From: Fulvitalea axinellae
GTDB taxonomy: Bacteria; Bacteroidota; Bacteroidia; Cytophagales; Cyclobacteriaceae
Reading direction: 5' to 3'
Length of the DNA: 64,000 nucleotides
Assembly: GCF_036492835.1 (NCBI RefSeq)
Contig: NZ_AP025317.1
Location: 248,001 to 312,000, forward strand
Positions 1 through 64,000 of this stretch are shown piece after piece. The position numbers and the translations under genes are program-made. The notes below the pieces were generated by a model that saw nothing but the letters and a program-made list of their open reading frames with translations, did no database searches and was not told the DNA's origin. Position 1 is the first letter of the stretch. The number at the start of each line of letters is the position of its first letter.

Positions 1-2370
1 GAAAATCAGAAAGCAAATTATGGAAAAGAGAATTGTATAAAGGATAAAAGCGTTTGCGGAGCGCCAAGTGGGTACGGCGACGTCGATGAATATTCGGGCT
101 GGCGAGTCGCTGAAAATCCCGTCGTTGTTGCAAGCCAGAACCTCGAAGGTGTACGAACCGTCGGAGAGGTTGGTGAAAACGGCCGTGCCTTCGGTTTGTC
201 CGTCAATCCATTCGTTGGAAAGGCCCAGTAGGCGATAGCGGAATTTGTTTTTGGGCGAAAGCAAGTAATTGTCGGCGGAGAAGTCTAGCCTTAGCGAGTT
301 TTCGTCGTGAGCAAGGTTTAGGCTCGCTTGCCCCTCTTTGTTTAGTAGCGAAAAGTAATTGCGCTCGCTTTTGTTGTTGATCAAAATCCGGTTGAAGATA
401 ATTTGGGGTGGCCGGGTGTTGATTTTCAGCGCTTTGGGATCGATTACATTGAATCCGTTGGTTCCGCCGAAGTAAAGTTTTCCGGAACGGTCTTTAAAAA
501 CGGCTTGCGGGTTGAATATATTACCCTGAAGGCCGTCCGTTTCCGTGAGGTGGCGGAGTTTCTTTCTTTCCGGATTATATCTGAGAATCCCTTGGTTCGT
601 GCTGAACCATAGATGTTTGTGATTGTCTTCCGTGATGGCGTATACCTCAAACCCGTATATTGATTTGCTCAAATCGTTTTCGACCAACGATTCCGAATCG
701 GGATCATATACGATTACGCCGCTGGATTTTGTGGCGAATAAAACTAGTCCGGCGGAGGTTTCGAAAGAGCAAAAATAATTGCTGGACTTGTAGTCTGGAT
801 CGGCAAATAGCGTGAAGCTTTCGGGATCTTTTGGATTAATCCGGTAAACGCCGTTTCGGGACGAAATCCAGAGATTCCCTTTGCTGCCTCGCATCAGGTG
901 GCGGACGGCTTTGTTTCTGAGTTTTAGTTTCGGAAACAGGTCTTTCCAATACGAAATCCGTTCCGTCTTTTTATTGTAAAAACATACCGACTTCCCAAAA
1001 ACCACTACCCAAGCGCCGGAGTCAACGGGATAAACGTCATAAACGGCCTTACCGGGGAGGTGTAGCCCGTCCGAAGGACCTTCGGTAAAATGCTTGAATT
1101 TATCGCCTTTGTTTTTTCGAATAAAAAGGCCGTTTAAGGTCCCGGCATAAAGACTTCCTTCCGGTCCGGCCCTCAATGACTTTATATTGATGGCCATCGG
1201 CGTATTCTCGCTAAGGGGGATATGGCGAAATTTGTGGGTGGAAAAGTCAAGGTAATTGATCCCTCCCACTTCAGTGCCGACATAAATGCCTTTGTCGTCG
1301 AATTGGGCGAAGGAGGATATTATGTTGTTATTGAGGGCCCCTTTTTTCCCATTGTTCCAGTAAGTTGTGATATTGTTGTCGGCGGGGTGCGAATAACTGA
1401 TACCGCCGGCCCAAGTGCCGATCCAGATCCCATTTTCATTGTCTATATAAAAGCAACGTATTGAATTGTGAGTCAACCCAGGGGCGGAGTCTGGAGAGTA
1501 ACGGGTAAGCTCACCATTTTCCTCGACATAAAGGCCTTGGAAAGTTCCGAACCACATTCGCCCCTGGTGGTCTGAGGTGATGGCCCGGATACTGGCTTTG
1601 TCTATATCCCACTGTTTTGATTGCGGGTAAGTATAATGCTTGACCACTTTTCCCTGCCGGGTAAGTTTGGACACGCCGTCCGAGATATAACCCGCATAAA
1701 GGTGTTGGCCTTTGGCATAGATGGTACGCAGTTCGTGGCCCTTTCCGTCCGATATTTTTTCGAATTCTTTGGTGTCGGGATCAAACGAAAAGATGGCGCC
1801 GCTCTTTGTGCCTATCCACCCCGTTCCTGTTTGGTCGAAAAAAAGGCAACTTAATGCCTCAATGTTATCGACGTAAACTTCCTCGCAGGAGCTTCTGTCC
1901 GCATTGATCTTGAAAAGCCTAAAGTTAAAAATGACCCACAGCTGACCTTTGTGATCCTCTTCGAGGGCTTTGATTATTCGGCTTTCCCATTTCCAAACAT
2001 CTTCGGGTATTAGGCATTTGAATTTGGTTTCGAATTTGTCTGTAGTGTGGTCGTATACAACCAGTCCGCAGTCGGTTCCTATCCAGAGTTTTCCGTTTCT
2101 GTCCACTTTTATTTTTGTCAGGTCATTGTCGGGCAATGAGCCTTCTTGCCCTTTGATGTGACGGTAGTGTCTGAAGTTTTCGGAATCGAACCTGAAAAGC
2201 CCATGCTCCGAGCTTACCCAAACGGTGCCGGATTTGTCTTTGTCAATATCCCGAATCCCCTGAAAGCTTAGCCCGCCGGGCGGTGTTATTCGGCGAAAAG
2301 TGATCTCCTCCGCATTTGACGCAACGAAGGTTAGCCAACAAGTAAGGAAAAAGATAAAGGTCCGGAGCAT
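1..2370 (-). CDS. Periplasmic beta-propeller sensor, N-terminal part (hybrid two-component type); runs off the window
   Basis: An open frame of 790 codons starts at ATG 2370 with a signal peptide (MLRTFIFFLTCWLTFVASNA) and continues to base 1 without a stop. It contains many two-component-regulator propeller (reg_prop) units of the kind 'GTVWVSSEHGLFRFD', 'GKLWIGTDCGLVVYD' and 'GRMWFGTFQGLYVEE', then a Y_Y_Y-type Ig-like domain (around residues 690-765, 'SLRLDFSADNYLL', 'YRYRLLGLSNEW'-like) and the start of a membrane helix ('AFILYTILFSIICFLIF') at the window edge. This order is that of Bacteroidota hybrid two-component sensors that bind glycan fragments in the periplasm and control nearby SusCD loci. 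The kinase and output domains are outside the window, so a classical kinase or another output cannot be excluded. It is divergent from the phosphatase gene and probably controls the plus-strand genes at 2571-10156 (inference). Confidence 0.85.
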   Translation of the reverse strand, partial: MLRTFIFFLTCWLTFVASNAEEITFRRITPPGGLSFQGIRDIDKDKSGTVWVSSEHGLFRFDSENFRHYRHIKGQEGSLPDNDLTKIKVDRNGKLWIGTDCGLVVYDHTTDKFETKFKCLIPEDVWKWESRIIKALEEDHKGQLWVIFNFRLFKINADRSSCEEVYVDNIEALSCLFFDQTGTGWIGTKSGAIFSFDPDTKEFEKISDGKGHELRTIYAKGQHLYAGYISDGVSKLTRQGKVVKHYTYPQSKQWDIDKASIRAITSDHQGRMWFGTFQGLYVEENGELTRYSPDSAPGLTHNSIRCFYIDNENGIWIGTWAGGISYSHPADNNITTYWNNGKKGALNNNIISSFAQFDDKGIYVGTEVGGINYLDFSTHKFRHIPLSENTPMAINIKSLRAGPEGSLYAGTLNGLFIRKNKGDKFKHFTEGPSDGLHLPGKAVYDVYPVDSGAWVVVFGKSVCFYNKKTERISYWKDLFPKLKLRNKAVRHLMRGSKGNLWISSRNGVYRINPKDPESFTLFADPDYKSSNYFCSFETSAGLVLFATKSSGVIVYDPDSESLVENDLSKSIYGFEVYAITEDNHKHLWFSTNQGILRYNPERKKLRHLTETDGLQGNIFNPQAVFKDRSGKLYFGGTNGFNVIDPKALKINTRPPQIIFNRILINNKSERNYFSLLNKEGQASLNLAHDENSLRLDFSADNYLLSPKNKFRYRLLGLSNEWIDGQTEGTAVFTNLSDGSYTFEVLACNNDGIFSDSPARIFIDVAVPTWRSANAFILYTILFSIICFLIF

Positions 2371-2570
2371 AGCGCGTCTATTTTTCCGCAAAATACGAAT
2401 TCATGTCCCTTTAATCATGACACACAGGTCGTATGGATGCGACATATACGCTATAACGCGACTATTGTGGCCTTTTTCGCGACTTCCGCTGTAGCAGACT
2501 CCGCACATTGACCGCTATGTTTGGCACCGAATCTATGACGCTTTTTTGTTGTGCTATAAAATTGTTGTGT

Positions 2571-3737
2571 ATGTGTAAGGTTTGGAAATCGTCCCTTTTG
2601 CTGGGAGCGATTAGTTTTTTGTCCGCCAATGTGGCGTTTGCCCAAGAAGAATATCGGGATCCTAAAAAGAGGTCTTACATCGAGACCTTTGAGGGAGGGA
2701 TGTTTCATAAAGTGGAGCGCTATGAAAACGTGAAATTCAAGAAGCGTCCCAAGAACGTGATCATCATGATTGGTGACGGCATGGGCATAGCCCAAGTTTT
2801 TGCCGGGATGACAGCCAACAAAGGCGAGCTGTATTTGGAGAATTTTCGTTATTGCGGGTTTTCCAAGACCCAATCGGCGGATGATTATGTTACCGATTCA
2901 GCCGCTGGAGGTACGGCGATAGCCACCGGAAAGAAAACGAAAAACCACGCTATCGGTCTGGACAAAAACGGAAGGCCCGCCAAGAATATTTTGGAGGATG
3001 CCAGAGATAGAGGAATGATGACTGGTGTGGTGACGACATCGTTGATCAATCACGCTACGCCGGCGGCGTTTATGGCCCATCAGGCCCACCGGAAAATGTA
3101 CGAGGAAATCGCTTGGGACATTGTCGACAGTGGGGTGGACGTAGCCGTAGGCGGTGGCCGTAAGCATTTCGAAGGGAGGACAGACGGCATAAACCTGTCG
3201 GACACTTTGCGGAACCGGGGCGTAAAGGTGGCCTATTCTGTAGACGAACTGGAAAAGCACGGTGCTGGTCCGGTTGTGGGACTCTTCGCTGATATGCATG
3301 TGCCTCATTATCCCGAAAGGGGAATGATGCTCTCTCGCTCGGTGGAGTATGCGATAAATAAACTGGAAAAGGACAAAGACGGCTACGTGTTGGTAGTGGA
3401 AGGAAGCAAGATAGACGCGGGTGGCCACCAGAACAAGACGCCTTTCGCCGTAAAGGAGATGCTTGATTTCGACCAAGCCATAGGCGTGGCGTTGAGGCAT
3501 GCGGCTCAAGACCGGGAAACCTTGATTGTCGTAACCGCCGACCATGAGACTGGCGGTATGGCAAATACCGGTGGAGATATGGAAACGGGAATGGTGAAAG
3601 CCAAATTCGTTTACGGCAAACACACGGGTATTCCTGTTCCGGTATTCGCTTTTGGCCCTGGGGCTGAGAAATTCACCGGGTTTATGGAAAACACGGATAT
3701 CCACAAAAAGATAAAAGAAGCATTGAAGATGCTGTAA
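2571..3737 (+). CDS. Alkaline phosphatase, exported (PhoA family)
   Basis: A 388-residue protein if started at ATG 2571, which gives a clean signal peptide ending in ANVAFAQ; upstream in-frame starts (TTG 2508, ATG 2517) would add residues before the signal. The alkaline-phosphatase fold signatures are all visible: the first metal site 'MIGDGMG', the nucleophile serine in 'VTDSAAGGTAIATG', 'VEGSKIDAGGHQN', and the C-terminal metal site 'TADHETGG'. It would hydrolyse phosphomonoesters in the periplasm. It stands directly upstream of a SusC/SusD pair and divergent from the propeller sensor, so it may remove phosphate from an imported substrate rather than serve general phosphate starvation; that is inference. 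A hairpin about 25 bp after the stop may end transcription before susC. Confidence 0.93.
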   Translation: MCKVWKSSLLLGAISFLSANVAFAQEEYRDPKKRSYIETFEGGMFHKVERYENVKFKKRPKNVIIMIGDGMGIAQVFAGMTANKGELYLENFRYCGFSKTQSADDYVTDSAAGGTAIATGKKTKNHAIGLDKNGRPAKNILEDARDRGMMTGVVTTSLINHATPAAFMAHQAHRKMYEEIAWDIVDSGVDVAVGGGRKHFEGRTDGINLSDTLRNRGVKVAYSVDELEKHGAGPVVGLFADMHVPHYPERGMMLSRSVEYAINKLEKDKDGYVLVVEGSKIDAGGHQNKTPFAVKEMLDFDQAIGVALRHAAQDRETLIVVTADHETGGMANTGGDMETGMVKAKFVYGKHTGIPVPVFAFGPGAEKFTGFMENTDIHKKIKEALKML

Positions 3738-3761
3738 AAGGGCAATAAATGTGTGTGAAAT

Positions 3762-3808
3762 GGTTTGGGAGATGTGTGGTGGACTCTGCTATCACTCCCA
3801 AGCCTTTT
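3762..3808 (+). terminator. Possible terminator after the phosphatase gene
   Basis: GGTTTGGGAG (3762-3771) pairs with CTCCCAAGCC (3795-3804) with one G-T pair, followed by TTTTG. The loop is long (23 nt), so this is weak. The remaining 165 bp to the SusC start hold no gene and are the likely SusC leader. Confidence 0.4.
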
Positions 3809-3973
3809 GTAAATGATAAAGTATAGATAGTAGCGAGAGATAGGTGTTGTTGGTTTTGTTGGGAGGTCGCTTTAAGAAATATGGCGCGGGTTTTTACCAT
3901 AGATTTTTTCAAATGCGAATTGGGCGGGAAAACTAATTCGATGAAATAATTTTTCACCAATAATTAACTATAA

Positions 3974-6900
3974 ATGAGAAACATCAACCATCTGTTTTCT
4001 TTCATTTTGACAGTCGTTTTCTGTCTTGGAGCTCTTAGCCTTCAGGCCCAGAAAAAGACATTGTCGGGAAAAGTTCTCGATGAAGCGAAGGAACCGATAC
4101 CGGGAGTGTCGATCGGGTTTAAGGGGACTACGGTAGGGACCGTTACTAATGTAGACGGAGTTTTTAAAATCGACCAGCCGAAGGGCGCTGACATTTTGGT
4201 GTTCACCTATCTCGGAATGGCCACTAAAGAGGTTGCCGTGGGTAACCAGACTACTTTCGAGATTGTGATGCAAGGCGATATCATCGGTCTGGATGAAGTG
4301 GTGACCATCGGTTACAGCATGGAGAAAAAGCGTGACTTGAGTGGTTCGCTCACCTCGGTAAAAGCCGAAGACATCGCTAACATTCCGGCTACCCGCCCAG
4401 ACCAGTTGCTTCAGGGAAGAAGCTCCGGCCTGTACGTAAACAACGCCAACGCCCAGCCCGGCGGAGGCGTAAGCATGAGAATCCGGGGAACCTCGTCTAT
4501 CCAAGGCGATTCGGAACCTTTGGTGATCGTGGACGGTGTAATCGGCGGTTCTTTGGAACAGCTCAACCCAAGCGACATCGAATCCATGGAGATTCTGAAA
4601 GACGCTTCGTCTACGGCCATTTACGGTTCTAGGGGTGCGAACGGTGTTATCCTTATTACCACTAAGCGAGGAAAATCCGGTGCGCCGCAAGTTTCGTATT
4701 CGGGCTATATGAGCTGGAGCGCCGTTCGTAATAAGCTGGACTTGACTAACGCCGAGCAATCTGCGGAGATGATCAACGACGCCATCGACAGGGGAGTGGA
4801 CAATATTTCGGAGTCGATGCGCCAACCTGCGGGATTGGGCGAAGGCACTGACTGGCAAGACGAAATTTATCGTACGGCACCGATGGTAAGCCATAACGTA
4901 AACTTGGCGGGCGGATCTGACAAAACACGTTATGCCGTATCCGTTGGGCACTTGGACCAAGACGGTATCGTGAAAAATTCGGATTTCAGAAGAACTTCGG
5001 TGCGTCTGAACCTTGACCAAGACATTACCGACAAATTGACTTTCGGACTGAACTTTTACTACGCCCGATCCGGCCAGAACAGCGCCAAGGTCAATACCTT
5101 CGGCGGATCGTCGGGTGGTGGTATCTCAAGAACCGTGATCGGAATGTCGCCGATTCTTACGCCTTATGACGCTGATGGCAATTACAACACCGCCCTTCCG
5201 GGATTGGGTGGAGCTAACGAGTCGGCGCTGGCTTTGGTGAATGAACGCGAAGACTACCGCGTGGTGGATTATCTGCAAGGCTCTATGTTTGCCAACTACA
5301 ATATCACCAGCCAATTGGCGGTGAACAGCCGTTTTTCTTACAAAATGGACAACGCCGAAAGACGCTTCTTCGCCACAAGCGAGCTGTTGGAGTCTGACGG
5401 CGGTACGGCCACGCTTTCGAACTCGGAGATTTCGGACTGGCTTTCGGAAACGGTTTTGACTTACAAAACCAAAATCGGTGAGGGCGACTTGAGCGCGTTG
5501 GCTGGGTTCACCGCGCAACAAGAGGAATATTTCCGCTTTAGCTTGACGGGCCGGGACTTTTCTACCCAAAGTAACTCGTACAATCAAGTGGACTTGGCGG
5601 ATCCGGAAAACCGTGATATCTCAAGTACGACCTACAAGCGCTCGATGCTTTCGTATATCGGCCGTTTGAGCTACAATTATCTCGGACGTTATATCGTGAC
5701 CGTGAGCGGACGTTATGACGGCGCTTCGGTATTCGGAGATAACAACAAATACGGATTCTTCCCGTCGGCGGCCGTGGCTTGGCGTGTGAGCGATGAGCCT
5801 TTCTTCCAGAATATCACTTCGGTTTCTTCGCTGAAGTTCCGTGCCAGCTGGGGACAGGTCGGCAACCAGGCCATCCCTCCGTTCCAGACTTTCGCATCCT
5901 CGTCATTGCCTTCGTTGAACAACTCAGGCTCTTTGGACGGAACTTCCCCGTCGGTATCGGCGAAGCTGAAGCGTTTGGCGAATCCGAACCTTTCTTGGGA
6001 AACGACCACACAGACTGACATCGGTATTGACTTGGAGTTGTTGGAAGGGCGTATCTCGTTTACGGCCGACTATTATAAAAAGCGTACCGAGGATCTGCTT
6101 TTTGAGCGTCCGCAACCTTTGTTGGCCGGCGTGAACAGCATATTGGACAATATCGGAGTGGTGGAGAATACCGGTTGGGAATTCGAAATCGGAACCCGGA
6201 ACATTACGGGCGAATTCACTTGGAATACCGACTTCAATATTTCATTCAACAAAAATAAGGTAGTGGATCTTGGCGATGAGACCGAGCTGGTTATCGACCC
6301 GAATTTCAACGGATTGAAAAACGTCGTTCGCCTTATCGAAGGGGAAGAGATCGGCACTTTCTGGGGATATGAATTCGACGGGGTTTACCAAAATGCTGAC
6401 CAAGTGGCCAACCTCCCGGGCCCGGGCGCCGAGGTGGGCGGGCCGAAATACAAGGACCTGAACGGCGACGGAGAAATCACTTCCGCCGACCAAAGGGTGA
6501 TCGGTCGTCCTATTCCGGATATCATTGTCGGTTTGGACAATAGCTTCTCCTACAAAGGTTTTGACCTGAATGTATTCGTTACGGGCGTGTTCGGGAACGA
6601 CGTAATGAACGGTACCCGCCTTCAGACACACCAAGGCGGAGCGCTTTCGCCGAAGGCGGTGGACTATTACGATAATTATTGGAGAGGCGAAGGAACCAGT
6701 GATTCGCATGTTGGGCTGGGCACGGCCACGAGTTTCTCGACTTATTATGTGGAGAAGGGCAATTTTATCCGCCTGAAAAACATCTCGTTGGGCTATACTA
6801 TTCCAAAATCTTTGTTCAACAACAAGATCTCAAGCGTAAGGGTATACGCCAGCGCCCAGAACCTGGTAACGATAACGGACTACACCGGCTATGATCCGGA

Positions 6901-7018
6901 AGTGAACTCTTCTATCGCGCAGAGCCCGCTTGAGAACGGCAACTTGCTCCAAGGCATCGAATTCGGAGCCTACCCGTCGGCCAAATCTTTTACCGTGGGT
7001 ATTAACGTGAACTTCTGA
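3974..7018 (+). CDS. SusC/RagA-family TonB-dependent outer-membrane transporter
   Basis: A 1014-residue protein with signal peptide (cleavage after LSLQAQ), a carboxypeptidase-regulatory-like domain at about 27-105 ('GKVLDEAKEPIPGVSIGFKG'), the SusC linker 'LDEVVTIGYS', a plug domain at about 115-225 ('LLQGRSSGLYV', 'MRIRGTSSIQG', 'PLVIVDGVIGG', 'SSTAIYGSRGANGVILITT') and a long beta-barrel ending in aromatic residue 'VNF'. It imports oligomers across the outer membrane using TonB energy. It is followed after 29 bp by its SusD partner, so the two are one transcript. The substrate cannot be read from the sequence; the neighbouring phosphatase hints at a phosphorylated one. Confidence 0.96.
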   Translation: MRNINHLFSFILTVVFCLGALSLQAQKKTLSGKVLDEAKEPIPGVSIGFKGTTVGTVTNVDGVFKIDQPKGADILVFTYLGMATKEVAVGNQTTFEIVMQGDIIGLDEVVTIGYSMEKKRDLSGSLTSVKAEDIANIPATRPDQLLQGRSSGLYVNNANAQPGGGVSMRIRGTSSIQGDSEPLVIVDGVIGGSLEQLNPSDIESMEILKDASSTAIYGSRGANGVILITTKRGKSGAPQVSYSGYMSWSAVRNKLDLTNAEQSAEMINDAIDRGVDNISESMRQPAGLGEGTDWQDEIYRTAPMVSHNVNLAGGSDKTRYAVSVGHLDQDGIVKNSDFRRTSVRLNLDQDITDKLTFGLNFYYARSGQNSAKVNTFGGSSGGGISRTVIGMSPILTPYDADGNYNTALPGLGGANESALALVNEREDYRVVDYLQGSMFANYNITSQLAVNSRFSYKMDNAERRFFATSELLESDGGTATLSNSEISDWLSETVLTYKTKIGEGDLSALAGFTAQQEEYFRFSLTGRDFSTQSNSYNQVDLADPENRDISSTTYKRSMLSYIGRLSYNYLGRYIVTVSGRYDGASVFGDNNKYGFFPSAAVAWRVSDEPFFQNITSVSSLKFRASWGQVGNQAIPPFQTFASSSLPSLNNSGSLDGTSPSVSAKLKRLANPNLSWETTTQTDIGIDLELLEGRISFTADYYKKRTEDLLFERPQPLLAGVNSILDNIGVVENTGWEFEIGTRNITGEFTWNTDFNISFNKNKVVDLGDETELVIDPNFNGLKNVVRLIEGEEIGTFWGYEFDGVYQNADQVANLPGPGAEVGGPKYKDLNGDGEITSADQRVIGRPIPDIIVGLDNSFSYKGFDLNVFVTGVFGNDVMNGTRLQTHQGGALSPKAVDYYDNYWRGEGTSDSHVGLGTATSFSTYYVEKGNFIRLKNISLGYTIPKSLFNNKISSVRVYASAQNLVTITDYTGYDPEVNSSIAQSPLENGNLLQGIEFGAYPSAKSFTVGINVNF

Positions 7019-7047
7019 TCCGGAACAGTCAACAAAATTTTCGACAA

Positions 7048-8571
7048 ATGAAATCAAGCTTAAAATATATATTGGCGGCTTCAATCGCCTTCGGCAGTTT
7101 CTCGTGCTCGGATTTTCTGGAGGAGGAACCGCAGTCTTTCCTTTCGCCCTCGGTGGTGAAAACCTCTTCCGACGCCGACCTGATGGTGGCCGGCATCCTG
7201 AGTATCTATTCCGGTAATAACCACTATTCCCGGGATTATTACCTGCTCTCGGAAATCTCAAGCGACCACGCTTCTACGGTGAGCGGAAGCTCGTCGCGTA
7301 TAGCGATTGACCATTATAACTACGATACCAATCATAGCGATATCGAAGACGTGTGGGAATCGGGCGTACGGATTGTGGCCAACGCCAACTACCTGATTGC
7401 CGGAATGAAGGACGGCGGTAACGCCATGAGCGAGGACGATAAGGCCAACTACGACGCTACGGCCCGCTTCTTTAGGGCGCACACTTACTTTGACCTTGTG
7501 CGACTGTTCGGCGGGGTGGCTTTGCTACGTGAGCCTGTGGAAAGCGCGGCGCAGCTTGAAGGCCTGAAGCGTAATAGCGTACAAGAAGTGTACGATTTTA
7601 TCACCTCTGAACTGGAAGCCATCGAAGGGCAGTTCACCGACTCTTGGAACAGCTCGAAGAGAGGAACTTCTTTCCCAACCAAATGGGCGGTAAAAGCTTT
7701 GTTGAGTAACGTATATCTGACGCAAGCCGGCAAACCTCTGGAAGACGCTTCGGCTTGGGCTAAATCGGCAACGAAGGCCAAGGAATTGTTGGACGAAGGT
7801 GGATACGGATTTATAGAAGGCGGATACGCCGAACTGTTCAAAGTGGAGAACAAAACCAGCAACGAGCATATCTGGTCTATCTTGAGCCACAGAACTATAC
7901 ACGCCGTTAATTGCCGATTTGGGGGCATAGGTACCCAAGACGGTTGGGGCAACTTCGGTGTGACGGAAGGCGTAATGGATATCTTCGATGACGCAGACCC
8001 AAGAAAAGCGGCGACGTTTATGACGGAAATCTGGGATGTGAATTCTTCCGGAGAACAGGTGAAGCTGGTAACCATGGACGAATGGAGCTACCAAGGGGTG
8101 CCGATGATAGCGAAGTTCGCCGCGCCGGAAAACACTGGGGTTCCGGCCAAAAACTGGAAAGACGACAGCCGACGCAAGGGCAATATCCTTTCGGGTTATC
8201 GCTATGGTGAGATGCTGTTGGTTTACGCCGAAGCGGAAAACGAGGCCAATCCCGGAAGCTCGGCGGCTTTGCAGGCATTGAACAAAGTGCGCGACAGGGT
8301 AGGGATGCCTGCGATAACGGCTACGGACCAAGCCGGAATCCGCGAAGCCATCAAGATGGAGCGGACTTACGAGATGGCCTTTGAGGCCCGTCGCAGGTTT
8401 GACCTTGTGCGTTGGGGCGATTTTATGACAGCCATGAAAAAAGATCCCGAGGCCAAAGACTTTGTCCAAAGTCACCATACGCTTTTCCCGATTCCGCAAA
8501 GGGAATATGACGTGTTGAAAGACTTTGAGCAAAACCCGGGATACCCGAGTGACCGTAGCGGAAGCAACTAA
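7048..8571 (+). CDS. SusD/RagB-family nutrient-binding outer-membrane lipoprotein
   Basis: A 507-residue lipoprotein: signal peptide with lipobox before Cys (GSFSC), the SusD-type 'SDFLEEEPQSF' N-terminus, TPR-like helical core ('ARFFRAHTYFDLVRLFGGV', 'KWAVKALLSNVYL'), and the C-terminal motif 'RRRFDLVRWGDF' followed by 'LFPIPQREYD' typical of the family. It forms the surface lid that captures substrate for the SusC barrel encoded 29 bp upstream. Family length and ending are normal. A terminator follows. Confidence 0.96.
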   Translation: MKSSLKYILAASIAFGSFSCSDFLEEEPQSFLSPSVVKTSSDADLMVAGILSIYSGNNHYSRDYYLLSEISSDHASTVSGSSSRIAIDHYNYDTNHSDIEDVWESGVRIVANANYLIAGMKDGGNAMSEDDKANYDATARFFRAHTYFDLVRLFGGVALLREPVESAAQLEGLKRNSVQEVYDFITSELEAIEGQFTDSWNSSKRGTSFPTKWAVKALLSNVYLTQAGKPLEDASAWAKSATKAKELLDEGGYGFIEGGYAELFKVENKTSNEHIWSILSHRTIHAVNCRFGGIGTQDGWGNFGVTEGVMDIFDDADPRKAATFMTEIWDVNSSGEQVKLVTMDEWSYQGVPMIAKFAAPENTGVPAKNWKDDSRRKGNILSGYRYGEMLLVYAEAENEANPGSSAALQALNKVRDRVGMPAITATDQAGIREAIKMERTYEMAFEARRRFDLVRWGDFMTAMKKDPEAKDFVQSHHTLFPIPQREYDVLKDFEQNPGYPSDRSGSN

Positions 8572-8615
8572 GCGAGTTCCCTTTTGTAGTAGCTATAGCT
8601 TATAATCTAAACAGA

Positions 8616-8646
8616 AAAGCCTCTTAATCTAAGGGGCTTTTTTTGT
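8616..8646 (+). terminator. Rho-independent terminator after susD
   Basis: AAAGCCTCTT (8616-8625) pairs with AAGGGGCTTT (8631-8640), loop AATCT, then a run of T. It ends the susC-susD transcript. The AT-rich stretch 8647-8905 holds no gene and presumably carries the promoter of the next one. Confidence 0.8.
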
Positions 8647-8905
8647 TATGCACGTATCTTGATTTTGACGTATTAGTGAAGTCCTGAAAATTGAATTAAT
8701 TTAATTTTTTCATAAAGTCATTGACAGCCTGTTATTCTTTAAATATCTTTATTTCAATAAGTATTGTTTTGATTTAGAATTCTGTTCGAGGGTTCCTTTT
8801 TAATCGGATTCTTATTACTGGAGTAATATTTTTGCCCAAAGGTTTTTCTAAATATACCGATGCCGGGTTCCTCGATTTATTTTTATACTATACACATTCC
8901 GCTAA

Positions 8906-10156
8906 ATGAAACTATTACTAAAGAATTTCTTTTTTGGATCGCTGTCCCTAGCTATCCTGAGCTGTGGTGGCCAAAGCCAAGAGCATTCTTCCCGTTTTAC
9001 GCAGAAGCAGGTGGCTTCGCTTCAGATGGGTTCCACCAAGATTTTGTCAGCTACAAATGACTCTGTTGAGACGATTGATTTGAATCCGTTCTTGAAAAAG
9101 CGCCCCTTTGATTTCGGTGAAATTATTGAGGAAGTCCGCCTGATTCCATTAGAATCAACGGAAGAAGCTTTTTTAACTAGGATAGACCAACTGAAGATGA
9201 CTGATTCCCATATCTATATAATGGATGATAAAAAGGGGAGCAGGAACAATGAGGTGGTTATTTTTGACCGGAAGGGACGTTTTATAAAGCGTATACCTAA
9301 AGGCAAAGGCCCAGGGGAACTGAGCCGTGCATATAAAATTGAATTTGATGAGGTGGCTAATGAGTTGATTGTCGATGTACACTCATACCTCAAATTCTTT
9401 AGCCCTGAAGGGAAATTTATTCGGCAGTGGCGCTATCCTTTTTTCTTTCATGGCCTAACAACGCTTCCAGATGGCAATGGCTATGTGTTCAAGTCCATGG
9501 ACAGAGAGGGGAATGAGCATATGGGACATTTGGCTGATTACTTGGTGAAGATCACGGACAAGGATTTTCATCTAAATTCTGTTGCGATGTTTGCTAAACC
9601 AACAGAGGTAATTTTTCACGGGAACAGTTATTTTCATAAAAATAATGGAGAATTATATGTGACAGACAGATTTCAGGATACGGTATTCCAGATTACTTCC
9701 GCTAGCGAAATAAAAGCGCGCTATGTTCTGGATTATAATGACAACCGGCTTCCCCAGCATTATGTATACGGGAAAAATGAAGAGTTCCGAAAGGTCCGAA
9801 AGAGAGGGGAATACGCTTACTATATGGGCGCATACGCTGATGTGGGCACGCACCAGTTTTTTCGGCTTACCACAGAGGATCGTACCGCACTTATATTTAG
9901 AGATAAGTCAACGGGAGTATTGAAAGGAGGAAACGGTAGAAAAGGCTGTGTGGAAGTGCCTAATAATTGGTTTTTCCGTCAATGGACGGCTGGGGATTAC
10001 TTTGTTTCTTATTATACGCCAATGGGTGCCAAACCTTTTCCTGACAGTTCGATTATTCCCGAAGAAGATAAAGCGAGAGCGAGAAACTTGGAGGAAGGGG
10101 ATAATATTGTTTTGGTACTATATAAGCTGAAGCGCTTTGAGAAAGAGCCGACATAA
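8906..10156 (+). CDS. 6-bladed beta-propeller lipoprotein
   Basis: A 416-residue lipoprotein (MKLLLKNFFFGSLSLAILSC lipobox) that resembles the Bacteroidota '6-bladed beta-propeller' family: 'LIPLESTEEAFLTRIDQLKM', 'IYIMDDK', 'VVIFDRKGRFIKRIPKGKGPGEL' and 'KFFSPEGKFIRQWRYP' are the NHL-like blade strands that family shows. Such proteins often sit beside SusCD pairs; the exact role is not established and may be glycan or peptide binding. It has its own upstream AT-rich region after a terminator. Its base composition is more AT-rich than the SusCD pair before it. An insertion sequence lies 20 bp after its stop and separates it from a strong hairpin at 11381-11418. Confidence 0.85.
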   Translation: MKLLLKNFFFGSLSLAILSCGGQSQEHSSRFTQKQVASLQMGSTKILSATNDSVETIDLNPFLKKRPFDFGEIIEEVRLIPLESTEEAFLTRIDQLKMTDSHIYIMDDKKGSRNNEVVIFDRKGRFIKRIPKGKGPGELSRAYKIEFDEVANELIVDVHSYLKFFSPEGKFIRQWRYPFFFHGLTTLPDGNGYVFKSMDREGNEHMGHLADYLVKITDKDFHLNSVAMFAKPTEVIFHGNSYFHKNNGELYVTDRFQDTVFQITSASEIKARYVLDYNDNRLPQHYVYGKNEEFRKVRKRGEYAYYMGAYADVGTHQFFRLTTEDRTALIFRDKSTGVLKGGNGRKGCVEVPNNWFFRQWTAGDYFVSYYTPMGAKPFPDSSIIPEEDKARARNLEEGDNIVLVLYKLKRFEKEPT

Positions 10157-10169
10157 TACGAAATTCAAA

Positions 10170-10175
10170 ACGTAA
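10170..10175. repeat. Left target-site duplication ACGTAA
   Basis: Direct repeat of 11370-11375, touching the left inverted repeat of the insertion sequence. Confidence 0.85.
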
Positions 10176-11369
10176 CTGACCTTTCGCTCGCCTTTCCTAT
10201 TGCAATTTTGGAAATTATATGATAAGTGACCGATTTTTGAAAAATGAAAAGGAGAGACGGATTTGAATTATACACGGATTATCTTATTGCCAGTCGAGGG
10301 CAAGCCACCTCAACAGGGCTCTCAGCATCTTTGGACAATCAGATTCCCCATGATTATTTCAGCGACCTCCTCAAGCAACCGGACATGGACCAAAAGGCTT
10401 TTTGGAAAGAGGTGAAGTCTTTCGCCAGGAGTATTGAGGGCGAAGAGGCGGTTTTGAGTATCGACGATTGCATTGTCCACAAGCCTCATTCCTCGGAAAA
10501 CGACATCGTAGCTTATCATTTCGACCATACTGTAGGCAAAGCGGTCAAAGGGATCAACTCCCTTAACTTTCTTCTGAGCAATACCGTGGAAGGACAAACG
10601 GTTAACTGTCCGGTCGCTTATGAGATCGTCCACAAGACGGTGAAATACATAGACAAGAACGGGAAGGAAAAGCGTAAAAGCGAGAAAACGAAAAATGAGA
10701 TGGTACTGGAAGTTTTACACCGTCTAAACTTTCTGAACAAACTGGTTTTCAGGTACATTCTTTTCGATACGTGGTTCACCGCCAGCGATACGCTGAAGTA
10801 TATTCATTACAAGCTCAAGAAGGTTTTCGTTTGCCCGCTGAAGAGCAACAGGAATATAGCAATGAGCGAAAAGGACAAAAACGAGGGCAAATTCATTCAC
10901 GTTTCGGATGCGCCTATTGAAAGCGGTCAAGTGAAGCGGGTGTGGGTCAAGGGAGTTGATTTTCCTGTCACGCTCGCCAAACAAGTCTTTACAAACAGGG
11001 ACCGGTCGACCGCGGAACAATGGCTGGTTACCAACGGGGAGAACATGGCTTTCGAGGATATCGTAGCGATCTACCAAAAACGGTGGAAAGTCGAGGAGTT
11101 CCATAAGTCGCTCAAGCAAAACACGATGTTAGGCAAGTCTCCCACAAAGATGGAGATTACCCAATTGAACCACATCTTCGCTTCCATGATCGCCTACATA
11201 AAACTGGAAAAACTGAAGGTTAAGGAGAAGCTGAATCACTTTGCGATAAAATCAAAATTGTATTTGAAGATGATAAAGGCTGCCATGGAAGAACTTGACG
11301 CCTTGCGGTCGGCCTGAAATATATTCATTAAGAATCGCTCTCCCAAATGCAGGGAGAGCGAAAGTTCAG
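10176..11369 (+). mobile_element. Complete insertion sequence, 1194 bp, with 6-bp target duplication
   Basis: Imperfect terminal inverted repeats are CTGACCTTTCGCTCGCC (10176-10192) and, at 11353-11369, the complement of CTGAACTTTCGCTCTCC (15 of 17 match). The same six bases ACGTAA flank both ends directly (10170-10175 and 11370-11375), which is what a target-site duplication looks like. One transposase gene fills the element. Intact ends, an intact gene and a perfect duplication suggest recent movement. The transposase has the Y-(2)-R-(3)-E-(6)-K motif of the IS4 superfamily; the exact family (IS4, IS701 or another) is not settled, and IS701 members usually duplicate 4 bp, not 6. Confidence 0.9.
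10244..11317 (+). CDS. DDE transposase, IS4 superfamily
   Basis: A 357-residue transposase inside the insertion sequence. The catalytic acidic residues are in 'LSIDDCIVHKPH' (first Asp), 'YILFDTWFTAS' (second Asp) and the C-terminal 'YQKRWKVEEFHKSLKQ', which fits Y-(2)-R-(3)-E-(6)-K exactly and supplies the Glu. Start at ATG 10244 with 68 bp to the left end; the stop lies 52 bp before the right end. No frameshift or internal stop, so it looks active. Its gene is isolated from the host genes on both sides. Confidence 0.92.
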   Translation: MKRRDGFELYTDYLIASRGQATSTGLSASLDNQIPHDYFSDLLKQPDMDQKAFWKEVKSFARSIEGEEAVLSIDDCIVHKPHSSENDIVAYHFDHTVGKAVKGINSLNFLLSNTVEGQTVNCPVAYEIVHKTVKYIDKNGKEKRKSEKTKNEMVLEVLHRLNFLNKLVFRYILFDTWFTASDTLKYIHYKLKKVFVCPLKSNRNIAMSEKDKNEGKFIHVSDAPIESGQVKRVWVKGVDFPVTLAKQVFTNRDRSTAEQWLVTNGENMAFEDIVAIYQKRWKVEEFHKSLKQNTMLGKSPTKMEITQLNHIFASMIAYIKLEKLKVKEKLNHFAIKSKLYLKMIKAAMEELDALRSA

Positions 11370-11375
11370 ACGTAA
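11370..11375. repeat. Right target-site duplication ACGTAA
   Basis: Direct repeat of 10170-10175, touching the right inverted repeat of the insertion sequence. Confidence 0.85.
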
Positions 11376-11380
11376 TACTC

Positions 11381-11418
11381 CACACCCCGATTACAGTACT
11401 GGTCCTGATCGGGGTGTG
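11381..11418 (+). terminator. Strong hairpin, probably the original terminator of the 6-bladed propeller gene
   Basis: CACACCCCGAT (11381-11391) pairs perfectly with ATCGGGGTGTG (11408-11418); the loop contains the palindrome CAGTACTG. Only a short T-run follows (CTGTTTG). If the insertion sequence and one copy of its target duplication are removed, the hairpin starts 25-30 bp after the stop codon at 10156, the usual distance for a terminator. It also lies just beyond the stop of the minus-strand gene at 11432 and may serve both. Confidence 0.65.
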
Positions 11419-11431
11419 CTGTTTGAATGGC

Positions 11432-11857
11432 TTAGTGTTTTTTGATTTCGGGATGTTTTTCCTCAAGGTACTGCACCAATGACCGGTACAGTTCTTTTGA
11501 GTCGCTGATCTGTAATGGGTCGTCGTTGTGTTTTGACAGTAATTCCGCCTGAAATTTTAGGGATTCCAGCCTTGCGCAACTGATATCGATGTTAATGCGT
11601 AGTCTGCGTTGTTCGAAGTCGTCAGTTTCGGAATCTAGACGGAATCCCAAAAGGCGGATATCGCTTTCAAGGGCCAGTATTTTGTTTTGTAAGCGAGCAA
11701 GGCCGGCGGTGCGGCCTTTCTGTTTCTGATGTTCGCCGGTGGCTAGGTAGATGGTGTTTAGGAACTCACGGTCATCTTGTACCGAGATGTTTTTTCGGCT
11801 AATAGGCTGTGATTTTCCTTTTGGTGATGTCGATGTCTCTGGTTTTCCTTTTTTCAT
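11432..11857 (-). CDS. Hypothetical protein with predicted coiled coil
   Basis: A 141-residue soluble protein from ATG 11857. I do not recognise a family. The first 30 residues are basic and low in complexity ('MKKGKPETSTSPKGKSQP'); residues 50-110 are helical and charged with regular Leu/Ile spacing ('LARLQNKILALESDIRLLG', 'RRLRINIDISCARLESLKF'), suggesting a coiled coil; the end is acidic/basic helical ('SLVQYLEEKHPEIKKH'). No signal or membrane segment. It reads away from the IS30-like HTH gene 385 bp upstream on the same strand; a shared function is possible but unsupported. Confidence 0.6.
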   Translation of the reverse strand: MKKGKPETSTSPKGKSQPISRKNISVQDDREFLNTIYLATGEHQKQKGRTAGLARLQNKILALESDIRLLGFRLDSETDDFEQRRLRINIDISCARLESLKFQAELLSKHNDDPLQISDSKELYRSLVQYLEEKHPEIKKH

Positions 11858-12241
11858 ATCGTTTGCTGGGCTTTGTTTTTTGTTCTACAAAAATTAATCC
11901 GTTGGATTGGTTTATAGGGTCGGATAGGCATTGAGTGTGGTGTTCTCGATTTTTTTCGACGTGTAGGTTTTCCTGTGCTTTAGTTCTTTTTGGAAGTGGA
12001 GCGAAGAGTCTAGAGTAAGTTCGGTTCTGTCATTGGGACTGACTTTCGGTTGGAAAATTACGTGAGCAAGCGCAACAGTCTTTAAAGTTTGGACAAACGA
12101 TGTTTCCAAGCTCAAAATGCTTGGTAATTTTGGGATGAAAACAGAAAGGTGTAGAGGTTAGCCCCTTTTTTTATGGAGAAATGGGAATGATACGGGCCGA
12201 TAAGGGATCGGATGGCTGATTTAAGCGCTTTTTGGACAGAC
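11858..12241. other. Intergenic region, no convincing gene
   Basis: This 384-bp stretch between two minus-strand genes holds only two short frames (about 11912-12115 and 12112-12339) without start context, codon bias or recognisable domain. It may be the remains of sequence deleted from a mobile element, but nothing in it shows this. Confidence 0.5.
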
Positions 12242-12832
12242 TTATCCCGCAAAGTGCCGGATGGGCGGGTTGTCTTTGTCCTGATTTGGTAGGAGACCCG
12301 GCGATTCGTTCTGTGTGTCAGGCTCTTTTTTAATGGCAACGATCTTGGCTTCTTGGTTTATAGATCTTCGTTTGGACTTTTGTTCTTTTAGCTGTTCCCT
12401 CAATAAAATAATAGCCTCTAGGTAATCGAAGAACTGTATTGGCTTTTCATGGAGCTGGAACAGTGAGCTGGAGCGATTTTCCTTAATGCGGAAACCCTCT
12501 TGGTTATATCGGAAATAATCCTCGTAGTCCGATTCCCAAGCTATAAGCGTGCGGGGAAAGGGCAATTCGTAGAATCTGGTGTTAAGGGACATTTTCGCCG
12601 ATTTCTTGAATCGGTTGTGGTTTATATAAAAATGGATGCGGGCTGTTGCCAGCAGATGAGCCAAGTTCGGGTCGTAGGTATTGCGGAAGTAGTTGCGTGC
12701 CAGTTCACGGCTGACGGTAGAGGGCGCGCGCTTTATGGCCGTGGCGATACGCCGTACGGACCAGCCGGCCCGGTAGTTTATGGCTATAAACCGGCGTTCG
12801 AAGATATTGATGTGCGAATAGTATGCTCCCAT
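12242..12832 (-). CDS. Protein with IS30-type transposase helix-turn-helix head but no transposase catalytic domain
   Basis: A 196-residue protein from ATG 12832. Residues about 5-60 match the N-terminal helix-turn-helix of IS30-family transposases ('SHINIFERRFIAINYRAG', 'SVRRIATAIKRAPSTVSREL', then 'ARNYFRNTYDP'). The remaining 135 residues are unrelated to the DDE domain: a segment rich in aromatic and charged residues ('AWESDYEDYFRYNQEGFRI') and a charged helical tail ('LEAIILLREQLKEQKSKRR'). An intact IS30 transposase is about 300-350 residues with D, D and E residues, absent here. It could be a domesticated DNA-binding protein or a decayed transposon remnant; the uninterrupted frame favours the former slightly. 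Confidence 0.6.
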   Translation of the reverse strand: MGAYYSHINIFERRFIAINYRAGWSVRRIATAIKRAPSTVSRELARNYFRNTYDPNLAHLLATARIHFYINHNRFKKSAKMSLNTRFYELPFPRTLIAWESDYEDYFRYNQEGFRIKENRSSSLFQLHEKPIQFFDYLEAIILLREQLKEQKSKRRSINQEAKIVAIKKEPDTQNESPGLLPNQDKDNPPIRHFAG

Positions 12833-12948
12833 TTTCCGTAAGTGGCTTACGTGTGTGGGATCATATTTCGTTCCCGTTCGTAATCGGTTGTAATTCCGAG
12901 CGTAAGGTTATTTCCGCAATTGTTGTTTGGTTGGAATGTCATAGGAAT

Positions 12949-12976
12949 GTACAGACAGGGCATGCCCTGTCTGTAC
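12949..12976. repeat. 28-bp perfect palindrome
   Basis: GTACAGACAGGGCA followed directly by its own complement. It has no loop and no T-run, so it does not look like a terminator. It resembles the dispersed palindromic repeats with a GGGCATGCCC-type centre that I recall from Bacteroidota and cyanobacteria (recollection, not a search). Confidence 0.7.
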
Positions 12977-12992
12977 GTTATGGTTTTCCGTA

Positions 12993-13022
12993 TGAAAAAG
13001 GCCCCCGATATCCGGAGGCCTT
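12993..13022 (-). terminator. Terminator of the beta-galactosidase gene
   Basis: On the minus strand AAGGCCTCCG pairs with CGGGGGCCTT (one mismatch), loop of 5, then TTTTT. It lies about 90 bp after the stop at 13113, beyond the heptamer array. Confidence 0.75.
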
Positions 13023-13069
13023 CCAGTTTCTCTAAGTATATGGGTACATTACTATCCAAGCGGACAATT

Positions 13070-13112
13070 TACTCTGTACTCTTTACCCTTTACTCTTTTA
13101 CCCTTTACTAAA
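13070..13112. repeat. Period-7 repeat array touching the stop codon of the GH2 gene
   Basis: Six 7-bp units read on the plus strand: TACTCTG, TACTCTT, TACCCTT, TACTCTT, (one extra T), TACCCTT and TACTAAA. Every unit has AC at positions 2-3. The last unit ends at 13112 and the stop codon of the minus-strand gene occupies 13113-13115. Confidence 0.8.
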
Positions 13113-16319
<3,207 letters not shown>

Positions 16320-16425
16320 TTACGTTTTTTTATCCGATTCCGGGCCTGAGCGTTCCAAGATAACGTTTTCGGAACGGGGGAAGGGGGGCGTTTTCGAGAC
16401 GGAAAATGAAAAAGTACCCGTAAGC

Positions 16426-16466
16426 GAAAAAGGTTCCCCCGCCTCCGGAACGCCGGAAGCGGGGGA
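16426..16466 (-). terminator. Terminator of the sialidase gene
   Basis: On the minus strand a 13-bp GC-rich stem (arms 16453-16465 and 16436-16448, one mismatch, loop of 4) is followed by CTTTTTC. It lies 10 bp after the sialidase stop at 16475. Confidence 0.88.
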
Positions 16467-16474
16467 GGTATGCG

Positions 16475-18496
16475 TTAATTGAGAATTTCCGAGACGGGGA
16501 TAAGTTGGTAAATCAAATGCGCTTGGCTGGATTCGTAGAGAATTCCGACGTATTTCTCGCCAACGTCCGTGAGGCAAGAGTAACCGGCCCCTCTAAGTTC
16601 GTCGAGCAGGACTTGGTTCTCTTTTTTCCAAGTCTTACCGAAGTCCTTCGAGGCTTTTATGGTGATATGGTCACGGCTGTATTTCGAATCCGGATTTGAG
16701 AAATACAGCACTTCCCTGCCTCCGAGAATTTGTTTGTGAAGGCTGGCCATACAAGTCGGTTCTTTCAGCGCCCCGTGCGATGTAGGATGCTCGGTCCAGG
16801 TTTTGCCCAAATCTTTTGTTATAAATATCGCTCGCCCGTTTTTGTCGCCTTTTTCTCCGCGGTTGCGGTTGTCGCGCATGTTCAGCATCAGGGTGCCGGG
16901 CTCCAGTTCCACCACTTGGGCTTCGGTGGTATTGGCCAACGGACCGTTTTCGATCTTCCAAGTCTTGCCGTGATCTTTGCTGTAGATGATTGTCGAGAAC
17001 GGTATCCGCTTCTTGGTGCCGTCCTGGTATTGCGCTGCGAAGACAATCGTTCCGTCTTTCATCGTGATGCCCCTTCCCGGTCCTTGCAGTAGATAATGCC
17101 AGTCCGGTTTTTTGACTTGGCGGGTGATGTTGATCGGTTTTGACCAAGTTTTTCCGTCGTCGTCGCTCTTTACCAGAATGAGCTGGCCGGTTTCCTTTTT
17201 GGTGAGGCCCTTGCCGGAGCCGGCCCAAGCGTTGTCGCCGTGGCTCCAAGTGGCCATTACCCAGATGGTTCCCGTTGTTTTGTCAACAAGAATGGCCGGA
17301 TCGCCGATGCCGTTTCCGAAAGCGCCTTCCTCGTCGTCGTTGCCCATATCCATGACCACTTGCATCGGGCTCCAAGTCCTTCCGCCGTCTTCGCTACGTT
17401 GCATTCCTACGTCCACAGGGTTGGGCAGGTCGGAACTCATGTTCTTGATTACGTCGCGTCGGACATCGTAAACGGCTATAAGCGTTCCTTTATTGGTTGT
17501 GGCCAATCCGGGGATTCTGTAGATCGGCACACCGTCTTCGCCCGCCTGCTTTATGGCGATACCGAGGCGTTGAGGTTGGTGTTTTTTATTTTCGGAAAAA
17601 TCAAAAGCGTCGCCGTCCAGCTTTACGGAAGTGACATTTACCTTTATCTTATGTAGAATATCGGCATTATTTTTCAGCTTGGCGCTGATCCAGAAATGGT
17701 TCTTGCCGTGCCGAAGTTCTTGGTCGCAAGCGAAAGCCAAGCTTTTTGCCGGGGTGGGAGCTGAAGCCAAAAGCTTAGCGCCATCCATACGGGCCGAAAC
17801 TCCGGAATAATAAAGCGCCATGGACTCGATATCTTCCAGACGGGTAGGCTCAGTAAGCTCAATGGCCAATTCCGTCATTTTTCGCACTTCTTTTACACCT
17901 TGGGTATAGACGGTTATAAGACCGAGATTATTAGTCGCCTTGCCCTTTAATACAGGCACTTGGTGATGCGTAACGCTAACGGAATCAATCTGCATAGGCG
18001 AGTTGCGGAGCATAAAGAAGTCGTCGATGATGACGCCGGAACCGCTTGGTGTGGTTACTACAAAGCGGACTTTCTCCACCCTTTGGGTTAAGGGGAAAAT
18101 ATAGTCGGTAAAACCCGTTTGCATTTCGTCGCCGACGTGCCCGGCGGTGTTCCATTTTTTTCCGTCGTGGCAGAGCACATCGACAGAAAAGGGGCCTTTG
18201 TTGACCAATCGCCGGGCGGTGAATCCCAAAGAGTAACACTCTTGAGGAGTTGTTGGTACGAATTCGAGCGTTTTTTCCTTACCGCTAGGAAACAATAATG
18301 CGGATTTACCGGAAGCCACCGACCAATTAACCGGATGGATAAAATCGTCGAGCATTTTCCATTTGCCCGAATTGTCAGCGAACTCACGAAGCTTTCCGGG
18401 CTTCAGTGCTTCAAAATCGGATTGTACGGGGACGGTTTTGGGAGATGAGCAACCAATACCGGCCAGCAGAGAGAGAAAAATGAAAATCTTTTTCAT
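16475..18496 (-). CDS. Exo-alpha-sialidase, glycoside hydrolase family 33, lipoprotein
   Basis: A 673-residue lipoprotein (lipobox LAGIGC). An N-terminal 300-residue beta-rich region contains a sialidase N-terminal-like domain. The catalytic propeller starts with the FRIP-type motif 'YRIPGLATT' (near residue 325) and has five Asp boxes: 'SEDGGRTW', 'SDDDGKTW', 'SKDHGKTW', 'TKDLGKTW' and 'SKDFGKTW'. The conserved 'TTEAQVVELEPGTLMLNMR' supplies the catalytic Glu region. It should release terminal sialic acid from glycoconjugates at the cell surface or periplasm. It is divergent from a SusCD pair across a 1.1-kb region and next to beta-galactosidases, which act on the galactose that sialic acid caps. 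No nan (sialic acid catabolism) genes occur in the window. Confidence 0.95.
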   Translation of the reverse strand: MKKIFIFLSLLAGIGCSSPKTVPVQSDFEALKPGKLREFADNSGKWKMLDDFIHPVNWSVASGKSALLFPSGKEKTLEFVPTTPQECYSLGFTARRLVNKGPFSVDVLCHDGKKWNTAGHVGDEMQTGFTDYIFPLTQRVEKVRFVVTTPSGSGVIIDDFFMLRNSPMQIDSVSVTHHQVPVLKGKATNNLGLITVYTQGVKEVRKMTELAIELTEPTRLEDIESMALYYSGVSARMDGAKLLASAPTPAKSLAFACDQELRHGKNHFWISAKLKNNADILHKIKVNVTSVKLDGDAFDFSENKKHQPQRLGIAIKQAGEDGVPIYRIPGLATTNKGTLIAVYDVRRDVIKNMSSDLPNPVDVGMQRSEDGGRTWSPMQVVMDMGNDDEEGAFGNGIGDPAILVDKTTGTIWVMATWSHGDNAWAGSGKGLTKKETGQLILVKSDDDGKTWSKPINITRQVKKPDWHYLLQGPGRGITMKDGTIVFAAQYQDGTKKRIPFSTIIYSKDHGKTWKIENGPLANTTEAQVVELEPGTLMLNMRDNRNRGEKGDKNGRAIFITKDLGKTWTEHPTSHGALKEPTCMASLHKQILGGREVLYFSNPDSKYSRDHITIKASKDFGKTWKKENQVLLDELRGAGYSCLTDVGEKYVGILYESSQAHLIYQLIPVSEILN

Positions 18497-19631
18497 AGGC
18501 GTTGCCTAAAATTTGAAAGTGAGAGTTACAGGCCCGAACGATAAAGTGCGTTTGAAGACCTATTGGATTAAAAGCGAGACCCAGCGGGATTACCCTACGA
18601 AGTGGATCACAGTTATAAATTATGAAAGAGTATTTGTGCCTCTTTAGCCCATAGTATAAATGCAAATACGCATGGTTGAGAGAAATGCACAATATTATAC
18701 AAATGTAAAACTGGGCATATATAATAACAATGATTTACGGAATCATTCTGATGTTTTAATCTGAAAGAGTATCAATGGATTTTTAATAGCAAATATGGCT
18801 ATAATTAGTAGCTCCATTCTATAAGACTTGAAGGTAGGATTTCTCTTCTGCTTTAATGGGAAGGATTATAAGTTAGAGCTCAACCTACTTTCCTGTTGCC
18901 CCGGGAAATGACCGCATACATTAGATATGAAATCTGATTCATCAATTATATATTTTTAATATTTATAAAATTATTTAAGCGAAGTAATAGCGGCGAAAAC
19001 CATTCTGAAATCTATAAAATTGATCTTGGTGTTTTGAAGTTACTGTGTTCGTGATATGATTTTTCACATATCAAACAGCTTAAGTGTTAGATAAGATTAT
19101 GTAGTTTCTGTATTATGTATTTTATGGCAAAAACCTCATAATATATTTATGTTTTATTCTGTTGAAAATAAGCAGGGGATTATTCGTCCCTCTCAAGGGA
19201 TATATCTTTTATGTTCACATAAATGAGTTAATGTGAGGAAAATAGAACACTTAAGTGTCCTTGTTTTTATGTGAAAACATCAGAATTTTTCCAGATTCCT
19301 TTCTTTTTCCCGCTCTATGTTATCAAAAGTTTATACTATATTATCTAATAGAGATTATACGTTTTGATAGAGTATTTCTTAATGTTTACTTTAAAGCAAT
19401 GATTGTTCAACCAAGCAAGACCAATTTGTAAAGGGATTAACCAACCCTATTTACTGAATAACTTTTCTTGCGCATATTAAAATTGTATTTATTCCCGTTC
19501 TGTTCAATTCGGGAAATGATATTCCTCAAGCATACATTAGTTTTTTCTTTTGGATGAAGTCCGATCAACTAAATCCAAGGGCAAACGAAAGCGTGGCCTC
19601 ACCAGCCATTTCACATTAAAAACAGTCACAT
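18497..19631. promoter_or_regulatory. 1135-bp AT-rich divergent control region
   Basis: No open frame of note on either strand. It separates the divergent sialidase and susC genes and must carry both promoters. One inverted repeat stands out: TGATATG (19052-19058) and CATATCA (19067-19073), a possible operator. The length is far above the usual gap in this window and could hide a small RNA or a decayed gene; I see no TAnnTTTG promoter that I would place with confidence. Confidence 0.5.
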
Positions 19632-22600
19632 ATGAAGTCTAAAATTTTACCCCTCGGGATAGGGGCTGGGATACTATTGTCCTTAGCTTTTTCGTCCCAG
19701 AGTGCTTCAGCCGACGCACCAGGGAATTCGCCATTCCAAGTTGTGCAACAGCAGAGCCGTAAAGTTTCCGGCACTATCAAAGATTCTAAGGGTGAGGGAT
19801 TGCCTGGAGTGTCCGTACGCCTTAAGAGCGATTCGAGTGTAGGGACTATTACAGATATATCGGGCGCGTTCCAACTTCAGGTTCCGTCGTCTGAGACTGT
19901 ACTCTTAGTTTCTTCGGTGGGTTATAAAGCCCAAGAAGTCAATCTGGCCGGGCGTAGCGTAATCGACATCTCATTGGACGAGAACGTCACCGAGCTGGAA
20001 GAGCTGGTAGTGATCGGTTATGGAGAGCAGAAGAAGAGTGATTTGACGGGAGCGGTGACTTCTGTTAAAGGAGCGAAAGTTAATAAGATTGCAGCCACAA
20101 ATGTAACGGAGATGTTACAGGGTAATATTTCCGGGGCAAGGATCTCTTTATCCTCGGGAGCTCCGGGAGCAAGCCCTCAGATTCAGGTTCGTGGAACGGG
20201 ATCATTTGGAGGCGGAAGCCCGTTGTACATTATAGACGGAGTACAAGGTAGTCCCGAAGATCTTAACCCTGATGATATTGCCTCATTTGAGATCTTGAAA
20301 GATGCGGCCTCAGCGGCTATTTACGGTACGCAAGGTGCTGACGGTGTTATCCTTATTACGACTAAGTCTGGGACGAGAGCCGAAAAACTGAAGATCGATG
20401 TTAACACGTTCTCAGCCGTTTCGGAGGATATTGATCAATTGAGTTTGGTTAGCGGGCGTCAGTGGAGAGAGGTTCAGAGACTAGCATATGAAAATGATGC
20501 CAGAGACACCCCGGCTTCTGCGGAAGCAATGCCTGACTATATAGCTGATAACAATTTTGACTACAGCAAATTCGCTAATACTGATTGGCAGGATGCGCTT
20601 ACTCAGAAAGGCCATGTCAAAAGTGTTAGTGTAGGCGTGAGTGGCGGCGGAAAGATGTCTAACTACAGAGCCTCGGTTCAGTACCAGGACATTAAGGGGG
20701 TCATGTTGGATACTGATCAGAAGAAATACAACTTCCGTTTGCGAGGCTCCTTCGGCTCAGACAAACTGAGGTTTACTCCGACAGTCTCGTATACTTTCCG
20801 TAAAGGAAATCAGGAAACATACCGTTACGGCGAGGCGCGGAAACTGTCACCATTAATGCCTATTTACGATGATAGTCGCCCAAGTGGATACGGGTTCATG
20901 GATAGCGAGTCGGGTTATAATGATTTTGTGGCACTTTCAAATGTTGTCGGGGAAGCCGAACTAAAAAAGAATCAGTATGAGGACCATAAGGTAGTAACCA
21001 ACATCGGTATGGTTTACAACCCGATCAAGGACTTGACTATATCGTCTAATTTTGGTGTTGAAAACAGGATTACTTTCTGGAAACAGTACGCTCCCCAATA
21101 TCAACTTGGAAAGCAAGAAAGGAACTTGTTTGCCTATCTGACAGAGAAGGCTCAGTATGAAAGAAATATTAACGCTGATGCGTTTGTGACCTACAAAAAA
21201 AGCTTTGGGGATCATAACCTTAAGCTTATGGCGGGTGCTACTTATTTTGATCGCTACCGTAGGGCTATAAATGTGCATGCTCAAGGTAAAAACTCTGAGG
21301 ATGAGCCGGCTGGATTTGTTGATCCTCTCTTTCAGCTTTTACAGCCAACGCTAAGTTCAGCGGGTAGTGACGCTACGTATTCCGCCAGCGGAGGATATGA
21401 TAAATTAGTACGGGTTGGTTTGATTAGCCGTTTTAATTACGATTATAAAGGTCGCTACTTGCTTCAGGCTACGATAAGAAGAGATGCGTCTTCTAAATTC
21501 GGACGTGACACTCGCTGGGGTAATTTCCCTTCTGTCTCCGCAGGATGGAAAATCAGCGAGGAAGAATTTTTCCAGCCAGCATCTAAGTACTTGAACTTCT
21601 TGAAACTTAGAGCCAGTTATGGTTTGTTGGGACGTGAAAAGACACTCGGTCTTTACACCAAGCAAGCTCTTGTTTATTCGGGATATAGCCATCCATTTGG
21701 AACGGGTGAAGTGGTTTCTTCAGGATCATTTACTTTCGATTTGGAAAACCTCGAGTATCGTTGGGAGAAGTCAATCTCAAAGAATATCGGTATCGACTTT
21801 GAGTCGCTTGAAGGCCAACTCTATGGCGAGATCAACTACTATAACAATGATACGGAAGATTTGCTTGCCCGTCGTGGGGTTCCCAGCTCAGCGGGTATTA
21901 ACGATCCTATTGTGAATGTAGCCTCCTTGACTAATAAAGGTTGGGAATTTGAATTGGGTTATCGCAAAACGGCAGGCGATTTTACTTTTGACGTGAAAGG
22001 AAACCTGTCTTTCAATAGAAGTGAAATAACGAAGCTTACCAAAGATGATGAACAGATGTTCTTCTCGACAGGAACAGTGACTGAGTCTGGTTATTCGATT
22101 GGACATTTCTACTTGATACAAGCTGATGGTATTTTCCAAAACCAGCAAGAGATTGATAACCATAAAGCAACCTTGGAGGGTGGCCAAGAGAAAGTGATCC
22201 AGCCACTCGCCAAGCCTGGTGATGTTCGTTTCGTCGATAAGAATAATGATGGGATTATCAATGCGGATGACCGCGAATACCTTGGTCGTTCGGAGCCTGG
22301 TTTTGTATATGGTTTATCAGCTGAGGTCGGGTACAAAGGATTTGACCTTTCGGTGTTGTTTTATGGCGAAGAAGACCGTCAACTTATCAATTTTGACCGT
22401 CAGGGATTGGAAAAATCTACTCCCGACAGGAACTATTCTACAGACCTTTTGGACGCTTGGAGTCCAAGCAATACGGGGTCGAGCGTTCCGCGTCTTACCA
22501 AAATTGATCTTAACAACAATAACAGACTTTCCTCTCGCTGGCTTGAAGACGCTTCGTTCCTGCGTGTGAAAAATATTCGTTTAGGTTATTCAGTGCCTAA

Positions 22601-22787
22601 GTCTGTACTTAACAAGGTTAATGTTCAGAAGCTAAGGGTTTATGTAAGTGGCGAGAACCTATTTACATTCACTGACTTTACAGGGGTTGACCCAGAGGCT
22701 CCAATTGGCCTTGATCAGGTTGGAGGTAGTGGCTATCGCTACCCTGTTGTTAAAAAAGCCGTTATCGGTTTGCAGTTGACATTCTAA
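19632..22787 (+). CDS. SusC/RagA-family TonB-dependent outer-membrane transporter (sialidase locus)
   Basis: A 1051-residue protein with signal peptide (cleavage near SASADA), carboxypeptidase-regulatory-like domain at about 45-120 ('GTIKDSKGEGLPGVSVRLKS'), linker 'LEELVVIGYGEQKKSDLTGA', plug ('MLQGNISGARISL', 'QVRGTGSFGGGSPLYIIDG', 'AASAAIYGTQGADGVILITT') and a barrel ending in 'LQLTF'. It imports the glycan pieces handled by the neighbouring sialidase and beta-galactosidases (inference from position). Its SusD partner starts 13 bp after its stop. Confidence 0.96.
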   Translation: MKSKILPLGIGAGILLSLAFSSQSASADAPGNSPFQVVQQQSRKVSGTIKDSKGEGLPGVSVRLKSDSSVGTITDISGAFQLQVPSSETVLLVSSVGYKAQEVNLAGRSVIDISLDENVTELEELVVIGYGEQKKSDLTGAVTSVKGAKVNKIAATNVTEMLQGNISGARISLSSGAPGASPQIQVRGTGSFGGGSPLYIIDGVQGSPEDLNPDDIASFEILKDAASAAIYGTQGADGVILITTKSGTRAEKLKIDVNTFSAVSEDIDQLSLVSGRQWREVQRLAYENDARDTPASAEAMPDYIADNNFDYSKFANTDWQDALTQKGHVKSVSVGVSGGGKMSNYRASVQYQDIKGVMLDTDQKKYNFRLRGSFGSDKLRFTPTVSYTFRKGNQETYRYGEARKLSPLMPIYDDSRPSGYGFMDSESGYNDFVALSNVVGEAELKKNQYEDHKVVTNIGMVYNPIKDLTISSNFGVENRITFWKQYAPQYQLGKQERNLFAYLTEKAQYERNINADAFVTYKKSFGDHNLKLMAGATYFDRYRRAINVHAQGKNSEDEPAGFVDPLFQLLQPTLSSAGSDATYSASGGYDKLVRVGLISRFNYDYKGRYLLQATIRRDASSKFGRDTRWGNFPSVSAGWKISEEEFFQPASKYLNFLKLRASYGLLGREKTLGLYTKQALVYSGYSHPFGTGEVVSSGSFTFDLENLEYRWEKSISKNIGIDFESLEGQLYGEINYYNNDTEDLLARRGVPSSAGINDPIVNVASLTNKGWEFELGYRKTAGDFTFDVKGNLSFNRSEITKLTKDDEQMFFSTGTVTESGYSIGHFYLIQADGIFQNQQEIDNHKATLEGGQEKVIQPLAKPGDVRFVDKNNDGIINADDREYLGRSEPGFVYGLSAEVGYKGFDLSVLFYGEEDRQLINFDRQGLEKSTPDRNYSTDLLDAWSPSNTGSSVPRLTKIDLNNNNRLSSRWLEDASFLRVKNIRLGYSVPKSVLNKVNVQKLRVYVSGENLFTFTDFTGVDPEAPIGLDQVGGSGYRYPVVKKAVIGLQLTF

Positions 22788-22800
22788 AAGCGGAGAAAAC

Positions 22801-24243
22801 ATGATTGGAAATAAATTCAAAAAATATATCCTGGCGCTAATAGCCATGTCAGGGATTGCTTTTAGCTCTTGCGAGGATTTGTTGGAGCAGACAAGCCCAG
22901 ATACACTCACGACAGACAACTATTGGAGAACGCCTGATGATGTCAGACGGTTTGCCGTAGCCGTATATGATCAGCTTAGCTATTTTACTTGGAAGTTTGG
23001 CGAGGTGGAATTCGTGTGTGAGAACCTTAGAGGCGATGACCTTGTGGCCGCTCCTGGAGCTACTCAATATGGGTACTTGGGGCGTGTGGTCAACTTTACC
23101 AATAACGATGAGTGGAGCCCGAGAAACATCTGGTATAAAAATTATAACATGATCCATTTGTCAAATCAGGCATTGGCAAATATGGGGAGGGTTTCAGGGC
23201 TTTCTGATGCCGATAAGGCGAAATTTGAAGCAGAGTTTCGTTTTCTTAAAGCTTACGCTCATTTCGATATCTGGAAAAATTTTCATGGAGTCATTATCAG
23301 GGACGAAGTGGTGAGTAACGGAGAGCAGATTGATAAGGCCTTGGCTACAGAAGCTGAAATTGACGAATACTTCGTAAGGGAATTCACCGCCGCCGCAAAT
23401 GGCTTGCCTGCAAAGTGGGATGACAACAATTATGGAAGAGCTACCTCAGGTGCTGCTTGGGCCTATCTTGGAAAGTTCCACCTCTATCGTAAACAATGGG
23501 CTGAAGCTACAGCGGCTTTTGCTAAAGTGACGGGCTATGGTCTGGAAGACAATTTTAGGAGCTTGTTTAATGGTACGAATGAGCAGAATAAAGAGTCGAT
23601 TTTTGTATCGAAGTTCTCAATAGATGCAAATACAAGTCAGCATTCAAACTTGGGCCTAGCTTTGGTTCCAGGGGAAAAGAATGGTTGGAATCTAGTGAGA
23701 GTGTCAGAGTTTGCGACCAATAGTTATGAGGCAAATGATATCAGAAAAGATGCGTCGGTCTTGTTAGATGGAGGTACTTTGGAGGGTGAGACGGTTGACT
23801 TCGATGATGAAAATATGAGAATGCTTGCTAAGTATGTCGAGAGTATGGATATCGTCAACACAGGTAAGAGTGGGACTGATTATATCTTGATGCGTTATGC
23901 GGATGTTCTTTTGATGAATGCGGAAGCGTTGAATGAGCAAAATCAGACAGGTCCGGCTTTGGCGGCCCTTAACCAAGTTCGTTCACGAGCTGGTCTTGGT
24001 AACTTCAGCGGGGCTCAGGCCGAAATAAGAACTGAGATTAAGAAACAGCGTATGCTGGAGCTCCTTGGGGAAGGTCATCGTTTCTATGATCTTGTACGTT
24101 GGGGAAATCCTAAACAAGCGTTGTCTGTAGAGGGAGGTCACCCTGGTGCAGTAAATTTTGAAGAAGGAAAGCATAATTACTTCCCAATACCTGCGGTAGA
24201 GTATGATGAAAACAATTTGGTTGATCCAACTCCCAAATTCTAA
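22801..24243 (+). CDS. SusD/RagB-family glycan-binding lipoprotein (sialidase locus)
   Basis: A 480-residue lipoprotein (lipobox FSSC, then 'EDLLEQTSPDTLTTDNYW'). The SusD core is visible ('EFRFLKAYAHFDIWKNF', 'GAAWAYLGKFHLYRKQW') and the C-terminus has 'RMLELLGEGHRFYDLVRWG' and 'NYFPIPAVEYDENN'. It partners the SusC encoded just upstream and should bind the glycan at the cell surface. A terminator follows before the second beta-galactosidase gene. Confidence 0.96.
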   Translation: MIGNKFKKYILALIAMSGIAFSSCEDLLEQTSPDTLTTDNYWRTPDDVRRFAVAVYDQLSYFTWKFGEVEFVCENLRGDDLVAAPGATQYGYLGRVVNFTNNDEWSPRNIWYKNYNMIHLSNQALANMGRVSGLSDADKAKFEAEFRFLKAYAHFDIWKNFHGVIIRDEVVSNGEQIDKALATEAEIDEYFVREFTAAANGLPAKWDDNNYGRATSGAAWAYLGKFHLYRKQWAEATAAFAKVTGYGLEDNFRSLFNGTNEQNKESIFVSKFSIDANTSQHSNLGLALVPGEKNGWNLVRVSEFATNSYEANDIRKDASVLLDGGTLEGETVDFDDENMRMLAKYVESMDIVNTGKSGTDYILMRYADVLLMNAEALNEQNQTGPALAALNQVRSRAGLGNFSGAQAEIRTEIKKQRMLELLGEGHRFYDLVRWGNPKQALSVEGGHPGAVNFEEGKHNYFPIPAVEYDENNLVDPTPKF

Positions 24244-24253
24244 AAACCCTTGA

Positions 24254-27553
<3,300 letters not shown>

Positions 27554-27579
27554 TTAAAAATATAAAGAAAAATAGATCG

Positions 27580-27620
27580 GAAAAGCTCGGGGCGTTAATG
27601 CGTTTCGAGCTTTTCTTTAA
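27580..27620 (+). terminator. Terminator after the GH2 gene
   Basis: GAAAAGCTCG (27580-27589) pairs perfectly with CGAGCTTTTC (27606-27615). The stem itself ends in a T-rich arm, followed by TTTAAAA. The next gene starts 13 bp further on. Confidence 0.75.
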
Positions 27621-27632
27621 AATAAAATATAT

Positions 27633-28553
27633 ATGGCGGATTTAGATTTTGAACGACTTCTCAAGTCATATGATTTGGGAGTATTTATAAACGCCAAAAG
27701 GCTGTCTTCCGGTTTCGCAAATGAAAATTACCGGTTGGAAACCGATAAGGGAGTTTTTCTGGCGAGGCTTTGCAAACAGCAACCACTCGAAAATATCGAA
27801 TACGAACTTTGGGTTTTAAAAGGCCTTAAAAGCCTTGATTTCCCAGCCGCTTATCCTATCGCCAGAAAAGACGGATCGTTAATTTCGGATTCATCCGCTG
27901 GGTATTTCGTTTTTTACGATTTTATATCGGGATCGGAACCTGAAGCGAATATCGAAACCGCAAAAGAGATAGGAAACGCTTCCGCGAAAATCGGGTTGTT
28001 TCCCAATCCGGAAGAGAAGATAAAACAGAATTATCTCGACTGGGAATGCTGTGAGCAGGTACTGGCCAGAATTCCGGAGTCCAAAAACCCAAAGCCGGAT
28101 ATATTCGATTTCTATATTGAACAAACGGAAAAACTCAGGGAGGCATATCACGCCGATTTACCGAAAGGCTTGGTACATGGCGATATTTTTACGGATAATA
28201 CCCTTTTTAACGGAAATAAACTTAGCGCTATTATCGACTTTGAAGAGGCTTGTTATGAGAATCTTCTTTTTGAAGTCGGCGTGGCTATAAATGGATTCTG
28301 TTTTAAGGAAAATAGGCTCTCTTCCGAATTGCTTGATTCTTATTTGAATGAATACCAAAAGATAAGACCGTTAAGTTCCGAAGAATTAAAATGGCTACCG
28401 GATTATATCAAAAGAGGTGCTCATGCCATGCTGACTTGGCATTTGCAAAACGATCTTGTAGACGTTCCGAACGAAAGGCAGGAATCAAGAGTAAGGGAGC
28501 TTTGCGATAGGATAAATCTGTTGGAGTCGGACCTTCAAGAAATTATATTATAA
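27633..28553 (+). CDS. Phosphotransferase of the APH superfamily, homoserine-kinase-II-like
   Basis: A 306-residue soluble kinase. The aminoglycoside-phosphotransferase fold is shown by 'GLVHGDIFTDNTLF' (catalytic loop with Asp and Asn), 'LSAIIDFEEACYENLLFEV' (metal-binding Asp) and the N-lobe 'SGFANENYRLETDKGVFLARL'. Overall it looks closest to type II homoserine kinases (ThrB2), including 'VAINGFCFKEN' and 'IRPLSSEELKWLPDYIKRG'. No other threonine-pathway gene is nearby; its place right after a glycan-degrading locus suggests it may instead phosphorylate a sugar, as the related N-acetylhexosamine kinases do, but that is inference. It is convergent with the next gene, 29 bp apart. Confidence 0.75.
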   Translation: MADLDFERLLKSYDLGVFINAKRLSSGFANENYRLETDKGVFLARLCKQQPLENIEYELWVLKGLKSLDFPAAYPIARKDGSLISDSSAGYFVFYDFISGSEPEANIETAKEIGNASAKIGLFPNPEEKIKQNYLDWECCEQVLARIPESKNPKPDIFDFYIEQTEKLREAYHADLPKGLVHGDIFTDNTLFNGNKLSAIIDFEEACYENLLFEVGVAINGFCFKENRLSSELLDSYLNEYQKIRPLSSEELKWLPDYIKRGAHAMLTWHLQNDLVDVPNERQESRVRELCDRINLLESDLQEIIL

Positions 28554-28582
28554 AAAGATTCAGGAAAAGGGGATAGGTGATT

Positions 28583-30208
28583 CTATTTCCTTTTCTTCTT
28601 TTTTGTTCTTACCACTGTCGGTCCCGCCGAGGCTACAGGCTGTTGCTTTTTAGCGTCGAGAAGGGCTTCCATATTCGCGATCGAAGGATCGAAATATTGA
28701 ATTTTCTGTAAATGCGTAAACCCTTGTTCCGACGCCATTCCTTTGAGTTTTTCTTTGCTTGGAATCTCAAGCTTTGTCGCTTGTAGGTCTAGGCTTTTAT
28801 GGTCCTCTTCCGTCAGTCCTTCGAATTTTCGGAAAAGGTGTACGACTTGTGCCATAAGTTCGCAGATATCACCGATGGTTCCGTCCCAAAATTCCTCCAT
28901 CTCGTCGGCGTAGTCGTCGATGGCTTCGGGGTTCGAGAACTGGCTTCGGAAAATGTCGACCATATTTTCAGAAGGCGCTTCTCCCCATATTACACCGATC
29001 TTGCCAAGCAAATTCACCAAGAGCATTTGCAGGAAAAACCGGTTGTCATGCGAAGCCAGGTTGACCAAAAAGTTCAGTAGGTGCCAAGTGTTGTAATACA
29101 GTTCGTTTGTCCGGACTTGGGTGATCATGATTCCGTAAATCTTCGAAACCATTTTCAGCGAGGTGCCAAAGAGTATCTGGTCGTGTTTCGACATTTCGGG
29201 AACCTCCCTGAGTTTGGGCGGAAGCAAATCCGAAAACTGGTATTCGGAAACGTCGGGTACGCTCATCTTTAGGAGTTTCGGGTACATTTCTTCCACAAAT
29301 TTCCAGTCGCTACGTTGTTGGCCTCTTACTCTGGTTAGTAGGAAGTGGTGGTTCAGTTCCAAGTCCAAAGCCTGGGAGCTTTTGTTAGAGGTGGCTTGGT
29401 GTTCGGCCATTTTTTCTTTCGAAACATAGGCGATCATATCGATCTCGAAACTCAACATGCGCTGAAGGTCGTGCAGTGACAGTTCGCGCATCGAAGCGAT
29501 TCCCAGCCTTGCGGGCAAATCCATAAACTTGACTTCCTCTTCCAAGATGGATTCGTCGAAGAAATCCTCTACGGCCACTTTCGGGGCTTTCTTTTTCTTC
29601 TTCTTTTTCTTTTTGGCTCCGCCTTCTTCTTTCTCGTCCAGGTTAAGGGCTTCTATTGGGGCTTCAATCGCTTGGGCTCCGGGTGGGATTTCTTCGACAG
29701 TTGGGCTTGTCGGTTCGGCCTCGGCCTGAGGTAAATCTTCGGGGGCAATGGTTAGCGTAAAGGGAAATTTTGCTTTACGCAACCATGCGTTTGCTTGACC
29801 GATTAGTGAAGGCGTTTCTGCGTCGGGGTTGGTGGCTTGAAACACGCCGGGCGATACTTCTTCGAAAAAAATACGGGTGCCTTTTTTTGATCTGGAAAAG
29901 TGCATCTTCGTGATATGCAACTCCACTTCTTCTCGCTTTCTGAAGTACTGGACGGAGTCGATATCAATAGTCAGGTGCGGGTAGCTTGACGTAACCGGGA
30001 CAAGTATGGCTTTGCGGATATTCGTTCTGACAAAGCGCTTTTTCTGGCCGGGCGGAGGTGTTCTTTTGTTTCCGTACCATTCCCTTGCACCTACGGTCAT
30101 ACGGGCGCATTGGATCGGCTCCGGATTTTGGATAGGAGGCAATCGGCTTATCCCTTTCGACTTCTCGGGAGTCGATTCTTTTCTTTTTCGGGTGATTTTG
30201 CTGAACAA
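28583..30208 (-). CDS. Hypothetical protein with nine-lysine tract
   Basis: A 541-residue soluble protein if started at TTG 30208; an in-frame stop lies three codons upstream and the first ATG is at 30100 (505 residues). I recognise no family. The N-terminal part is basic and Pro-rich, followed by a beta-rich segment ('LTIDIDSVQYFRKREEVEL'), an acidic Pro/Glu linker, nine Lys in a row (residues about 199-207, bases 29588-29614, written with mixed AAA and AAG codons), then a helical domain ('RMLSFEIDMIAYVSKEKMA', 'HLLNFLVNLASHDNRFFLQ'), and a C-terminus KKKKRK. No signal peptide. The lysine tract and tail suggest nucleic-acid or membrane-surface binding (inference). It is a single-gene transcript, with a terminator of the upstream gene just before it. 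Confidence 0.7.
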   Translation of the reverse strand: MFSKITRKRKESTPEKSKGISRLPPIQNPEPIQCARMTVGAREWYGNKRTPPPGQKKRFVRTNIRKAILVPVTSSYPHLTIDIDSVQYFRKREEVELHITKMHFSRSKKGTRIFFEEVSPGVFQATNPDAETPSLIGQANAWLRKAKFPFTLTIAPEDLPQAEAEPTSPTVEEIPPGAQAIEAPIEALNLDEKEEGGAKKKKKKKKKAPKVAVEDFFDESILEEEVKFMDLPARLGIASMRELSLHDLQRMLSFEIDMIAYVSKEKMAEHQATSNKSSQALDLELNHHFLLTRVRGQQRSDWKFVEEMYPKLLKMSVPDVSEYQFSDLLPPKLREVPEMSKHDQILFGTSLKMVSKIYGIMITQVRTNELYYNTWHLLNFLVNLASHDNRFFLQMLLVNLLGKIGVIWGEAPSENMVDIFRSQFSNPEAIDDYADEMEEFWDGTIGDICELMAQVVHLFRKFEGLTEEDHKSLDLQATKLEIPSKEKLKGMASEQGFTHLQKIQYFDPSIANMEALLDAKKQQPVASAGPTVVRTKKKKRK

Positions 30209-30264
30209 GGCTGGTCAAAGTATTCCGGCTAAATCCAATCGGCCAATGTTCATGCCTTGTTTTA

Positions 30265-30293
30265 CAAAAAAACCGCAACGATTTGTTGCGGTT
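30265..30293 (-). terminator. Terminator of the small membrane-protein gene
   Basis: AACCGCAAC (30271-30279) pairs with GTTGCGGTT (30285-30293); on the minus strand the stem is followed by TTTTTTT. It lies 27 bp after the stop at 30321. Confidence 0.88.
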
Positions 30294-30320
30294 AGTGTCT
30301 ATTTTGTTCCAAAAAAACTT

Positions 30321-30773
30321 TTAGAAACGGAACAAACGCACGGCTTGGTCCCATGGAATACCCGCTAGGATAAACACCAAGGCAACGGTATAGAGAATAG
30401 CCGAGAGTTTAAATTTTTTGACATCGCTTCTTACCTTCTTAATCCTGATTCGGGCCACTTGCGCCATGATCGAGGCGAGAATCATAATTGTCGAGTGCTC
30501 TACTGCCCAAAATCTGAGGTTGGCGTTTTTCATCGCGGCGCCAAAATCGGCCAAAGCCGTTTTGGTAAGAGGGCTGTACCCGAAATAAAGTACGATTCCG
30601 ACTACGGCGTTAAGCAATACAAAGCCTACCCAAGCGGCGGCCAAAGCGTTGTCGGCTTTACCGTATCCTTTTTTGCTGAACCAACCCGAATATGATTTGA
30701 CTATGACAATAAGGCCTAAAGCGAGAACTATCCAGCGCACCCAGGAGTGAGTATAAAGAAGAAATTGATACAT
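30321..30773 (-). CDS. Small four-helix integral membrane protein
   Basis: A 150-residue protein with four hydrophobic segments (about 10-28, 45-65, 90-108 and 122-142). It resembles a conserved Bacteroidota membrane protein sometimes labelled cytochrome B-like: His at the start of helix 1 ('LLYTHSWVRWIVLALGL') and in helix 3 ('LRFWAVEHSTIMILASIMA') could bind haem, but no classical cytochrome motif is present. Function unknown. It is alone on its transcript, with a terminator after it. Confidence 0.7.
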   Translation of the reverse strand: MYQFLLYTHSWVRWIVLALGLIVIVKSYSGWFSKKGYGKADNALAAAWVGFVLLNAVVGIVLYFGYSPLTKTALADFGAAMKNANLRFWAVEHSTIMILASIMAQVARIRIKKVRSDVKKFKLSAILYTVALVFILAGIPWDQAVRLFRF

Positions 30774-31070
30774 AGTTAAATGTTAAGTTGAAAATTGATG
30801 ATAGGGAATTGCTTTATGGCAAATATAAGGGATCGGTTTTTAGCGGCGTTGTGTTTCTATAAATATTCGACAGCTTTGGTTACGAATGTCTATTGAACGT
30901 GTGTGCGGATGTTCGGGAGTTTCATATGAGGGCAATATTTGGTAATATTGTTTGCGCTTGATGCACTGCGCTGAGTGAGTTGACGGGAATTTCTTTTGTC
31001 GCAAGTAGCCTTTTGCCTTGACGACTAAAGGGCACAGAGCCCTTCGGGGCCGATAACAAAATTTTTTCTT

Positions 31071-32429
31071 ATGGAAGATTTGACTAGACCTACCCAAAGG
31101 CCGAAGGCATTCCACATTATGTCGAAGCCGATGGGGCCTATATGCAATCTGGATTGCACTTATTGTTACTATCTGGAGAAAGAGAACCTTTATAGCAAGA
31201 CGGACAAATTCAGGATGTCCGGGCCCGTGCTGGAAGAATATATAAGACAGAATATCGAGTCACAGGAGGTTCCGGTTGTAGAGTTTGCCTGGCAGGGCGG
31301 TGAGCCTACGTTGCTGGGTGTCGATTATTTCCGCAAAGTGGTGGAACTTCAGAAAAAGTACGCCAACGGAAAACAGATCACCAACGCTTTCCAGACCAAC
31401 GGCACGCTTTTGAATGACGAGTGGGGAGAATTCTTCGCTAAAGAGCAATTCCTTATCGGACTTTCTGTGGACGGACCGGAGGAACTTCATGATCCTTTCC
31501 GCTATAACAAAGGTGGCAAGGGAAGTTTCGAGCAAGTGATGCGTGGTCTTGGCTATTTGAAAAAACACGGGGCGGAGTTCAATACGCTGACCGTGGTAAA
31601 CTCGTTGAACCAAGAGCATCCGCTGAAGGTATATAACTTCCTGAAGGAAATCGGCAGTACGTTTATGCAATTTATTCCTATTGTGGAACGAATAGCGGAT
31701 GACGCCGAAGTGGATCTTCAACTTGTGAATCCGACTTACAAAGGTGGCGCCCGTGTGGCCGAATGGTCGGTTGACGGGAAGCAGTATGGCGTTTTTCTCT
31801 CGAAAATCTTCGACGAATGGGTGCGTAAGGATGTCGGAAAACATTTCGTACAGATTGTGGACATCGCCTTGTCGGGGTGGTTGGGCATGGAACCGCCGTT
31901 GTGCATATTCAAAAAGGATTGTGGAGAGGCACTGGTAATGGAACACAACGGAGACGTTTATTCTTGTGACCACTTCGTTTATCCGGAATACAAGCTTGGA
32001 AATATCCTCGAAAGACCTCTGCACTCGATGGTTTGGTCAAAACCTCAGAAACGTTTCGGCGAAGATAAAAGCGCTACGCTTACCCGCCAGTGCCAAGACT
32101 GCGAAGTACGGTTTGTATGTAACGGGGGATGTCCGAAAAACCGTGTCGGGAAATCTATCCATGACGAATTCGGGCAGAATTACCTTTGCGAAGGATATTA
32201 CCATTTCTTCAAGCATATCGATCCGTATATGCGTTTTATGGCGAACGAACTTCGTAACGAACGTCCGCCGGCAAACGTGATGGAATGGGTAAGGGCCCAA
32301 GACCAATCGAACACCACTTTTATCCCGCCAAAACCGAAGCAGGAGGGACAAGCCAGAGCGATCGGCCGTAACAGTAGCTGTCCGTGCGGTAGCGGAAAAC
32401 GCTATAAGCGTTGTTGCGGAAAAAAATAA
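31071..32429 (+). CDS. Anaerobic sulfatase-maturating enzyme, radical SAM/SPASM, with C-terminal SEC-C motif
   Basis: A 452-residue cytoplasmic enzyme. The radical-SAM cluster cysteines are C25, C29 and C32 in 'CNLDCTYCYYLEK'; the SPASM auxiliary-cluster cysteines lie in 'CIFKKDCGEALV', 'GDVYSCDHF', 'CQDCEVRFVCNGGCPKNR' and 'YLCEGYYHFF'. This arrangement is that of anSME, which converts an active-site Cys or Ser of type I sulfatases to formylglycine. The C-terminus carries a zinc-binding SEC-C motif ('SCPCGSGKRYKRCC'). No sulfatase gene occurs in the window, so its clients lie elsewhere. The 297-bp gap before it holds no gene; the one after it has a strong terminator. Confidence 0.93.
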   Translation: MEDLTRPTQRPKAFHIMSKPMGPICNLDCTYCYYLEKENLYSKTDKFRMSGPVLEEYIRQNIESQEVPVVEFAWQGGEPTLLGVDYFRKVVELQKKYANGKQITNAFQTNGTLLNDEWGEFFAKEQFLIGLSVDGPEELHDPFRYNKGGKGSFEQVMRGLGYLKKHGAEFNTLTVVNSLNQEHPLKVYNFLKEIGSTFMQFIPIVERIADDAEVDLQLVNPTYKGGARVAEWSVDGKQYGVFLSKIFDEWVRKDVGKHFVQIVDIALSGWLGMEPPLCIFKKDCGEALVMEHNGDVYSCDHFVYPEYKLGNILERPLHSMVWSKPQKRFGEDKSATLTRQCQDCEVRFVCNGGCPKNRVGKSIHDEFGQNYLCEGYYHFFKHIDPYMRFMANELRNERPPANVMEWVRAQDQSNTTFIPPKPKQEGQARAIGRNSSCPCGSGKRYKRCCGKK

Positions 32430-32456
32430 TTCGGAGATAATTCCATTGAATAAAAG

Positions 32457-32493
32457 AAGCCGGTAATGATACACTTGATGTCATTACCGGCTT
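32457..32493. terminator. Bidirectional terminator between convergent genes
   Basis: AAGCCGGTAATGA pairs perfectly with TCATTACCGGCTT with an 11-nt loop. T-rich sequence follows on the plus strand (CTATTTTTA), and it lies between the anSME stop (32429) and the DUF4302 stop (32532). Confidence 0.85.
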
Positions 32494-32531
32494 TCTATTT
32501 TTATTAGGATGTTTTATTCACCCTAAAAGAA

Positions 32532-33914
32532 TTAAGGATAGAAATAGATTGACTGCCACGTGATCCTGTCGGCGCTGTTATCGGCGCTTATCCAATCGAA
32601 ATTAAAGACGTATGCGTTGCTGTAAGCTCGACGAGAAGCGAATTTTACGGTAAAGAATTTCCCGAGGAATTGATTGAGAAATGGAGCGATTGCGGCAAGG
32701 TTTTCTTCGGAGAAGCTATGGCCACCTGTCGGAAGAACTCTAGCCCTGCTTGTTGCCGCATCCGATTGTACGGCAATCGGGAGGGTCTCGAAGCGTGACT
32801 CCCCGGCATCGTTACGTAACATCAATGCCAATAGGCCTTCGCCTGTTTGGAAGTTCCAGAGTATTCTGAGAATCACGTATTCAGGAATTTGCTCAACCTT
32901 ATCGAAAGATTGGGTGAACTCGCCGGTGGCCCGGTCAACCAATATAATGGACTGAAACGCAGAGGTGACGGCCATACTGGTTACATCCGAAAGACTGGCG
33001 AAGAATGAAGGATCGAAATCCCCGAATGACCCGACATCATACCCTTGGAACGGATTCGAATAGAAACCGTACGGAACATAATGGGCGCTTATCATCTGGC
33101 CGATTTCTTGGCCTTCCGGGCTCTTGATATTTAGTGTCGTAGCGGTCAGGTCATCACTGCCGATAAGGGTTCCGGCCGGCAATACGCCACCGCCGGGAAG
33201 TTGGGCGTCGGCCATTGTCACCAAGCCTTCCGTGGTCAAAGCGTATGGGACATTTGTTTTTTGCCCGGTGGTTTTGCCCTCTGTGACAGTTTCCAAAGTT
33301 AGCAACCTGACCAACGTATTGGTTTGAACATCAAAAGTGTTTTCGCCTATGGTCATGTACGTGAAATAGGGAAGGCCTTCGAGGTATTTGGCGTATTCGA
33401 TACGCTTGCTCATCAATTGCCAATCCTGCTCCGTGGCCGGTATCATTTCTATCTGCGTCGGGTTGTTCTGGCTATCGGATTTGCTCCTAACCATAACCTT
33501 GTTGTCTTCCACGCTGTCGAAATAGAATTCGAATTCAGCACCGAAGGTACTTTGCCCGAGTTCGTAAAGTTCGTGGAATACCGTATGCGTTTCGAAAACG
33601 AGTTCGGGCAATTGCGAACTGCCCACACGGTAATGAGACTCTTTGCCTTGCTCGTAGCCGTTGATGTCGGCGGTGAGTTCCACAAGGCCGTCGGCTTTGA
33701 ATTTTACCAACACCGTAAACGCTCCGTAACCCGGTGCGGGCGAGTAAACCATCTTCCAGCCTTTGTCAGGCTTTTGCAACACGCCGTTGTACTCGGCGAT
33801 CAGGTTGGCGATTCTTGTTTCGGGGGCCTCGTCAAAGATTTCGGCGTCCTCGTCCTGGCAGGAAAAGGCGACGAAAGCCAAGAGTAACAGCCATATATTT
33901 ATATGTTTTCTCAT
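32532..33914 (-). CDS. DUF4302-type lipoprotein
   Basis: A 460-residue lipoprotein (lipobox VAFSC). The N-terminal half resembles DUF4302 ('RIANLIAEYNGVLQKPDKGW', 'FTVLVKFKADGLVELTAD'), a family found in Bacteroidota operons together with SusCD pairs and an HExxH lipoprotein. Function is unknown; surface or periplasmic binding of the imported substrate is plausible. It is the last gene of a four-gene minus-strand operon, 10 bp after the metallohydrolase gene. Confidence 0.8.
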   Translation of the reverse strand: MRKHINIWLLLLAFVAFSCQDEDAEIFDEAPETRIANLIAEYNGVLQKPDKGWKMVYSPAPGYGAFTVLVKFKADGLVELTADINGYEQGKESHYRVGSSQLPELVFETHTVFHELYELGQSTFGAEFEFYFDSVEDNKVMVRSKSDSQNNPTQIEMIPATEQDWQLMSKRIEYAKYLEGLPYFTYMTIGENTFDVQTNTLVRLLTLETVTEGKTTGQKTNVPYALTTEGLVTMADAQLPGGGVLPAGTLIGSDDLTATTLNIKSPEGQEIGQMISAHYVPYGFYSNPFQGYDVGSFGDFDPSFFASLSDVTSMAVTSAFQSIILVDRATGEFTQSFDKVEQIPEYVILRILWNFQTGEGLLALMLRNDAGESRFETLPIAVQSDAATSRARVLPTGGHSFSEENLAAIAPFLNQFLGKFFTVKFASRRAYSNAYVFNFDWISADNSADRITWQSIYFYP

Positions 33915-33924
33915 CTGCTTCAGT

Positions 33925-34821
33925 TTAGTTTGATTGAGAAGTTCCCGTTATTTTTGCCCAAGCGTTAGCTTGTAGGTTCTCGAGGTCGATATTGAGTTTT
34001 TCGCGATAGTATTTCACGGCGGACTCATATTTTTCCTTGATCGTGAGCTTTCCTTTGATAATATCGGGATCCGTTTCTCCGGTAATATCGATGTACTTGG
34101 CGTTGAACCCATCGGCTCCCATGGTGAGGATATGCGCTACCAGTTCTGCGAAATCCTCATTGGGATTATTGGAAGCGTAAGGTGTCACAAAGCCCAGTTT
34201 CAGCATTTCCTCGTCGGTTTTGATAGTCCAGGCCGGACCGCTGTAATCCCCTTCGGAAATCTTCTGGTAGCCGTTAGGCAAATCGTAATTCTGGTGGATT
34301 ATATGCGTGAATTCGTGTTGCATCACATGCAATTGGCGACGTATCCAGCTAGTGTTGTTCAAATTGAAGTTATTCACTTCGGTCAGGGTAATCCTAACGC
34401 CTGCGTCGGCGGTACCGAGCGTCACGGTTCCGTCTTGGTTATACATCGGCGAACCGATCAAGACGATTTCGGCCGGATAATGCTTATGGATAAGCTCGTT
34501 GCTTCCGGCATCGGTTTGGTAAAACGGCCCGGCCCAATAGTCGCGCACAAACGTCATGTACGGTCCTACGATATCCTTGTCCGGCGGGGTGACTCTCTTC
34601 GAATCGTCAACGTAGCGGTCAACGAACTTGTAGCGCACCATGCAATTGTGTTTTTGCTGGAACTCCGCAAAGAGAAACTTGTCAAGATTGGTTACCGGAG
34701 CTGTTTGGGTCGGTAGGTCGCCTAATGTAATGGATTCGTCTTCATAGCAACCTTGTAATCCGATTAAAATCGGGACCAACAGGAGCGGTAGCCTTTTTAT
34801 ATGTTTCGATATTTTTTTCAT
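33925..34821 (-). CDS. Substrate-import-associated zinc metallohydrolase lipoprotein
   Basis: A 298-residue lipoprotein (lipobox LQGC). The zinc-binding motif is HEFTH in 'MQHEFTHIIHQNYDLPNG' (HExxH), with a downstream acidic region 'NPNEDFAELVAHILTMG' that can give the third ligand. It matches the family of HExxH lipoproteins known to be encoded beside TonB-type SusC/SusD pairs (TIGR04549-like). It probably cleaves a peptide or related substrate at the cell surface. Third gene of the operon, 34 bp after susD. Confidence 0.88.
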   Translation of the reverse strand: MKKISKHIKRLPLLLVPILIGLQGCYEDESITLGDLPTQTAPVTNLDKFLFAEFQQKHNCMVRYKFVDRYVDDSKRVTPPDKDIVGPYMTFVRDYWAGPFYQTDAGSNELIHKHYPAEIVLIGSPMYNQDGTVTLGTADAGVRITLTEVNNFNLNNTSWIRRQLHVMQHEFTHIIHQNYDLPNGYQKISEGDYSGPAWTIKTDEEMLKLGFVTPYASNNPNEDFAELVAHILTMGADGFNAKYIDITGETDPDIIKGKLTIKEKYESAVKYYREKLNIDLENLQANAWAKITGTSQSN

Positions 34822-34855
34822 TGTAGAAAATTGTCTCGTTAGAAATAGAAACGCA

Positions 34856-36385
34856 TTACCTTGGGTTGGCAGGAAGCCCTAAAGCTGTCGCGGGTTTCGG
34901 AATCTGCACCACTCTGCGGGGATCGTCGGGAGCGAGTACTAAAGGCGCTTCTCCGCTTACGGCAGTGTTGTGCGATACGGGGATTCCGTAGCGGAGCACA
35001 TCCCACCAGCGTTGACCTTCTTGTACAAACTCTTTCCTTTTTTCGCCGATCGTAAGACCCAACATCAAGTTTGCCATTTCGCCGTTGAGTTTTGCTGTGT
35101 CCGCGGCCGTTGGGATATAGTCGGGTTCGAAGCCTTCGTCGGCAATAACGGTGTTCCAAAGATCGGAGATCGCAAGCTTGCCGGCCCCTTTGTAGCGTTT
35201 TGCGATAAAGGCGTTCATGTCGTTAACAGCCACGGCAAGGTACACGGTGTCTTTTGTGATGCCTGTGATATGGCTCATAGCCTCCATACGGTTGAACACT
35301 ACTTCTTCCCCTCTCAACTCAACTTGCGCTGTGGTGGGTAGACCAGTCTCAGAGGCTAGATTTTCCTTTTCGAATAAATACTCGTATTTGGGAAAACGAA
35401 CACCAGCTCCAGAGGCCAAGGAGAAGTATAATTCCAATCTGGAATCCGTACCGCCCGTAGGGCCTCCGCCCAAAAATATATCGTTGAATAACGGGGTAGA
35501 AAGCCCGTATCCGTGTCTGGATTGGTATAGGTAGACGGTATGCTTGTAGACAAGCAGAAGGTTTGCAGGTTCGTCAGGTGACGTATACAGTTGCGTGAGG
35601 TGTGTACCTCCCTGTTGATCATCGATGATCTTTGGGTAGTCCCGAATCATGCTGCTTGGGTCTTGGCCAAGAACAGTATTAGCATGTTGTACCGACTTTG
35701 CCAAATCCCCCATAAACAGATAAAATCTGCTTGCGAAAGCGTGAGCGGCCGCGGCAGTGAAGTGATATTTGCCCGTGCCTTTATAAAACTCGTCACGTAT
35801 CAAAGGTATCCCTTCTTCCAAGTCTTGGGAGATCTTCTCGTAAACGCCAGCGACGGTACCTCGATCATAATTCTTGATGAGCTCTCGTTCCGGTTCCGTT
35901 ACGTAAGGAATTCCGAGATCGGAGGCCGAAGTCTGGCTATTGTAAGTTTTGGCGAATATCGAGACCAACAGAAAGTGATGGTAAGCTCGAGTAACCAAAG
36001 CCTCACCGCGGATAGCGTTCCGTTTTTCCTCGTTTCCGGGAAGGTTGTCTATAACCGCAAGCACCTCGTTAGCGTGGGCGATGGCCGTATAGGTCTGGTT
36101 CCAGAAATATTCCGGAGAGTCCTGTCCGTCAGTCGAGCCGTCTTGCCAACGGTAGGCGTCGTCCACCACGTCTTCAATACCGATGCCTTGAACTCTGTCG
36201 GCGTTGTCACTCATCCATTCCGTGAACAGGTAAGCGCCTTGCGAGTAAGCGCTGGCGGTTAGCTCGGCGGCTTTGTCCAGATCGTTGATTTCGACACGGT
36301 TGTCGGGGACTTCGTCCAAAAAGCTGGAGCAGGCCCCGAGTCCGGCCAAAAGCATTCCGGTAATTATATATTTTATTTTCTTCAT
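34856..36385 (-). CDS. SusD/RagB-family lipoprotein (metallohydrolase operon)
   Basis: A 509-residue lipoprotein (lipobox LGAC, then 'SSFLDEVPDNRVEINDLDKA'). The helical core is visible ('RGEALVTRAYHHFLLVSIF', 'AAAAHAFASRFYLFMGD') and the C-terminal 'KRKEFVQEGQRWWDVLRYG' is the family's closing motif. It partners the SusC encoded 22 bp upstream. Together with the HExxH protein it suggests peptide or glycopeptide import rather than plain polysaccharide (inference). Confidence 0.95.
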   Translation of the reverse strand: MKKIKYIITGMLLAGLGACSSFLDEVPDNRVEINDLDKAAELTASAYSQGAYLFTEWMSDNADRVQGIGIEDVVDDAYRWQDGSTDGQDSPEYFWNQTYTAIAHANEVLAVIDNLPGNEEKRNAIRGEALVTRAYHHFLLVSIFAKTYNSQTSASDLGIPYVTEPERELIKNYDRGTVAGVYEKISQDLEEGIPLIRDEFYKGTGKYHFTAAAAHAFASRFYLFMGDLAKSVQHANTVLGQDPSSMIRDYPKIIDDQQGGTHLTQLYTSPDEPANLLLVYKHTVYLYQSRHGYGLSTPLFNDIFLGGGPTGGTDSRLELYFSLASGAGVRFPKYEYLFEKENLASETGLPTTAQVELRGEEVVFNRMEAMSHITGITKDTVYLAVAVNDMNAFIAKRYKGAGKLAISDLWNTVIADEGFEPDYIPTAADTAKLNGEMANLMLGLTIGEKRKEFVQEGQRWWDVLRYGIPVSHNTAVSGEAPLVLAPDDPRRVVQIPKPATALGLPANPR

Positions 36386-36407
36386 GATATTGGTCGTCTA
36401 GGGCTTA

Positions 36408-39400
36408 TCAGAATCCGAAATTCACACTCATGGTATACATGGTCGGGACGGGCAGTGCCACACCGCCTGAGTTGAAGAATTCGGGATCTTGTCCGTTTAG
36501 CTTGTCATCCGAATACAGAAGCGCCAAGTTGTTGCCTTGCAATGAGATTTTTCCTGTGCGCAATCCGAGTCTTTCCAGTAGGGCTGGGGATAAAGTGTAG
36601 GAGACGGTCACGTTTTTGAGTCGAACAAAAGAACCGTCGGCGACACGGATGTCCGACTTGTTATAGAGCTGGAATGGGTTGACGCCGGCATTGCCGATAT
36701 TCAGATCCGTTCGTCGGTCTACGATTGCGGGAATATCGGTGACGGCCTCGTCGCCAGGAAGTGCCCAGCGGTCTGCGAATTCTTTTGGCAAGGCGCTGAA
36801 ATCATCGAATGAACGGGGATAAAGGTCATTCAGCCTGATTTTGTTGCCGTATCTGTAAGTGATATTGACCATGAGGCTGAAGCGTCCGTAGCGGAAGCTG
36901 TTTACCCAACCTCCGTTGGCGATCGGGTCTACTGAGCCTTCGTAAGTCAGTTCTTGGAATTCGTCGATGCGATCTTGCAGATAAATTTCCTGGACTACTT
37001 TTCCTTCCGCCCCGTAGAAAGTTGGAATGCCTTGGTTGTTTAGCCCTGCGTAGCGGACGGAGTAAAGTCCGCGACGAGCTTTGCCCAGCATGGCATCGCC
37101 TTCAGCTTTTACCGCTGAAGCGATTGTAGGCGCAAGGTCGAGACTAGTGATTTCGTTTTTGTTATAACCCCAAGTCACGCTGGTGGCCCAAGAAAAATCG
37201 CCGATTTCAAGTGGCGTGGCATTCAGCGTAAGCTCAATACCGTGCGAATCCATATCGAATCGGTTTCCGAGTTTGTTGCCTTGTCCGCCGATACCTGAAG
37301 TTTCGACATAGCCGATCAGATCATGTGAACGGCGCTGGTAAAACTCCACTCCACCGCCGATTCGGCCTTGGAACAGGTCGAACTCCACGCCGGCGTTGAA
37401 TTCGTTGAGTTTTTCCCAAGTAAGATCTTCATTCGCCAGATTCTGGATTGCGAGAACGGTTTCCCGGTCGCCGATTGTCGGGCGTTGCGGTACTACGCCT
37501 CTTGTGTCAAGCTCGGCGGCTGTGAGAGGCCCCATACTTCCGGAAAGTCCGTAAGTGGCTTTTACTTTCAGCCTGTCGATCCAATCGACGGACTCCATGA
37601 ATCCTTCTTCGGAAATGTTCCAGGCGCCACTGACATTCCAAGTGGGGAAGAAACGGGACTTGTTGGTTTTTCCCAATTGGTTTGACCCGTCGTAGCGTGT
37701 GGTGAAGTTGAGCATGTATTTTTGGCGGAAAGTATATCCGGCCGAGAAGAACAAGCCCATAAAACGGTCGCGGAACTCGCGCATGTCAAAGTAATCGTTT
37801 CCGTTCAATACATTGGCCCGGATAGCTTGCGGGTTAGTGACAACCACGCCACCGCGTTCGTATTGGAATCCCCATCCGTCAAAACCGCTTTCTTGGCGGT
37901 TGGCCAATCGAATTTCTTGCCCGGCGAGGATGGCGAATTCGTGCGCGTCTCCGATCTTTGGATCCCAAGAAATCAGGTTTCTGACATAGTAACTATCCAG
38001 AATATTTTCCGAAAGATTGTAGAACCCGCCAGAAGGAAGGATGCTTTGCGGATTGGTATTCGGCTTGTCAGGGTCCGTAAACAGATACTGGTTGGCGTCA
38101 CTGATTATCTGGGTCGAATTGGCTCTGTAAGCCTCCGCTTGGTTCGATTTATCTTTAATCCGATGCTCCCGGCGAGTCGCCGCCCGACGGTATTGGAGTG
38201 TTGAGCTGATTTTCAGGTTGTCAGTAATGGCGTACTTCAAATCCGCTTGGAGCGAGAGGTCCATTACGTCGATTCCCAAATAGTTGTTGTTCAATTCATT
38301 GATGATGTTGAAAGGAGCGTAATTGCGCCTGAAATACTCCAACTCTCCATCTGAGTCGTAAGGCCTCATGCTTCTGGCCGTATTTAGGGCGTAACCCAAC
38401 GGGTTGATGTCGAATTCGCGGGTGAATGTTCCGTCAATGGCGTTGAATTCACGGCTGGTGGTGCCCGGCGCTTTTTGGTCGCGGATGCTTCCGGTAAGGT
38501 TTATTCCCACATCGAACTTGTCCGTGACGTTGAAGTCGGCCCTTGTCGAGAGCGTATAGCGTTCCACTTCGTCGGCGACGGTTTGGCCGTTGTCGTTAAG
38601 GTAACCGAGCGAGACATAGTAGCGGGATTTTTCGTTGCCCGATGTCAAGCTTACGGAATGCTGTTGCGTAAAGGAATCTTTAAAAAGAAGATCGAACCAA
38701 TCGGTATTCGCTCCTTCGTATTGGCGCAGGAAATCATTGTTGCCGAGCCCGTCATAATCCCAAGGAATCTGTTTCTTGGCTATCAGATCGTACATTTTTC
38801 CGACTACGCCGAAGTTTTTGGCTCTGGCCGCAGTGGTCGCATCGATCCAGCCTTTGTTTACCAAATCACGGTAAACGGACATTTCCTGCTGGGAATTCAT
38901 GATGTTGAATTGCCCGTAATGAGGCCGGCGACGCAGGGAATAACTTCCCGAATAATTTACGGAAGTCCGTCCGCTCTTGCCTCGTTTGGTCGTTACGGCG
39001 ATTACGCCGTTCATGGCTCGGGCACCGTAAAGTGCGGTGGCCGATGCGTCTTTCAGAACCTCGAAAGAAGCGATATCGTCGGGGTTCAGGCCCGCGATGC
39101 TGGAACTGATCAGCGTGCGCGCGTCGCCGGATGAGAGGTCGTCCGAACTGACTTCCACGATGTCTTCGACCACAACGCCGTCCACAACCCAGAGGGGTTT
39201 GTTTGAGCCGTTGAGCGAGGCGTTACCACGGATCAGGATACGAGGTGCGGTACCGAAACTTCCTGAAACATTATCGACGGAAACACCGGCTACTCGGCCT
39301 TCGAGCATTCGTGACGCATCGGGTACGCCCTCGATCTTAACGTCTTTCATTGAAACGAAAGCGGCGGCTCCCGTAAACAGCTTTCTGTCCACCTCTTGGA

Positions 39401-39803
39401 ATCCCGTCACAACGACGTCTTTGAGCAACTTCGCTTCGGGTTCCAGCCGGATTGAGAATTCCTTTCCGAACAAGGCCGAAGCCGGGCGGGTTACGTCTTG
39501 GTATCCGATGAATTTGAATACGATAATATCAGACCCGGAGGCTTCCAGTGAAAATTCTCCGTTGAGTCCTGTGGCTACGCCTATGCCGGACGATTGGATC
39601 GAAACGGTGGCGCCGGGTAGGCCTTCGCCGTTTTCGTCAAGGACTTTACCTCTTACGGTTTTCTTGGTCTGTTGGGGCTTTTCGGATCGTTCCCCATTAG
39701 CAAAGGCCATTGGCGGAAAGGCCGGTGCCATACTACAGCCAAGGTAAATACCCGTGCAGAGTAGCCACTTTTTGCTTTTTAAAAAAGATAGTGGTTTTAC
39801 CAT
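36408..39803 (-). CDS. SusC/RagA-family TonB-dependent transporter (metallohydrolase operon)
   Basis: A 1131-residue protein, the longest of the three SusC proteins here. Signal-type N-terminus, carboxypeptidase-regulatory-like domain at about 48-125 ('GKVLDENGEGLPGATVSIQS'), linker 'LLKDVVVTGFQEVDRKLFTG', plug ('MLEGRVAGVSVDNVSG', 'ILIRGNASLNGSNKPLWVV', 'ASATALYGARAMNGVIAVTT') with an extra 'SSDDLSSGDARTLISSSI' stretch, and a long barrel ending 'SVNFGF'. First gene of the operon SusC-SusD-HExxH-DUF4302. Its promoter must lie in 39804-40186. Confidence 0.96.
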   Translation of the reverse strand: MVKPLSFLKSKKWLLCTGIYLGCSMAPAFPPMAFANGERSEKPQQTKKTVRGKVLDENGEGLPGATVSIQSSGIGVATGLNGEFSLEASGSDIIVFKFIGYQDVTRPASALFGKEFSIRLEPEAKLLKDVVVTGFQEVDRKLFTGAAAFVSMKDVKIEGVPDASRMLEGRVAGVSVDNVSGSFGTAPRILIRGNASLNGSNKPLWVVDGVVVEDIVEVSSDDLSSGDARTLISSSIAGLNPDDIASFEVLKDASATALYGARAMNGVIAVTTKRGKSGRTSVNYSGSYSLRRRPHYGQFNIMNSQQEMSVYRDLVNKGWIDATTAARAKNFGVVGKMYDLIAKKQIPWDYDGLGNNDFLRQYEGANTDWFDLLFKDSFTQQHSVSLTSGNEKSRYYVSLGYLNDNGQTVADEVERYTLSTRADFNVTDKFDVGINLTGSIRDQKAPGTTSREFNAIDGTFTREFDINPLGYALNTARSMRPYDSDGELEYFRRNYAPFNIINELNNNYLGIDVMDLSLQADLKYAITDNLKISSTLQYRRAATRREHRIKDKSNQAEAYRANSTQIISDANQYLFTDPDKPNTNPQSILPSGGFYNLSENILDSYYVRNLISWDPKIGDAHEFAILAGQEIRLANRQESGFDGWGFQYERGGVVVTNPQAIRANVLNGNDYFDMREFRDRFMGLFFSAGYTFRQKYMLNFTTRYDGSNQLGKTNKSRFFPTWNVSGAWNISEEGFMESVDWIDRLKVKATYGLSGSMGPLTAAELDTRGVVPQRPTIGDRETVLAIQNLANEDLTWEKLNEFNAGVEFDLFQGRIGGGVEFYQRRSHDLIGYVETSGIGGQGNKLGNRFDMDSHGIELTLNATPLEIGDFSWATSVTWGYNKNEITSLDLAPTIASAVKAEGDAMLGKARRGLYSVRYAGLNNQGIPTFYGAEGKVVQEIYLQDRIDEFQELTYEGSVDPIANGGWVNSFRYGRFSLMVNITYRYGNKIRLNDLYPRSFDDFSALPKEFADRWALPGDEAVTDIPAIVDRRTDLNIGNAGVNPFQLYNKSDIRVADGSFVRLKNVTVSYTLSPALLERLGLRTGKISLQGNNLALLYSDDKLNGQDPEFFNSGGVALPVPTMYTMSVNFGF

Positions 39804-40186
39804 AGTAGCTTTTTTTGTTAGGGTTTCTGTATGAGTTTGAGAGCTTCCGCTACCGATAGGATTTGACCGGCCGGAGTGTCATTTTATTTCTGTTGATGAT
39901 TTTTCTGGCTTTGTTAAAATGACAATATGTTGTGTTGGTAAAATATAAATTAATATTTAAAATAGAAATAAATATAACATAAACGGAGTTGTTAATTTTT
40001 ATTCGTAAAAATATAATTGATGGTATAATTATATGAACAAATGATTGATTAGTATCTTTATTAGTTGTTTTAATGACTTATATTCATTTTTTATTTCAAA
40101 TAAAAGTGTTGACTGTAAAACTAAAAGATATGATTTTGTATTGTTTTTACAATTGATCTATGAGTTGATAAAATGAAATTTAGAGA
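39804..40186. promoter_or_regulatory. AT-rich divergent promoter region
   Basis: 383 bp between divergent susC (minus) and aldolase (plus) genes, very AT-rich in 39930-40180, with no gene. I could not place a reliable promoter in it. Confidence 0.5.
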
Positions 40187-41230
40187 ATGAAAAATAATAT
40201 AATAAACACCCTTTCGGGTGACGAATATGAAGCGTTATTGAGCCACGAGTGCAAGCTCTCCGCACAGTCTTTGCACCTGCCCGGATCGGATTTTATTGAG
40301 CGAGTTTTTATGCCTTCGGATAGAAATATCGGAACCTTGGTGAATCTTAGAAGGCTTTTCGCTCATGGCCATTTGGCGAATACTGGCTATTTGTCGATTC
40401 TTCCGGTAGACCAAGGCGTGGAACACTCGGCGGGTGCGTCTTTTGCTCCGAACCCTATGTATTTCGATCCGGAAAATATTTTTAGATTGGCTTTGGAAGC
40501 GGGTTGTAATGGCGTGGCGAGTTCTTTGGGTGTATTGTCGGCGGTCGCCAGGAAATATTCGCATAGAATCCCGCTGATTCTCAAACTCAACCATAATGAG
40601 TTGCTCAGCTACCCAAACAGGTACGACCAAAAAGTGCTGGCTACGGTAAAGCAAGCGAAGGATATGGGATGTGCTGGCGTAGGCGCAACGGTTTATTTCG
40701 GCTCGATAGAGTCGGGGAGGCAAATGCGGGAAGTGTCGGAGTTATTTTCCATGGCCCATGATGAGGGGATGTTTACGATTTTGTGGTGTTACTTGCGTAA
40801 TGAATCGTTTGGACAATATACCACAGCCGCTGATCTGACCGGGCAAGCCAATCATTTGGGGGCGACCATTGGGGCGGATATAATAAAACAGAAACAGCCG
40901 GAAAGAAACGGAGGCTATGAAGAGCTGAATTTTGGAGTTTATGATAAGCGAATGTATTCGGAGCTGTGTACGGAGCATCCGATTGATATGACGCGTTATC
41001 AGGTCTTGAATTGTTATTCGGGCCGTGCGGGATTGATTAATTCTGGCGGAGGCTCCGGAAAAACGGACTTGGCCGATGCGGTGCGGACGGCCATAATCAA
41101 CAAACGTGCGGGAGGAATGGGATTGATCTGTGGACGGAAAGCGTTTCAAAAACCGCTGAAAGAAGGCGTGGAATTATTGAGAATGGTTCAGGAGGTTTAT
41201 TTAGATCCGGAGATAACGGTTGCGAAATAA
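40187..41230 (+). CDS. fbaB: Class I fructose-bisphosphate aldolase, DhnA/FbaB type
   Basis: A 347-residue cytoplasmic enzyme. It shows the archaeal-type class I aldolase pattern: '[19 protein letters not shown]', '[11 protein letters not shown]'-like ('[20 protein letters not shown]'), the Schiff-base region '[10 protein letters not shown]' and phosphate-binding '[14 protein letters not shown]'. It splits fructose 1,6-bisphosphate in glycolysis and acts in reverse in gluconeogenesis. Stand-alone gene with a strong terminator after it. Start ATG 40187 is preceded by a weak ribosome site (TAGAGA). Confidence 0.93.
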
Positions 41231-41250
41231 GGAGTAAGGTTGTCAAAGCA

Positions 41251-41288
41251 AAAATCCCGATGCTAACGAATAGCGTCGGGATTTTTTT
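41251..41288 (+). terminator. Terminator after the aldolase gene
   Basis: AAATCCCGATGCTA pairs with TAGCGTCGGGATTT (one G-T pair), loop ACGAA, then TTTT. It lies 21 bp after the stop. Confidence 0.9.
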
Positions 41289-41336
41289 AGAAATAAAAAA
41301 AAGGATAACCATTTGAATGGTTCAGGCCCAAGCACA

Positions 41337-41378
41337 GACAAAGTACCTAAGACTTAATACCTGAGACCAAATACCATC
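41337..41378. repeat. Period-7 repeat array touching the stop codon of the nrdD gene
   Basis: Six 7-bp units on the plus strand: GACAAAG, TACCTAA, GACTTAA, TACCTGA, GACCAAA and TACCATC. All have AC at positions 2-3. The last unit overlaps the first two bases of the stop codon (41377-41379) of the minus-strand nrdD gene. Confidence 0.8.
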
Positions 41379-43581
41379 AATGGTGCTTCACTCTCATATT
41401 CACTTCTTGCTTTTTGCCGTCGTTGAAGCGCTTGTGGTATGAGCCCGTAATATATCCTGTCACTCTTCTGAGCGTCATAACGTCATCGCTGCCGCATTCG
41501 TGGCATACCAGTTCCGTGCCGTCGGTTTTGTCGGCCTTGTTGCCTATAATTCCTTCGAACCCGCAGTCCAGACATTTGTCTTTCGGGATGTTGGTACAGA
41601 AATAATAAAGGCCTCTCTCCATCGCTCCGCTTACAATGTCTTTGTATTGGTCCACGGTAATATCATTACGCAGTTCGATGTAGGTGATGCATCCGCCGGT
41701 ACAGAGGGCGTGGTATTTCCCCTCGGTCTCGATTTTGTCAAACCAAGGAACCTCCTGCCATACGGGAACGTGGTAAGAATTGGTGATAAATTCTTTGTCC
41801 GTAACATCTTCTATTACGCCGTACTGCTTGCGCAACAGTTTCGCGAAGCTATGGCACAGGCTTTCGGCCGGTGTGGCGTACAAACTGATATTGCGTTTTC
41901 GCGCTATTCCTTCGCGTTCGCAAATTTTCTTCAGTTCGGAGCAGACTTTGAAGAAGAATGCGTCAGCTTCTTTGTTGACGAAATGGTTATCGCCGAACAA
42001 CACTTTTGAGGCCTCCGCAACGCCGATAAACCCGAGCGCAAATGTGCCGGTAGCCAATACGTCTCCGATTTTTTTGTCTTCGCTATATTCCTCGTTATGT
42101 TTCCAGACTTTATTGAGGTACATAAACGGGGCGGATCCCATCACTTGTTTGGATTGCCATTTGAAGCGAGCCTCCATCATCTCGATGCCTTTGTAAGCCA
42201 ATTCGGTCACTTTCTCTACGAAAGCTTCCGGCGTTTTTGTCTCCAAAGCGATTTTCGGGAAGTTCAGCGTGACTGGCGAAAGGTTTCCGCGTCCGGTCTT
42301 GCCGTTCGATCCGTTTACGTTTGCGCCCAAGCGGGTTCGGCATCCCATCGTAGCTGCGTTTTTGTCCGGATCTATTTCCCCTTTCTCGTCGTAGATGTCG
42401 TATACTTCTTGGTTGCAGTTTACGTAGTTCGGGTAAACCCTCTTGATGGAGCATTCGTGGGCCAAGTCCAGCAAGTCGGCATTATTGACTGTGCCGTCTT
42501 CCTTTTTATGGTACTGCCAAATCTGTTGCGGGAAGATTGGCGTACTGCGTTTTTCGCCAATTCCGTCAATAGTGGCCTTGAGAATGGAGCGGATGAAAAG
42601 TTTTCCAGCCCAAGTTTCGCAACATCCGTAGTTGATGGAGCTGAACGGAAGCTGGTTGCCGGCCCGGCTTTCCAAATGGTTAAGATTATGGATGAATGCT
42701 TCGCAAGCCTGTTCCGTTTCCCTTACGGTTCGCAAGTAAGCTTCTCTTACGGAAGCGTTAGCTATTTTTATGTCTTTAGAAATGGCTTCAAGAAGCTGAT
42801 TGTCAATCTCAGCGTCTCTTGTCGGAGTTTCTATTTCCCGGTATTTTTCAATTTCTGATAAATGACGATCGAAAGACAGTTTGATAAAGTCCTGCATCGC
42901 GTAGTCCATCGACTGCACGGAGATTCCTCCAAATTGGCAGTTCGATTGGCACTGAATCACTACTGCGGCTATCGAAAGCGCCGAACTAATGCTTTTCGGC
43001 GGTCGCATCGTGCCGTTCGTAGTGTGAATTGGCTTGGAGAGGATGTTGCCCATGTCAAGGAACATGCAGTTCTGTTGTCCCACGGTATAGGCGTTGAAAT
43101 CGTGAATGTAGATCCATCCCTCGCCATGCAGGCGGGTGTGTTCTTCGGGCAAAAGGTAGTGTTTGGCGTACTCGCGCATAACCTCGCCAGACACACGGGT
43201 CATTCTTGCCGTGAAGACCTTCTCAGGCATGTTCGCGTTCTCGTTTTCGAGGTTTTTCAGATTGACCGCCTCGTCCACGTATTTGAGTAGTCCGTCGCGC
43301 TGTATTTTGCGTTTGGTCTTGTACTCGATATACTCCCGGGCGATGTCGGGCTCGCCCAAGCGCATAAGCTCGTCTTCCACGCGACGCTCGATTTCGTATA
43401 TCGAAACATTGGGGCGATCAGCTACGGAAAGGCTAACGTTATCGCTTACAATGCGTGAAATATCGCTGTTTTCGGCTCTTTGGGCATCGATCGACGCGCA
43501 GGCCTTGAGTACGGCGTTGAGTATTTTTGTTTTTTCAAACGGCGACTCGGTTCCGTTTCTTTTGGTTATCATTCTTGTCAT
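41377..43581 (-). CDS. nrdD: Anaerobic ribonucleoside-triphosphate reductase
   Basis: A 734-residue class III reductase, the usual length. An ATP-cone domain is at about 3-95 ('ITKRNGTESPFEKTKILNAV'), the ten-stranded barrel follows ('NCMFLDMGNILSKPIHTTNG'), the C-terminal zinc site uses 'CLDCGFEG' and 'CHECGSDD', and the glycyl-radical loop is 'RVTGYITGSYHKRF' near the end. It makes deoxynucleotides under anoxia in the cytoplasm. It needs the activase NrdG, whose gene is not adjacent nor anywhere in the window. An imperfect hairpin (43630-43664) sits 50-85 bp upstream of the start. Confidence 0.95.
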   Translation of the reverse strand: MTRMITKRNGTESPFEKTKILNAVLKACASIDAQRAENSDISRIVSDNVSLSVADRPNVSIYEIERRVEDELMRLGEPDIAREYIEYKTKRKIQRDGLLKYVDEAVNLKNLENENANMPEKVFTARMTRVSGEVMREYAKHYLLPEEHTRLHGEGWIYIHDFNAYTVGQQNCMFLDMGNILSKPIHTTNGTMRPPKSISSALSIAAVVIQCQSNCQFGGISVQSMDYAMQDFIKLSFDRHLSEIEKYREIETPTRDAEIDNQLLEAISKDIKIANASVREAYLRTVRETEQACEAFIHNLNHLESRAGNQLPFSSINYGCCETWAGKLFIRSILKATIDGIGEKRSTPIFPQQIWQYHKKEDGTVNNADLLDLAHECSIKRVYPNYVNCNQEVYDIYDEKGEIDPDKNAATMGCRTRLGANVNGSNGKTGRGNLSPVTLNFPKIALETKTPEAFVEKVTELAYKGIEMMEARFKWQSKQVMGSAPFMYLNKVWKHNEEYSEDKKIGDVLATGTFALGFIGVAEASKVLFGDNHFVNKEADAFFFKVCSELKKICEREGIARKRNISLYATPAESLCHSFAKLLRKQYGVIEDVTDKEFITNSYHVPVWQEVPWFDKIETEGKYHALCTGGCITYIELRNDITVDQYKDIVSGAMERGLYYFCTNIPKDKCLDCGFEGIIGNKADKTDGTELVCHECGSDDVMTLRRVTGYITGSYHKRFNDGKKQEVNMRVKHH

Positions 43582-44043
43582 AGGAAGACTGGATTTGTTT
43601 GATGTAAAAAATCCTCAGAACCACGGGGTAAAAGACAGTGTCCGCCCGCCGGACTACGTCTTTTCGGCTCTGTTTTTTACTTCTCGCTTTTGAATTTATG
43701 CAGAAAGAAATCTTTTTCATAGGGAAAAAAACGCCCAATGACCAAAGTCATCTTTCGAGAAAATTTTGAAAAAAATTCGCGGTCCAGCTCCAAAGGGTTG
43801 AGCGGGGGACGGTTTTGAGAAACGTGTTTGTATCTGAACTTCGAGAAGTATATTTCGTTGAAAAAACGGATGTGTATTATGGATTTAGACCGAAAAAAAT
43901 AGAAGAATTTATTCTGGATAGTAAACTTCATTATTAAATGAAGACAATTGAGGGAATGACAAAAATATAGCGGAAAAAGTCATGTCCTTTAGTGGAAAAC
44001 ACATTGCGAACGCCCCTTGAATAACCGTCCGCAATGTATTGTT
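43582..44043. promoter_or_regulatory. Leader of nrdD with imperfect hairpin; no gene
   Basis: 462 bp between the exonuclease stop and the nrdD start. At 43630-43664 AAAAGAC and GTCTTTT enclose a 3x3 internal loop and GTCCG / CGGAC with loop CCCGC; on the minus strand a T-run (GTCTTTT) follows. It may be an attenuator or simply the terminator of an upstream transcript. Nothing else was found. Confidence 0.45.
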
Positions 44044-45453
44044 CTATTGAACATATTCAATGTATTTCCGCAATGATTCTAACGGTTTTGGAATTTCTTT
44101 TTCTTTAAATTGTTCATTTATTATTTCTCTTATTTCTTCCGAAATTTCTTTGGGTGAAGCCTTGTGTTTGTCACGGTAATCTTTTGGGTTTCCATGTAGA
44201 GATTGTTCCAAAAAGTCAGAGAATTCATAGGGATATCGTTTTTCTGATTCTTCGGGTAAGTTGCGGAACAAGATCCGGTAAGCGGCGTCTTTACGCACGT
44301 TGGCTGGCATTTGTTCTACGACTTCGAAAAGGTATTCCGTACCGAAGTGTTCGTGAAATTTTTCGTTCCAACGTTTCTCATTGGCGCTTGCGAACCCTCC
44401 CGTGTACAACCTTGCGTCCGGATCAATGTCAGTGACCAGAGGGTATTCGTACGTGAGCCAGAATCGTGTGATCCGTTCGAATTTATCAGAGTTGTTTTTG
44501 ATGAAATCGAGGTTTCTTTTTTCCAGATCAACGCGCTCGGAATCGAAGTGCTGAGTGAGTCTTTTTCTGTTAGGAAAACTAAACGGAGGCTCTCCGTATT
44601 TTTTTCGGGTAACAAAACTTGTCTCGTCAATCGCTTCGGTATCTATATCCGAGAACTCGAAAGCATCGAGGCGCATCAGGATTTGTTGTTTGATCTGATT
44701 GGTACCGAGCCAAACCACCGGGGCCATATAACCCCGGTCGGCGCCAATGCCCGTGTCCAGGATCGTTCCCGTTTTGCAACCCAAGAAGCCTTTACCGTGA
44801 TTTTCCCAGGCTTTCAGGCTTCTGGTTTCGTCCTGTTTCTTTTCGAAATTCGAGAGGCAGTAATCCCATAGTTCGGGATGGGCTTTCATTCGTCTGGCAA
44901 GATTCAGGGTAGCCTCAATATCGGTCATCGCATCATGCGCTTGGCCTTCGGCGAGATGGTTTAGCTCGTTGATTTTTTCGAGTTTCATGGTCGATTTTCC
45001 TTCATCGGTGACCGGCCATTTAATTATGTCGGGACGGAAACTTTTGAAGAAAAGTGCCATAGGCAGGATGTCCGCTCTTCTACAACCGTTTTGCCATTGG
45101 TGGGTATAGGGATCAAGCAGGTTTCGGTAAAAGGAAAAACGTAAAAATTCGTCATCGAAGTTCAACGAGTTGTAGCCGATACTTATTGTTCCGCTTTGGT
45201 TGACCATCTCGTGGATTCGTTTGATGGCCTCGTATTCGCAAATTGCGCCCTCGTTGTGCGTTTCAAGGTCAATGCCTGTAGTCAAGATAGCTCCTGGAGC
45301 TGGCACGGCGTCAGGCCTAAGTTTGACAAGGATCTCGGTACGTTCTATTTCTTGGAGATCCATGTCGGTTCTGATGGCTCCAAATTGTAATATTTGATCA
45401 AAGGCGGGATTAAGCCCAGTGGTTTCTATATCGTAAAATAGAAAAGTGTTCAT
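44044..45453 (-). CDS. sbcB: Exodeoxyribonuclease I
   Basis: A 469-residue enzyme from ATG 45453 (a TTG 9 bp upstream is less likely). DnaQ-like exonuclease motifs: ExoI 'FLFYDIETTGLNP', ExoII 'SIGYNSLNFDDEFLR', ExoIII 'AEGQAHDAMTDIEATLNLAR'. The rest follows the ExoI layout, with an SH3-like middle ('NHGKGFLGCKTG', 'VVWLGTN') and helical C-terminal domain. It degrades single-stranded DNA 3' to 5' in mismatch repair and recombination. Stand-alone gene; 399 bp separate it from the divergent protease gene. Confidence 0.93.
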   Translation of the reverse strand: MNTFLFYDIETTGLNPAFDQILQFGAIRTDMDLQEIERTEILVKLRPDAVPAPGAILTTGIDLETHNEGAICEYEAIKRIHEMVNQSGTISIGYNSLNFDDEFLRFSFYRNLLDPYTHQWQNGCRRADILPMALFFKSFRPDIIKWPVTDEGKSTMKLEKINELNHLAEGQAHDAMTDIEATLNLARRMKAHPELWDYCLSNFEKKQDETRSLKAWENHGKGFLGCKTGTILDTGIGADRGYMAPVVWLGTNQIKQQILMRLDAFEFSDIDTEAIDETSFVTRKKYGEPPFSFPNRKRLTQHFDSERVDLEKRNLDFIKNNSDKFERITRFWLTYEYPLVTDIDPDARLYTGGFASANEKRWNEKFHEHFGTEYLFEVVEQMPANVRKDAAYRILFRNLPEESEKRYPYEFSDFLEQSLHGNPKDYRDKHKASPKEISEEIREIINEQFKEKEIPKPLESLRKYIEYVQ

Positions 45454-45852
45454 AGGATTCAAGCTATAGGCGAAGTAAAAACCTTAAAGAGGTTGAGGGA
45501 TGAATATATGGAAATTTTTATTGAATGGCCTAAAATAGCGTCAGAGGGTAGATTGGAGGTGGGTGTAAAAATAAAATGAAATGATGTTCCTGTATTTTTG
45601 TGAGTAATAGTTATTTCGTATAATTTGAGACTGAATTTGTTCTTATTCCTATTTTGTCATTTGTGCGTGATCAGTAAATGCCTTGTAGGGGAAGGGTGTT
45701 CATGGTTTTTTAAAATTTATTCAATTCATCGTTACAACTTACTCATATTAGCGTTCTCTTGAGGGAACCATGCCGTACTTGAAAAGCGGTGTTTTGAAAA
45801 TGTGATATGTATTGGGAAGCGGGGTGGCTTTCCGCATTATTTGGATAATCGT
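45454..45852. promoter_or_regulatory. Divergent promoter region, no gene
   Basis: AT-rich 399 bp between the exonuclease gene (minus) and the secreted protease gene (plus). No repeat, RNA or convincing promoter was identified. Confidence 0.4.
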
Positions 45853-48800
45853 ATGGGAAAATTATTACGGCTGTTAGCTTTTTTTCTTTTTGTGAATTTT
45901 TATTCAGGTTCCGTTTCGGCCCAAGAAACTGGCGGTTGCGGTGCCGACGAGGCTGCGGAAAGACTACTTGAGCGCCATCCCGAATTCAGGCAAGACTCAG
46001 ACGAAATAAACGAATGGGTAGCGAACAGGTCGTTCAGAAGTGCGACGGAGACCGGCGAAAGAATCATTCCAGTGGTCGTGCATGCGATGGAGCCCTTGGG
46101 GCGTAACGTAACGGACCAAGAGATCAAGGACATGATCGATGGGCTGAATGATATCTATGCCGATAAACTGGGTGTGGGCGCAAAGTTTGGGATGCGTTTT
46201 GTGCTGGCGAGAAGGACTCCCGATGGCCAGGCGACAAACGGAATTACGAGGACTGACGCTTCAAAAGTCAGCCAGTATACTACTTCAGGTATTACCAACG
46301 CAAATGAGCGAAGCGTTAAGGCTTTAATCAATTGGCCTCATAAAGACTACTATAATGTCTGGCTGGTAAGTAGAATAAACGGAGAGTCATCAACTGGTGG
46401 TTATGCGTATTTTCCGCAAAGCGTAAACTTTGATATTGACGGGACGGTAATAAAAGTTGCCTCTATGCACCCGGCCGATGTTCTCGCTCATGAAATGGGG
46501 CACGCTTTGGGGCTTTATCACACATTTGCGAAAGACGGAACGACCCCTACAAAAGAAGGGGAATGCCCGACCGAAGGCAAAGGGGATTATGTGGATGATA
46601 CCGATCCTCATTCATATATGTTCTTTAATTGCGGTCATAAAACCATGGAAAACCCTTGCACTAACAAGCCTTATGGTAAGATTGCGGAGAACATGATGGC
46701 CTATTTTTATTCAGGCACGAATTGTCGTTCGAGCTTTACGGCGGGACAGGTCGCAAGAGCGAATCACCATTTAATGAATACGGCCAGAAAGACATTGCTG
46801 ACTTCCCCTGCGCTGGAAGCGGTTAATTTGCCTGTCGCCGACTTTAAGGCTACCAATACGTTTGTGGTCAGTGATGTTGCCGTAAAGTTCATGAACCTTT
46901 CTAAAAACGGTGTGGATGAGTCGAAATGGACTTTTGAGGGTGGTAATCCCGCCACTTCCACCGAGTGGAATCCGGAAGTGAAGTTTTCTGGCGCTGGAGT
47001 TTTTAAGGTGAGCCTGACGGTAAAGAATTCTAAGGGAGAGAATACGATTACAAAGGAGTCTTATATTGAAGTTATTGACAAATCTGCTCAAACCGTAGCC
47101 GACTGCAAGCCTGTTTGGAGTTCCCCGAACAACTATGGTTTAGGGGTTCTCAATGTTAAGTTGCAAGAGATCGATTTTTCGTCAGGGGAGACCGCTAGTG
47201 ACGCTAGTGGAACAATGCCGTTGGGTAAAAACGGCTTTGTGGACAGGAGTAATCTGGACATTGCCAAACTGAATCCCGGAATGTCATATACCTTAAGCTT
47301 TGTCGTGGGGAGTTATAACGCTGAGACGACCGTGGTGTATATCGATTTCAACGATAATGGGAAGTTTGAAAATAGTGAACGAATAGGCAGAAAACAGAAT
47401 ATAAAGGGTGGCCCTCACAATATCAACTTCACGGTTCCGGAAGACGCTGTTCGAGGTAAAAGATTGTTAATGCGTGTGGCTACAGGGAGCACGTATGATA
47501 ATATATCCGCTTGTAATGTATATAAAGGCCAAGCGGAAGACTACGGAGTGTATATCGATCCTGTGGGAATTCCGTTCGCCATTACCAAACAGCCAACTAA
47601 TAAGACAATCTGCGAAGGCGGTGATACGGAGTTTAAGGTAGAAGCCGTTCGGGGAAAGACTTACCAATGGTATTTGGATGATGCCCAGATTAGTGACAAC
47701 AACAATTACAGCGGTGCGAAATCGGCGAAACTTAAGATTACGGGAGCAAAGCTTTCGCAAGAGGGCGAGTATAAGGTGATTGTGACTGGTCCTGAGAGCG
47801 AAACGCTGGAAAGCCAAGCGGTACGTTTAACGTTGAACAAAAAACCAACATTTACCAGCCACCCGGAAAATCTATCGATAAAAGAAGGACAAACGGCGAC
47901 ATTCGAAGCTTTGGCGTCTGGTGAGCAGGTAGAATACCAATGGTATTTGAAAGGTTCAGGTAGTAGTTCAGGGTCTTTGATGGAAGGAAAAACAGGCAAG
48001 AAGCTTACGTTTACAGCCAAAGAAGGAGATGATGGCAACAGGTACTTTGTAAAAGCCAACCAGGTGGGTTGTACGGCGAAAAGCGTTTCGTCAGAAGCCA
48101 GCTTGGACGTTATCCCGGCTTTAGTGATTTTGACCCAACCGCAAAGTGCTTCCACCTGCCTGAATGAAAACGTAACATTGCAGGTTAGCGCAAAGAATGC
48201 TGTAAGTTATCAGTGGTTCTTTAAGGATCAAGAGATATCCGATAATCAATCGTATAAAGGAAGTAAGACAAATACGCTGACGGTCAAGTCTATGACGGAA
48301 TCTCTTACTGGTTATTATTTTGTAAAAATAAAAGGCCAAGATGACGAAGAGATCCAGAGTTCGGTGGCTCGGGTAAACGTGGACGATTTGCCTACTGTTA
48401 AAAAACATCCAAAATCTAAATCTGCTCTTTCCGATCAGCAGGTGTCATTTTCCGCCGAAGGACAGGGAGGTTCGGGCACTTATGTCTATAAATGGTTTGT
48501 AATACGGTCTGGCAGTACTGTAGCGCATGTGTTGGAAGGGAAAACATCTAGTGTTCTTACGTTTAACGCATCGATAAGTGATAATTCGAACGAGTACTTT
48601 GCGGAGATAAGAAACGCAGGTTGCCAGGCGTTTGTGAAAACCGAAAAGGCGCGCCTTTTCGTAACGCCAAGAACGGAATTCCGTACTCAGCCGGGTAACA
48701 CGAACGTATGTCAGGGCAAGTCCGCTACGATATCCACTACTGTGGCCAACGCTTTGACATATCAGTGGCTATTCAACGGAACCAATATTACCGATAACGG

Positions 48801-49470
48801 AACCTACCAAGGAACCCAAACCAATAATTTGCGGATAAAAGACGCTAAGCCGGCCCAACAGGGTATTTATAAATTGAAAGTTACCGGTCCGGATAATCAG
48901 GTAGTGCAAAGCGCAAACGTGAATTTATCGGTTAATGGGTATCCGGTTATTACGAAACAGCCCGAAGATCTGCGGATCATCCAAGGCGAGACCGGGAAAA
49001 TAAGCGTAAATGTCGAAAACTCTGCGGGCGTTAACTATCAGTGGTATATGCGACGTACGGAAACATTGCCGTTGGAAATTGTCAGCGGAGCCAAAAATAG
49101 GGAGTTGACAGTGGATGGTGATCCGGCAAAAGACGGAAGGCTGTTTCAGGTAAAAGCTATTTTTAAAGGTTGTGAAACCTTGTCAGACCCTGCGACGCTT
49201 TCTATTACCCGTCTGCTTTCCACCCCACAGGATGAAGCCATTACAATATTCCCTAACCCTGCGGATGATGTTCTGAACATTAAAGGATTACGGTTCGGAG
49301 AATTGGAGATATTAAGCCTTGCCGGGCGGGTAGTCTTAAAGGCTGAGTTCGGTTCTCAGGATGGTTCCAAGCCTTCTGAAGTGGGTATTTCAGCTCTTGA
49401 GAGTGGCGTTTATCTCGTTAGAATAAATTCGAAAAACGAATGGAAGACTTTCCGACTGTTGGTTGAATAA
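45853..49470 (+). CDS. Secreted M43 (pappalysin-type) metalloprotease with PKD, GEVED and Ig-like repeats, T9SS sorting domain
   Basis: About 1205 residues from ATG 45853, which gives a signal peptide ending GSVSAQ. The zinc site is HEMGHALGLYH (His 213, 217 and 223) with Met-turn region 'ENMMAYFYSG'. It is followed by a PKD domain ('VKFMNLSKNGVDESKWTFEG'), a GEVED domain ('VVYIDFNDNGKFENSERIG'), then six Ig-like modules in three alternating A-B pairs (47575-49215): type A has 'YQW..D..ISDN..Y.G', type B 'Y.W...GS.L..GKT...LTF'. The C-terminus ('ITIFPNPADDVLNI' to 'LVE') is a type IX secretion type-A sorting domain. It should be exported to the surface and digest proteins. Single gene with a terminator. 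Confidence 0.93.
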   Translation: MGKLLRLLAFFLFVNFYSGSVSAQETGGCGADEAAERLLERHPEFRQDSDEINEWVANRSFRSATETGERIIPVVVHAMEPLGRNVTDQEIKDMIDGLNDIYADKLGVGAKFGMRFVLARRTPDGQATNGITRTDASKVSQYTTSGITNANERSVKALINWPHKDYYNVWLVSRINGESSTGGYAYFPQSVNFDIDGTVIKVASMHPADVLAHEMGHALGLYHTFAKDGTTPTKEGECPTEGKGDYVDDTDPHSYMFFNCGHKTMENPCTNKPYGKIAENMMAYFYSGTNCRSSFTAGQVARANHHLMNTARKTLLTSPALEAVNLPVADFKATNTFVVSDVAVKFMNLSKNGVDESKWTFEGGNPATSTEWNPEVKFSGAGVFKVSLTVKNSKGENTITKESYIEVIDKSAQTVADCKPVWSSPNNYGLGVLNVKLQEIDFSSGETASDASGTMPLGKNGFVDRSNLDIAKLNPGMSYTLSFVVGSYNAETTVVYIDFNDNGKFENSERIGRKQNIKGGPHNINFTVPEDAVRGKRLLMRVATGSTYDNISACNVYKGQAEDYGVYIDPVGIPFAITKQPTNKTICEGGDTEFKVEAVRGKTYQWYLDDAQISDNNNYSGAKSAKLKITGAKLSQEGEYKVIVTGPESETLESQAVRLTLNKKPTFTSHPENLSIKEGQTATFEALASGEQVEYQWYLKGSGSSSGSLMEGKTGKKLTFTAKEGDDGNRYFVKANQVGCTAKSVSSEASLDVIPALVILTQPQSASTCLNENVTLQVSAKNAVSYQWFFKDQEISDNQSYKGSKTNTLTVKSMTESLTGYYFVKIKGQDDEEIQSSVARVNVDDLPTVKKHPKSKSALSDQQVSFSAEGQGGSGTYVYKWFVIRSGSTVAHVLEGKTSSVLTFNASISDNSNEYFAEIRNAGCQAFVKTEKARLFVTPRTEFRTQPGNTNVCQGKSATISTTVANALTYQWLFNGTNITDNGTYQGTQTNNLRIKDAKPAQQGIYKLKVTGPDNQVVQSANVNLSVNGYPVITKQPEDLRIIQGETGKISVNVENSAGVNYQWYMRRTETLPLEIVSGAKNRELTVDGDPAKDGRLFQVKAIFKGCETLSDPATLSITRLLSTPQDEAITIFPNPADDVLNIKGLRFGELEILSLAGRVVLKAEFGSQDGSKPSEVGISALESGVYLVRINSKNEWKTFRLLVE

Positions 49471-49498
49471 AACCGTTTCTCCGAATTACTAAATCAAA

Positions 49499-49539
49499 GG
49501 CCCCCGCTTCGTGAATGCGAATGAAGCGGGGGCTTTTTT
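49499..49539 (+). terminator. Terminator after the protease gene
   Basis: GCCCCCGCTTC pairs perfectly with GAAGCGGGGGC, loop of 12, then TTTTTT. The 238 bp that follow, up to 49777, are AT-rich and hold no gene. Confidence 0.92.
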
Positions 49540-49777
49540 CATTATAGGCAATAGCGAATCATGATTAAAGACGATCCTGAGTAACAGGAATATCACCATT
49601 TTATTTTTTCTGATAAAATATTCACCACTCGTCAAAATCAAGAGTTATTAACTCGCTAAAATGTTCTTAATTTGTGAAAAATTGATAATGACATACGAGA
49701 CAAATTGGTCTTGCGTTATTAGAAAAAGCCTAAACCAATCAATCTTTTTGAGATAAGACATAACTTGATTGTTCAAA

Positions 49778-52471
49778 ATGCTCCAATACTTAAAACCGAA
49801 CGTCGCTTATTTGCTTCTTGTGCTTATTTTTTTGTCAGCGGGTGAGGTGTTGGCCCAAGGCATAAAAGGCGTGATCAAAAACGAGAAAGGCGACCCGATT
49901 CCTTTTGTGACCATTTATACCAAAGGCGCCAAACACGCCACCACCTCAAACGTGGAAGGTGTTTACGCATTGGGCCTTCCCCAAGGGACTCACAAAGTTT
50001 TTTTCCAACATATGGGTTATGAGACTTTGGTCACAACCATTGAGATAGGCCCGGTAGTGCAAGCGCAGGATATTGTACTGAAGGACAAAACGATTCTGCT
50101 GGAAGAAGTGAAAGTGTCGAGTAAGGATGAGGATCCGGCTTACGCCGTAATGAGGAAAGCCATCGGGATGCGCTCTTATTACGAGCATCAGGTTGACAAG
50201 TTTAAGGCGAAAGGCTACACCCGCGGAACGGCTTCATTGGACAAAATGCCGAAGGTATACACCTGGATGATGGACCGTGAGATGAAGAGGGAGATGAAGC
50301 AGTATATGAACAAGAAGATTGTGATAGAAACAATCAGCGAGGTGACTTTCGAGAAGCCTGACGAATACAGCTTCAAGATAATTTCGTCGAAAGACAACCT
50401 TGGCGACAGCATTCCCAACCCGTTGCCGATAATAATGGGTAGCCTTTACACCGAGCGTCTTGCCGAACAGCTTTCGCCCTTGGCATCGAACGCTTTTACC
50501 CATTACCGTTTTACGTACGAAGGAATTTTTGAGGATAACGGGCGCCATATCAACAAAATCAAGGTAACGCCTCGCCATAGGGGCGAAGGACTTTATGAGG
50601 GCACGATCTACATTGCGGAAGATTATTGGAATATCCAAAGCGCTAACCTTAAGTTCAGAAATACGGTGGGAACTTTTCGTGTAAAACAAAGCTATGCGCC
50701 TGTTCAGGACAACGTTTGGATGCCCGTAACTTTTGATGTGGAAGCGGAGCTGAAATATATGGGGGTTAAGGCCTCCGGTCGTTATCTGGTGTCGGTCAAG
50801 GAATATGAGTTGGAACTGAATCCGGATCTGGATCATTCCATAGTTCAGGCAAAAGGACCGTTGGCCGAAAGAAAAACTGCGGAAGAGGAAGGCCCCAAGG
50901 AAAACGTTGCCAAGACGAAAAGACAGAAAGAGATTAAAAGGCTGTTAGCTAAAGATAAGCTCAACAACCGTGAGATGCGGAAGCTTAAGCGAAAAGTGGC
51001 TCGCGAAACCAAAGCGCAAGAGCTTAAGGACGACCTTGAGGTCAAGTATGTTGACGATAAGATGGAGATTGACTCATTAGCCGGAAAGCGCGACAGCCTT
51101 TATTGGGCCGAAGCTCGTCCTGTGCCTTTGAGCAAGGAAGAGTTGGAGGGTTATCATCATTTTGACTCAATAAGAACAGTCCAGAAGGTCAAAATTGAGA
51201 AACAGAAAAAGCCGAAAGACACCACTAAGGTGGTGAAAAAGGAGAAAAGCGCTTTCGGAAAAGCGTTTTCGGCAACTAGCGGAGTGTTTGGGGACTTTAT
51301 CGGGGGCGGAAGAGTAGCCAAAATCAACAAGAAACATCGAATATATTGGAGCGGACTTTTTAACGGGTTGACTTTTAATACCGTTGACGGCTACCGTGTC
51401 GGTGGTTCGCTTAATTATAGTAAACGTCAAGACAGCCTTCTGCGCCCAGTTTACGCCAAGCTTTCCACTTATTACGCCACCGCAAGGGAAACTTGGCTTC
51501 CGGAGGCTTCATTGACTTGGCGCTATGGCCCAATGTCGCGGGGGAGTGTTACGCTTAAGGGGGGAAGAGATACGTTCGACTTTAACTCTGATTCGGGGAT
51601 AGACCCTGTTGTGAATTCATTGGCCAGCCTGTTGTTCGAATCGAATTTCATGAAGCTTTATCAAAAAGACTATGTTTATATCGGCAACGGCATTGACTTG
51701 GCGAACGGCTTTAGGCTGAAGACTTCGGTGGAGTTTTCGGATCGTATGTGGATGGATGACCACTCGGACCTGACGTTTATTAAATGGAAAAATATTGAAT
51801 ACAGTTCCAATGAGCCGGATAATGTGGAAAGCGACAAACTTGAGTTTGAACGCCACCAAGGTTTTGTGACTGATTTATCCTTGGAATATACGCCTCGTCA
51901 CCATTACCGTATAAGCAAAGGCCGGAAATATATGCTCTATTCCAAAAAGCCGACATACTTCGCCGGTTACCGCAAAGGATGGGCGGGCGTATTCGATTCG
52001 GACACGGATTATGATTTGGTTTACGCCGGGCTGAAAGGCTCTTGGGATATGAGTTTCCAACACGATATTCGCTATCTGGCCAAAGTCGGTAAATACCTGA
52101 ATACGGAGTATTTGTCATTTCCAGACTATTATCATTTCAACAACGCCCAGCTTCCCGTTTACGTCGGTTCAAGCTTTGGCAGGTTCCGTATGATGGACTA
52201 TTACGAGCAGAGTACCGCCGACAGTTTCGTACAGCTTTCCGGAGCCATTTATTCGAGCCGTTTACTGCTCAAGAGGCTTCCTTTGCTTAACCAGATGTTC
52301 TTCCGCGAGATGGCTTTCGTGAATTACCTTTACACTCCGGCTCTGGGTAACTATACGGAAGTGGGTTACGGACTAAACAGGATAATGAATTTCCTGAGCG
52401 CCGAGTTCGCCACCGGCTTTGTGGGAGACGATTATCAGGGAGTGGTAATTCGGCTAGGAATAAATTTCTAA
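49778..52471 (+). CDS. DUF5686 outer-membrane protein with carboxypeptidase-regulatory-like domain
   Basis: An 897-residue protein from ATG 49778 (a TTG 9 bp earlier is less likely); signal peptide ending EVLAQ. Residues about 28-100 are a carboxypeptidase-regulatory-like domain ('GVIKNEKGDPIPFVTIYTKG'). The remainder matches the DUF5686 family: 'AYAVMRKAIGMRSYYEHQV', 'YRFTYEGIFEDNG', a charged Lys/Glu-rich middle (about 365-470), and a C-terminal barrel-like part ending in 'LGINF', as in outer-membrane proteins. Function is unknown. Single gene with its own terminator. Confidence 0.88.
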   Translation: MLQYLKPNVAYLLLVLIFLSAGEVLAQGIKGVIKNEKGDPIPFVTIYTKGAKHATTSNVEGVYALGLPQGTHKVFFQHMGYETLVTTIEIGPVVQAQDIVLKDKTILLEEVKVSSKDEDPAYAVMRKAIGMRSYYEHQVDKFKAKGYTRGTASLDKMPKVYTWMMDREMKREMKQYMNKKIVIETISEVTFEKPDEYSFKIISSKDNLGDSIPNPLPIIMGSLYTERLAEQLSPLASNAFTHYRFTYEGIFEDNGRHINKIKVTPRHRGEGLYEGTIYIAEDYWNIQSANLKFRNTVGTFRVKQSYAPVQDNVWMPVTFDVEAELKYMGVKASGRYLVSVKEYELELNPDLDHSIVQAKGPLAERKTAEEEGPKENVAKTKRQKEIKRLLAKDKLNNREMRKLKRKVARETKAQELKDDLEVKYVDDKMEIDSLAGKRDSLYWAEARPVPLSKEELEGYHHFDSIRTVQKVKIEKQKKPKDTTKVVKKEKSAFGKAFSATSGVFGDFIGGGRVAKINKKHRIYWSGLFNGLTFNTVDGYRVGGSLNYSKRQDSLLRPVYAKLSTYYATARETWLPEASLTWRYGPMSRGSVTLKGGRDTFDFNSDSGIDPVVNSLASLLFESNFMKLYQKDYVYIGNGIDLANGFRLKTSVEFSDRMWMDDHSDLTFIKWKNIEYSSNEPDNVESDKLEFERHQGFVTDLSLEYTPRHHYRISKGRKYMLYSKKPTYFAGYRKGWAGVFDSDTDYDLVYAGLKGSWDMSFQHDIRYLAKVGKYLNTEYLSFPDYYHFNNAQLPVYVGSSFGRFRMMDYYEQSTADSFVQLSGAIYSSRLLLKRLPLLNQMFFREMAFVNYLYTPALGNYTEVGYGLNRIMNFLSAEFATGFVGDDYQGVVIRLGINF

Positions 52472-52526
52472 ATTTTTTTCGCTGACGCTGATACGTTGGC
52501 GTTTGTCTTCCGTTGTGACATATTAC

Positions 52527-52559
52527 AAGGAAGGGGGAAGCTTCCCCCTTCCTTTTTTT
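52527..52559 (+). terminator. Terminator after the DUF5686 gene
   Basis: A 28-bp perfect palindrome (half-site AAGGAAGGGGGAAG) followed by TTTTT. Forms a near-loopless stem of GC and AT pairs. Confidence 0.88.
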
Positions 52560-52970
52560 CTTTTCAAAACTTTCGGCCAGCATTACGAATCGTTATGTAA
52601 TGAAAAGGCTGTATTGTGCGTAATAATTAGTGCTTTACGAGAAATTTTTTCAACAAAAAGATAAAAAAAAGTCCGACTGATTTTTTTCCGGATTGACTTT
52701 TGTCTTTCACTTAACAAGCCCGCTGTTTAATAATCGTTACAGCTTTATTGTCCCGAAAACGCCGATTGGGTTCTGTAATCGCATGTTTTGTGCGAATCAG
52801 ATTCTTCCGACTCATTGGTGTACGTTAGGGTGAGCCTTGGTTGGTCATTAATGTATAATTAATAAAACATGTGCTTGAATGGACTGAACTATACGCAGGT
52901 TAAACATAAGTAATTAAACGTAAGTTATTTGCTTGGAGAGAGTAAATAGCGATAAGAAAGGAGAAATTGT
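52560..52970. promoter_or_regulatory. Intergenic region, no gene seen
   Basis: 411 bp before the PKD lipoprotein gene. No open frame, RNA or repeat of note; the last 15 bp carry the strong ribosome site AAGGAG. Confidence 0.4.
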
Positions 52971-53336
52971 ATGGGTAGAAAAGGAGTGTCTCTGCTGTTT
53001 TTGATTATGCTGGTGGTTCCGGCGTTAATGTCCTGCGATAGTTCGGAGAAGGGAATTGTGGATTGTGCCGAAGCGCCAATCAACGCTAGCTTTAATATGG
53101 AGTTTAGAGGAGCGCAGACAAGCGTGCCTGTTGTGGTGGATTTTACGTACGCCGGCAAGTTCGAACAAGGGATGGAATTCTCTTGGGACTTCGGCGATGG
53201 GGGAACGTCAAAGCAACAAACCGCTTCGCATGTGTTTCAAAAGAAAGGTACCTATCGGGTGGTGCTTTATGTAACAAGAGACGTGTCGGGCGAGAGGTGC
53301 AGTAAATCCACCGCCCAAGATTTGGTGATAGAATAA
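52971..53336 (+). CDS. Small PKD-domain lipoprotein
   Basis: A 121-residue lipoprotein (lipobox ALMSC). Residues about 35-118 form one PKD domain with the signature 'FSWDFGDGGTSKQQTASHVF' and 'GTYRVVLYVTRD'. It has no enzymatic domain and probably acts as a surface binding or structural protein. The start at ATG 52971 is fixed by AAGGAG 9 bp upstream. Single gene with a very strong terminator. Confidence 0.82.
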   Translation: MGRKGVSLLFLIMLVVPALMSCDSSEKGIVDCAEAPINASFNMEFRGAQTSVPVVVDFTYAGKFEQGMEFSWDFGDGGTSKQQTASHVFQKKGTYRVVLYVTRDVSGERCSKSTAQDLVIE

Positions 53337-53358
53337 AGCGAAAGTCAATACGCCGAAG

Positions 53359-53407
53359 AAAACAAAACCCGGATAATGCGACACGGCATTTATCCGGGTT
53401 TTGTTTT
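53359..53407 (+). terminator. Terminator after the PKD lipoprotein gene
   Basis: AAAACAAAACCCGGATAA (53359-53376) pairs perfectly with the complement at 53390-53407, whose T-rich arm serves as the tail. Confidence 0.9.
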
Positions 53408-53631
53408 ATGGGCCATATTAAAGCCACAATTGTTTTGGATGATACCAAGTGCAGAGTTGGACTAGTTTTGTTTTTTTCGGGCAGGAGGGCATCCGTCTCC
53501 GGGAAATGTTTGTAGTGATATGATAATGTCTTACTTTGTGCGAGGAGAAGGACGATCCTTTTTGAAATTTTATGACCGGTAATTTATCGGTCGTTTTTTG
53601 GCGTATTTTTAAGAGAAACGTATTTTGAGTT

Positions 53632-54132
53632 ATGGAGGAGTCTTATATTGTTAAAAAGAAGGCTAGTGGGGTGATAAGGGTGTCGTCTCGAAAAACTATT
53701 GTCAGAGCCTTGAAAGACGCGGCCTCAGGCATACGGGAAAATATGCATTTAAAGCTGTTGGCGGGATTGGGTGCGGCGGCTCTGATCCCTCTTGCTACAC
53801 GGCTTTTTCTCGGCGAATCGGGTATGGTGGTGAATGGCCTGGCAGCCCTTTGCATAACTTTGCTCTTTTTTCCTTTGAAGACCTTTCTGTGGACATTTGC
53901 CGGTGCGGTGAGGTCAAAAACGTATGAGATCGGAGAAAATGGGATTGTTGTCGAAAGCGGAACCCTGCCTTGGTCTTTGGTCGATCGGATAAGTTTTGAC
54001 AACGGTGATTTTGATGTCCAATACGGCGATGAGAATCACTTTTATATTCCCGTGTCGGCTTTCGGAGAGGAGGAACTTTTGCAAATCAAGACTTGGGCTA
54101 TCGAAAATGGGCGTAGTGGTCATTCGGCTTAA
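53632..54132 (+). CDS. Membrane protein with two helices and a C-terminal YcxB-like domain
   Basis: A 166-residue protein. Two hydrophobic segments lie at about 43-60 and 65-90, followed by a soluble C-terminal domain ('YEIGENGIVVESGTLPWSLV', 'HFYIPVSAFGEEELLQIKTW') that resembles the YcxB-like fold. Same layout as the protein at 55022 although sequence identity is low. Function unknown. Alone on the plus strand, 29 bp from a shared terminator. Confidence 0.65.
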   Translation: MEESYIVKKKASGVIRVSSRKTIVRALKDAASGIRENMHLKLLAGLGAAALIPLATRLFLGESGMVVNGLAALCITLLFFPLKTFLWTFAGAVRSKTYEIGENGIVVESGTLPWSLVDRISFDNGDFDVQYGDENHFYIPVSAFGEEELLQIKTWAIENGRSGHSA

Positions 54133-54157
54133 GGTCTTATTTTTCTCAAAAATGAGA

Positions 54158-54203
54158 ATCCCCGAAACATCAGCCATCGCAGGCCTGTTTCGGGGATTTT
54201 TTT
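54158..54203. terminator. Bidirectional terminator
   Basis: ATCCCCGAAACA (54158-54169) pairs with TGTTTCGGGGAT (54186-54197), followed by TTTTTT on the plus strand and TTTTT on the minus side. It lies between two convergent genes. Confidence 0.87.
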
Positions 54204-54245
54204 AGTATAAATTCAAACGGTGAAGAGGGTGTCCGTTTTCTTTAT

Positions 54246-54779
54246 TTACATGGCTTTCGCTTTTCTTTTTAGGCCAAAGTCATGTCTACCGTTGATTTGT
54301 CTTTTTATTATCCCAAGTTGGCCGCAGTGCCACATTGTGTGCTTAATATTCCAGTCCAAAGCTTCGTATTTCGTTTTCGCTACGGGGTTTGGCGTTTCGG
54401 TGGGTTCCAGAGGCTTTGACAAATCTTCCACATTCATTCTTTTTATAATGTCTACCGAATGTGCTTGTACCAGTTTCAGGTCTTTCAGAAGCTTTTCCGG
54501 ATTGGTTTTGCCCACTGACTCTTTGGGCGAGGTGTTTACGAATAATTCGTTATGTTTTTGCAAAGGCACAGCCTGAAGGATACTTTGGCTATGGCCGTTG
54601 ATGCACATTATGCTATGGAAATAATGGCTAAGTACCAAATGCCCAACTTGCCAAGTGGCGTGGGTGTCCGTATTTTCATGCATAGTTTCCCAATGTTCAA
54701 AAGGTATGGCCTCCAATAGCCTATTTGTCCATGCGTATGCACTAGCGGTTTGGTCGCGAAGCATTTCTATCGTATTCAT
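54246..54779 (-). CDS. DinB-family protein
   Basis: A 177-residue four-helix-bundle protein of the DinB/YfiT superfamily. The metal ligands are visible as His in 'WQVGHLVLSHYFHS' and 'HTMWHCGQLGIIKRQI'. Such proteins bind a divalent metal and some are thiol-dependent transferases; the substrate of this one is unknown. Single minus-strand gene between two YcxB-like genes. Confidence 0.85.
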   Translation of the reverse strand: MNTIEMLRDQTASAYAWTNRLLEAIPFEHWETMHENTDTHATWQVGHLVLSHYFHSIMCINGHSQSILQAVPLQKHNELFVNTSPKESVGKTNPEKLLKDLKLVQAHSVDIIKRMNVEDLSKPLEPTETPNPVAKTKYEALDWNIKHTMWHCGQLGIIKRQINGRHDFGLKRKAKAM

Positions 54780-55021
54780 GGCATTGAGTTTTTATGTGGT
54801 TTGGGAAAATATAAAGGCAGAAAGGATTAAGCCTTTATGATTGTTGTATTTAATTTACTGATTTTAATTTTTAATATTAAAATTATTCCATTCTTTTTGG
54901 TTTATTCCATTTTCGTTGTTTTTGTATCTAGTTGTTATGTTCTTTATTCATTACATGAACATATATTTATTGAAAGAGTGTTTTTTGTGCTCTGTTGTTT
55001 TTTTGGTTACGTAATGGTTTT

Positions 55022-55546
55022 ATGGAAATAGGAAGAGAATTGTCGGGATTAGGCGCTGGCATAAGTGGTGGCGAAGTGTCAATTCATGTAAAAGAAACAC
55101 TGTTTGAGGTGGTGGGCATTACGTCGAAATTGCTTCACGAGAATTGGTTTTTCAAAACCAGCAGCACGGTGGCTATAGCTGTTCCTGTCTTGATTTTACA
55201 AGATATTTCGGGTTTTTATCCGATTAGTCTGTTTTGGCTTATAACAGCCTCAGTCATTGCCTTTATTCTGAATATTCCTTTTCTGTTTATTATGAATGGC
55301 GTTCGTTATGGCTATACCCGAGGAGGCGCTCCAGCTAAATCCTATTATTTTTCTTTTGATAAGCTGGATTTGGAAGGTAAGGAAATGGCTTGGAGTGACG
55401 TGAAAAGTGTTCGCAAGTCCGGAAATTGGATAATCATAAAGGCAGATGGCAAGGACAGTTTGGCAACTATTCCCGTAAGGGCGTTTTCCGGAGATGAATA
55501 TGGCCGGTTTAAAACGATGGCTAAGGAGTTCGGTTTTTCACTTTAG
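55022..55546 (+). CDS. Membrane protein with two helices and a C-terminal YcxB-like domain
   Basis: A 174-residue protein from ATG 55022. Two hydrophobic segments (about 55-72 and 77-96) precede a soluble domain ('YYFSFDKLDLEGKEMAWSDV', 'NWIIIKADGKDSLATIPVRA'). The 'W-S-D-V' followed by an aromatic strand and 'IPVRAFSGDEYGRFKTMAKE' is the YcxB-like pattern, parallel to the protein at 53632. Function unknown. Its stop codon is part of the period-7 array that follows. Confidence 0.65.
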   Translation: MEIGRELSGLGAGISGGEVSIHVKETLFEVVGITSKLLHENWFFKTSSTVAIAVPVLILQDISGFYPISLFWLITASVIAFILNIPFLFIMNGVRYGYTRGGAPAKSYYFSFDKLDLEGKEMAWSDVKSVRKSGNWIIIKADGKDSLATIPVRAFSGDEYGRFKTMAKEFGFSL

Positions 55547-55617
55547 TGTTTGGCTTTCGGTATCGGGTCTTAGGTGAATTTCGACTTGTCACCTAAGACC
55601 AAACACCTTATCATTCT
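55543..55617. repeat. Two opposed period-7 arrays filling the gap between convergent genes
   Basis: Read from each gene's coding strand, the sequence after both stop codons is a run of 7-bp units with a GT core. The plus-strand gene's stop TAG is inside the first unit (complement CACTAAA), followed by AGCCAAA, TACCGAA, GACCCGA and CACCTAA as complements. From the other side GACTTGT, CACCTAA, GACCAAA and CACCTTA run up to the stop of the gene at 55621. The two halves form the inverted repeat GGTCTTAGGTG / CACCTAAGACC, which could serve as a terminator. Confidence 0.75.
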
Positions 55618-55620
55618 CTT

Positions 55621-57606
55621 TCAAAAAGCTAGATTAAGAGTCAAATAAACATTTCGTCCAGGCCTTGGTATTCCTCCCCAGTCTAGGTGGCTCCTGTATT
55701 TTTTGTCGAGGATATTTTCTATACCGGCTTCTATATTATAAGTGTTCTTTTTGCCGAAGCTGTAAGCGCCGCGTAGGTTGGCTATCGCGTATCCCGCGGT
55801 TTCCGATTCGCCAAAGTTCGGGTCCGTTTGGTTTTGCGCGGTTGCGAATTCGCTTTCGGCCGTAAGGCTCAGTTTTTCTTTTTGGAAAGAAAGCGATACG
55901 TTTCCGTTTAGCGGAAGAAGCTGTGGCATGTTTTGCCAATTGTCGTTATCGTCTTGGTATTGGCCGGCGGTGTAGCGGAGGTTTGTTCTGGCAGACCAAT
56001 ATTTGGCAAGACTATAAGTGGCGTAAACGTTGGCGCCGTACTGCCGGGCATTTTCCCGATTGCGAAAAACTTTTACGCCTTTGGCGCCGATGGTCATTCG
56101 GTCCAGGTTAGGATCAATTACGCCCGAGATATAATCGCGGAGCCAAGCGAAATAGGTTTCCGTTTTTACGGAGAGTTTCGTCGTGTTGTATTCTACAACG
56201 TATTGGGCTTTGAAGGTCTGTTCGTTGTCAATGTCCGGGCGGCCTACGTAGTCGTAGCCGTCTTCGGAATTGAAAAGGTAAAAGCCGTATTGTTCCGAGA
56301 CGGTAGGTTGTCTTTCGCTAATAGAAATACCCAGCGCGTGGGCCATGTCGCCGATGTTGTTTTTGATGTCCGAGGCAAAGCTGTAAAGCAAACGGTTGTC
56401 GGCGTTGATTTCGTTTCCGAATATTTCGAATTGCTTTTTGCCGAACTCACTACCGGGGTTTGATCGGGCGAATTCTATGCGGGCGTCGGTGTTCAACGTA
56501 AAATTATCCGCAAACGCGAAACGGTCACCTATATATATAGCCATATTGTTGCGGAATACGTCCGGCCAAGTCTCCATATACATCTCGGGTCCGTTGTTTT
56601 CGGGCGGATACATAGTCATTTCGGCTTTGTGCAGGCTGTTGTAAAAGTCCGCTTTGGCCGTGAAGCCGTGCTTCTTTTTTTGTCCGGATATCTTCAGATA
56701 GGTTCCGTAAGTGCGCGTCTCTCCGGGCATATCCATCCGTACGGGAACGTCGGGGCGTTCCGAGTCGTCCATAATGTGTTTGACCTTGTTGGCGTACACC
56801 TTCCATTCGATATTCTCAATGTCGGAATTGCGGGGAGTGATATTATAAGCCGCTCCGAAAAGAAAAGCTTCGGCAAGGGAAACGTCCATAGGCAAAGCCG
56901 GGTAGCCTACGTCCCAAGCGCGGTCATAGAGTACGTCGGCGGTGACCCAGTTTCGGTCGTTGAGCTTGTACTTGCCGGAGATTAGGTGGTTGGTTTTGTT
57001 ATAATGAGAGAAGCTCACCTTGTCGCCACCGCCCGCCCGGTAGTTGTCGTGCGCCCTATATGATCCGGAATAGCGCAAAGCCAGTTTATCGCCACTATAG
57101 TCCAGCACCCCGAAAGCCTCTTTGCCTTGGCTTGCCGAGAAGTACCCCGTACCGAAATTGCCCGAGAAAGTTTTGCTTTCGTTGTAATTGGCTTCGTGCA
57201 AACAGAAATCAAGACTGCCGCCGGCTACGCACGCGTTTTCCGCCGAAGAGTCGCTGGATGTGGCGTTTACGCTTCTGAGGTTCGCCGTTTCCACATAAGA
57301 GCTGACGGGATCCATTTTGTCCGTACACGCTCCAAAGATCTTCATTCCGGCGACGGTGGTCATAATCTGTCCGCCCGAAAAGCCGAGCATACGGGGTTCG
57401 GCCGCATAATTCCCCCTGCGCACCAAACCGATATTGGATGACCTGGAAAGAATGTCGTCGATATTGCTAAGCGAATGTTTCTTTTCGAAGCCTTTGTCCG
57501 CATTGCCCGTCACCACTATTTCGTTGAGGAAAAGCGTGTCGGCCTGCGCCAAAACAAAATGGCTGAAAAGGCTGAAAGCGATTATAAATAGGAAAGTCTT
57601 TCTCAT
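55621..57606 (-). CDS. TonB-dependent receptor, probably copper (OprC-like)
   Basis: A 661-residue protein from ATG 57606, giving a signal peptide ending HFVLAQ; the longer frame starts in the repeat array upstream. The plug region has 'LNEIVVTGNADKG', 'LVRRGNYAAEPRMLGFSGGQ' and 'GMKIFGACTDKMDPVSSYVE', closely like the 'GACTDxMDP' motif of TonB-type copper receptors. The barrel ends in 'LTLNLAF' with a typical 'NILDKKYRSHLDWGG' region. It should carry copper (or a copper complex) across the outer membrane. Its neighbour upstream on the same strand encodes a Met/His-rich lipoprotein. Confidence 0.85.
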   Translation of the reverse strand: MRKTFLFIIAFSLFSHFVLAQADTLFLNEIVVTGNADKGFEKKHSLSNIDDILSRSSNIGLVRRGNYAAEPRMLGFSGGQIMTTVAGMKIFGACTDKMDPVSSYVETANLRSVNATSSDSSAENACVAGGSLDFCLHEANYNESKTFSGNFGTGYFSASQGKEAFGVLDYSGDKLALRYSGSYRAHDNYRAGGGDKVSFSHYNKTNHLISGKYKLNDRNWVTADVLYDRAWDVGYPALPMDVSLAEAFLFGAAYNITPRNSDIENIEWKVYANKVKHIMDDSERPDVPVRMDMPGETRTYGTYLKISGQKKKHGFTAKADFYNSLHKAEMTMYPPENNGPEMYMETWPDVFRNNMAIYIGDRFAFADNFTLNTDARIEFARSNPGSEFGKKQFEIFGNEINADNRLLYSFASDIKNNIGDMAHALGISISERQPTVSEQYGFYLFNSEDGYDYVGRPDIDNEQTFKAQYVVEYNTTKLSVKTETYFAWLRDYISGVIDPNLDRMTIGAKGVKVFRNRENARQYGANVYATYSLAKYWSARTNLRYTAGQYQDDNDNWQNMPQLLPLNGNVSLSFQKEKLSLTAESEFATAQNQTDPNFGESETAGYAIANLRGAYSFGKKNTYNIEAGIENILDKKYRSHLDWGGIPRPGRNVYLTLNLAF

Positions 57607-57677
57607 AATAAAGAAAAAGGTGCGGACGGAGCGGAAAGCCCGTGGATTGCCCCGCCCGCGATGGAAAGTTATTTGGA

Positions 57678-57786
57678 AGTAAAGAGTCCAGAGTAAAGCG
57701 TAAATAGTCCGCATGATGAAAGAGTATTGTGTAGTTTCCGCTATGATATAGTACTCTTTACTCTGGACTCTTTACGCTTTACTCAC
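57678..57786. repeat. Pair of inverted period-7 arrays in the copper operon
   Basis: The right array (57752-57786) consists of TACTCTT, TACTCTG, GACTCTT, TACGCTT and TACTCAC and ends 3 bp before the stop codon of the gene at 57790. The left array (57678-57712) is the same type in the opposite orientation (AGTAAAG, AGTCCAG, AGTAAAG, CGTAAAT, AGTCCGC). They share a 20-bp exact inverted repeat (57679-57698 and 57756-57775), able to form a long hairpin with a 57-nt loop. Confidence 0.8.
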
Positions 57787-57789
57787 CAT

Positions 57790-58638
57790 TCAATTGAATT
57801 CCAGATAAAAAGCCTCGTCATCGAAGAGTAGGTCTTCGTTTTCCTTTACGTTCAGCTTGATTTGCCAGTCTCCGGTCATCGAGAAGTTTACGCTTCCTTC
57901 GTATTTGCCTTCGCCTTTGTGCGCGGGCTTGGTGCCTTCCGGCGCGCCGTGTCCCATTGAAGGCATAAACGGGCTGATGTTTACGTCGAGATCGGTGAGT
58001 GGCGTGAAATCGAAATGGCCGTCCATGCGGTGGGCGGTAATCAATAGAGGGTTGTTGCCCACTTTCGCTTCGTCGTTGGTAAGGTGATATCCGAAGACGT
58101 AATTCTTCCCGTCTATTCGCCTTACTATTACGGCCTTGCCTTCCTGTTGGTTTTTGTAATCCATCATCTTGTTTTTGACGGAAATAGGCGTGGTGTTTTC
58201 GCGCAGTACGGCGCCATTTTTCATTAGGCTCACTTTCATTTCCCAAGAGCCCATATCGGGCATTCCCGGCATCTGGAAGACAATGGCGCCTTCGAATGTT
58301 CCGGTTTTGGTGGTGGACGTTGGTTGGTACACCGGACATCCGTGTTTCATGCCGGAGTTCATAGTCATAACAGGCGACAACATTATGCCGTCGGCTTCGG
58401 TGTAAGCCTTGTTTCCGGAGTCTTTCAGTTCGATGACGAGTTTGTTGTATCCGGTTCGGTAATCCTCTGTAGCGTGAATAAAAGCTACCGCTTTATTTGG
58501 GAAAACTATACTGTGGATTAGCTTATAAGGGCTTTCCGGTGCGGGATCCTCATTGTCGGAAGAGCAAGACCATAGAAGGGAAACGAAAGCGAGTACGAAT
58601 ATTTTTATCGCTGTTTGTGAGTTTGTTAAGCGATTCAT
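57790..58638 (-). CDS. Met/His-rich periplasmic lipoprotein, YtkA/FixH-like, probable copper binding
   Basis: A 282-residue lipoprotein (lipobox LLWSC). Two beta-rich domains, each like the YtkA/FixH immunoglobulin-type fold. Methionine and histidine clusters fit copper binding: 'MTMNSGMKHGCP', 'MPGMPDMGSWEM' and 'PFMPSMGHGAPEGT'. It precedes the copper-type TonB receptor on the same strand, so it may chaperone or sense copper in the periplasm (inference). Confidence 0.75.
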   Translation of the reverse strand: MNRLTNSQTAIKIFVLAFVSLLWSCSSDNEDPAPESPYKLIHSIVFPNKAVAFIHATEDYRTGYNKLVIELKDSGNKAYTEADGIMLSPVMTMNSGMKHGCPVYQPTSTTKTGTFEGAIVFQMPGMPDMGSWEMKVSLMKNGAVLRENTTPISVKNKMMDYKNQQEGKAVIVRRIDGKNYVFGYHLTNDEAKVGNNPLLITAHRMDGHFDFTPLTDLDVNISPFMPSMGHGAPEGTKPAHKGEGKYEGSVNFSMTGDWQIKLNVKENEDLLFDDEAFYLEFN

Positions 58639-58884
58639 TGTGTATAACGTTTAATTGTTGATATTCTTGAATAAGACAATAGTACTCAGGCTGGATTTCG
58701 TTATGATATCCAGAGTGGTAATGTTTTGGACATAGCAATCTGTTTCACTTTTACCAGAGGCAAAGAAGAAAGACTATGCGAAGCGAATAGGGAATCTATT
58801 GAAATCCGGACACGATAACGCTAGGCCTTGGACACGGAGATGAATGTCAAGGGAAGATGCAATAAGAGACCCGGATGAATTGGA

Positions 58885-59265
58885 TTAGGTTCGGGGAGGA
58901 TGAAAAAGGCTATTCTCCCACAAAAAGTGGTATGCGTTGCTGTAAACCTTGATTAAGCCCTTTTTAGAAATAAAATCAACAGGCTTTTCAGGATTACTAA
59001 CCGAAGTGAATTTGGAATAGAGATCTAAGGAAACGCTGGTTTCGTCAGCGATACCACGCTGTTCTTCCTGTTCGGTTGTTTTGTTTAGTTCTTTTTCCAG
59101 AAAACAGTTTCCGTAACACATCGTCATCGGCCTGTCGCGGTTTTCGCACAGGTTGTCGGCAATGTATTGCTGAAAGATATTAAAGGTCAGCAACACGGCG
59201 CCTTGCTTGCTCAAAGTGAAAACGAGCAGGGAAAGGATTAGCGATATGGTGGAAATTTGTTTCAA
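58885..59265 (-). CDS. Small Cys-containing exported protein of the copper gene group
   Basis: About 126 residues if started at TTG 59265, which gives a hydrophobic N-terminal segment ('ISTISLILSLLVFTLSKQG'). No ATG gives that segment; the upstream frame runs through a terminator hairpin and is unlikely. The motif 'CENRDRPMTMCYGNCFLEKEL' minus its first residue (three Cys, two Met) looks like metal binding and resembles small proteins seen next to TonB copper receptors. The start is uncertain because a TAnnTTTG promoter box lies only a few bases before it. Confidence 0.55.
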   Translation of the reverse strand: MKQISTISLILSLLVFTLSKQGAVLLTFNIFQQYIADNLCENRDRPMTMCYGNCFLEKELNKTTEQEEQRGIADETSVSLDLYSKFTSVSNPEKPVDFISKKGLIKVYSNAYHFLWENSLFHPPRT

Positions 59266-59271
59266 TTGTCG

Positions 59272-59303
59272 CAAAGGTAGAATTGCGTTAAAGAAAAAAC
59301 AAG
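59272..59303 (-). promoter_or_regulatory. Bacteroidota-type promoter for the copper gene group
   Basis: On the minus strand TACCTTTG (59279-59272) fits the -7 consensus TAnnTTTG exactly; CTTG (59303-59300) lies 20 bp upstream at the place of the TTTG -33 element. Confidence 0.5.
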
Positions 59304-59319
59304 AATTATTCCAACGAAA

Positions 59320-59345
59320 GAAAGGCCAGCATTTGCTGGCCTTTC
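59320..59345 (-). terminator. Terminator of the symporter gene
   Basis: GAAAGGCCAGCA pairs with TGCTGGCCTTTC; on the minus strand TTTCTTTCG follows. Located 31 bp after the stop at 59376. Confidence 0.8.
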
Positions 59346-59375
59346 GAGTATTTAAAAAGAGGTTGAGAGTTTCTT

Positions 59376-60944
59376 CTACCAAAGGAGGGCATAGATCGCC
59401 GAGATGATACCTGTCAAGAACAAAGCGCCGATATTGAATTTCGCGCTAGTTTTGAACATGTCGCCAGTGAAGTGGATGCCTTTCGATTCCAAACCTTTGC
59501 TTCCTTCTATCAAAGAGATAAGTACGGTAATGGCGCTCAGGATAAGGAAAGTGTACCCCATACGGTCCATAAACGGAACCTCTGGCAGGAAGTACATAAA
59601 GAGGTAAGACATCGGAATTGAGAGAATGGCTGCGGCCAAGGCTCCGTTCGATGTTGTTTTCTTCCAGAAGAATCCGAAAAGGAAAATAACAGTTACGCCC
59701 GGGCTAACGAATCCGGTGAATTCCTGGATAAACTGGAATGCTTGGTCAAGCGTAGCCAGTTGCGGAGCGACAGTGATGGCGATAACCAAAGCGATGCCAC
59801 TCACAAGACGGCCGATAAACACCATCTTTGTTTGAGAAGCTTCCTTATCGAAGTACTCCTTATAGATATCCATGGTGAAGATAGTAGAAATGCTGTTGAT
59901 CATCGAGCTAAGCGAAGACACAACGGCGGCGATCAAGGCGGCGAAAGCCAAGCCTTTGATACCAGTAGGTACGATACCGAGCAACCAAGGATAAGCTTCG
60001 TCAGGCTTGCCCAGAGTCCCTTCGGTGATAACAAAAGCGGCGATACCTGGGATCACTACGATCAGAGGAATGATAAGCTTAAGGAAACCGGCGAACAATA
60101 CGCCGTTTTGCGCTTCGCCAATAGTCTTGGCTGCCAACGCGCGTTGGATGATGTATTGGTTACATCCCCAGTAGCTGAGGTTGGCGATCCACAAGCCACC
60201 CACCAATACGCTGATGCCGGGAAGATCTTTATAATATTCGCTCGACTTGTCGAGGATAAGATCGAATTTGGCTGGGACTTGATTGTACAGTTCCCCAAGC
60301 CCGGCGAGAACGCCTTTTCCTTCCGATACTTGGTTCAAAGCGAGATAGGTAGTGATCAATCCGCCGGCAACGAGGAATACAACCTGCAATACGTCTGTCC
60401 ATACTACGGCCTTAAGGCCTCCGTAAATGGCATAAGCTGCCGAGAACAAGGCTAAACCGATAATACCGTAAAGCAATGGAACGTCACCGATTCCTTCCAG
60501 CGCCAAAGCGCCAAGGTACATTACCGAAGTAAGGTTAACGAAAACGTAAACGAGCAACCAGAAAACCGCCATGGTGGTTTTCACCGTCTTATTATAACGA
60601 TGCTCCAAGAACTGGGGCATTGTGAAGATCTTCTCTTTGATAAAAATTGGCATGAAGTATTTCGCTACCAGAATAAGCGTGATGGCGCCCATCCACTCAT
60701 AAGCCGCAATACCAAGCCCAACGGCGTAACCCGATCCGGACATACCGATAAACTGCTCGGCCGAAATGTTCGAGGCGATCAACGAAGCTCCGATTGCCCA
60801 CCAAGGCAGGGACTTACTCGCGAGGAAATAATCCTCGGCGTTTTTCTCGTGTCCCTCTTTTTCGCGAGACATCCACAGGCCGACCCCGATGATCAGCAAA
60901 CAATAGCCGACGAATACGACTATGTCAATGTTTGAAAAATCCAT
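59376..60944 (-). CDS. Sodium/sugar symporter, SSS family, vSGLT-like
   Basis: A 522-residue integral membrane protein with about 14 helices. It is very like the Vibrio sodium/galactose symporter: 'ASNISAEQFIGMSGSGYAVG' (the vSGLT Gln 69 region), 'YEWMGAITLILVAKYF' (Glu 88), 'LSYWGCNQYIIQRALAAK' (Asn 260 and the gate Tyr 263) and 'GFLKLIIPLIVVIPG' (Lys 294) carry the galactose-contacting residues. It should bring in galactose or glucose with sodium. With two beta-galactosidases in the window, galactose is the likely substrate. A possible promoter lies at 61009-61040 and a terminator follows the stop. Confidence 0.92.
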   Translation of the reverse strand: MDFSNIDIVVFVGYCLLIIGVGLWMSREKEGHEKNAEDYFLASKSLPWWAIGASLIASNISAEQFIGMSGSGYAVGLGIAAYEWMGAITLILVAKYFMPIFIKEKIFTMPQFLEHRYNKTVKTTMAVFWLLVYVFVNLTSVMYLGALALEGIGDVPLLYGIIGLALFSAAYAIYGGLKAVVWTDVLQVVFLVAGGLITTYLALNQVSEGKGVLAGLGELYNQVPAKFDLILDKSSEYYKDLPGISVLVGGLWIANLSYWGCNQYIIQRALAAKTIGEAQNGVLFAGFLKLIIPLIVVIPGIAAFVITEGTLGKPDEAYPWLLGIVPTGIKGLAFAALIAAVVSSLSSMINSISTIFTMDIYKEYFDKEASQTKMVFIGRLVSGIALVIAITVAPQLATLDQAFQFIQEFTGFVSPGVTVIFLFGFFWKKTTSNGALAAAILSIPMSYLFMYFLPEVPFMDRMGYTFLILSAITVLISLIEGSKGLESKGIHFTGDMFKTSAKFNIGALFLTGIISAIYALLW

Positions 60945-61008
60945 AGCTAGACTCTTTTATTTTCTGATTTCCGAAAAAATCAATTCCAAAACACAAAAAG
61001 AATTGACA

Positions 61009-61040
61009 CAAATGTAAAGCTTCTTGACCGAAAAAAAAGG
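61009..61040 (-). promoter_or_regulatory. Possible promoter of the symporter gene
   Basis: On the minus strand TACATTTG (61016-61009) matches TAnnTTTG; the -33 position is TTTT, a weak fit. It would give a leader of about 60 nt. Confidence 0.42.
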
Positions 61041-61234
61041 GTGTGAACGATGTCGCAGAGGCTTGAGGGCCAAAATAACGTTATCGTTTTCCCATAAACT
61101 ACCAATTACCCCCTCCATATTGGATTTGTCATTCGCTATTTCTGGCTTCAAGGTACTTTCCCACAGGTTTTTTTCGGTGACAGGCAAGCATTTTTCCCCC
61201 TAGAAAGTTTAGAGTCCAAACAACAGATAGACGA

Positions 61235-61933
61235 ATGGCAAATTATCTTGTAATAGGAGGCACCTCCGGTATCAGCGCCGCATTGGTAGACCTTTTGGTA
61301 AAAGAACAACATGAAGTTTTTCTCATTTCCAGATCAGCTACTTCGGCTACGCTTCCGCCTCAAGTAAAGGCTTTCGGAGCTGATATATTGACGGACCCTT
61401 TTCCGGAAGATTTCCTGCCCGATGTTCTGGACGGTTTGGTCTATAGTCCGGGCAGTATCACGCTCAAGTCTTTTAAGAGTTTACGTGTAGAGGATTTTTT
61501 AGACGACTATGAAGTGAATGTGGCCGGAGCCGTCAAGACTTTGCAAAACTCTTTGCCGGCGCTTAAAAAATCGGAAAATGCTTCGGTTGTGTTTTTCAGT
61601 ACGGTGGCTGTTGGCGTAGGCATGCCTTATCATAGCTTGGTCTCAAGCTCAAAGGGAGCTTTGGAGGGTTTGGTGAGGGCACTGGCCGCCGAATTCGCCC
61701 CGACGATTCGGGTAAATGCGGTCGCTCCGTCCTTGACCGATACGCCTTTAGCTCAAAAGATCCTTTCGACCGATGAGAAGAAAGCTCAGCTTTCGGAAAA
61801 ACATCCGCTTAAAAGGATCGGAACTCCTGATGACGTCGCTCATGCGGTTAAATTCCTGTTAGGAGCCGAGTCTTGTTGGATAACAGGTCAAGTTTTGTCC
61901 GTAGACGGAGGTTTGTCTACGCTCAGGATTTAG
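61235..61933 (+). CDS. SDR-family protein lacking the catalytic tyrosine
   Basis: A 232-residue Rossmann protein. The N-terminal 'VIGGTSGISAALVDLLV' stands where SDR proteins have TGxxxGIG (third Gly replaced by Ser). The active-site region reads 'STVAVGVGMPYHSLVSSSKG': the Lys is present but the position four residues before it, normally Tyr, is Val. 'IRVNAVAPSLTDTPLA' and 'LSVDGG' are otherwise typical. It may bind a nucleotide without classical dehydrogenase chemistry. I recall similar Tyr-less SDR proteins in flavobacteria. Single gene. Confidence 0.8.
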   Translation: MANYLVIGGTSGISAALVDLLVKEQHEVFLISRSATSATLPPQVKAFGADILTDPFPEDFLPDVLDGLVYSPGSITLKSFKSLRVEDFLDDYEVNVAGAVKTLQNSLPALKKSENASVVFFSTVAVGVGMPYHSLVSSSKGALEGLVRALAAEFAPTIRVNAVAPSLTDTPLAQKILSTDEKKAQLSEKHPLKRIGTPDDVAHAVKFLLGAESCWITGQVLSVDGGLSTLRI

Positions 61934-61978
61934 CAAAAATGCTGAAGAGGTTTATGCTGGAATGTCGTTCCAATTCAT

Positions 61979-62020
61979 AACAGTGTACCTAACACTGAAG
62001 ACGTAATACCGAATACCATA
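61979..62020. repeat. Period-7 repeat array between SDR and GH43 genes
   Basis: Units AACAGTG, TACCTAA, CACTGAA, GACGTAA, TACCGAA and TACCATA, all with AC at positions 2-3. Unlike the others it is not next to a stop codon: the SDR stop is 46 bp away and in the opposite orientation. Confidence 0.7.
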
Positions 62021-62182
62021 TAAACATCAGGGGTAGCAGATATATCAAATGTGCAAACAATAGCTAAAATGTTTTAGAGGGTTTTGTTCATTTTGTTTGA
62101 CCAGTCTTTTGGGTAGATTGAACAATGTGTTCGGGGCGTGATTTTCGGCCGAAGCATTTTTGAGAATCTATCTGAAAGAATT

Positions 62183-63178
62183 ATGAGAGCGTTTTTTTAT
62201 TTGCTGGGAACCCTGTTCCTGTTATCATCTTGCGGTGGGCCCGCAAAGAAAAAATTAAGCCTGAAAGAAAGGGCGGAAGTACCTTATTTAAAAGGAGAAA
62301 GCCGAACGATTTTCCCGGCAAGTCCGAATCCTGAGAAGGATAAAAGGAAGTCATGGTTTACCAACGACCACTGTTTTGTGGAAGACACGGACGGGACTTT
62401 GCATTGGATAGGTATTAATAATCCATATCCGCCGGAGGGGAAGAGACTCTACAGATATCACCCTTATTTGGGACATCTGACAACCACCGATCCTACAGGT
62501 AAATGGACAAGGCAACCGCATGCGATAGACGAAAGCGAGGGGACGGAATATCTAGGCGCACCGTTTATCGTAAAGCACGAGGAATCCGGACGTTGGGTGA
62601 TGGTGGTTGAGACTTGGCTGGACAACCGCCGTTTGGAAGTGTGCTGGTCCGATGATTTGAAGAATTGGGAACGGACCAAAACGGCGATTCTGCCGGAGAA
62701 ACTTTGGCTTACGTCCAGAGATCCACATATTATGAAAGGACCTGACGGCAAATACTGGATACATATAGTGGCCACGGGCAATAAAGGAGCAAAGCAATCG
62801 CAGGTATTGCGGATCAGGACCAAAGACTTCGTGAATTTCGAAGATCCGGAAACTATTCTCGGAATTAATGACAACACTTGGGCTACGATGATGGAGTCTC
62901 CGTTCCTGGTGAAGCGAAACGATTTGTGGTATTTGTTCTTTACGTATGCCCATCGCCGGTATGCCGAGACAATTGTGGTAGTATCGGAGAATCCTGATCA
63001 TTTCGACTTTGAGAAAAACACGTTGACCACACTTTTCGGTCACGCCGCCGAAATTTTCAGTTATAAAGGAAAGACTTATATATCGTCCTGCGGTCCGGAA
63101 GACAAACATTTCCTCAATAGCCAAAGCGTTACCTTGGCGGAATTGGGTTGGCTAAAACCGGTTGAAAACGACAGGTAA
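62183..63178 (+). CDS. Glycoside hydrolase, GH43/GH32-like five-bladed propeller, lipoprotein
   Basis: A 331-residue lipoprotein from ATG 62183 (lipobox LLSSC); the longer frame has no signal. A five-bladed propeller with the GH43-type acidic residues: Asp in 'WFTNDHCFVEDTDG', Asp in 'LTSRDPHIMKGPDGKYW' and Glu in 'ATMMESPFLVKRNDLWYLFF'. 'VCWSDDLKNWERTKTAILP' is a typical blade. Substrate not predictable; furanosides or fructosides are possible. A cupin gene follows 69 bp later and may be co-transcribed. Confidence 0.82.
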   Translation: MRAFFYLLGTLFLLSSCGGPAKKKLSLKERAEVPYLKGESRTIFPASPNPEKDKRKSWFTNDHCFVEDTDGTLHWIGINNPYPPEGKRLYRYHPYLGHLTTTDPTGKWTRQPHAIDESEGTEYLGAPFIVKHEESGRWVMVVETWLDNRRLEVCWSDDLKNWERTKTAILPEKLWLTSRDPHIMKGPDGKYWIHIVATGNKGAKQSQVLRIRTKDFVNFEDPETILGINDNTWATMMESPFLVKRNDLWYLFFTYAHRRYAETIVVVSENPDHFDFEKNTLTTLFGHAAEIFSYKGKTYISSCGPEDKHFLNSQSVTLAELGWLKPVENDR

Positions 63179-63247
63179 AGTTCGACGGGAATTGTTGCGG
63201 GCGAGCGAGTCTATCCTTTATATTGCGGACGGACAAAATAGCTTTTG

Positions 63248-63529
63248 ATGGAAAAGAGAAAGACATCTTTTGGAGAAATGGAAACACTGCTGGAGCGTGA
63301 AGGGAAAATCGTGAGTGAACGATTGTACTTTGAGCGTGAAGGCCGTGGCCATACGCATAATGTTTGGGAGATTTGCTACGTAATAGCGGGACAGGGAGTG
63401 ATTGTAAACGGAGAGGAACGCGTTGAGGTGAAGAAAGGAGACGTTTGCAAAATCCCTCCAAATGCGGAGCATTGGATGATTCCGGACCCTGACATGGAAG
63501 TGCTCTTGGTCTATTCTCCCAATCCGTAA
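63248..63529 (+). CDS. Small cupin-domain protein
   Basis: A 93-residue single-domain cupin from ATG 63248 (a TTG one codon earlier is unlikely). The metal-binding motifs are 'GHTHNVWEICYVIAG' and 'GDVCKIPPNAEHWM'. It may bind a sugar or metal in the cytoplasm; possibly a sugar isomerase or sensor linked with the GH43-type gene upstream (inference). Confidence 0.82.
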   Translation: MEKRKTSFGEMETLLEREGKIVSERLYFEREGRGHTHNVWEICYVIAGQGVIVNGEERVEVKKGDVCKIPPNAEHWMIPDPDMEVLLVYSPNP

Positions 63530-63591
63530 AACTGTCCGGCGCAAAAAACAGCCAATGAACCGAACGGTGTAAGCATATGTAAGGGAAAATC

Positions 63592-63619
63592 GAAAAAGCG
63601 GGCTTAAGTCCGCTTTTTC
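63592..63619. terminator. Bidirectional terminator
   Basis: GAAAAAGCGG pairs with CCGCTTTTTC; the T-rich arms serve both strands. It lies between the cupin stop and the ACT-domain gene stop. Confidence 0.85.
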
Positions 63620-63649
63620 ATTCTGAATCCGTTTTTATCAGCTCAAGTA

Positions 63650-64000
63650 TTAGCCTTTCAGCTCCTGAAGAATTCTGAAAGTTTCGTTTACTTGGTTCTT
63701 TCCTACAATGAAAGTGATCTCATGTTTCGTAGAGATGATCTCGACCACGTTGATCGCTTTCCAGGCGAACATTTTCGTGATGTAATAAAACACGCCGGGA
63801 ACGTCTTTTTTGTACGACTCGGGAGTCCGGATAGTGACCGAAGCCAAGTTGTCAATTCTCATGATCATCGTCTCGCTTTCAAAGACTTTCTCAATCATCT
63901 CCAATCCTGAGCGGCTCAAGATAATATTAGTTTCGTAAACCCCTTTAGTCGAAGCGTGGAATACGTCATTGACATTCTGAACATTACGAAGCAGTTGCGA
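63650..64000 (-). CDS. ACT-domain protein, C-terminal part; runs off the window
   Basis: The open frame continues past the right edge, so the visible 116 codons are the C-terminal part. Residues 'TMIMRIDNLASVTIRTPESY' and 'VPGVFYYITKMFAWKAINVV' followed by 'EIISTKHEITFIVGKNQV' form an ACT ligand-binding domain like that of aspartate kinases and small regulators. A ligand (amino acid) is likely; the rest of the protein must be read outside the window. Internal TTG starts are not credible as gene starts. Confidence 0.8.
   Translation of the reverse strand, partial: SQLLRNVQNVNDVFHASTKGVYETNIILSRSGLEMIEKVFESETMIMRIDNLASVTIRTPESYKKDVPGVFYYITKMFAWKAINVVEIISTKHEITFIVGKNQVNETFRILQELKG

Follow-up and report, generated by a model that had tools for sequence, protein, structure and literature searches.

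Degenerate 7-bp arrays at gene ends of a Bacteroidota genome as probable arms of dispersed elements related to a PF05635 (IVP) gene

Heptad arrays in the window and in the source genome

The 64-kb stretch of DNA analysed here (the window) contains, among other genes, those for a GH2 beta-galactosidase, nrdD, a YcxB-like protein and a YtkA-domain protein, at the ends of which stand degenerate tandem arrays of 7-bp units. An earlier note on this DNA had described such period-7 arrays, each of four to six units with an AC core, and all of them are present in the window (Table 1). The two sequence flavours distinguished at that time are also borne out: units of family A are GTAAAGA-like and those of family B GTATTAG-like, and by a rough rule each family accounts for 63 of the 126 arrays considered below. 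The statement that five arrays begin 0-4 bases from a stop codon has to be corrected, as only three do so (at 13108, 41374 and 55546), with a fourth at a distance of 7 nt (57782); the arms at 57678 and 61979 present the AC strand before a start rather than GT after a stop. That the coding strand carries GT at stops was right, and is half of a wider rule whose other half, the AC strand before starts, had been missed. Within the window the arm at 61975..62016 is an exception, its stop being 41 nt and its called start 121 nt away.

Table 1. Heptad-array arms of the window, and the RAYT-like gene of the source genome
Feature	Position	Strand	Context and remarks
Family-A arm	13064..13108	-	GTAAAGG GTAAAAGA GTAAAGG GTAAAGA GTACAGA GTAAATT; one 8-bp unit; 4 nt past TGA of GH2 beta-galactosidase gene
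Family-B arm, 6 units	41333..41374	-	2 nt past nrdD TGA
Family-B left arm of facing pair, read as 5 units	55546..55580	+	overlaps TAG of YcxB-like gene; second of the 5 units without GT; reading by eye
Right arm facing the 55546 arm, 4 units	55579..55606	-	14 nt past stop end (55621) of convergent gene
Facing family-A arm, 5 units	57679..57713	+	AC on coding strand; overlaps called start region of next gene (true start unsure)
Family-A arm, 5 units	57748..57782	-	7 nt past TGA of YtkA-domain gene
Family-B arm, 6 units	61975..62016	-	AC on + coding strand; gap between SDR gene and GH43/GH32-like gene
RAYT-like Y1 transposase gene	L064:3775-4350 (G000:C1:3266275-3266850)		own inverted palindromes CCCGGGACGATRTCCCGGG (by eye)

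Strong folds were predicted for 57670-57795 (z -5.0 and -7.6) and 55540-55625 (z -3.3 and -5.8), while none was found at 61930-62045 or 13050-13120, and four elements elsewhere gave z values of -5.2, -3.1, -2.4 and 0.3/-0.1. A search of the window against Rfam returned nothing at gathering scores. At nrdD, for which relatives come from a Cytophagales MAG (74% identity), Flammeovirga and Persicobacter, the stop falls at the same residue in 6 of 8 relatives (by eye); no heptad array was seen by eye at the nrdD 3' ends of the 8 named relatives, which are too distant to serve as proof of an empty site. A palindrome of about 46 bp with GTAC ends, another kind of element at a stop codon, adjoins the nrdD stop of Flammeovirga sp. 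OC4 (L048:4828-4880) and is absent from the close relative L044.

The earlier note had called for a comparison with randomized sequence, and period-7 runs proved to lie far above chance. Within the window, exact runs of at least five units at 7-bp spacing numbered 4 for AC against 0.00 expected and 1 for GT against 0.07 (expectations from 30 Markov-1 sequences); no other dinucleotide gave a run of at least five at spacing 7, and across spacings of 4 to 14 the only other such run was at 6 (GT, 1 against 0.03). Over a sample made up of the window and 40 20-kb stretches (864 kb, of which 844 kb were readable as one stretch, L010, is all N), there were 28 GT/AC runs of at least five at spacing 7 against 0.4 expected; the all-N stretch formed part of the input of this count and was excluded from gene calling onward. 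Weaker excesses at lag 7 were seen in the sample for AA/TT (33 against 11.4) and TA (4 against 0.4), and at other spacings the GT/AC excess fell mainly at multiples of three (6: 8 against 0.6; 15: 7 against 0.6; 18: 9 against 1.2; 21: 5 against 0.2). Scanning the whole genome (7.39 Mb, 15 contigs) with a pattern for the arrays produced 138 matches, against 6 for the reversed pattern. Units vary within one array while GT stays constant, and the order of units recurs between sites (the latter by eye).

Placement at stops and starts, and the pairing of arms

The arrays obey a simple rule of placement, in which GT lies on the coding strand after a stop and AC lies on the coding strand before a start. 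The position test comprised 126 arrays of at least 18 bits, including those from 36 stretches centred on matches to the pattern, which is blind to gene orientation; genes were called with a dicodon model, and some short genes were missed. In a sample with a non-coding share of about 16%, 116 of the 126 arrays were intergenic, and 114 of these had both neighbours (2 lacked one). The end predicted by the rule was the nearer one for 95 of the 114, against a null of 56.7, and no permutation out of 5000 reached that number. Arrays at most 15 bp from the predicted end numbered 63 (null 19.2), as compared with 8 equally close to the wrong end (null 19.1). Both flavours follow the rule (A in 51 of 58 cases, B in 44 of 56), and in convergent gaps 16 of 23 GT sides, but 0 of 23 AC sides, lay no more than 15 bp from their stop. 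Several successive gaps of one operon (L063) each have a GT arm at the stop together with an AC arm that ends a few bases before the start, and some arrays themselves supply the stop codon (negative distances).

The rule was seen in two further genomes, which had been picked on account of their arrays. For G384, which belongs to the same family and has units such as GTATAAG and GTAAGTG, 19 of 24 intergenic arrays were nearer the predicted end (null 12.0; 11 of 2000 permutations as high), 10 being within 20 bp of it (null 2.5) and 0 within 20 bp of the other end. For G150, from another family of the class and with GTGAAGA units, the corresponding count was 16 of 23 (null 11.4; 88 of 2000, a weak result), with 12 arrays within 20 bp of the predicted end (null 3.3; 0 of 2000) and 1 on the wrong side. 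The pattern was found in 262 of 296 genomes of the phylum and in 118 of 119 of the family, counts that say little about amounts because the reversed control is equally high in many genomes.

Adjacent arms tend to face each other: the G strand pointed inward in 25 pairs against 3 outward, and 23 of the 25 facing pairs were made of arms of the same family. Among the array-bearing gaps in the 1.16 Mb examined, at the threshold used, 24 of 83 had arms on both strands and 59 on one strand only, and most of the two-strand gaps held no called gene between the arms. About 5 of 17 aligned family-A copies share a body of roughly 100 bp after the array that ends in a short inverse match (by eye). Dispersed copies with inverted termini and no ORF, as is typical of MITE-like elements, were found in most of these 24 gaps, with the body shared in some copies. 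Given the facing arms, the shared bodies and the constant GT, the arrays look like arms of dispersed elements, and since core and spacing are constant and the number of units varies little, the arms resemble recognition sites. Of the options raised in the earlier note, protein-binding sites and mobile repeats at gene ends therefore fit best, whereas a 3'-end element is too narrow a description, because complemented arms are also found immediately ahead of start codons. Arms were no more complementary to their own partner than to other arms of the same family (9 of 25 pairs above the median; mean 15.1 against 15.8), so there is no visible upkeep of a stem in itself, and selection for pairing between arms was not supported. 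Two further kinds of repeat were noted in the source genome: about 2.4-kb tandem repeats at L039:5300-18660, with called genes on one strand and near-identical AC arrays at stop/start junctions, and GTAGAGA-type palindromic repeats close to heptad arrays at L040:15931-15960 and in L029 near 9000-9060 (by eye).

An IVP gene between the arms

The 23S rRNA-intervening sequence protein of family PF05635 (IVP or S23p), a four-helix bundle, is ring-shaped and has until now been met chiefly in insertions within rRNA genes. The source genome has a sole PF05635 gene (E 3.8e-38 in the genome search), hereafter IVP. In L073, where it lies, a GT arm follows the sucB stop at a distance of 6 nt, the IVP gene comes next, and an AC arm stands 5 nt upstream of the lpdA ATG; the names sucB and lpdA were assigned by eye from the protein ends. 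The arms surrounding it are of family A; no IVP gene with family-B arms was found there. A tblastn search for IVP remnants in the window and 75 readable stretches of the source genome returned only the intact gene as a convincing match (next E 0.008), and the protein had no match in phage records at E 1e-3.

An IVP ORF was found beside arrays in both of the other genomes. In G384, one array-bearing junction (L128, 4020-4686) exceeds its counterparts in the syntenic genomes G310 and G413 (71-75% DNA identity) by 625-670 bp, and the extra DNA contains arms and an ORF that matches PF05635 at 3.6e-25; G384 has 13 PF05635 genes. As the short G413 gap keeps two GGGAATA-like units, the difference in length could reflect a loss in G413. 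In G150 the sole PF05635 match is an ORF in L147, positioned between an 11-unit GTGAAGA array and stretches of the AC strand (the latter by eye), and the G150 stretches, L147 included, had been chosen for their arrays alone. This genome has 304 pattern matches to 1 IVP gene, so the relation between the number of IVP genes and that of arrays cannot be simple.

Membership of the family is borne out by a score of 133.1 bits against the PF05635 profile (cut-off 33.8), by a match to TIGR02436 and by one to the structure 2gsc at E 3.9e-24. The source-genome protein is predicted with high confidence to form four helices (pLDDT 93.7), and the model is closest to 2gsc (Xanthomonas Xcc0516; TM 0.93) and 2rld, which contain five chains each; PMC4990558 describes the 2gsc protein as a homopentamer. 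The fold is also like that of Avd from diversity-generating systems (DGRs), with a TM of 0.81 to 4dwl at a weak E of 0.014, and like Avd-like chains in DGR ribonucleoprotein entries; profile matches to this group were weak and below cut-off (bAvd PF22296, E 1.1e-4; NF033474, E 1.9e-6 for L227). A resemblance of PF05635 to Avd has been noted before in PMC10053308.

To extend the comparison we surveyed 76 IVP loci, consisting of that of the source genome, the 30 best-scoring in the family, the 30 best-scoring in the phylum and 15 on plasmids (12 of them cyanobacterial, the 15 being from 31 plasmid records). These are best-scoring loci, as opposed to a random draw, from Bacteroidota, cyanobacteria and two others; a motif served to locate the IVP ORFs of the phylum loci, and that of L196 may be wrongly placed. 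We determined the best self-match lag between 4 and 12 in the 150 bp next to each gene end. Lag 7 was best in 61.0 of the upstream and 60.8 of the downstream flanks of the 76 genes and lag 8 in 7.5 of each, as compared with lag 7 being best in 30.3 of 304 control windows (10%) elsewhere in the same loci. Lag-7 scores of at least 18/28 were reached upstream and downstream in 22 and 26 of 31 loci for the family, 16 and 10 of 30 for the phylum and 10 and 11 of 15 for the plasmids (control 11 of 304), and lag 7 won against five other lags in 30 and 28 of 31, 22 and 22 of 30, and 10 and 11 of 15, respectively; support from the flanks is thus weaker outside the family. Lag 8 was best on both sides of the IVP gene in L205, L212, L215, L234, L235 and L237.

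Using a crude ORF finder to assign neighbours, we found the IVP gene between a stop and the next start on its own strand at 59 of the 76 loci, antisense in such a gap at 4 and otherwise placed at 2, with an unknown neighbour at 11. Certain junctions recurred, namely sucB/lpdA, fadB/fadA and fadA/acyl-CoA dehydrogenase (names by eye), and recurrent junctions could mean old, domesticated insertions. The annotated junctions with IVP on cyanobacterial plasmids were nrdB/nrdA, cas6/cas4 (twice) and cmr2/cmr3, so that in L227, L229 and L234 the IVP genes lie within CRISPR-Cas operons (cas6/cas4, cmr2/cmr3).

The length of the unit, 7 or 8, and its core, GT or AGA, are distributed in keeping with the tree of the IVP proteins. 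On a tree of 75 proteins (L193, which has an in-frame stop, was omitted), built from few columns and with many open forks and four long branches, the period label (66 proteins with 7 and 9 with 8) took 3 changes against 8.7 when shuffled, and the core (35 GT and 17 AGA) took 7 against 14.6, with 0 of 500 shufflings as low in either case; 14 of the 66 period-7 IVPs lacked a clear core, and the 9 period-8 IVPs were excluded from the core count. This bears on the idea that the arrays are stand-alone regulatory sites in RNA or DNA, bound at stops and starts by S1, Csp, CsrA or another host protein, with IVP genes merely being there too. The tight placement near stops and starts and the recurrent operon junctions would fit such sites, and a translational role has been proposed for the TAACTGA repeats in PMC4679880. 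Nevertheless we judge it unlikely, because some copies have sequence in common beyond the array, because one syntenic junction is short in relatives, and because unit length and core track the IVP protein.

Unit number, proposed explanation and known systems

Runs above chance in the source genome are mostly, but not strictly, of five units. The 844-kb unbiased sample contained 21 exact runs of four units against 18.0 expected, 24 of five against 0, 4 of six against 0 and none of at least seven. Around pattern matches (36 stretches, chosen from about 100 of the 138 matches with a pattern that itself selects for arrays), there were 28 runs of four units against 4.0, 43 of five and 15 of six against 0 each, 3 of seven and 1 of eight. 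Elsewhere arrays are longer, with up to 10 units in G384 and 14 in G150. Among the flanks of IVP genes with an AGA run of at least four, 20 of 27 had 5 units, and for GT runs of at least four the flanks had 4 units in 22 cases, 5 in 13, 6 in 3 and more in 3.

These lengths are pertinent to the possibility that the arrays are ordinary simple-sequence repeats, generated by slippage in spacers, with the GT orientation, which has stops in all frames, surviving at gene ends. The arrays that supply a stop codon, the long near-perfect arrays of G150, which look slippage-grown, and the spread over 4-8 units in match-centred stretches are all in keeping with this. In the unbiased sample, however, five-unit runs are abundant and four-unit runs at chance, and there is no falling tail as of simple repeats; moreover, units differ within an array while GT stays, the nrdD stop, common to relatives, precedes its array, flavour B, often with stops on both strands, shows the same bias, and the association with IVP would be left unexplained. 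We therefore regard simple repeats as very unlikely. The supply of stop codons was likewise considered as a full explanation and rejected, as the bias extends to flavour B.

A third possibility is that pre-existing arrays act as hot spots that attract IVP genes, in which case the arms would be foreign to the IVP element. The 83 array-bearing gaps in 1.16 Mb set against one IVP gene in the whole genome, and genome G324, which has 51 pattern matches (control 9) and no PF05635 match, speak for it. It is highly improbable even so, since period-8 arms go with particular IVP lineages, a pairing not easily obtained from arrays unconnected with the protein. Finally, movement of REP/REPIN-like elements by a RAYT (Y1 transposase) has next to no probability and was rejected, for although the single Y1_Tnp gene of the source genome lies 716 bp from one array, that array stands at the start of another gene, and the RAYT gene is flanked by different palindromes of its own (Table 1) rather than by the arrays, as REP elements would require.

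We consider it probable instead that small dispersed elements of IVS/IVP type, present mostly as non-autonomous copies, have the arrays as their terminal arms. A full-length element would comprise a G-strand arm of some five heptads, in which GT or AGA is the invariant core, a PF05635 ORF and an arm of the same kind in inverse orientation. Such elements would sit in gene junctions, mostly co-directional ones, and would usually place one arm at the stop of the first gene and its counterpart immediately ahead of the following start. Most copies examined in the source genome consist of arms only, with or without a short body, and would thus be non-autonomous, with the single IVP gene acting on them in trans. 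That arrays there most often have five units, that the protein has five chains, and that unit and protein co-vary suggests that an IVP pentamer would read the array, one heptad per subunit. As the footprint of a pentamer, AGA runs fit well and GT runs less so, and the arrays of G384 and G150 are longer. Junctions may be tolerated because a cut or a stem between cistrons would harm no ORF, by analogy with the excision of rRNA IVSs by RNase III, and we infer that the elements are mobile. Neither duplication of a target site nor an excision event was observed.

Degenerate 7-bp arrays fill the spacers of many bacterial genomes, where they may give rise to spurious ORFs, and several reports describe them but offer no cause. 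If the link to PF05635 is true, it would give these arrays a gene and would provide a probable substrate for a protein whose function is otherwise obscure, the "four helix bundle protein"; the old idea of mobile rRNA intervening sequences would likewise become testable outside rRNA. A broader proposal, possible but doubtful, is that of a class of mobile elements extending over Bacteroidota, cyanobacteria and probably further, which would end in arrays of heptads or, in some lineages, octads. An array would usually have five units and would be covered by a single IVP homopentamer, each subunit taking one unit. These elements would move between junctions via RNA or cDNA with a reverse transcriptase acting in trans, as Avd helps DGRs, and the class would unify the heptamer arrays of Bacteroidota, Xanthomonas, Beggiatoaceae and Nostoc with rRNA IVSs.

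Some rRNA IVSs elsewhere are ORF-less. The nearest known case is the Coxiella 23S IVS, for which PMC4990558 describes a PF05635-type ORF, complementary termini and tandem heptamers (three GACAGAT and one GACAGAA, the number varying by strain) directly before the S23p ORF, with an RNase III site at the first heptamer repeat. The elements described here likewise have a PF05635/S23p ORF in the long form, but the arrays and IVP genes examined lie between protein genes, rather than in helices of 16S or 23S rRNA, and differ in having degenerate heptad-array arms and many arms-only copies in one genome. Among open-licence PMC papers, none turned up that connects heptad arrays to PF05635 elements lying elsewhere than in rRNA.

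Several heptamer families resemble the arrays in other respects. The GGGNATC heptamers of Xanthomonas and GGGGAYT heptamers of Nostoc are intergenic 7-bp units with occasional inverted pairs, the G strand lying in sense within 50 bp after stops and in antisense before starts; in contrast, the main text of PMC4692102 describes them as G-quadruplex repeats, for which its authors generally see no mobile-element link, and it contains neither "S23" nor "helix bundle". The TAACTGA repeats of Beggiatoaceae are 7-bp units with an AC core that stand before starts and, in one Bacteroidetes case, reversed and directly after a stop, but their units are near-identical and were read as possible translational sites, and "S23", "helix bundle" and "intervening" are absent from the main text of PMC4679880. 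According to PMC4476775, degenerate heptads (TDNGATT or NNTGAGT) of unknown origin form the facing stem arms of P6b in the Nostoc trnL intron, which differs in that they lie inside a group I intron. With respect to a reverse transcriptase, the sole RVT_1 match of the source genome (L059:4720-6001; G000:C1:1868719 onward) is away from the IVP gene, and no further link between this gene and the arrays was found. The RVT_1 gene follows an ORF in which a SWIM-like motif was seen by eye, and an array stands about 2.2 kb off, at the start of the cluster.
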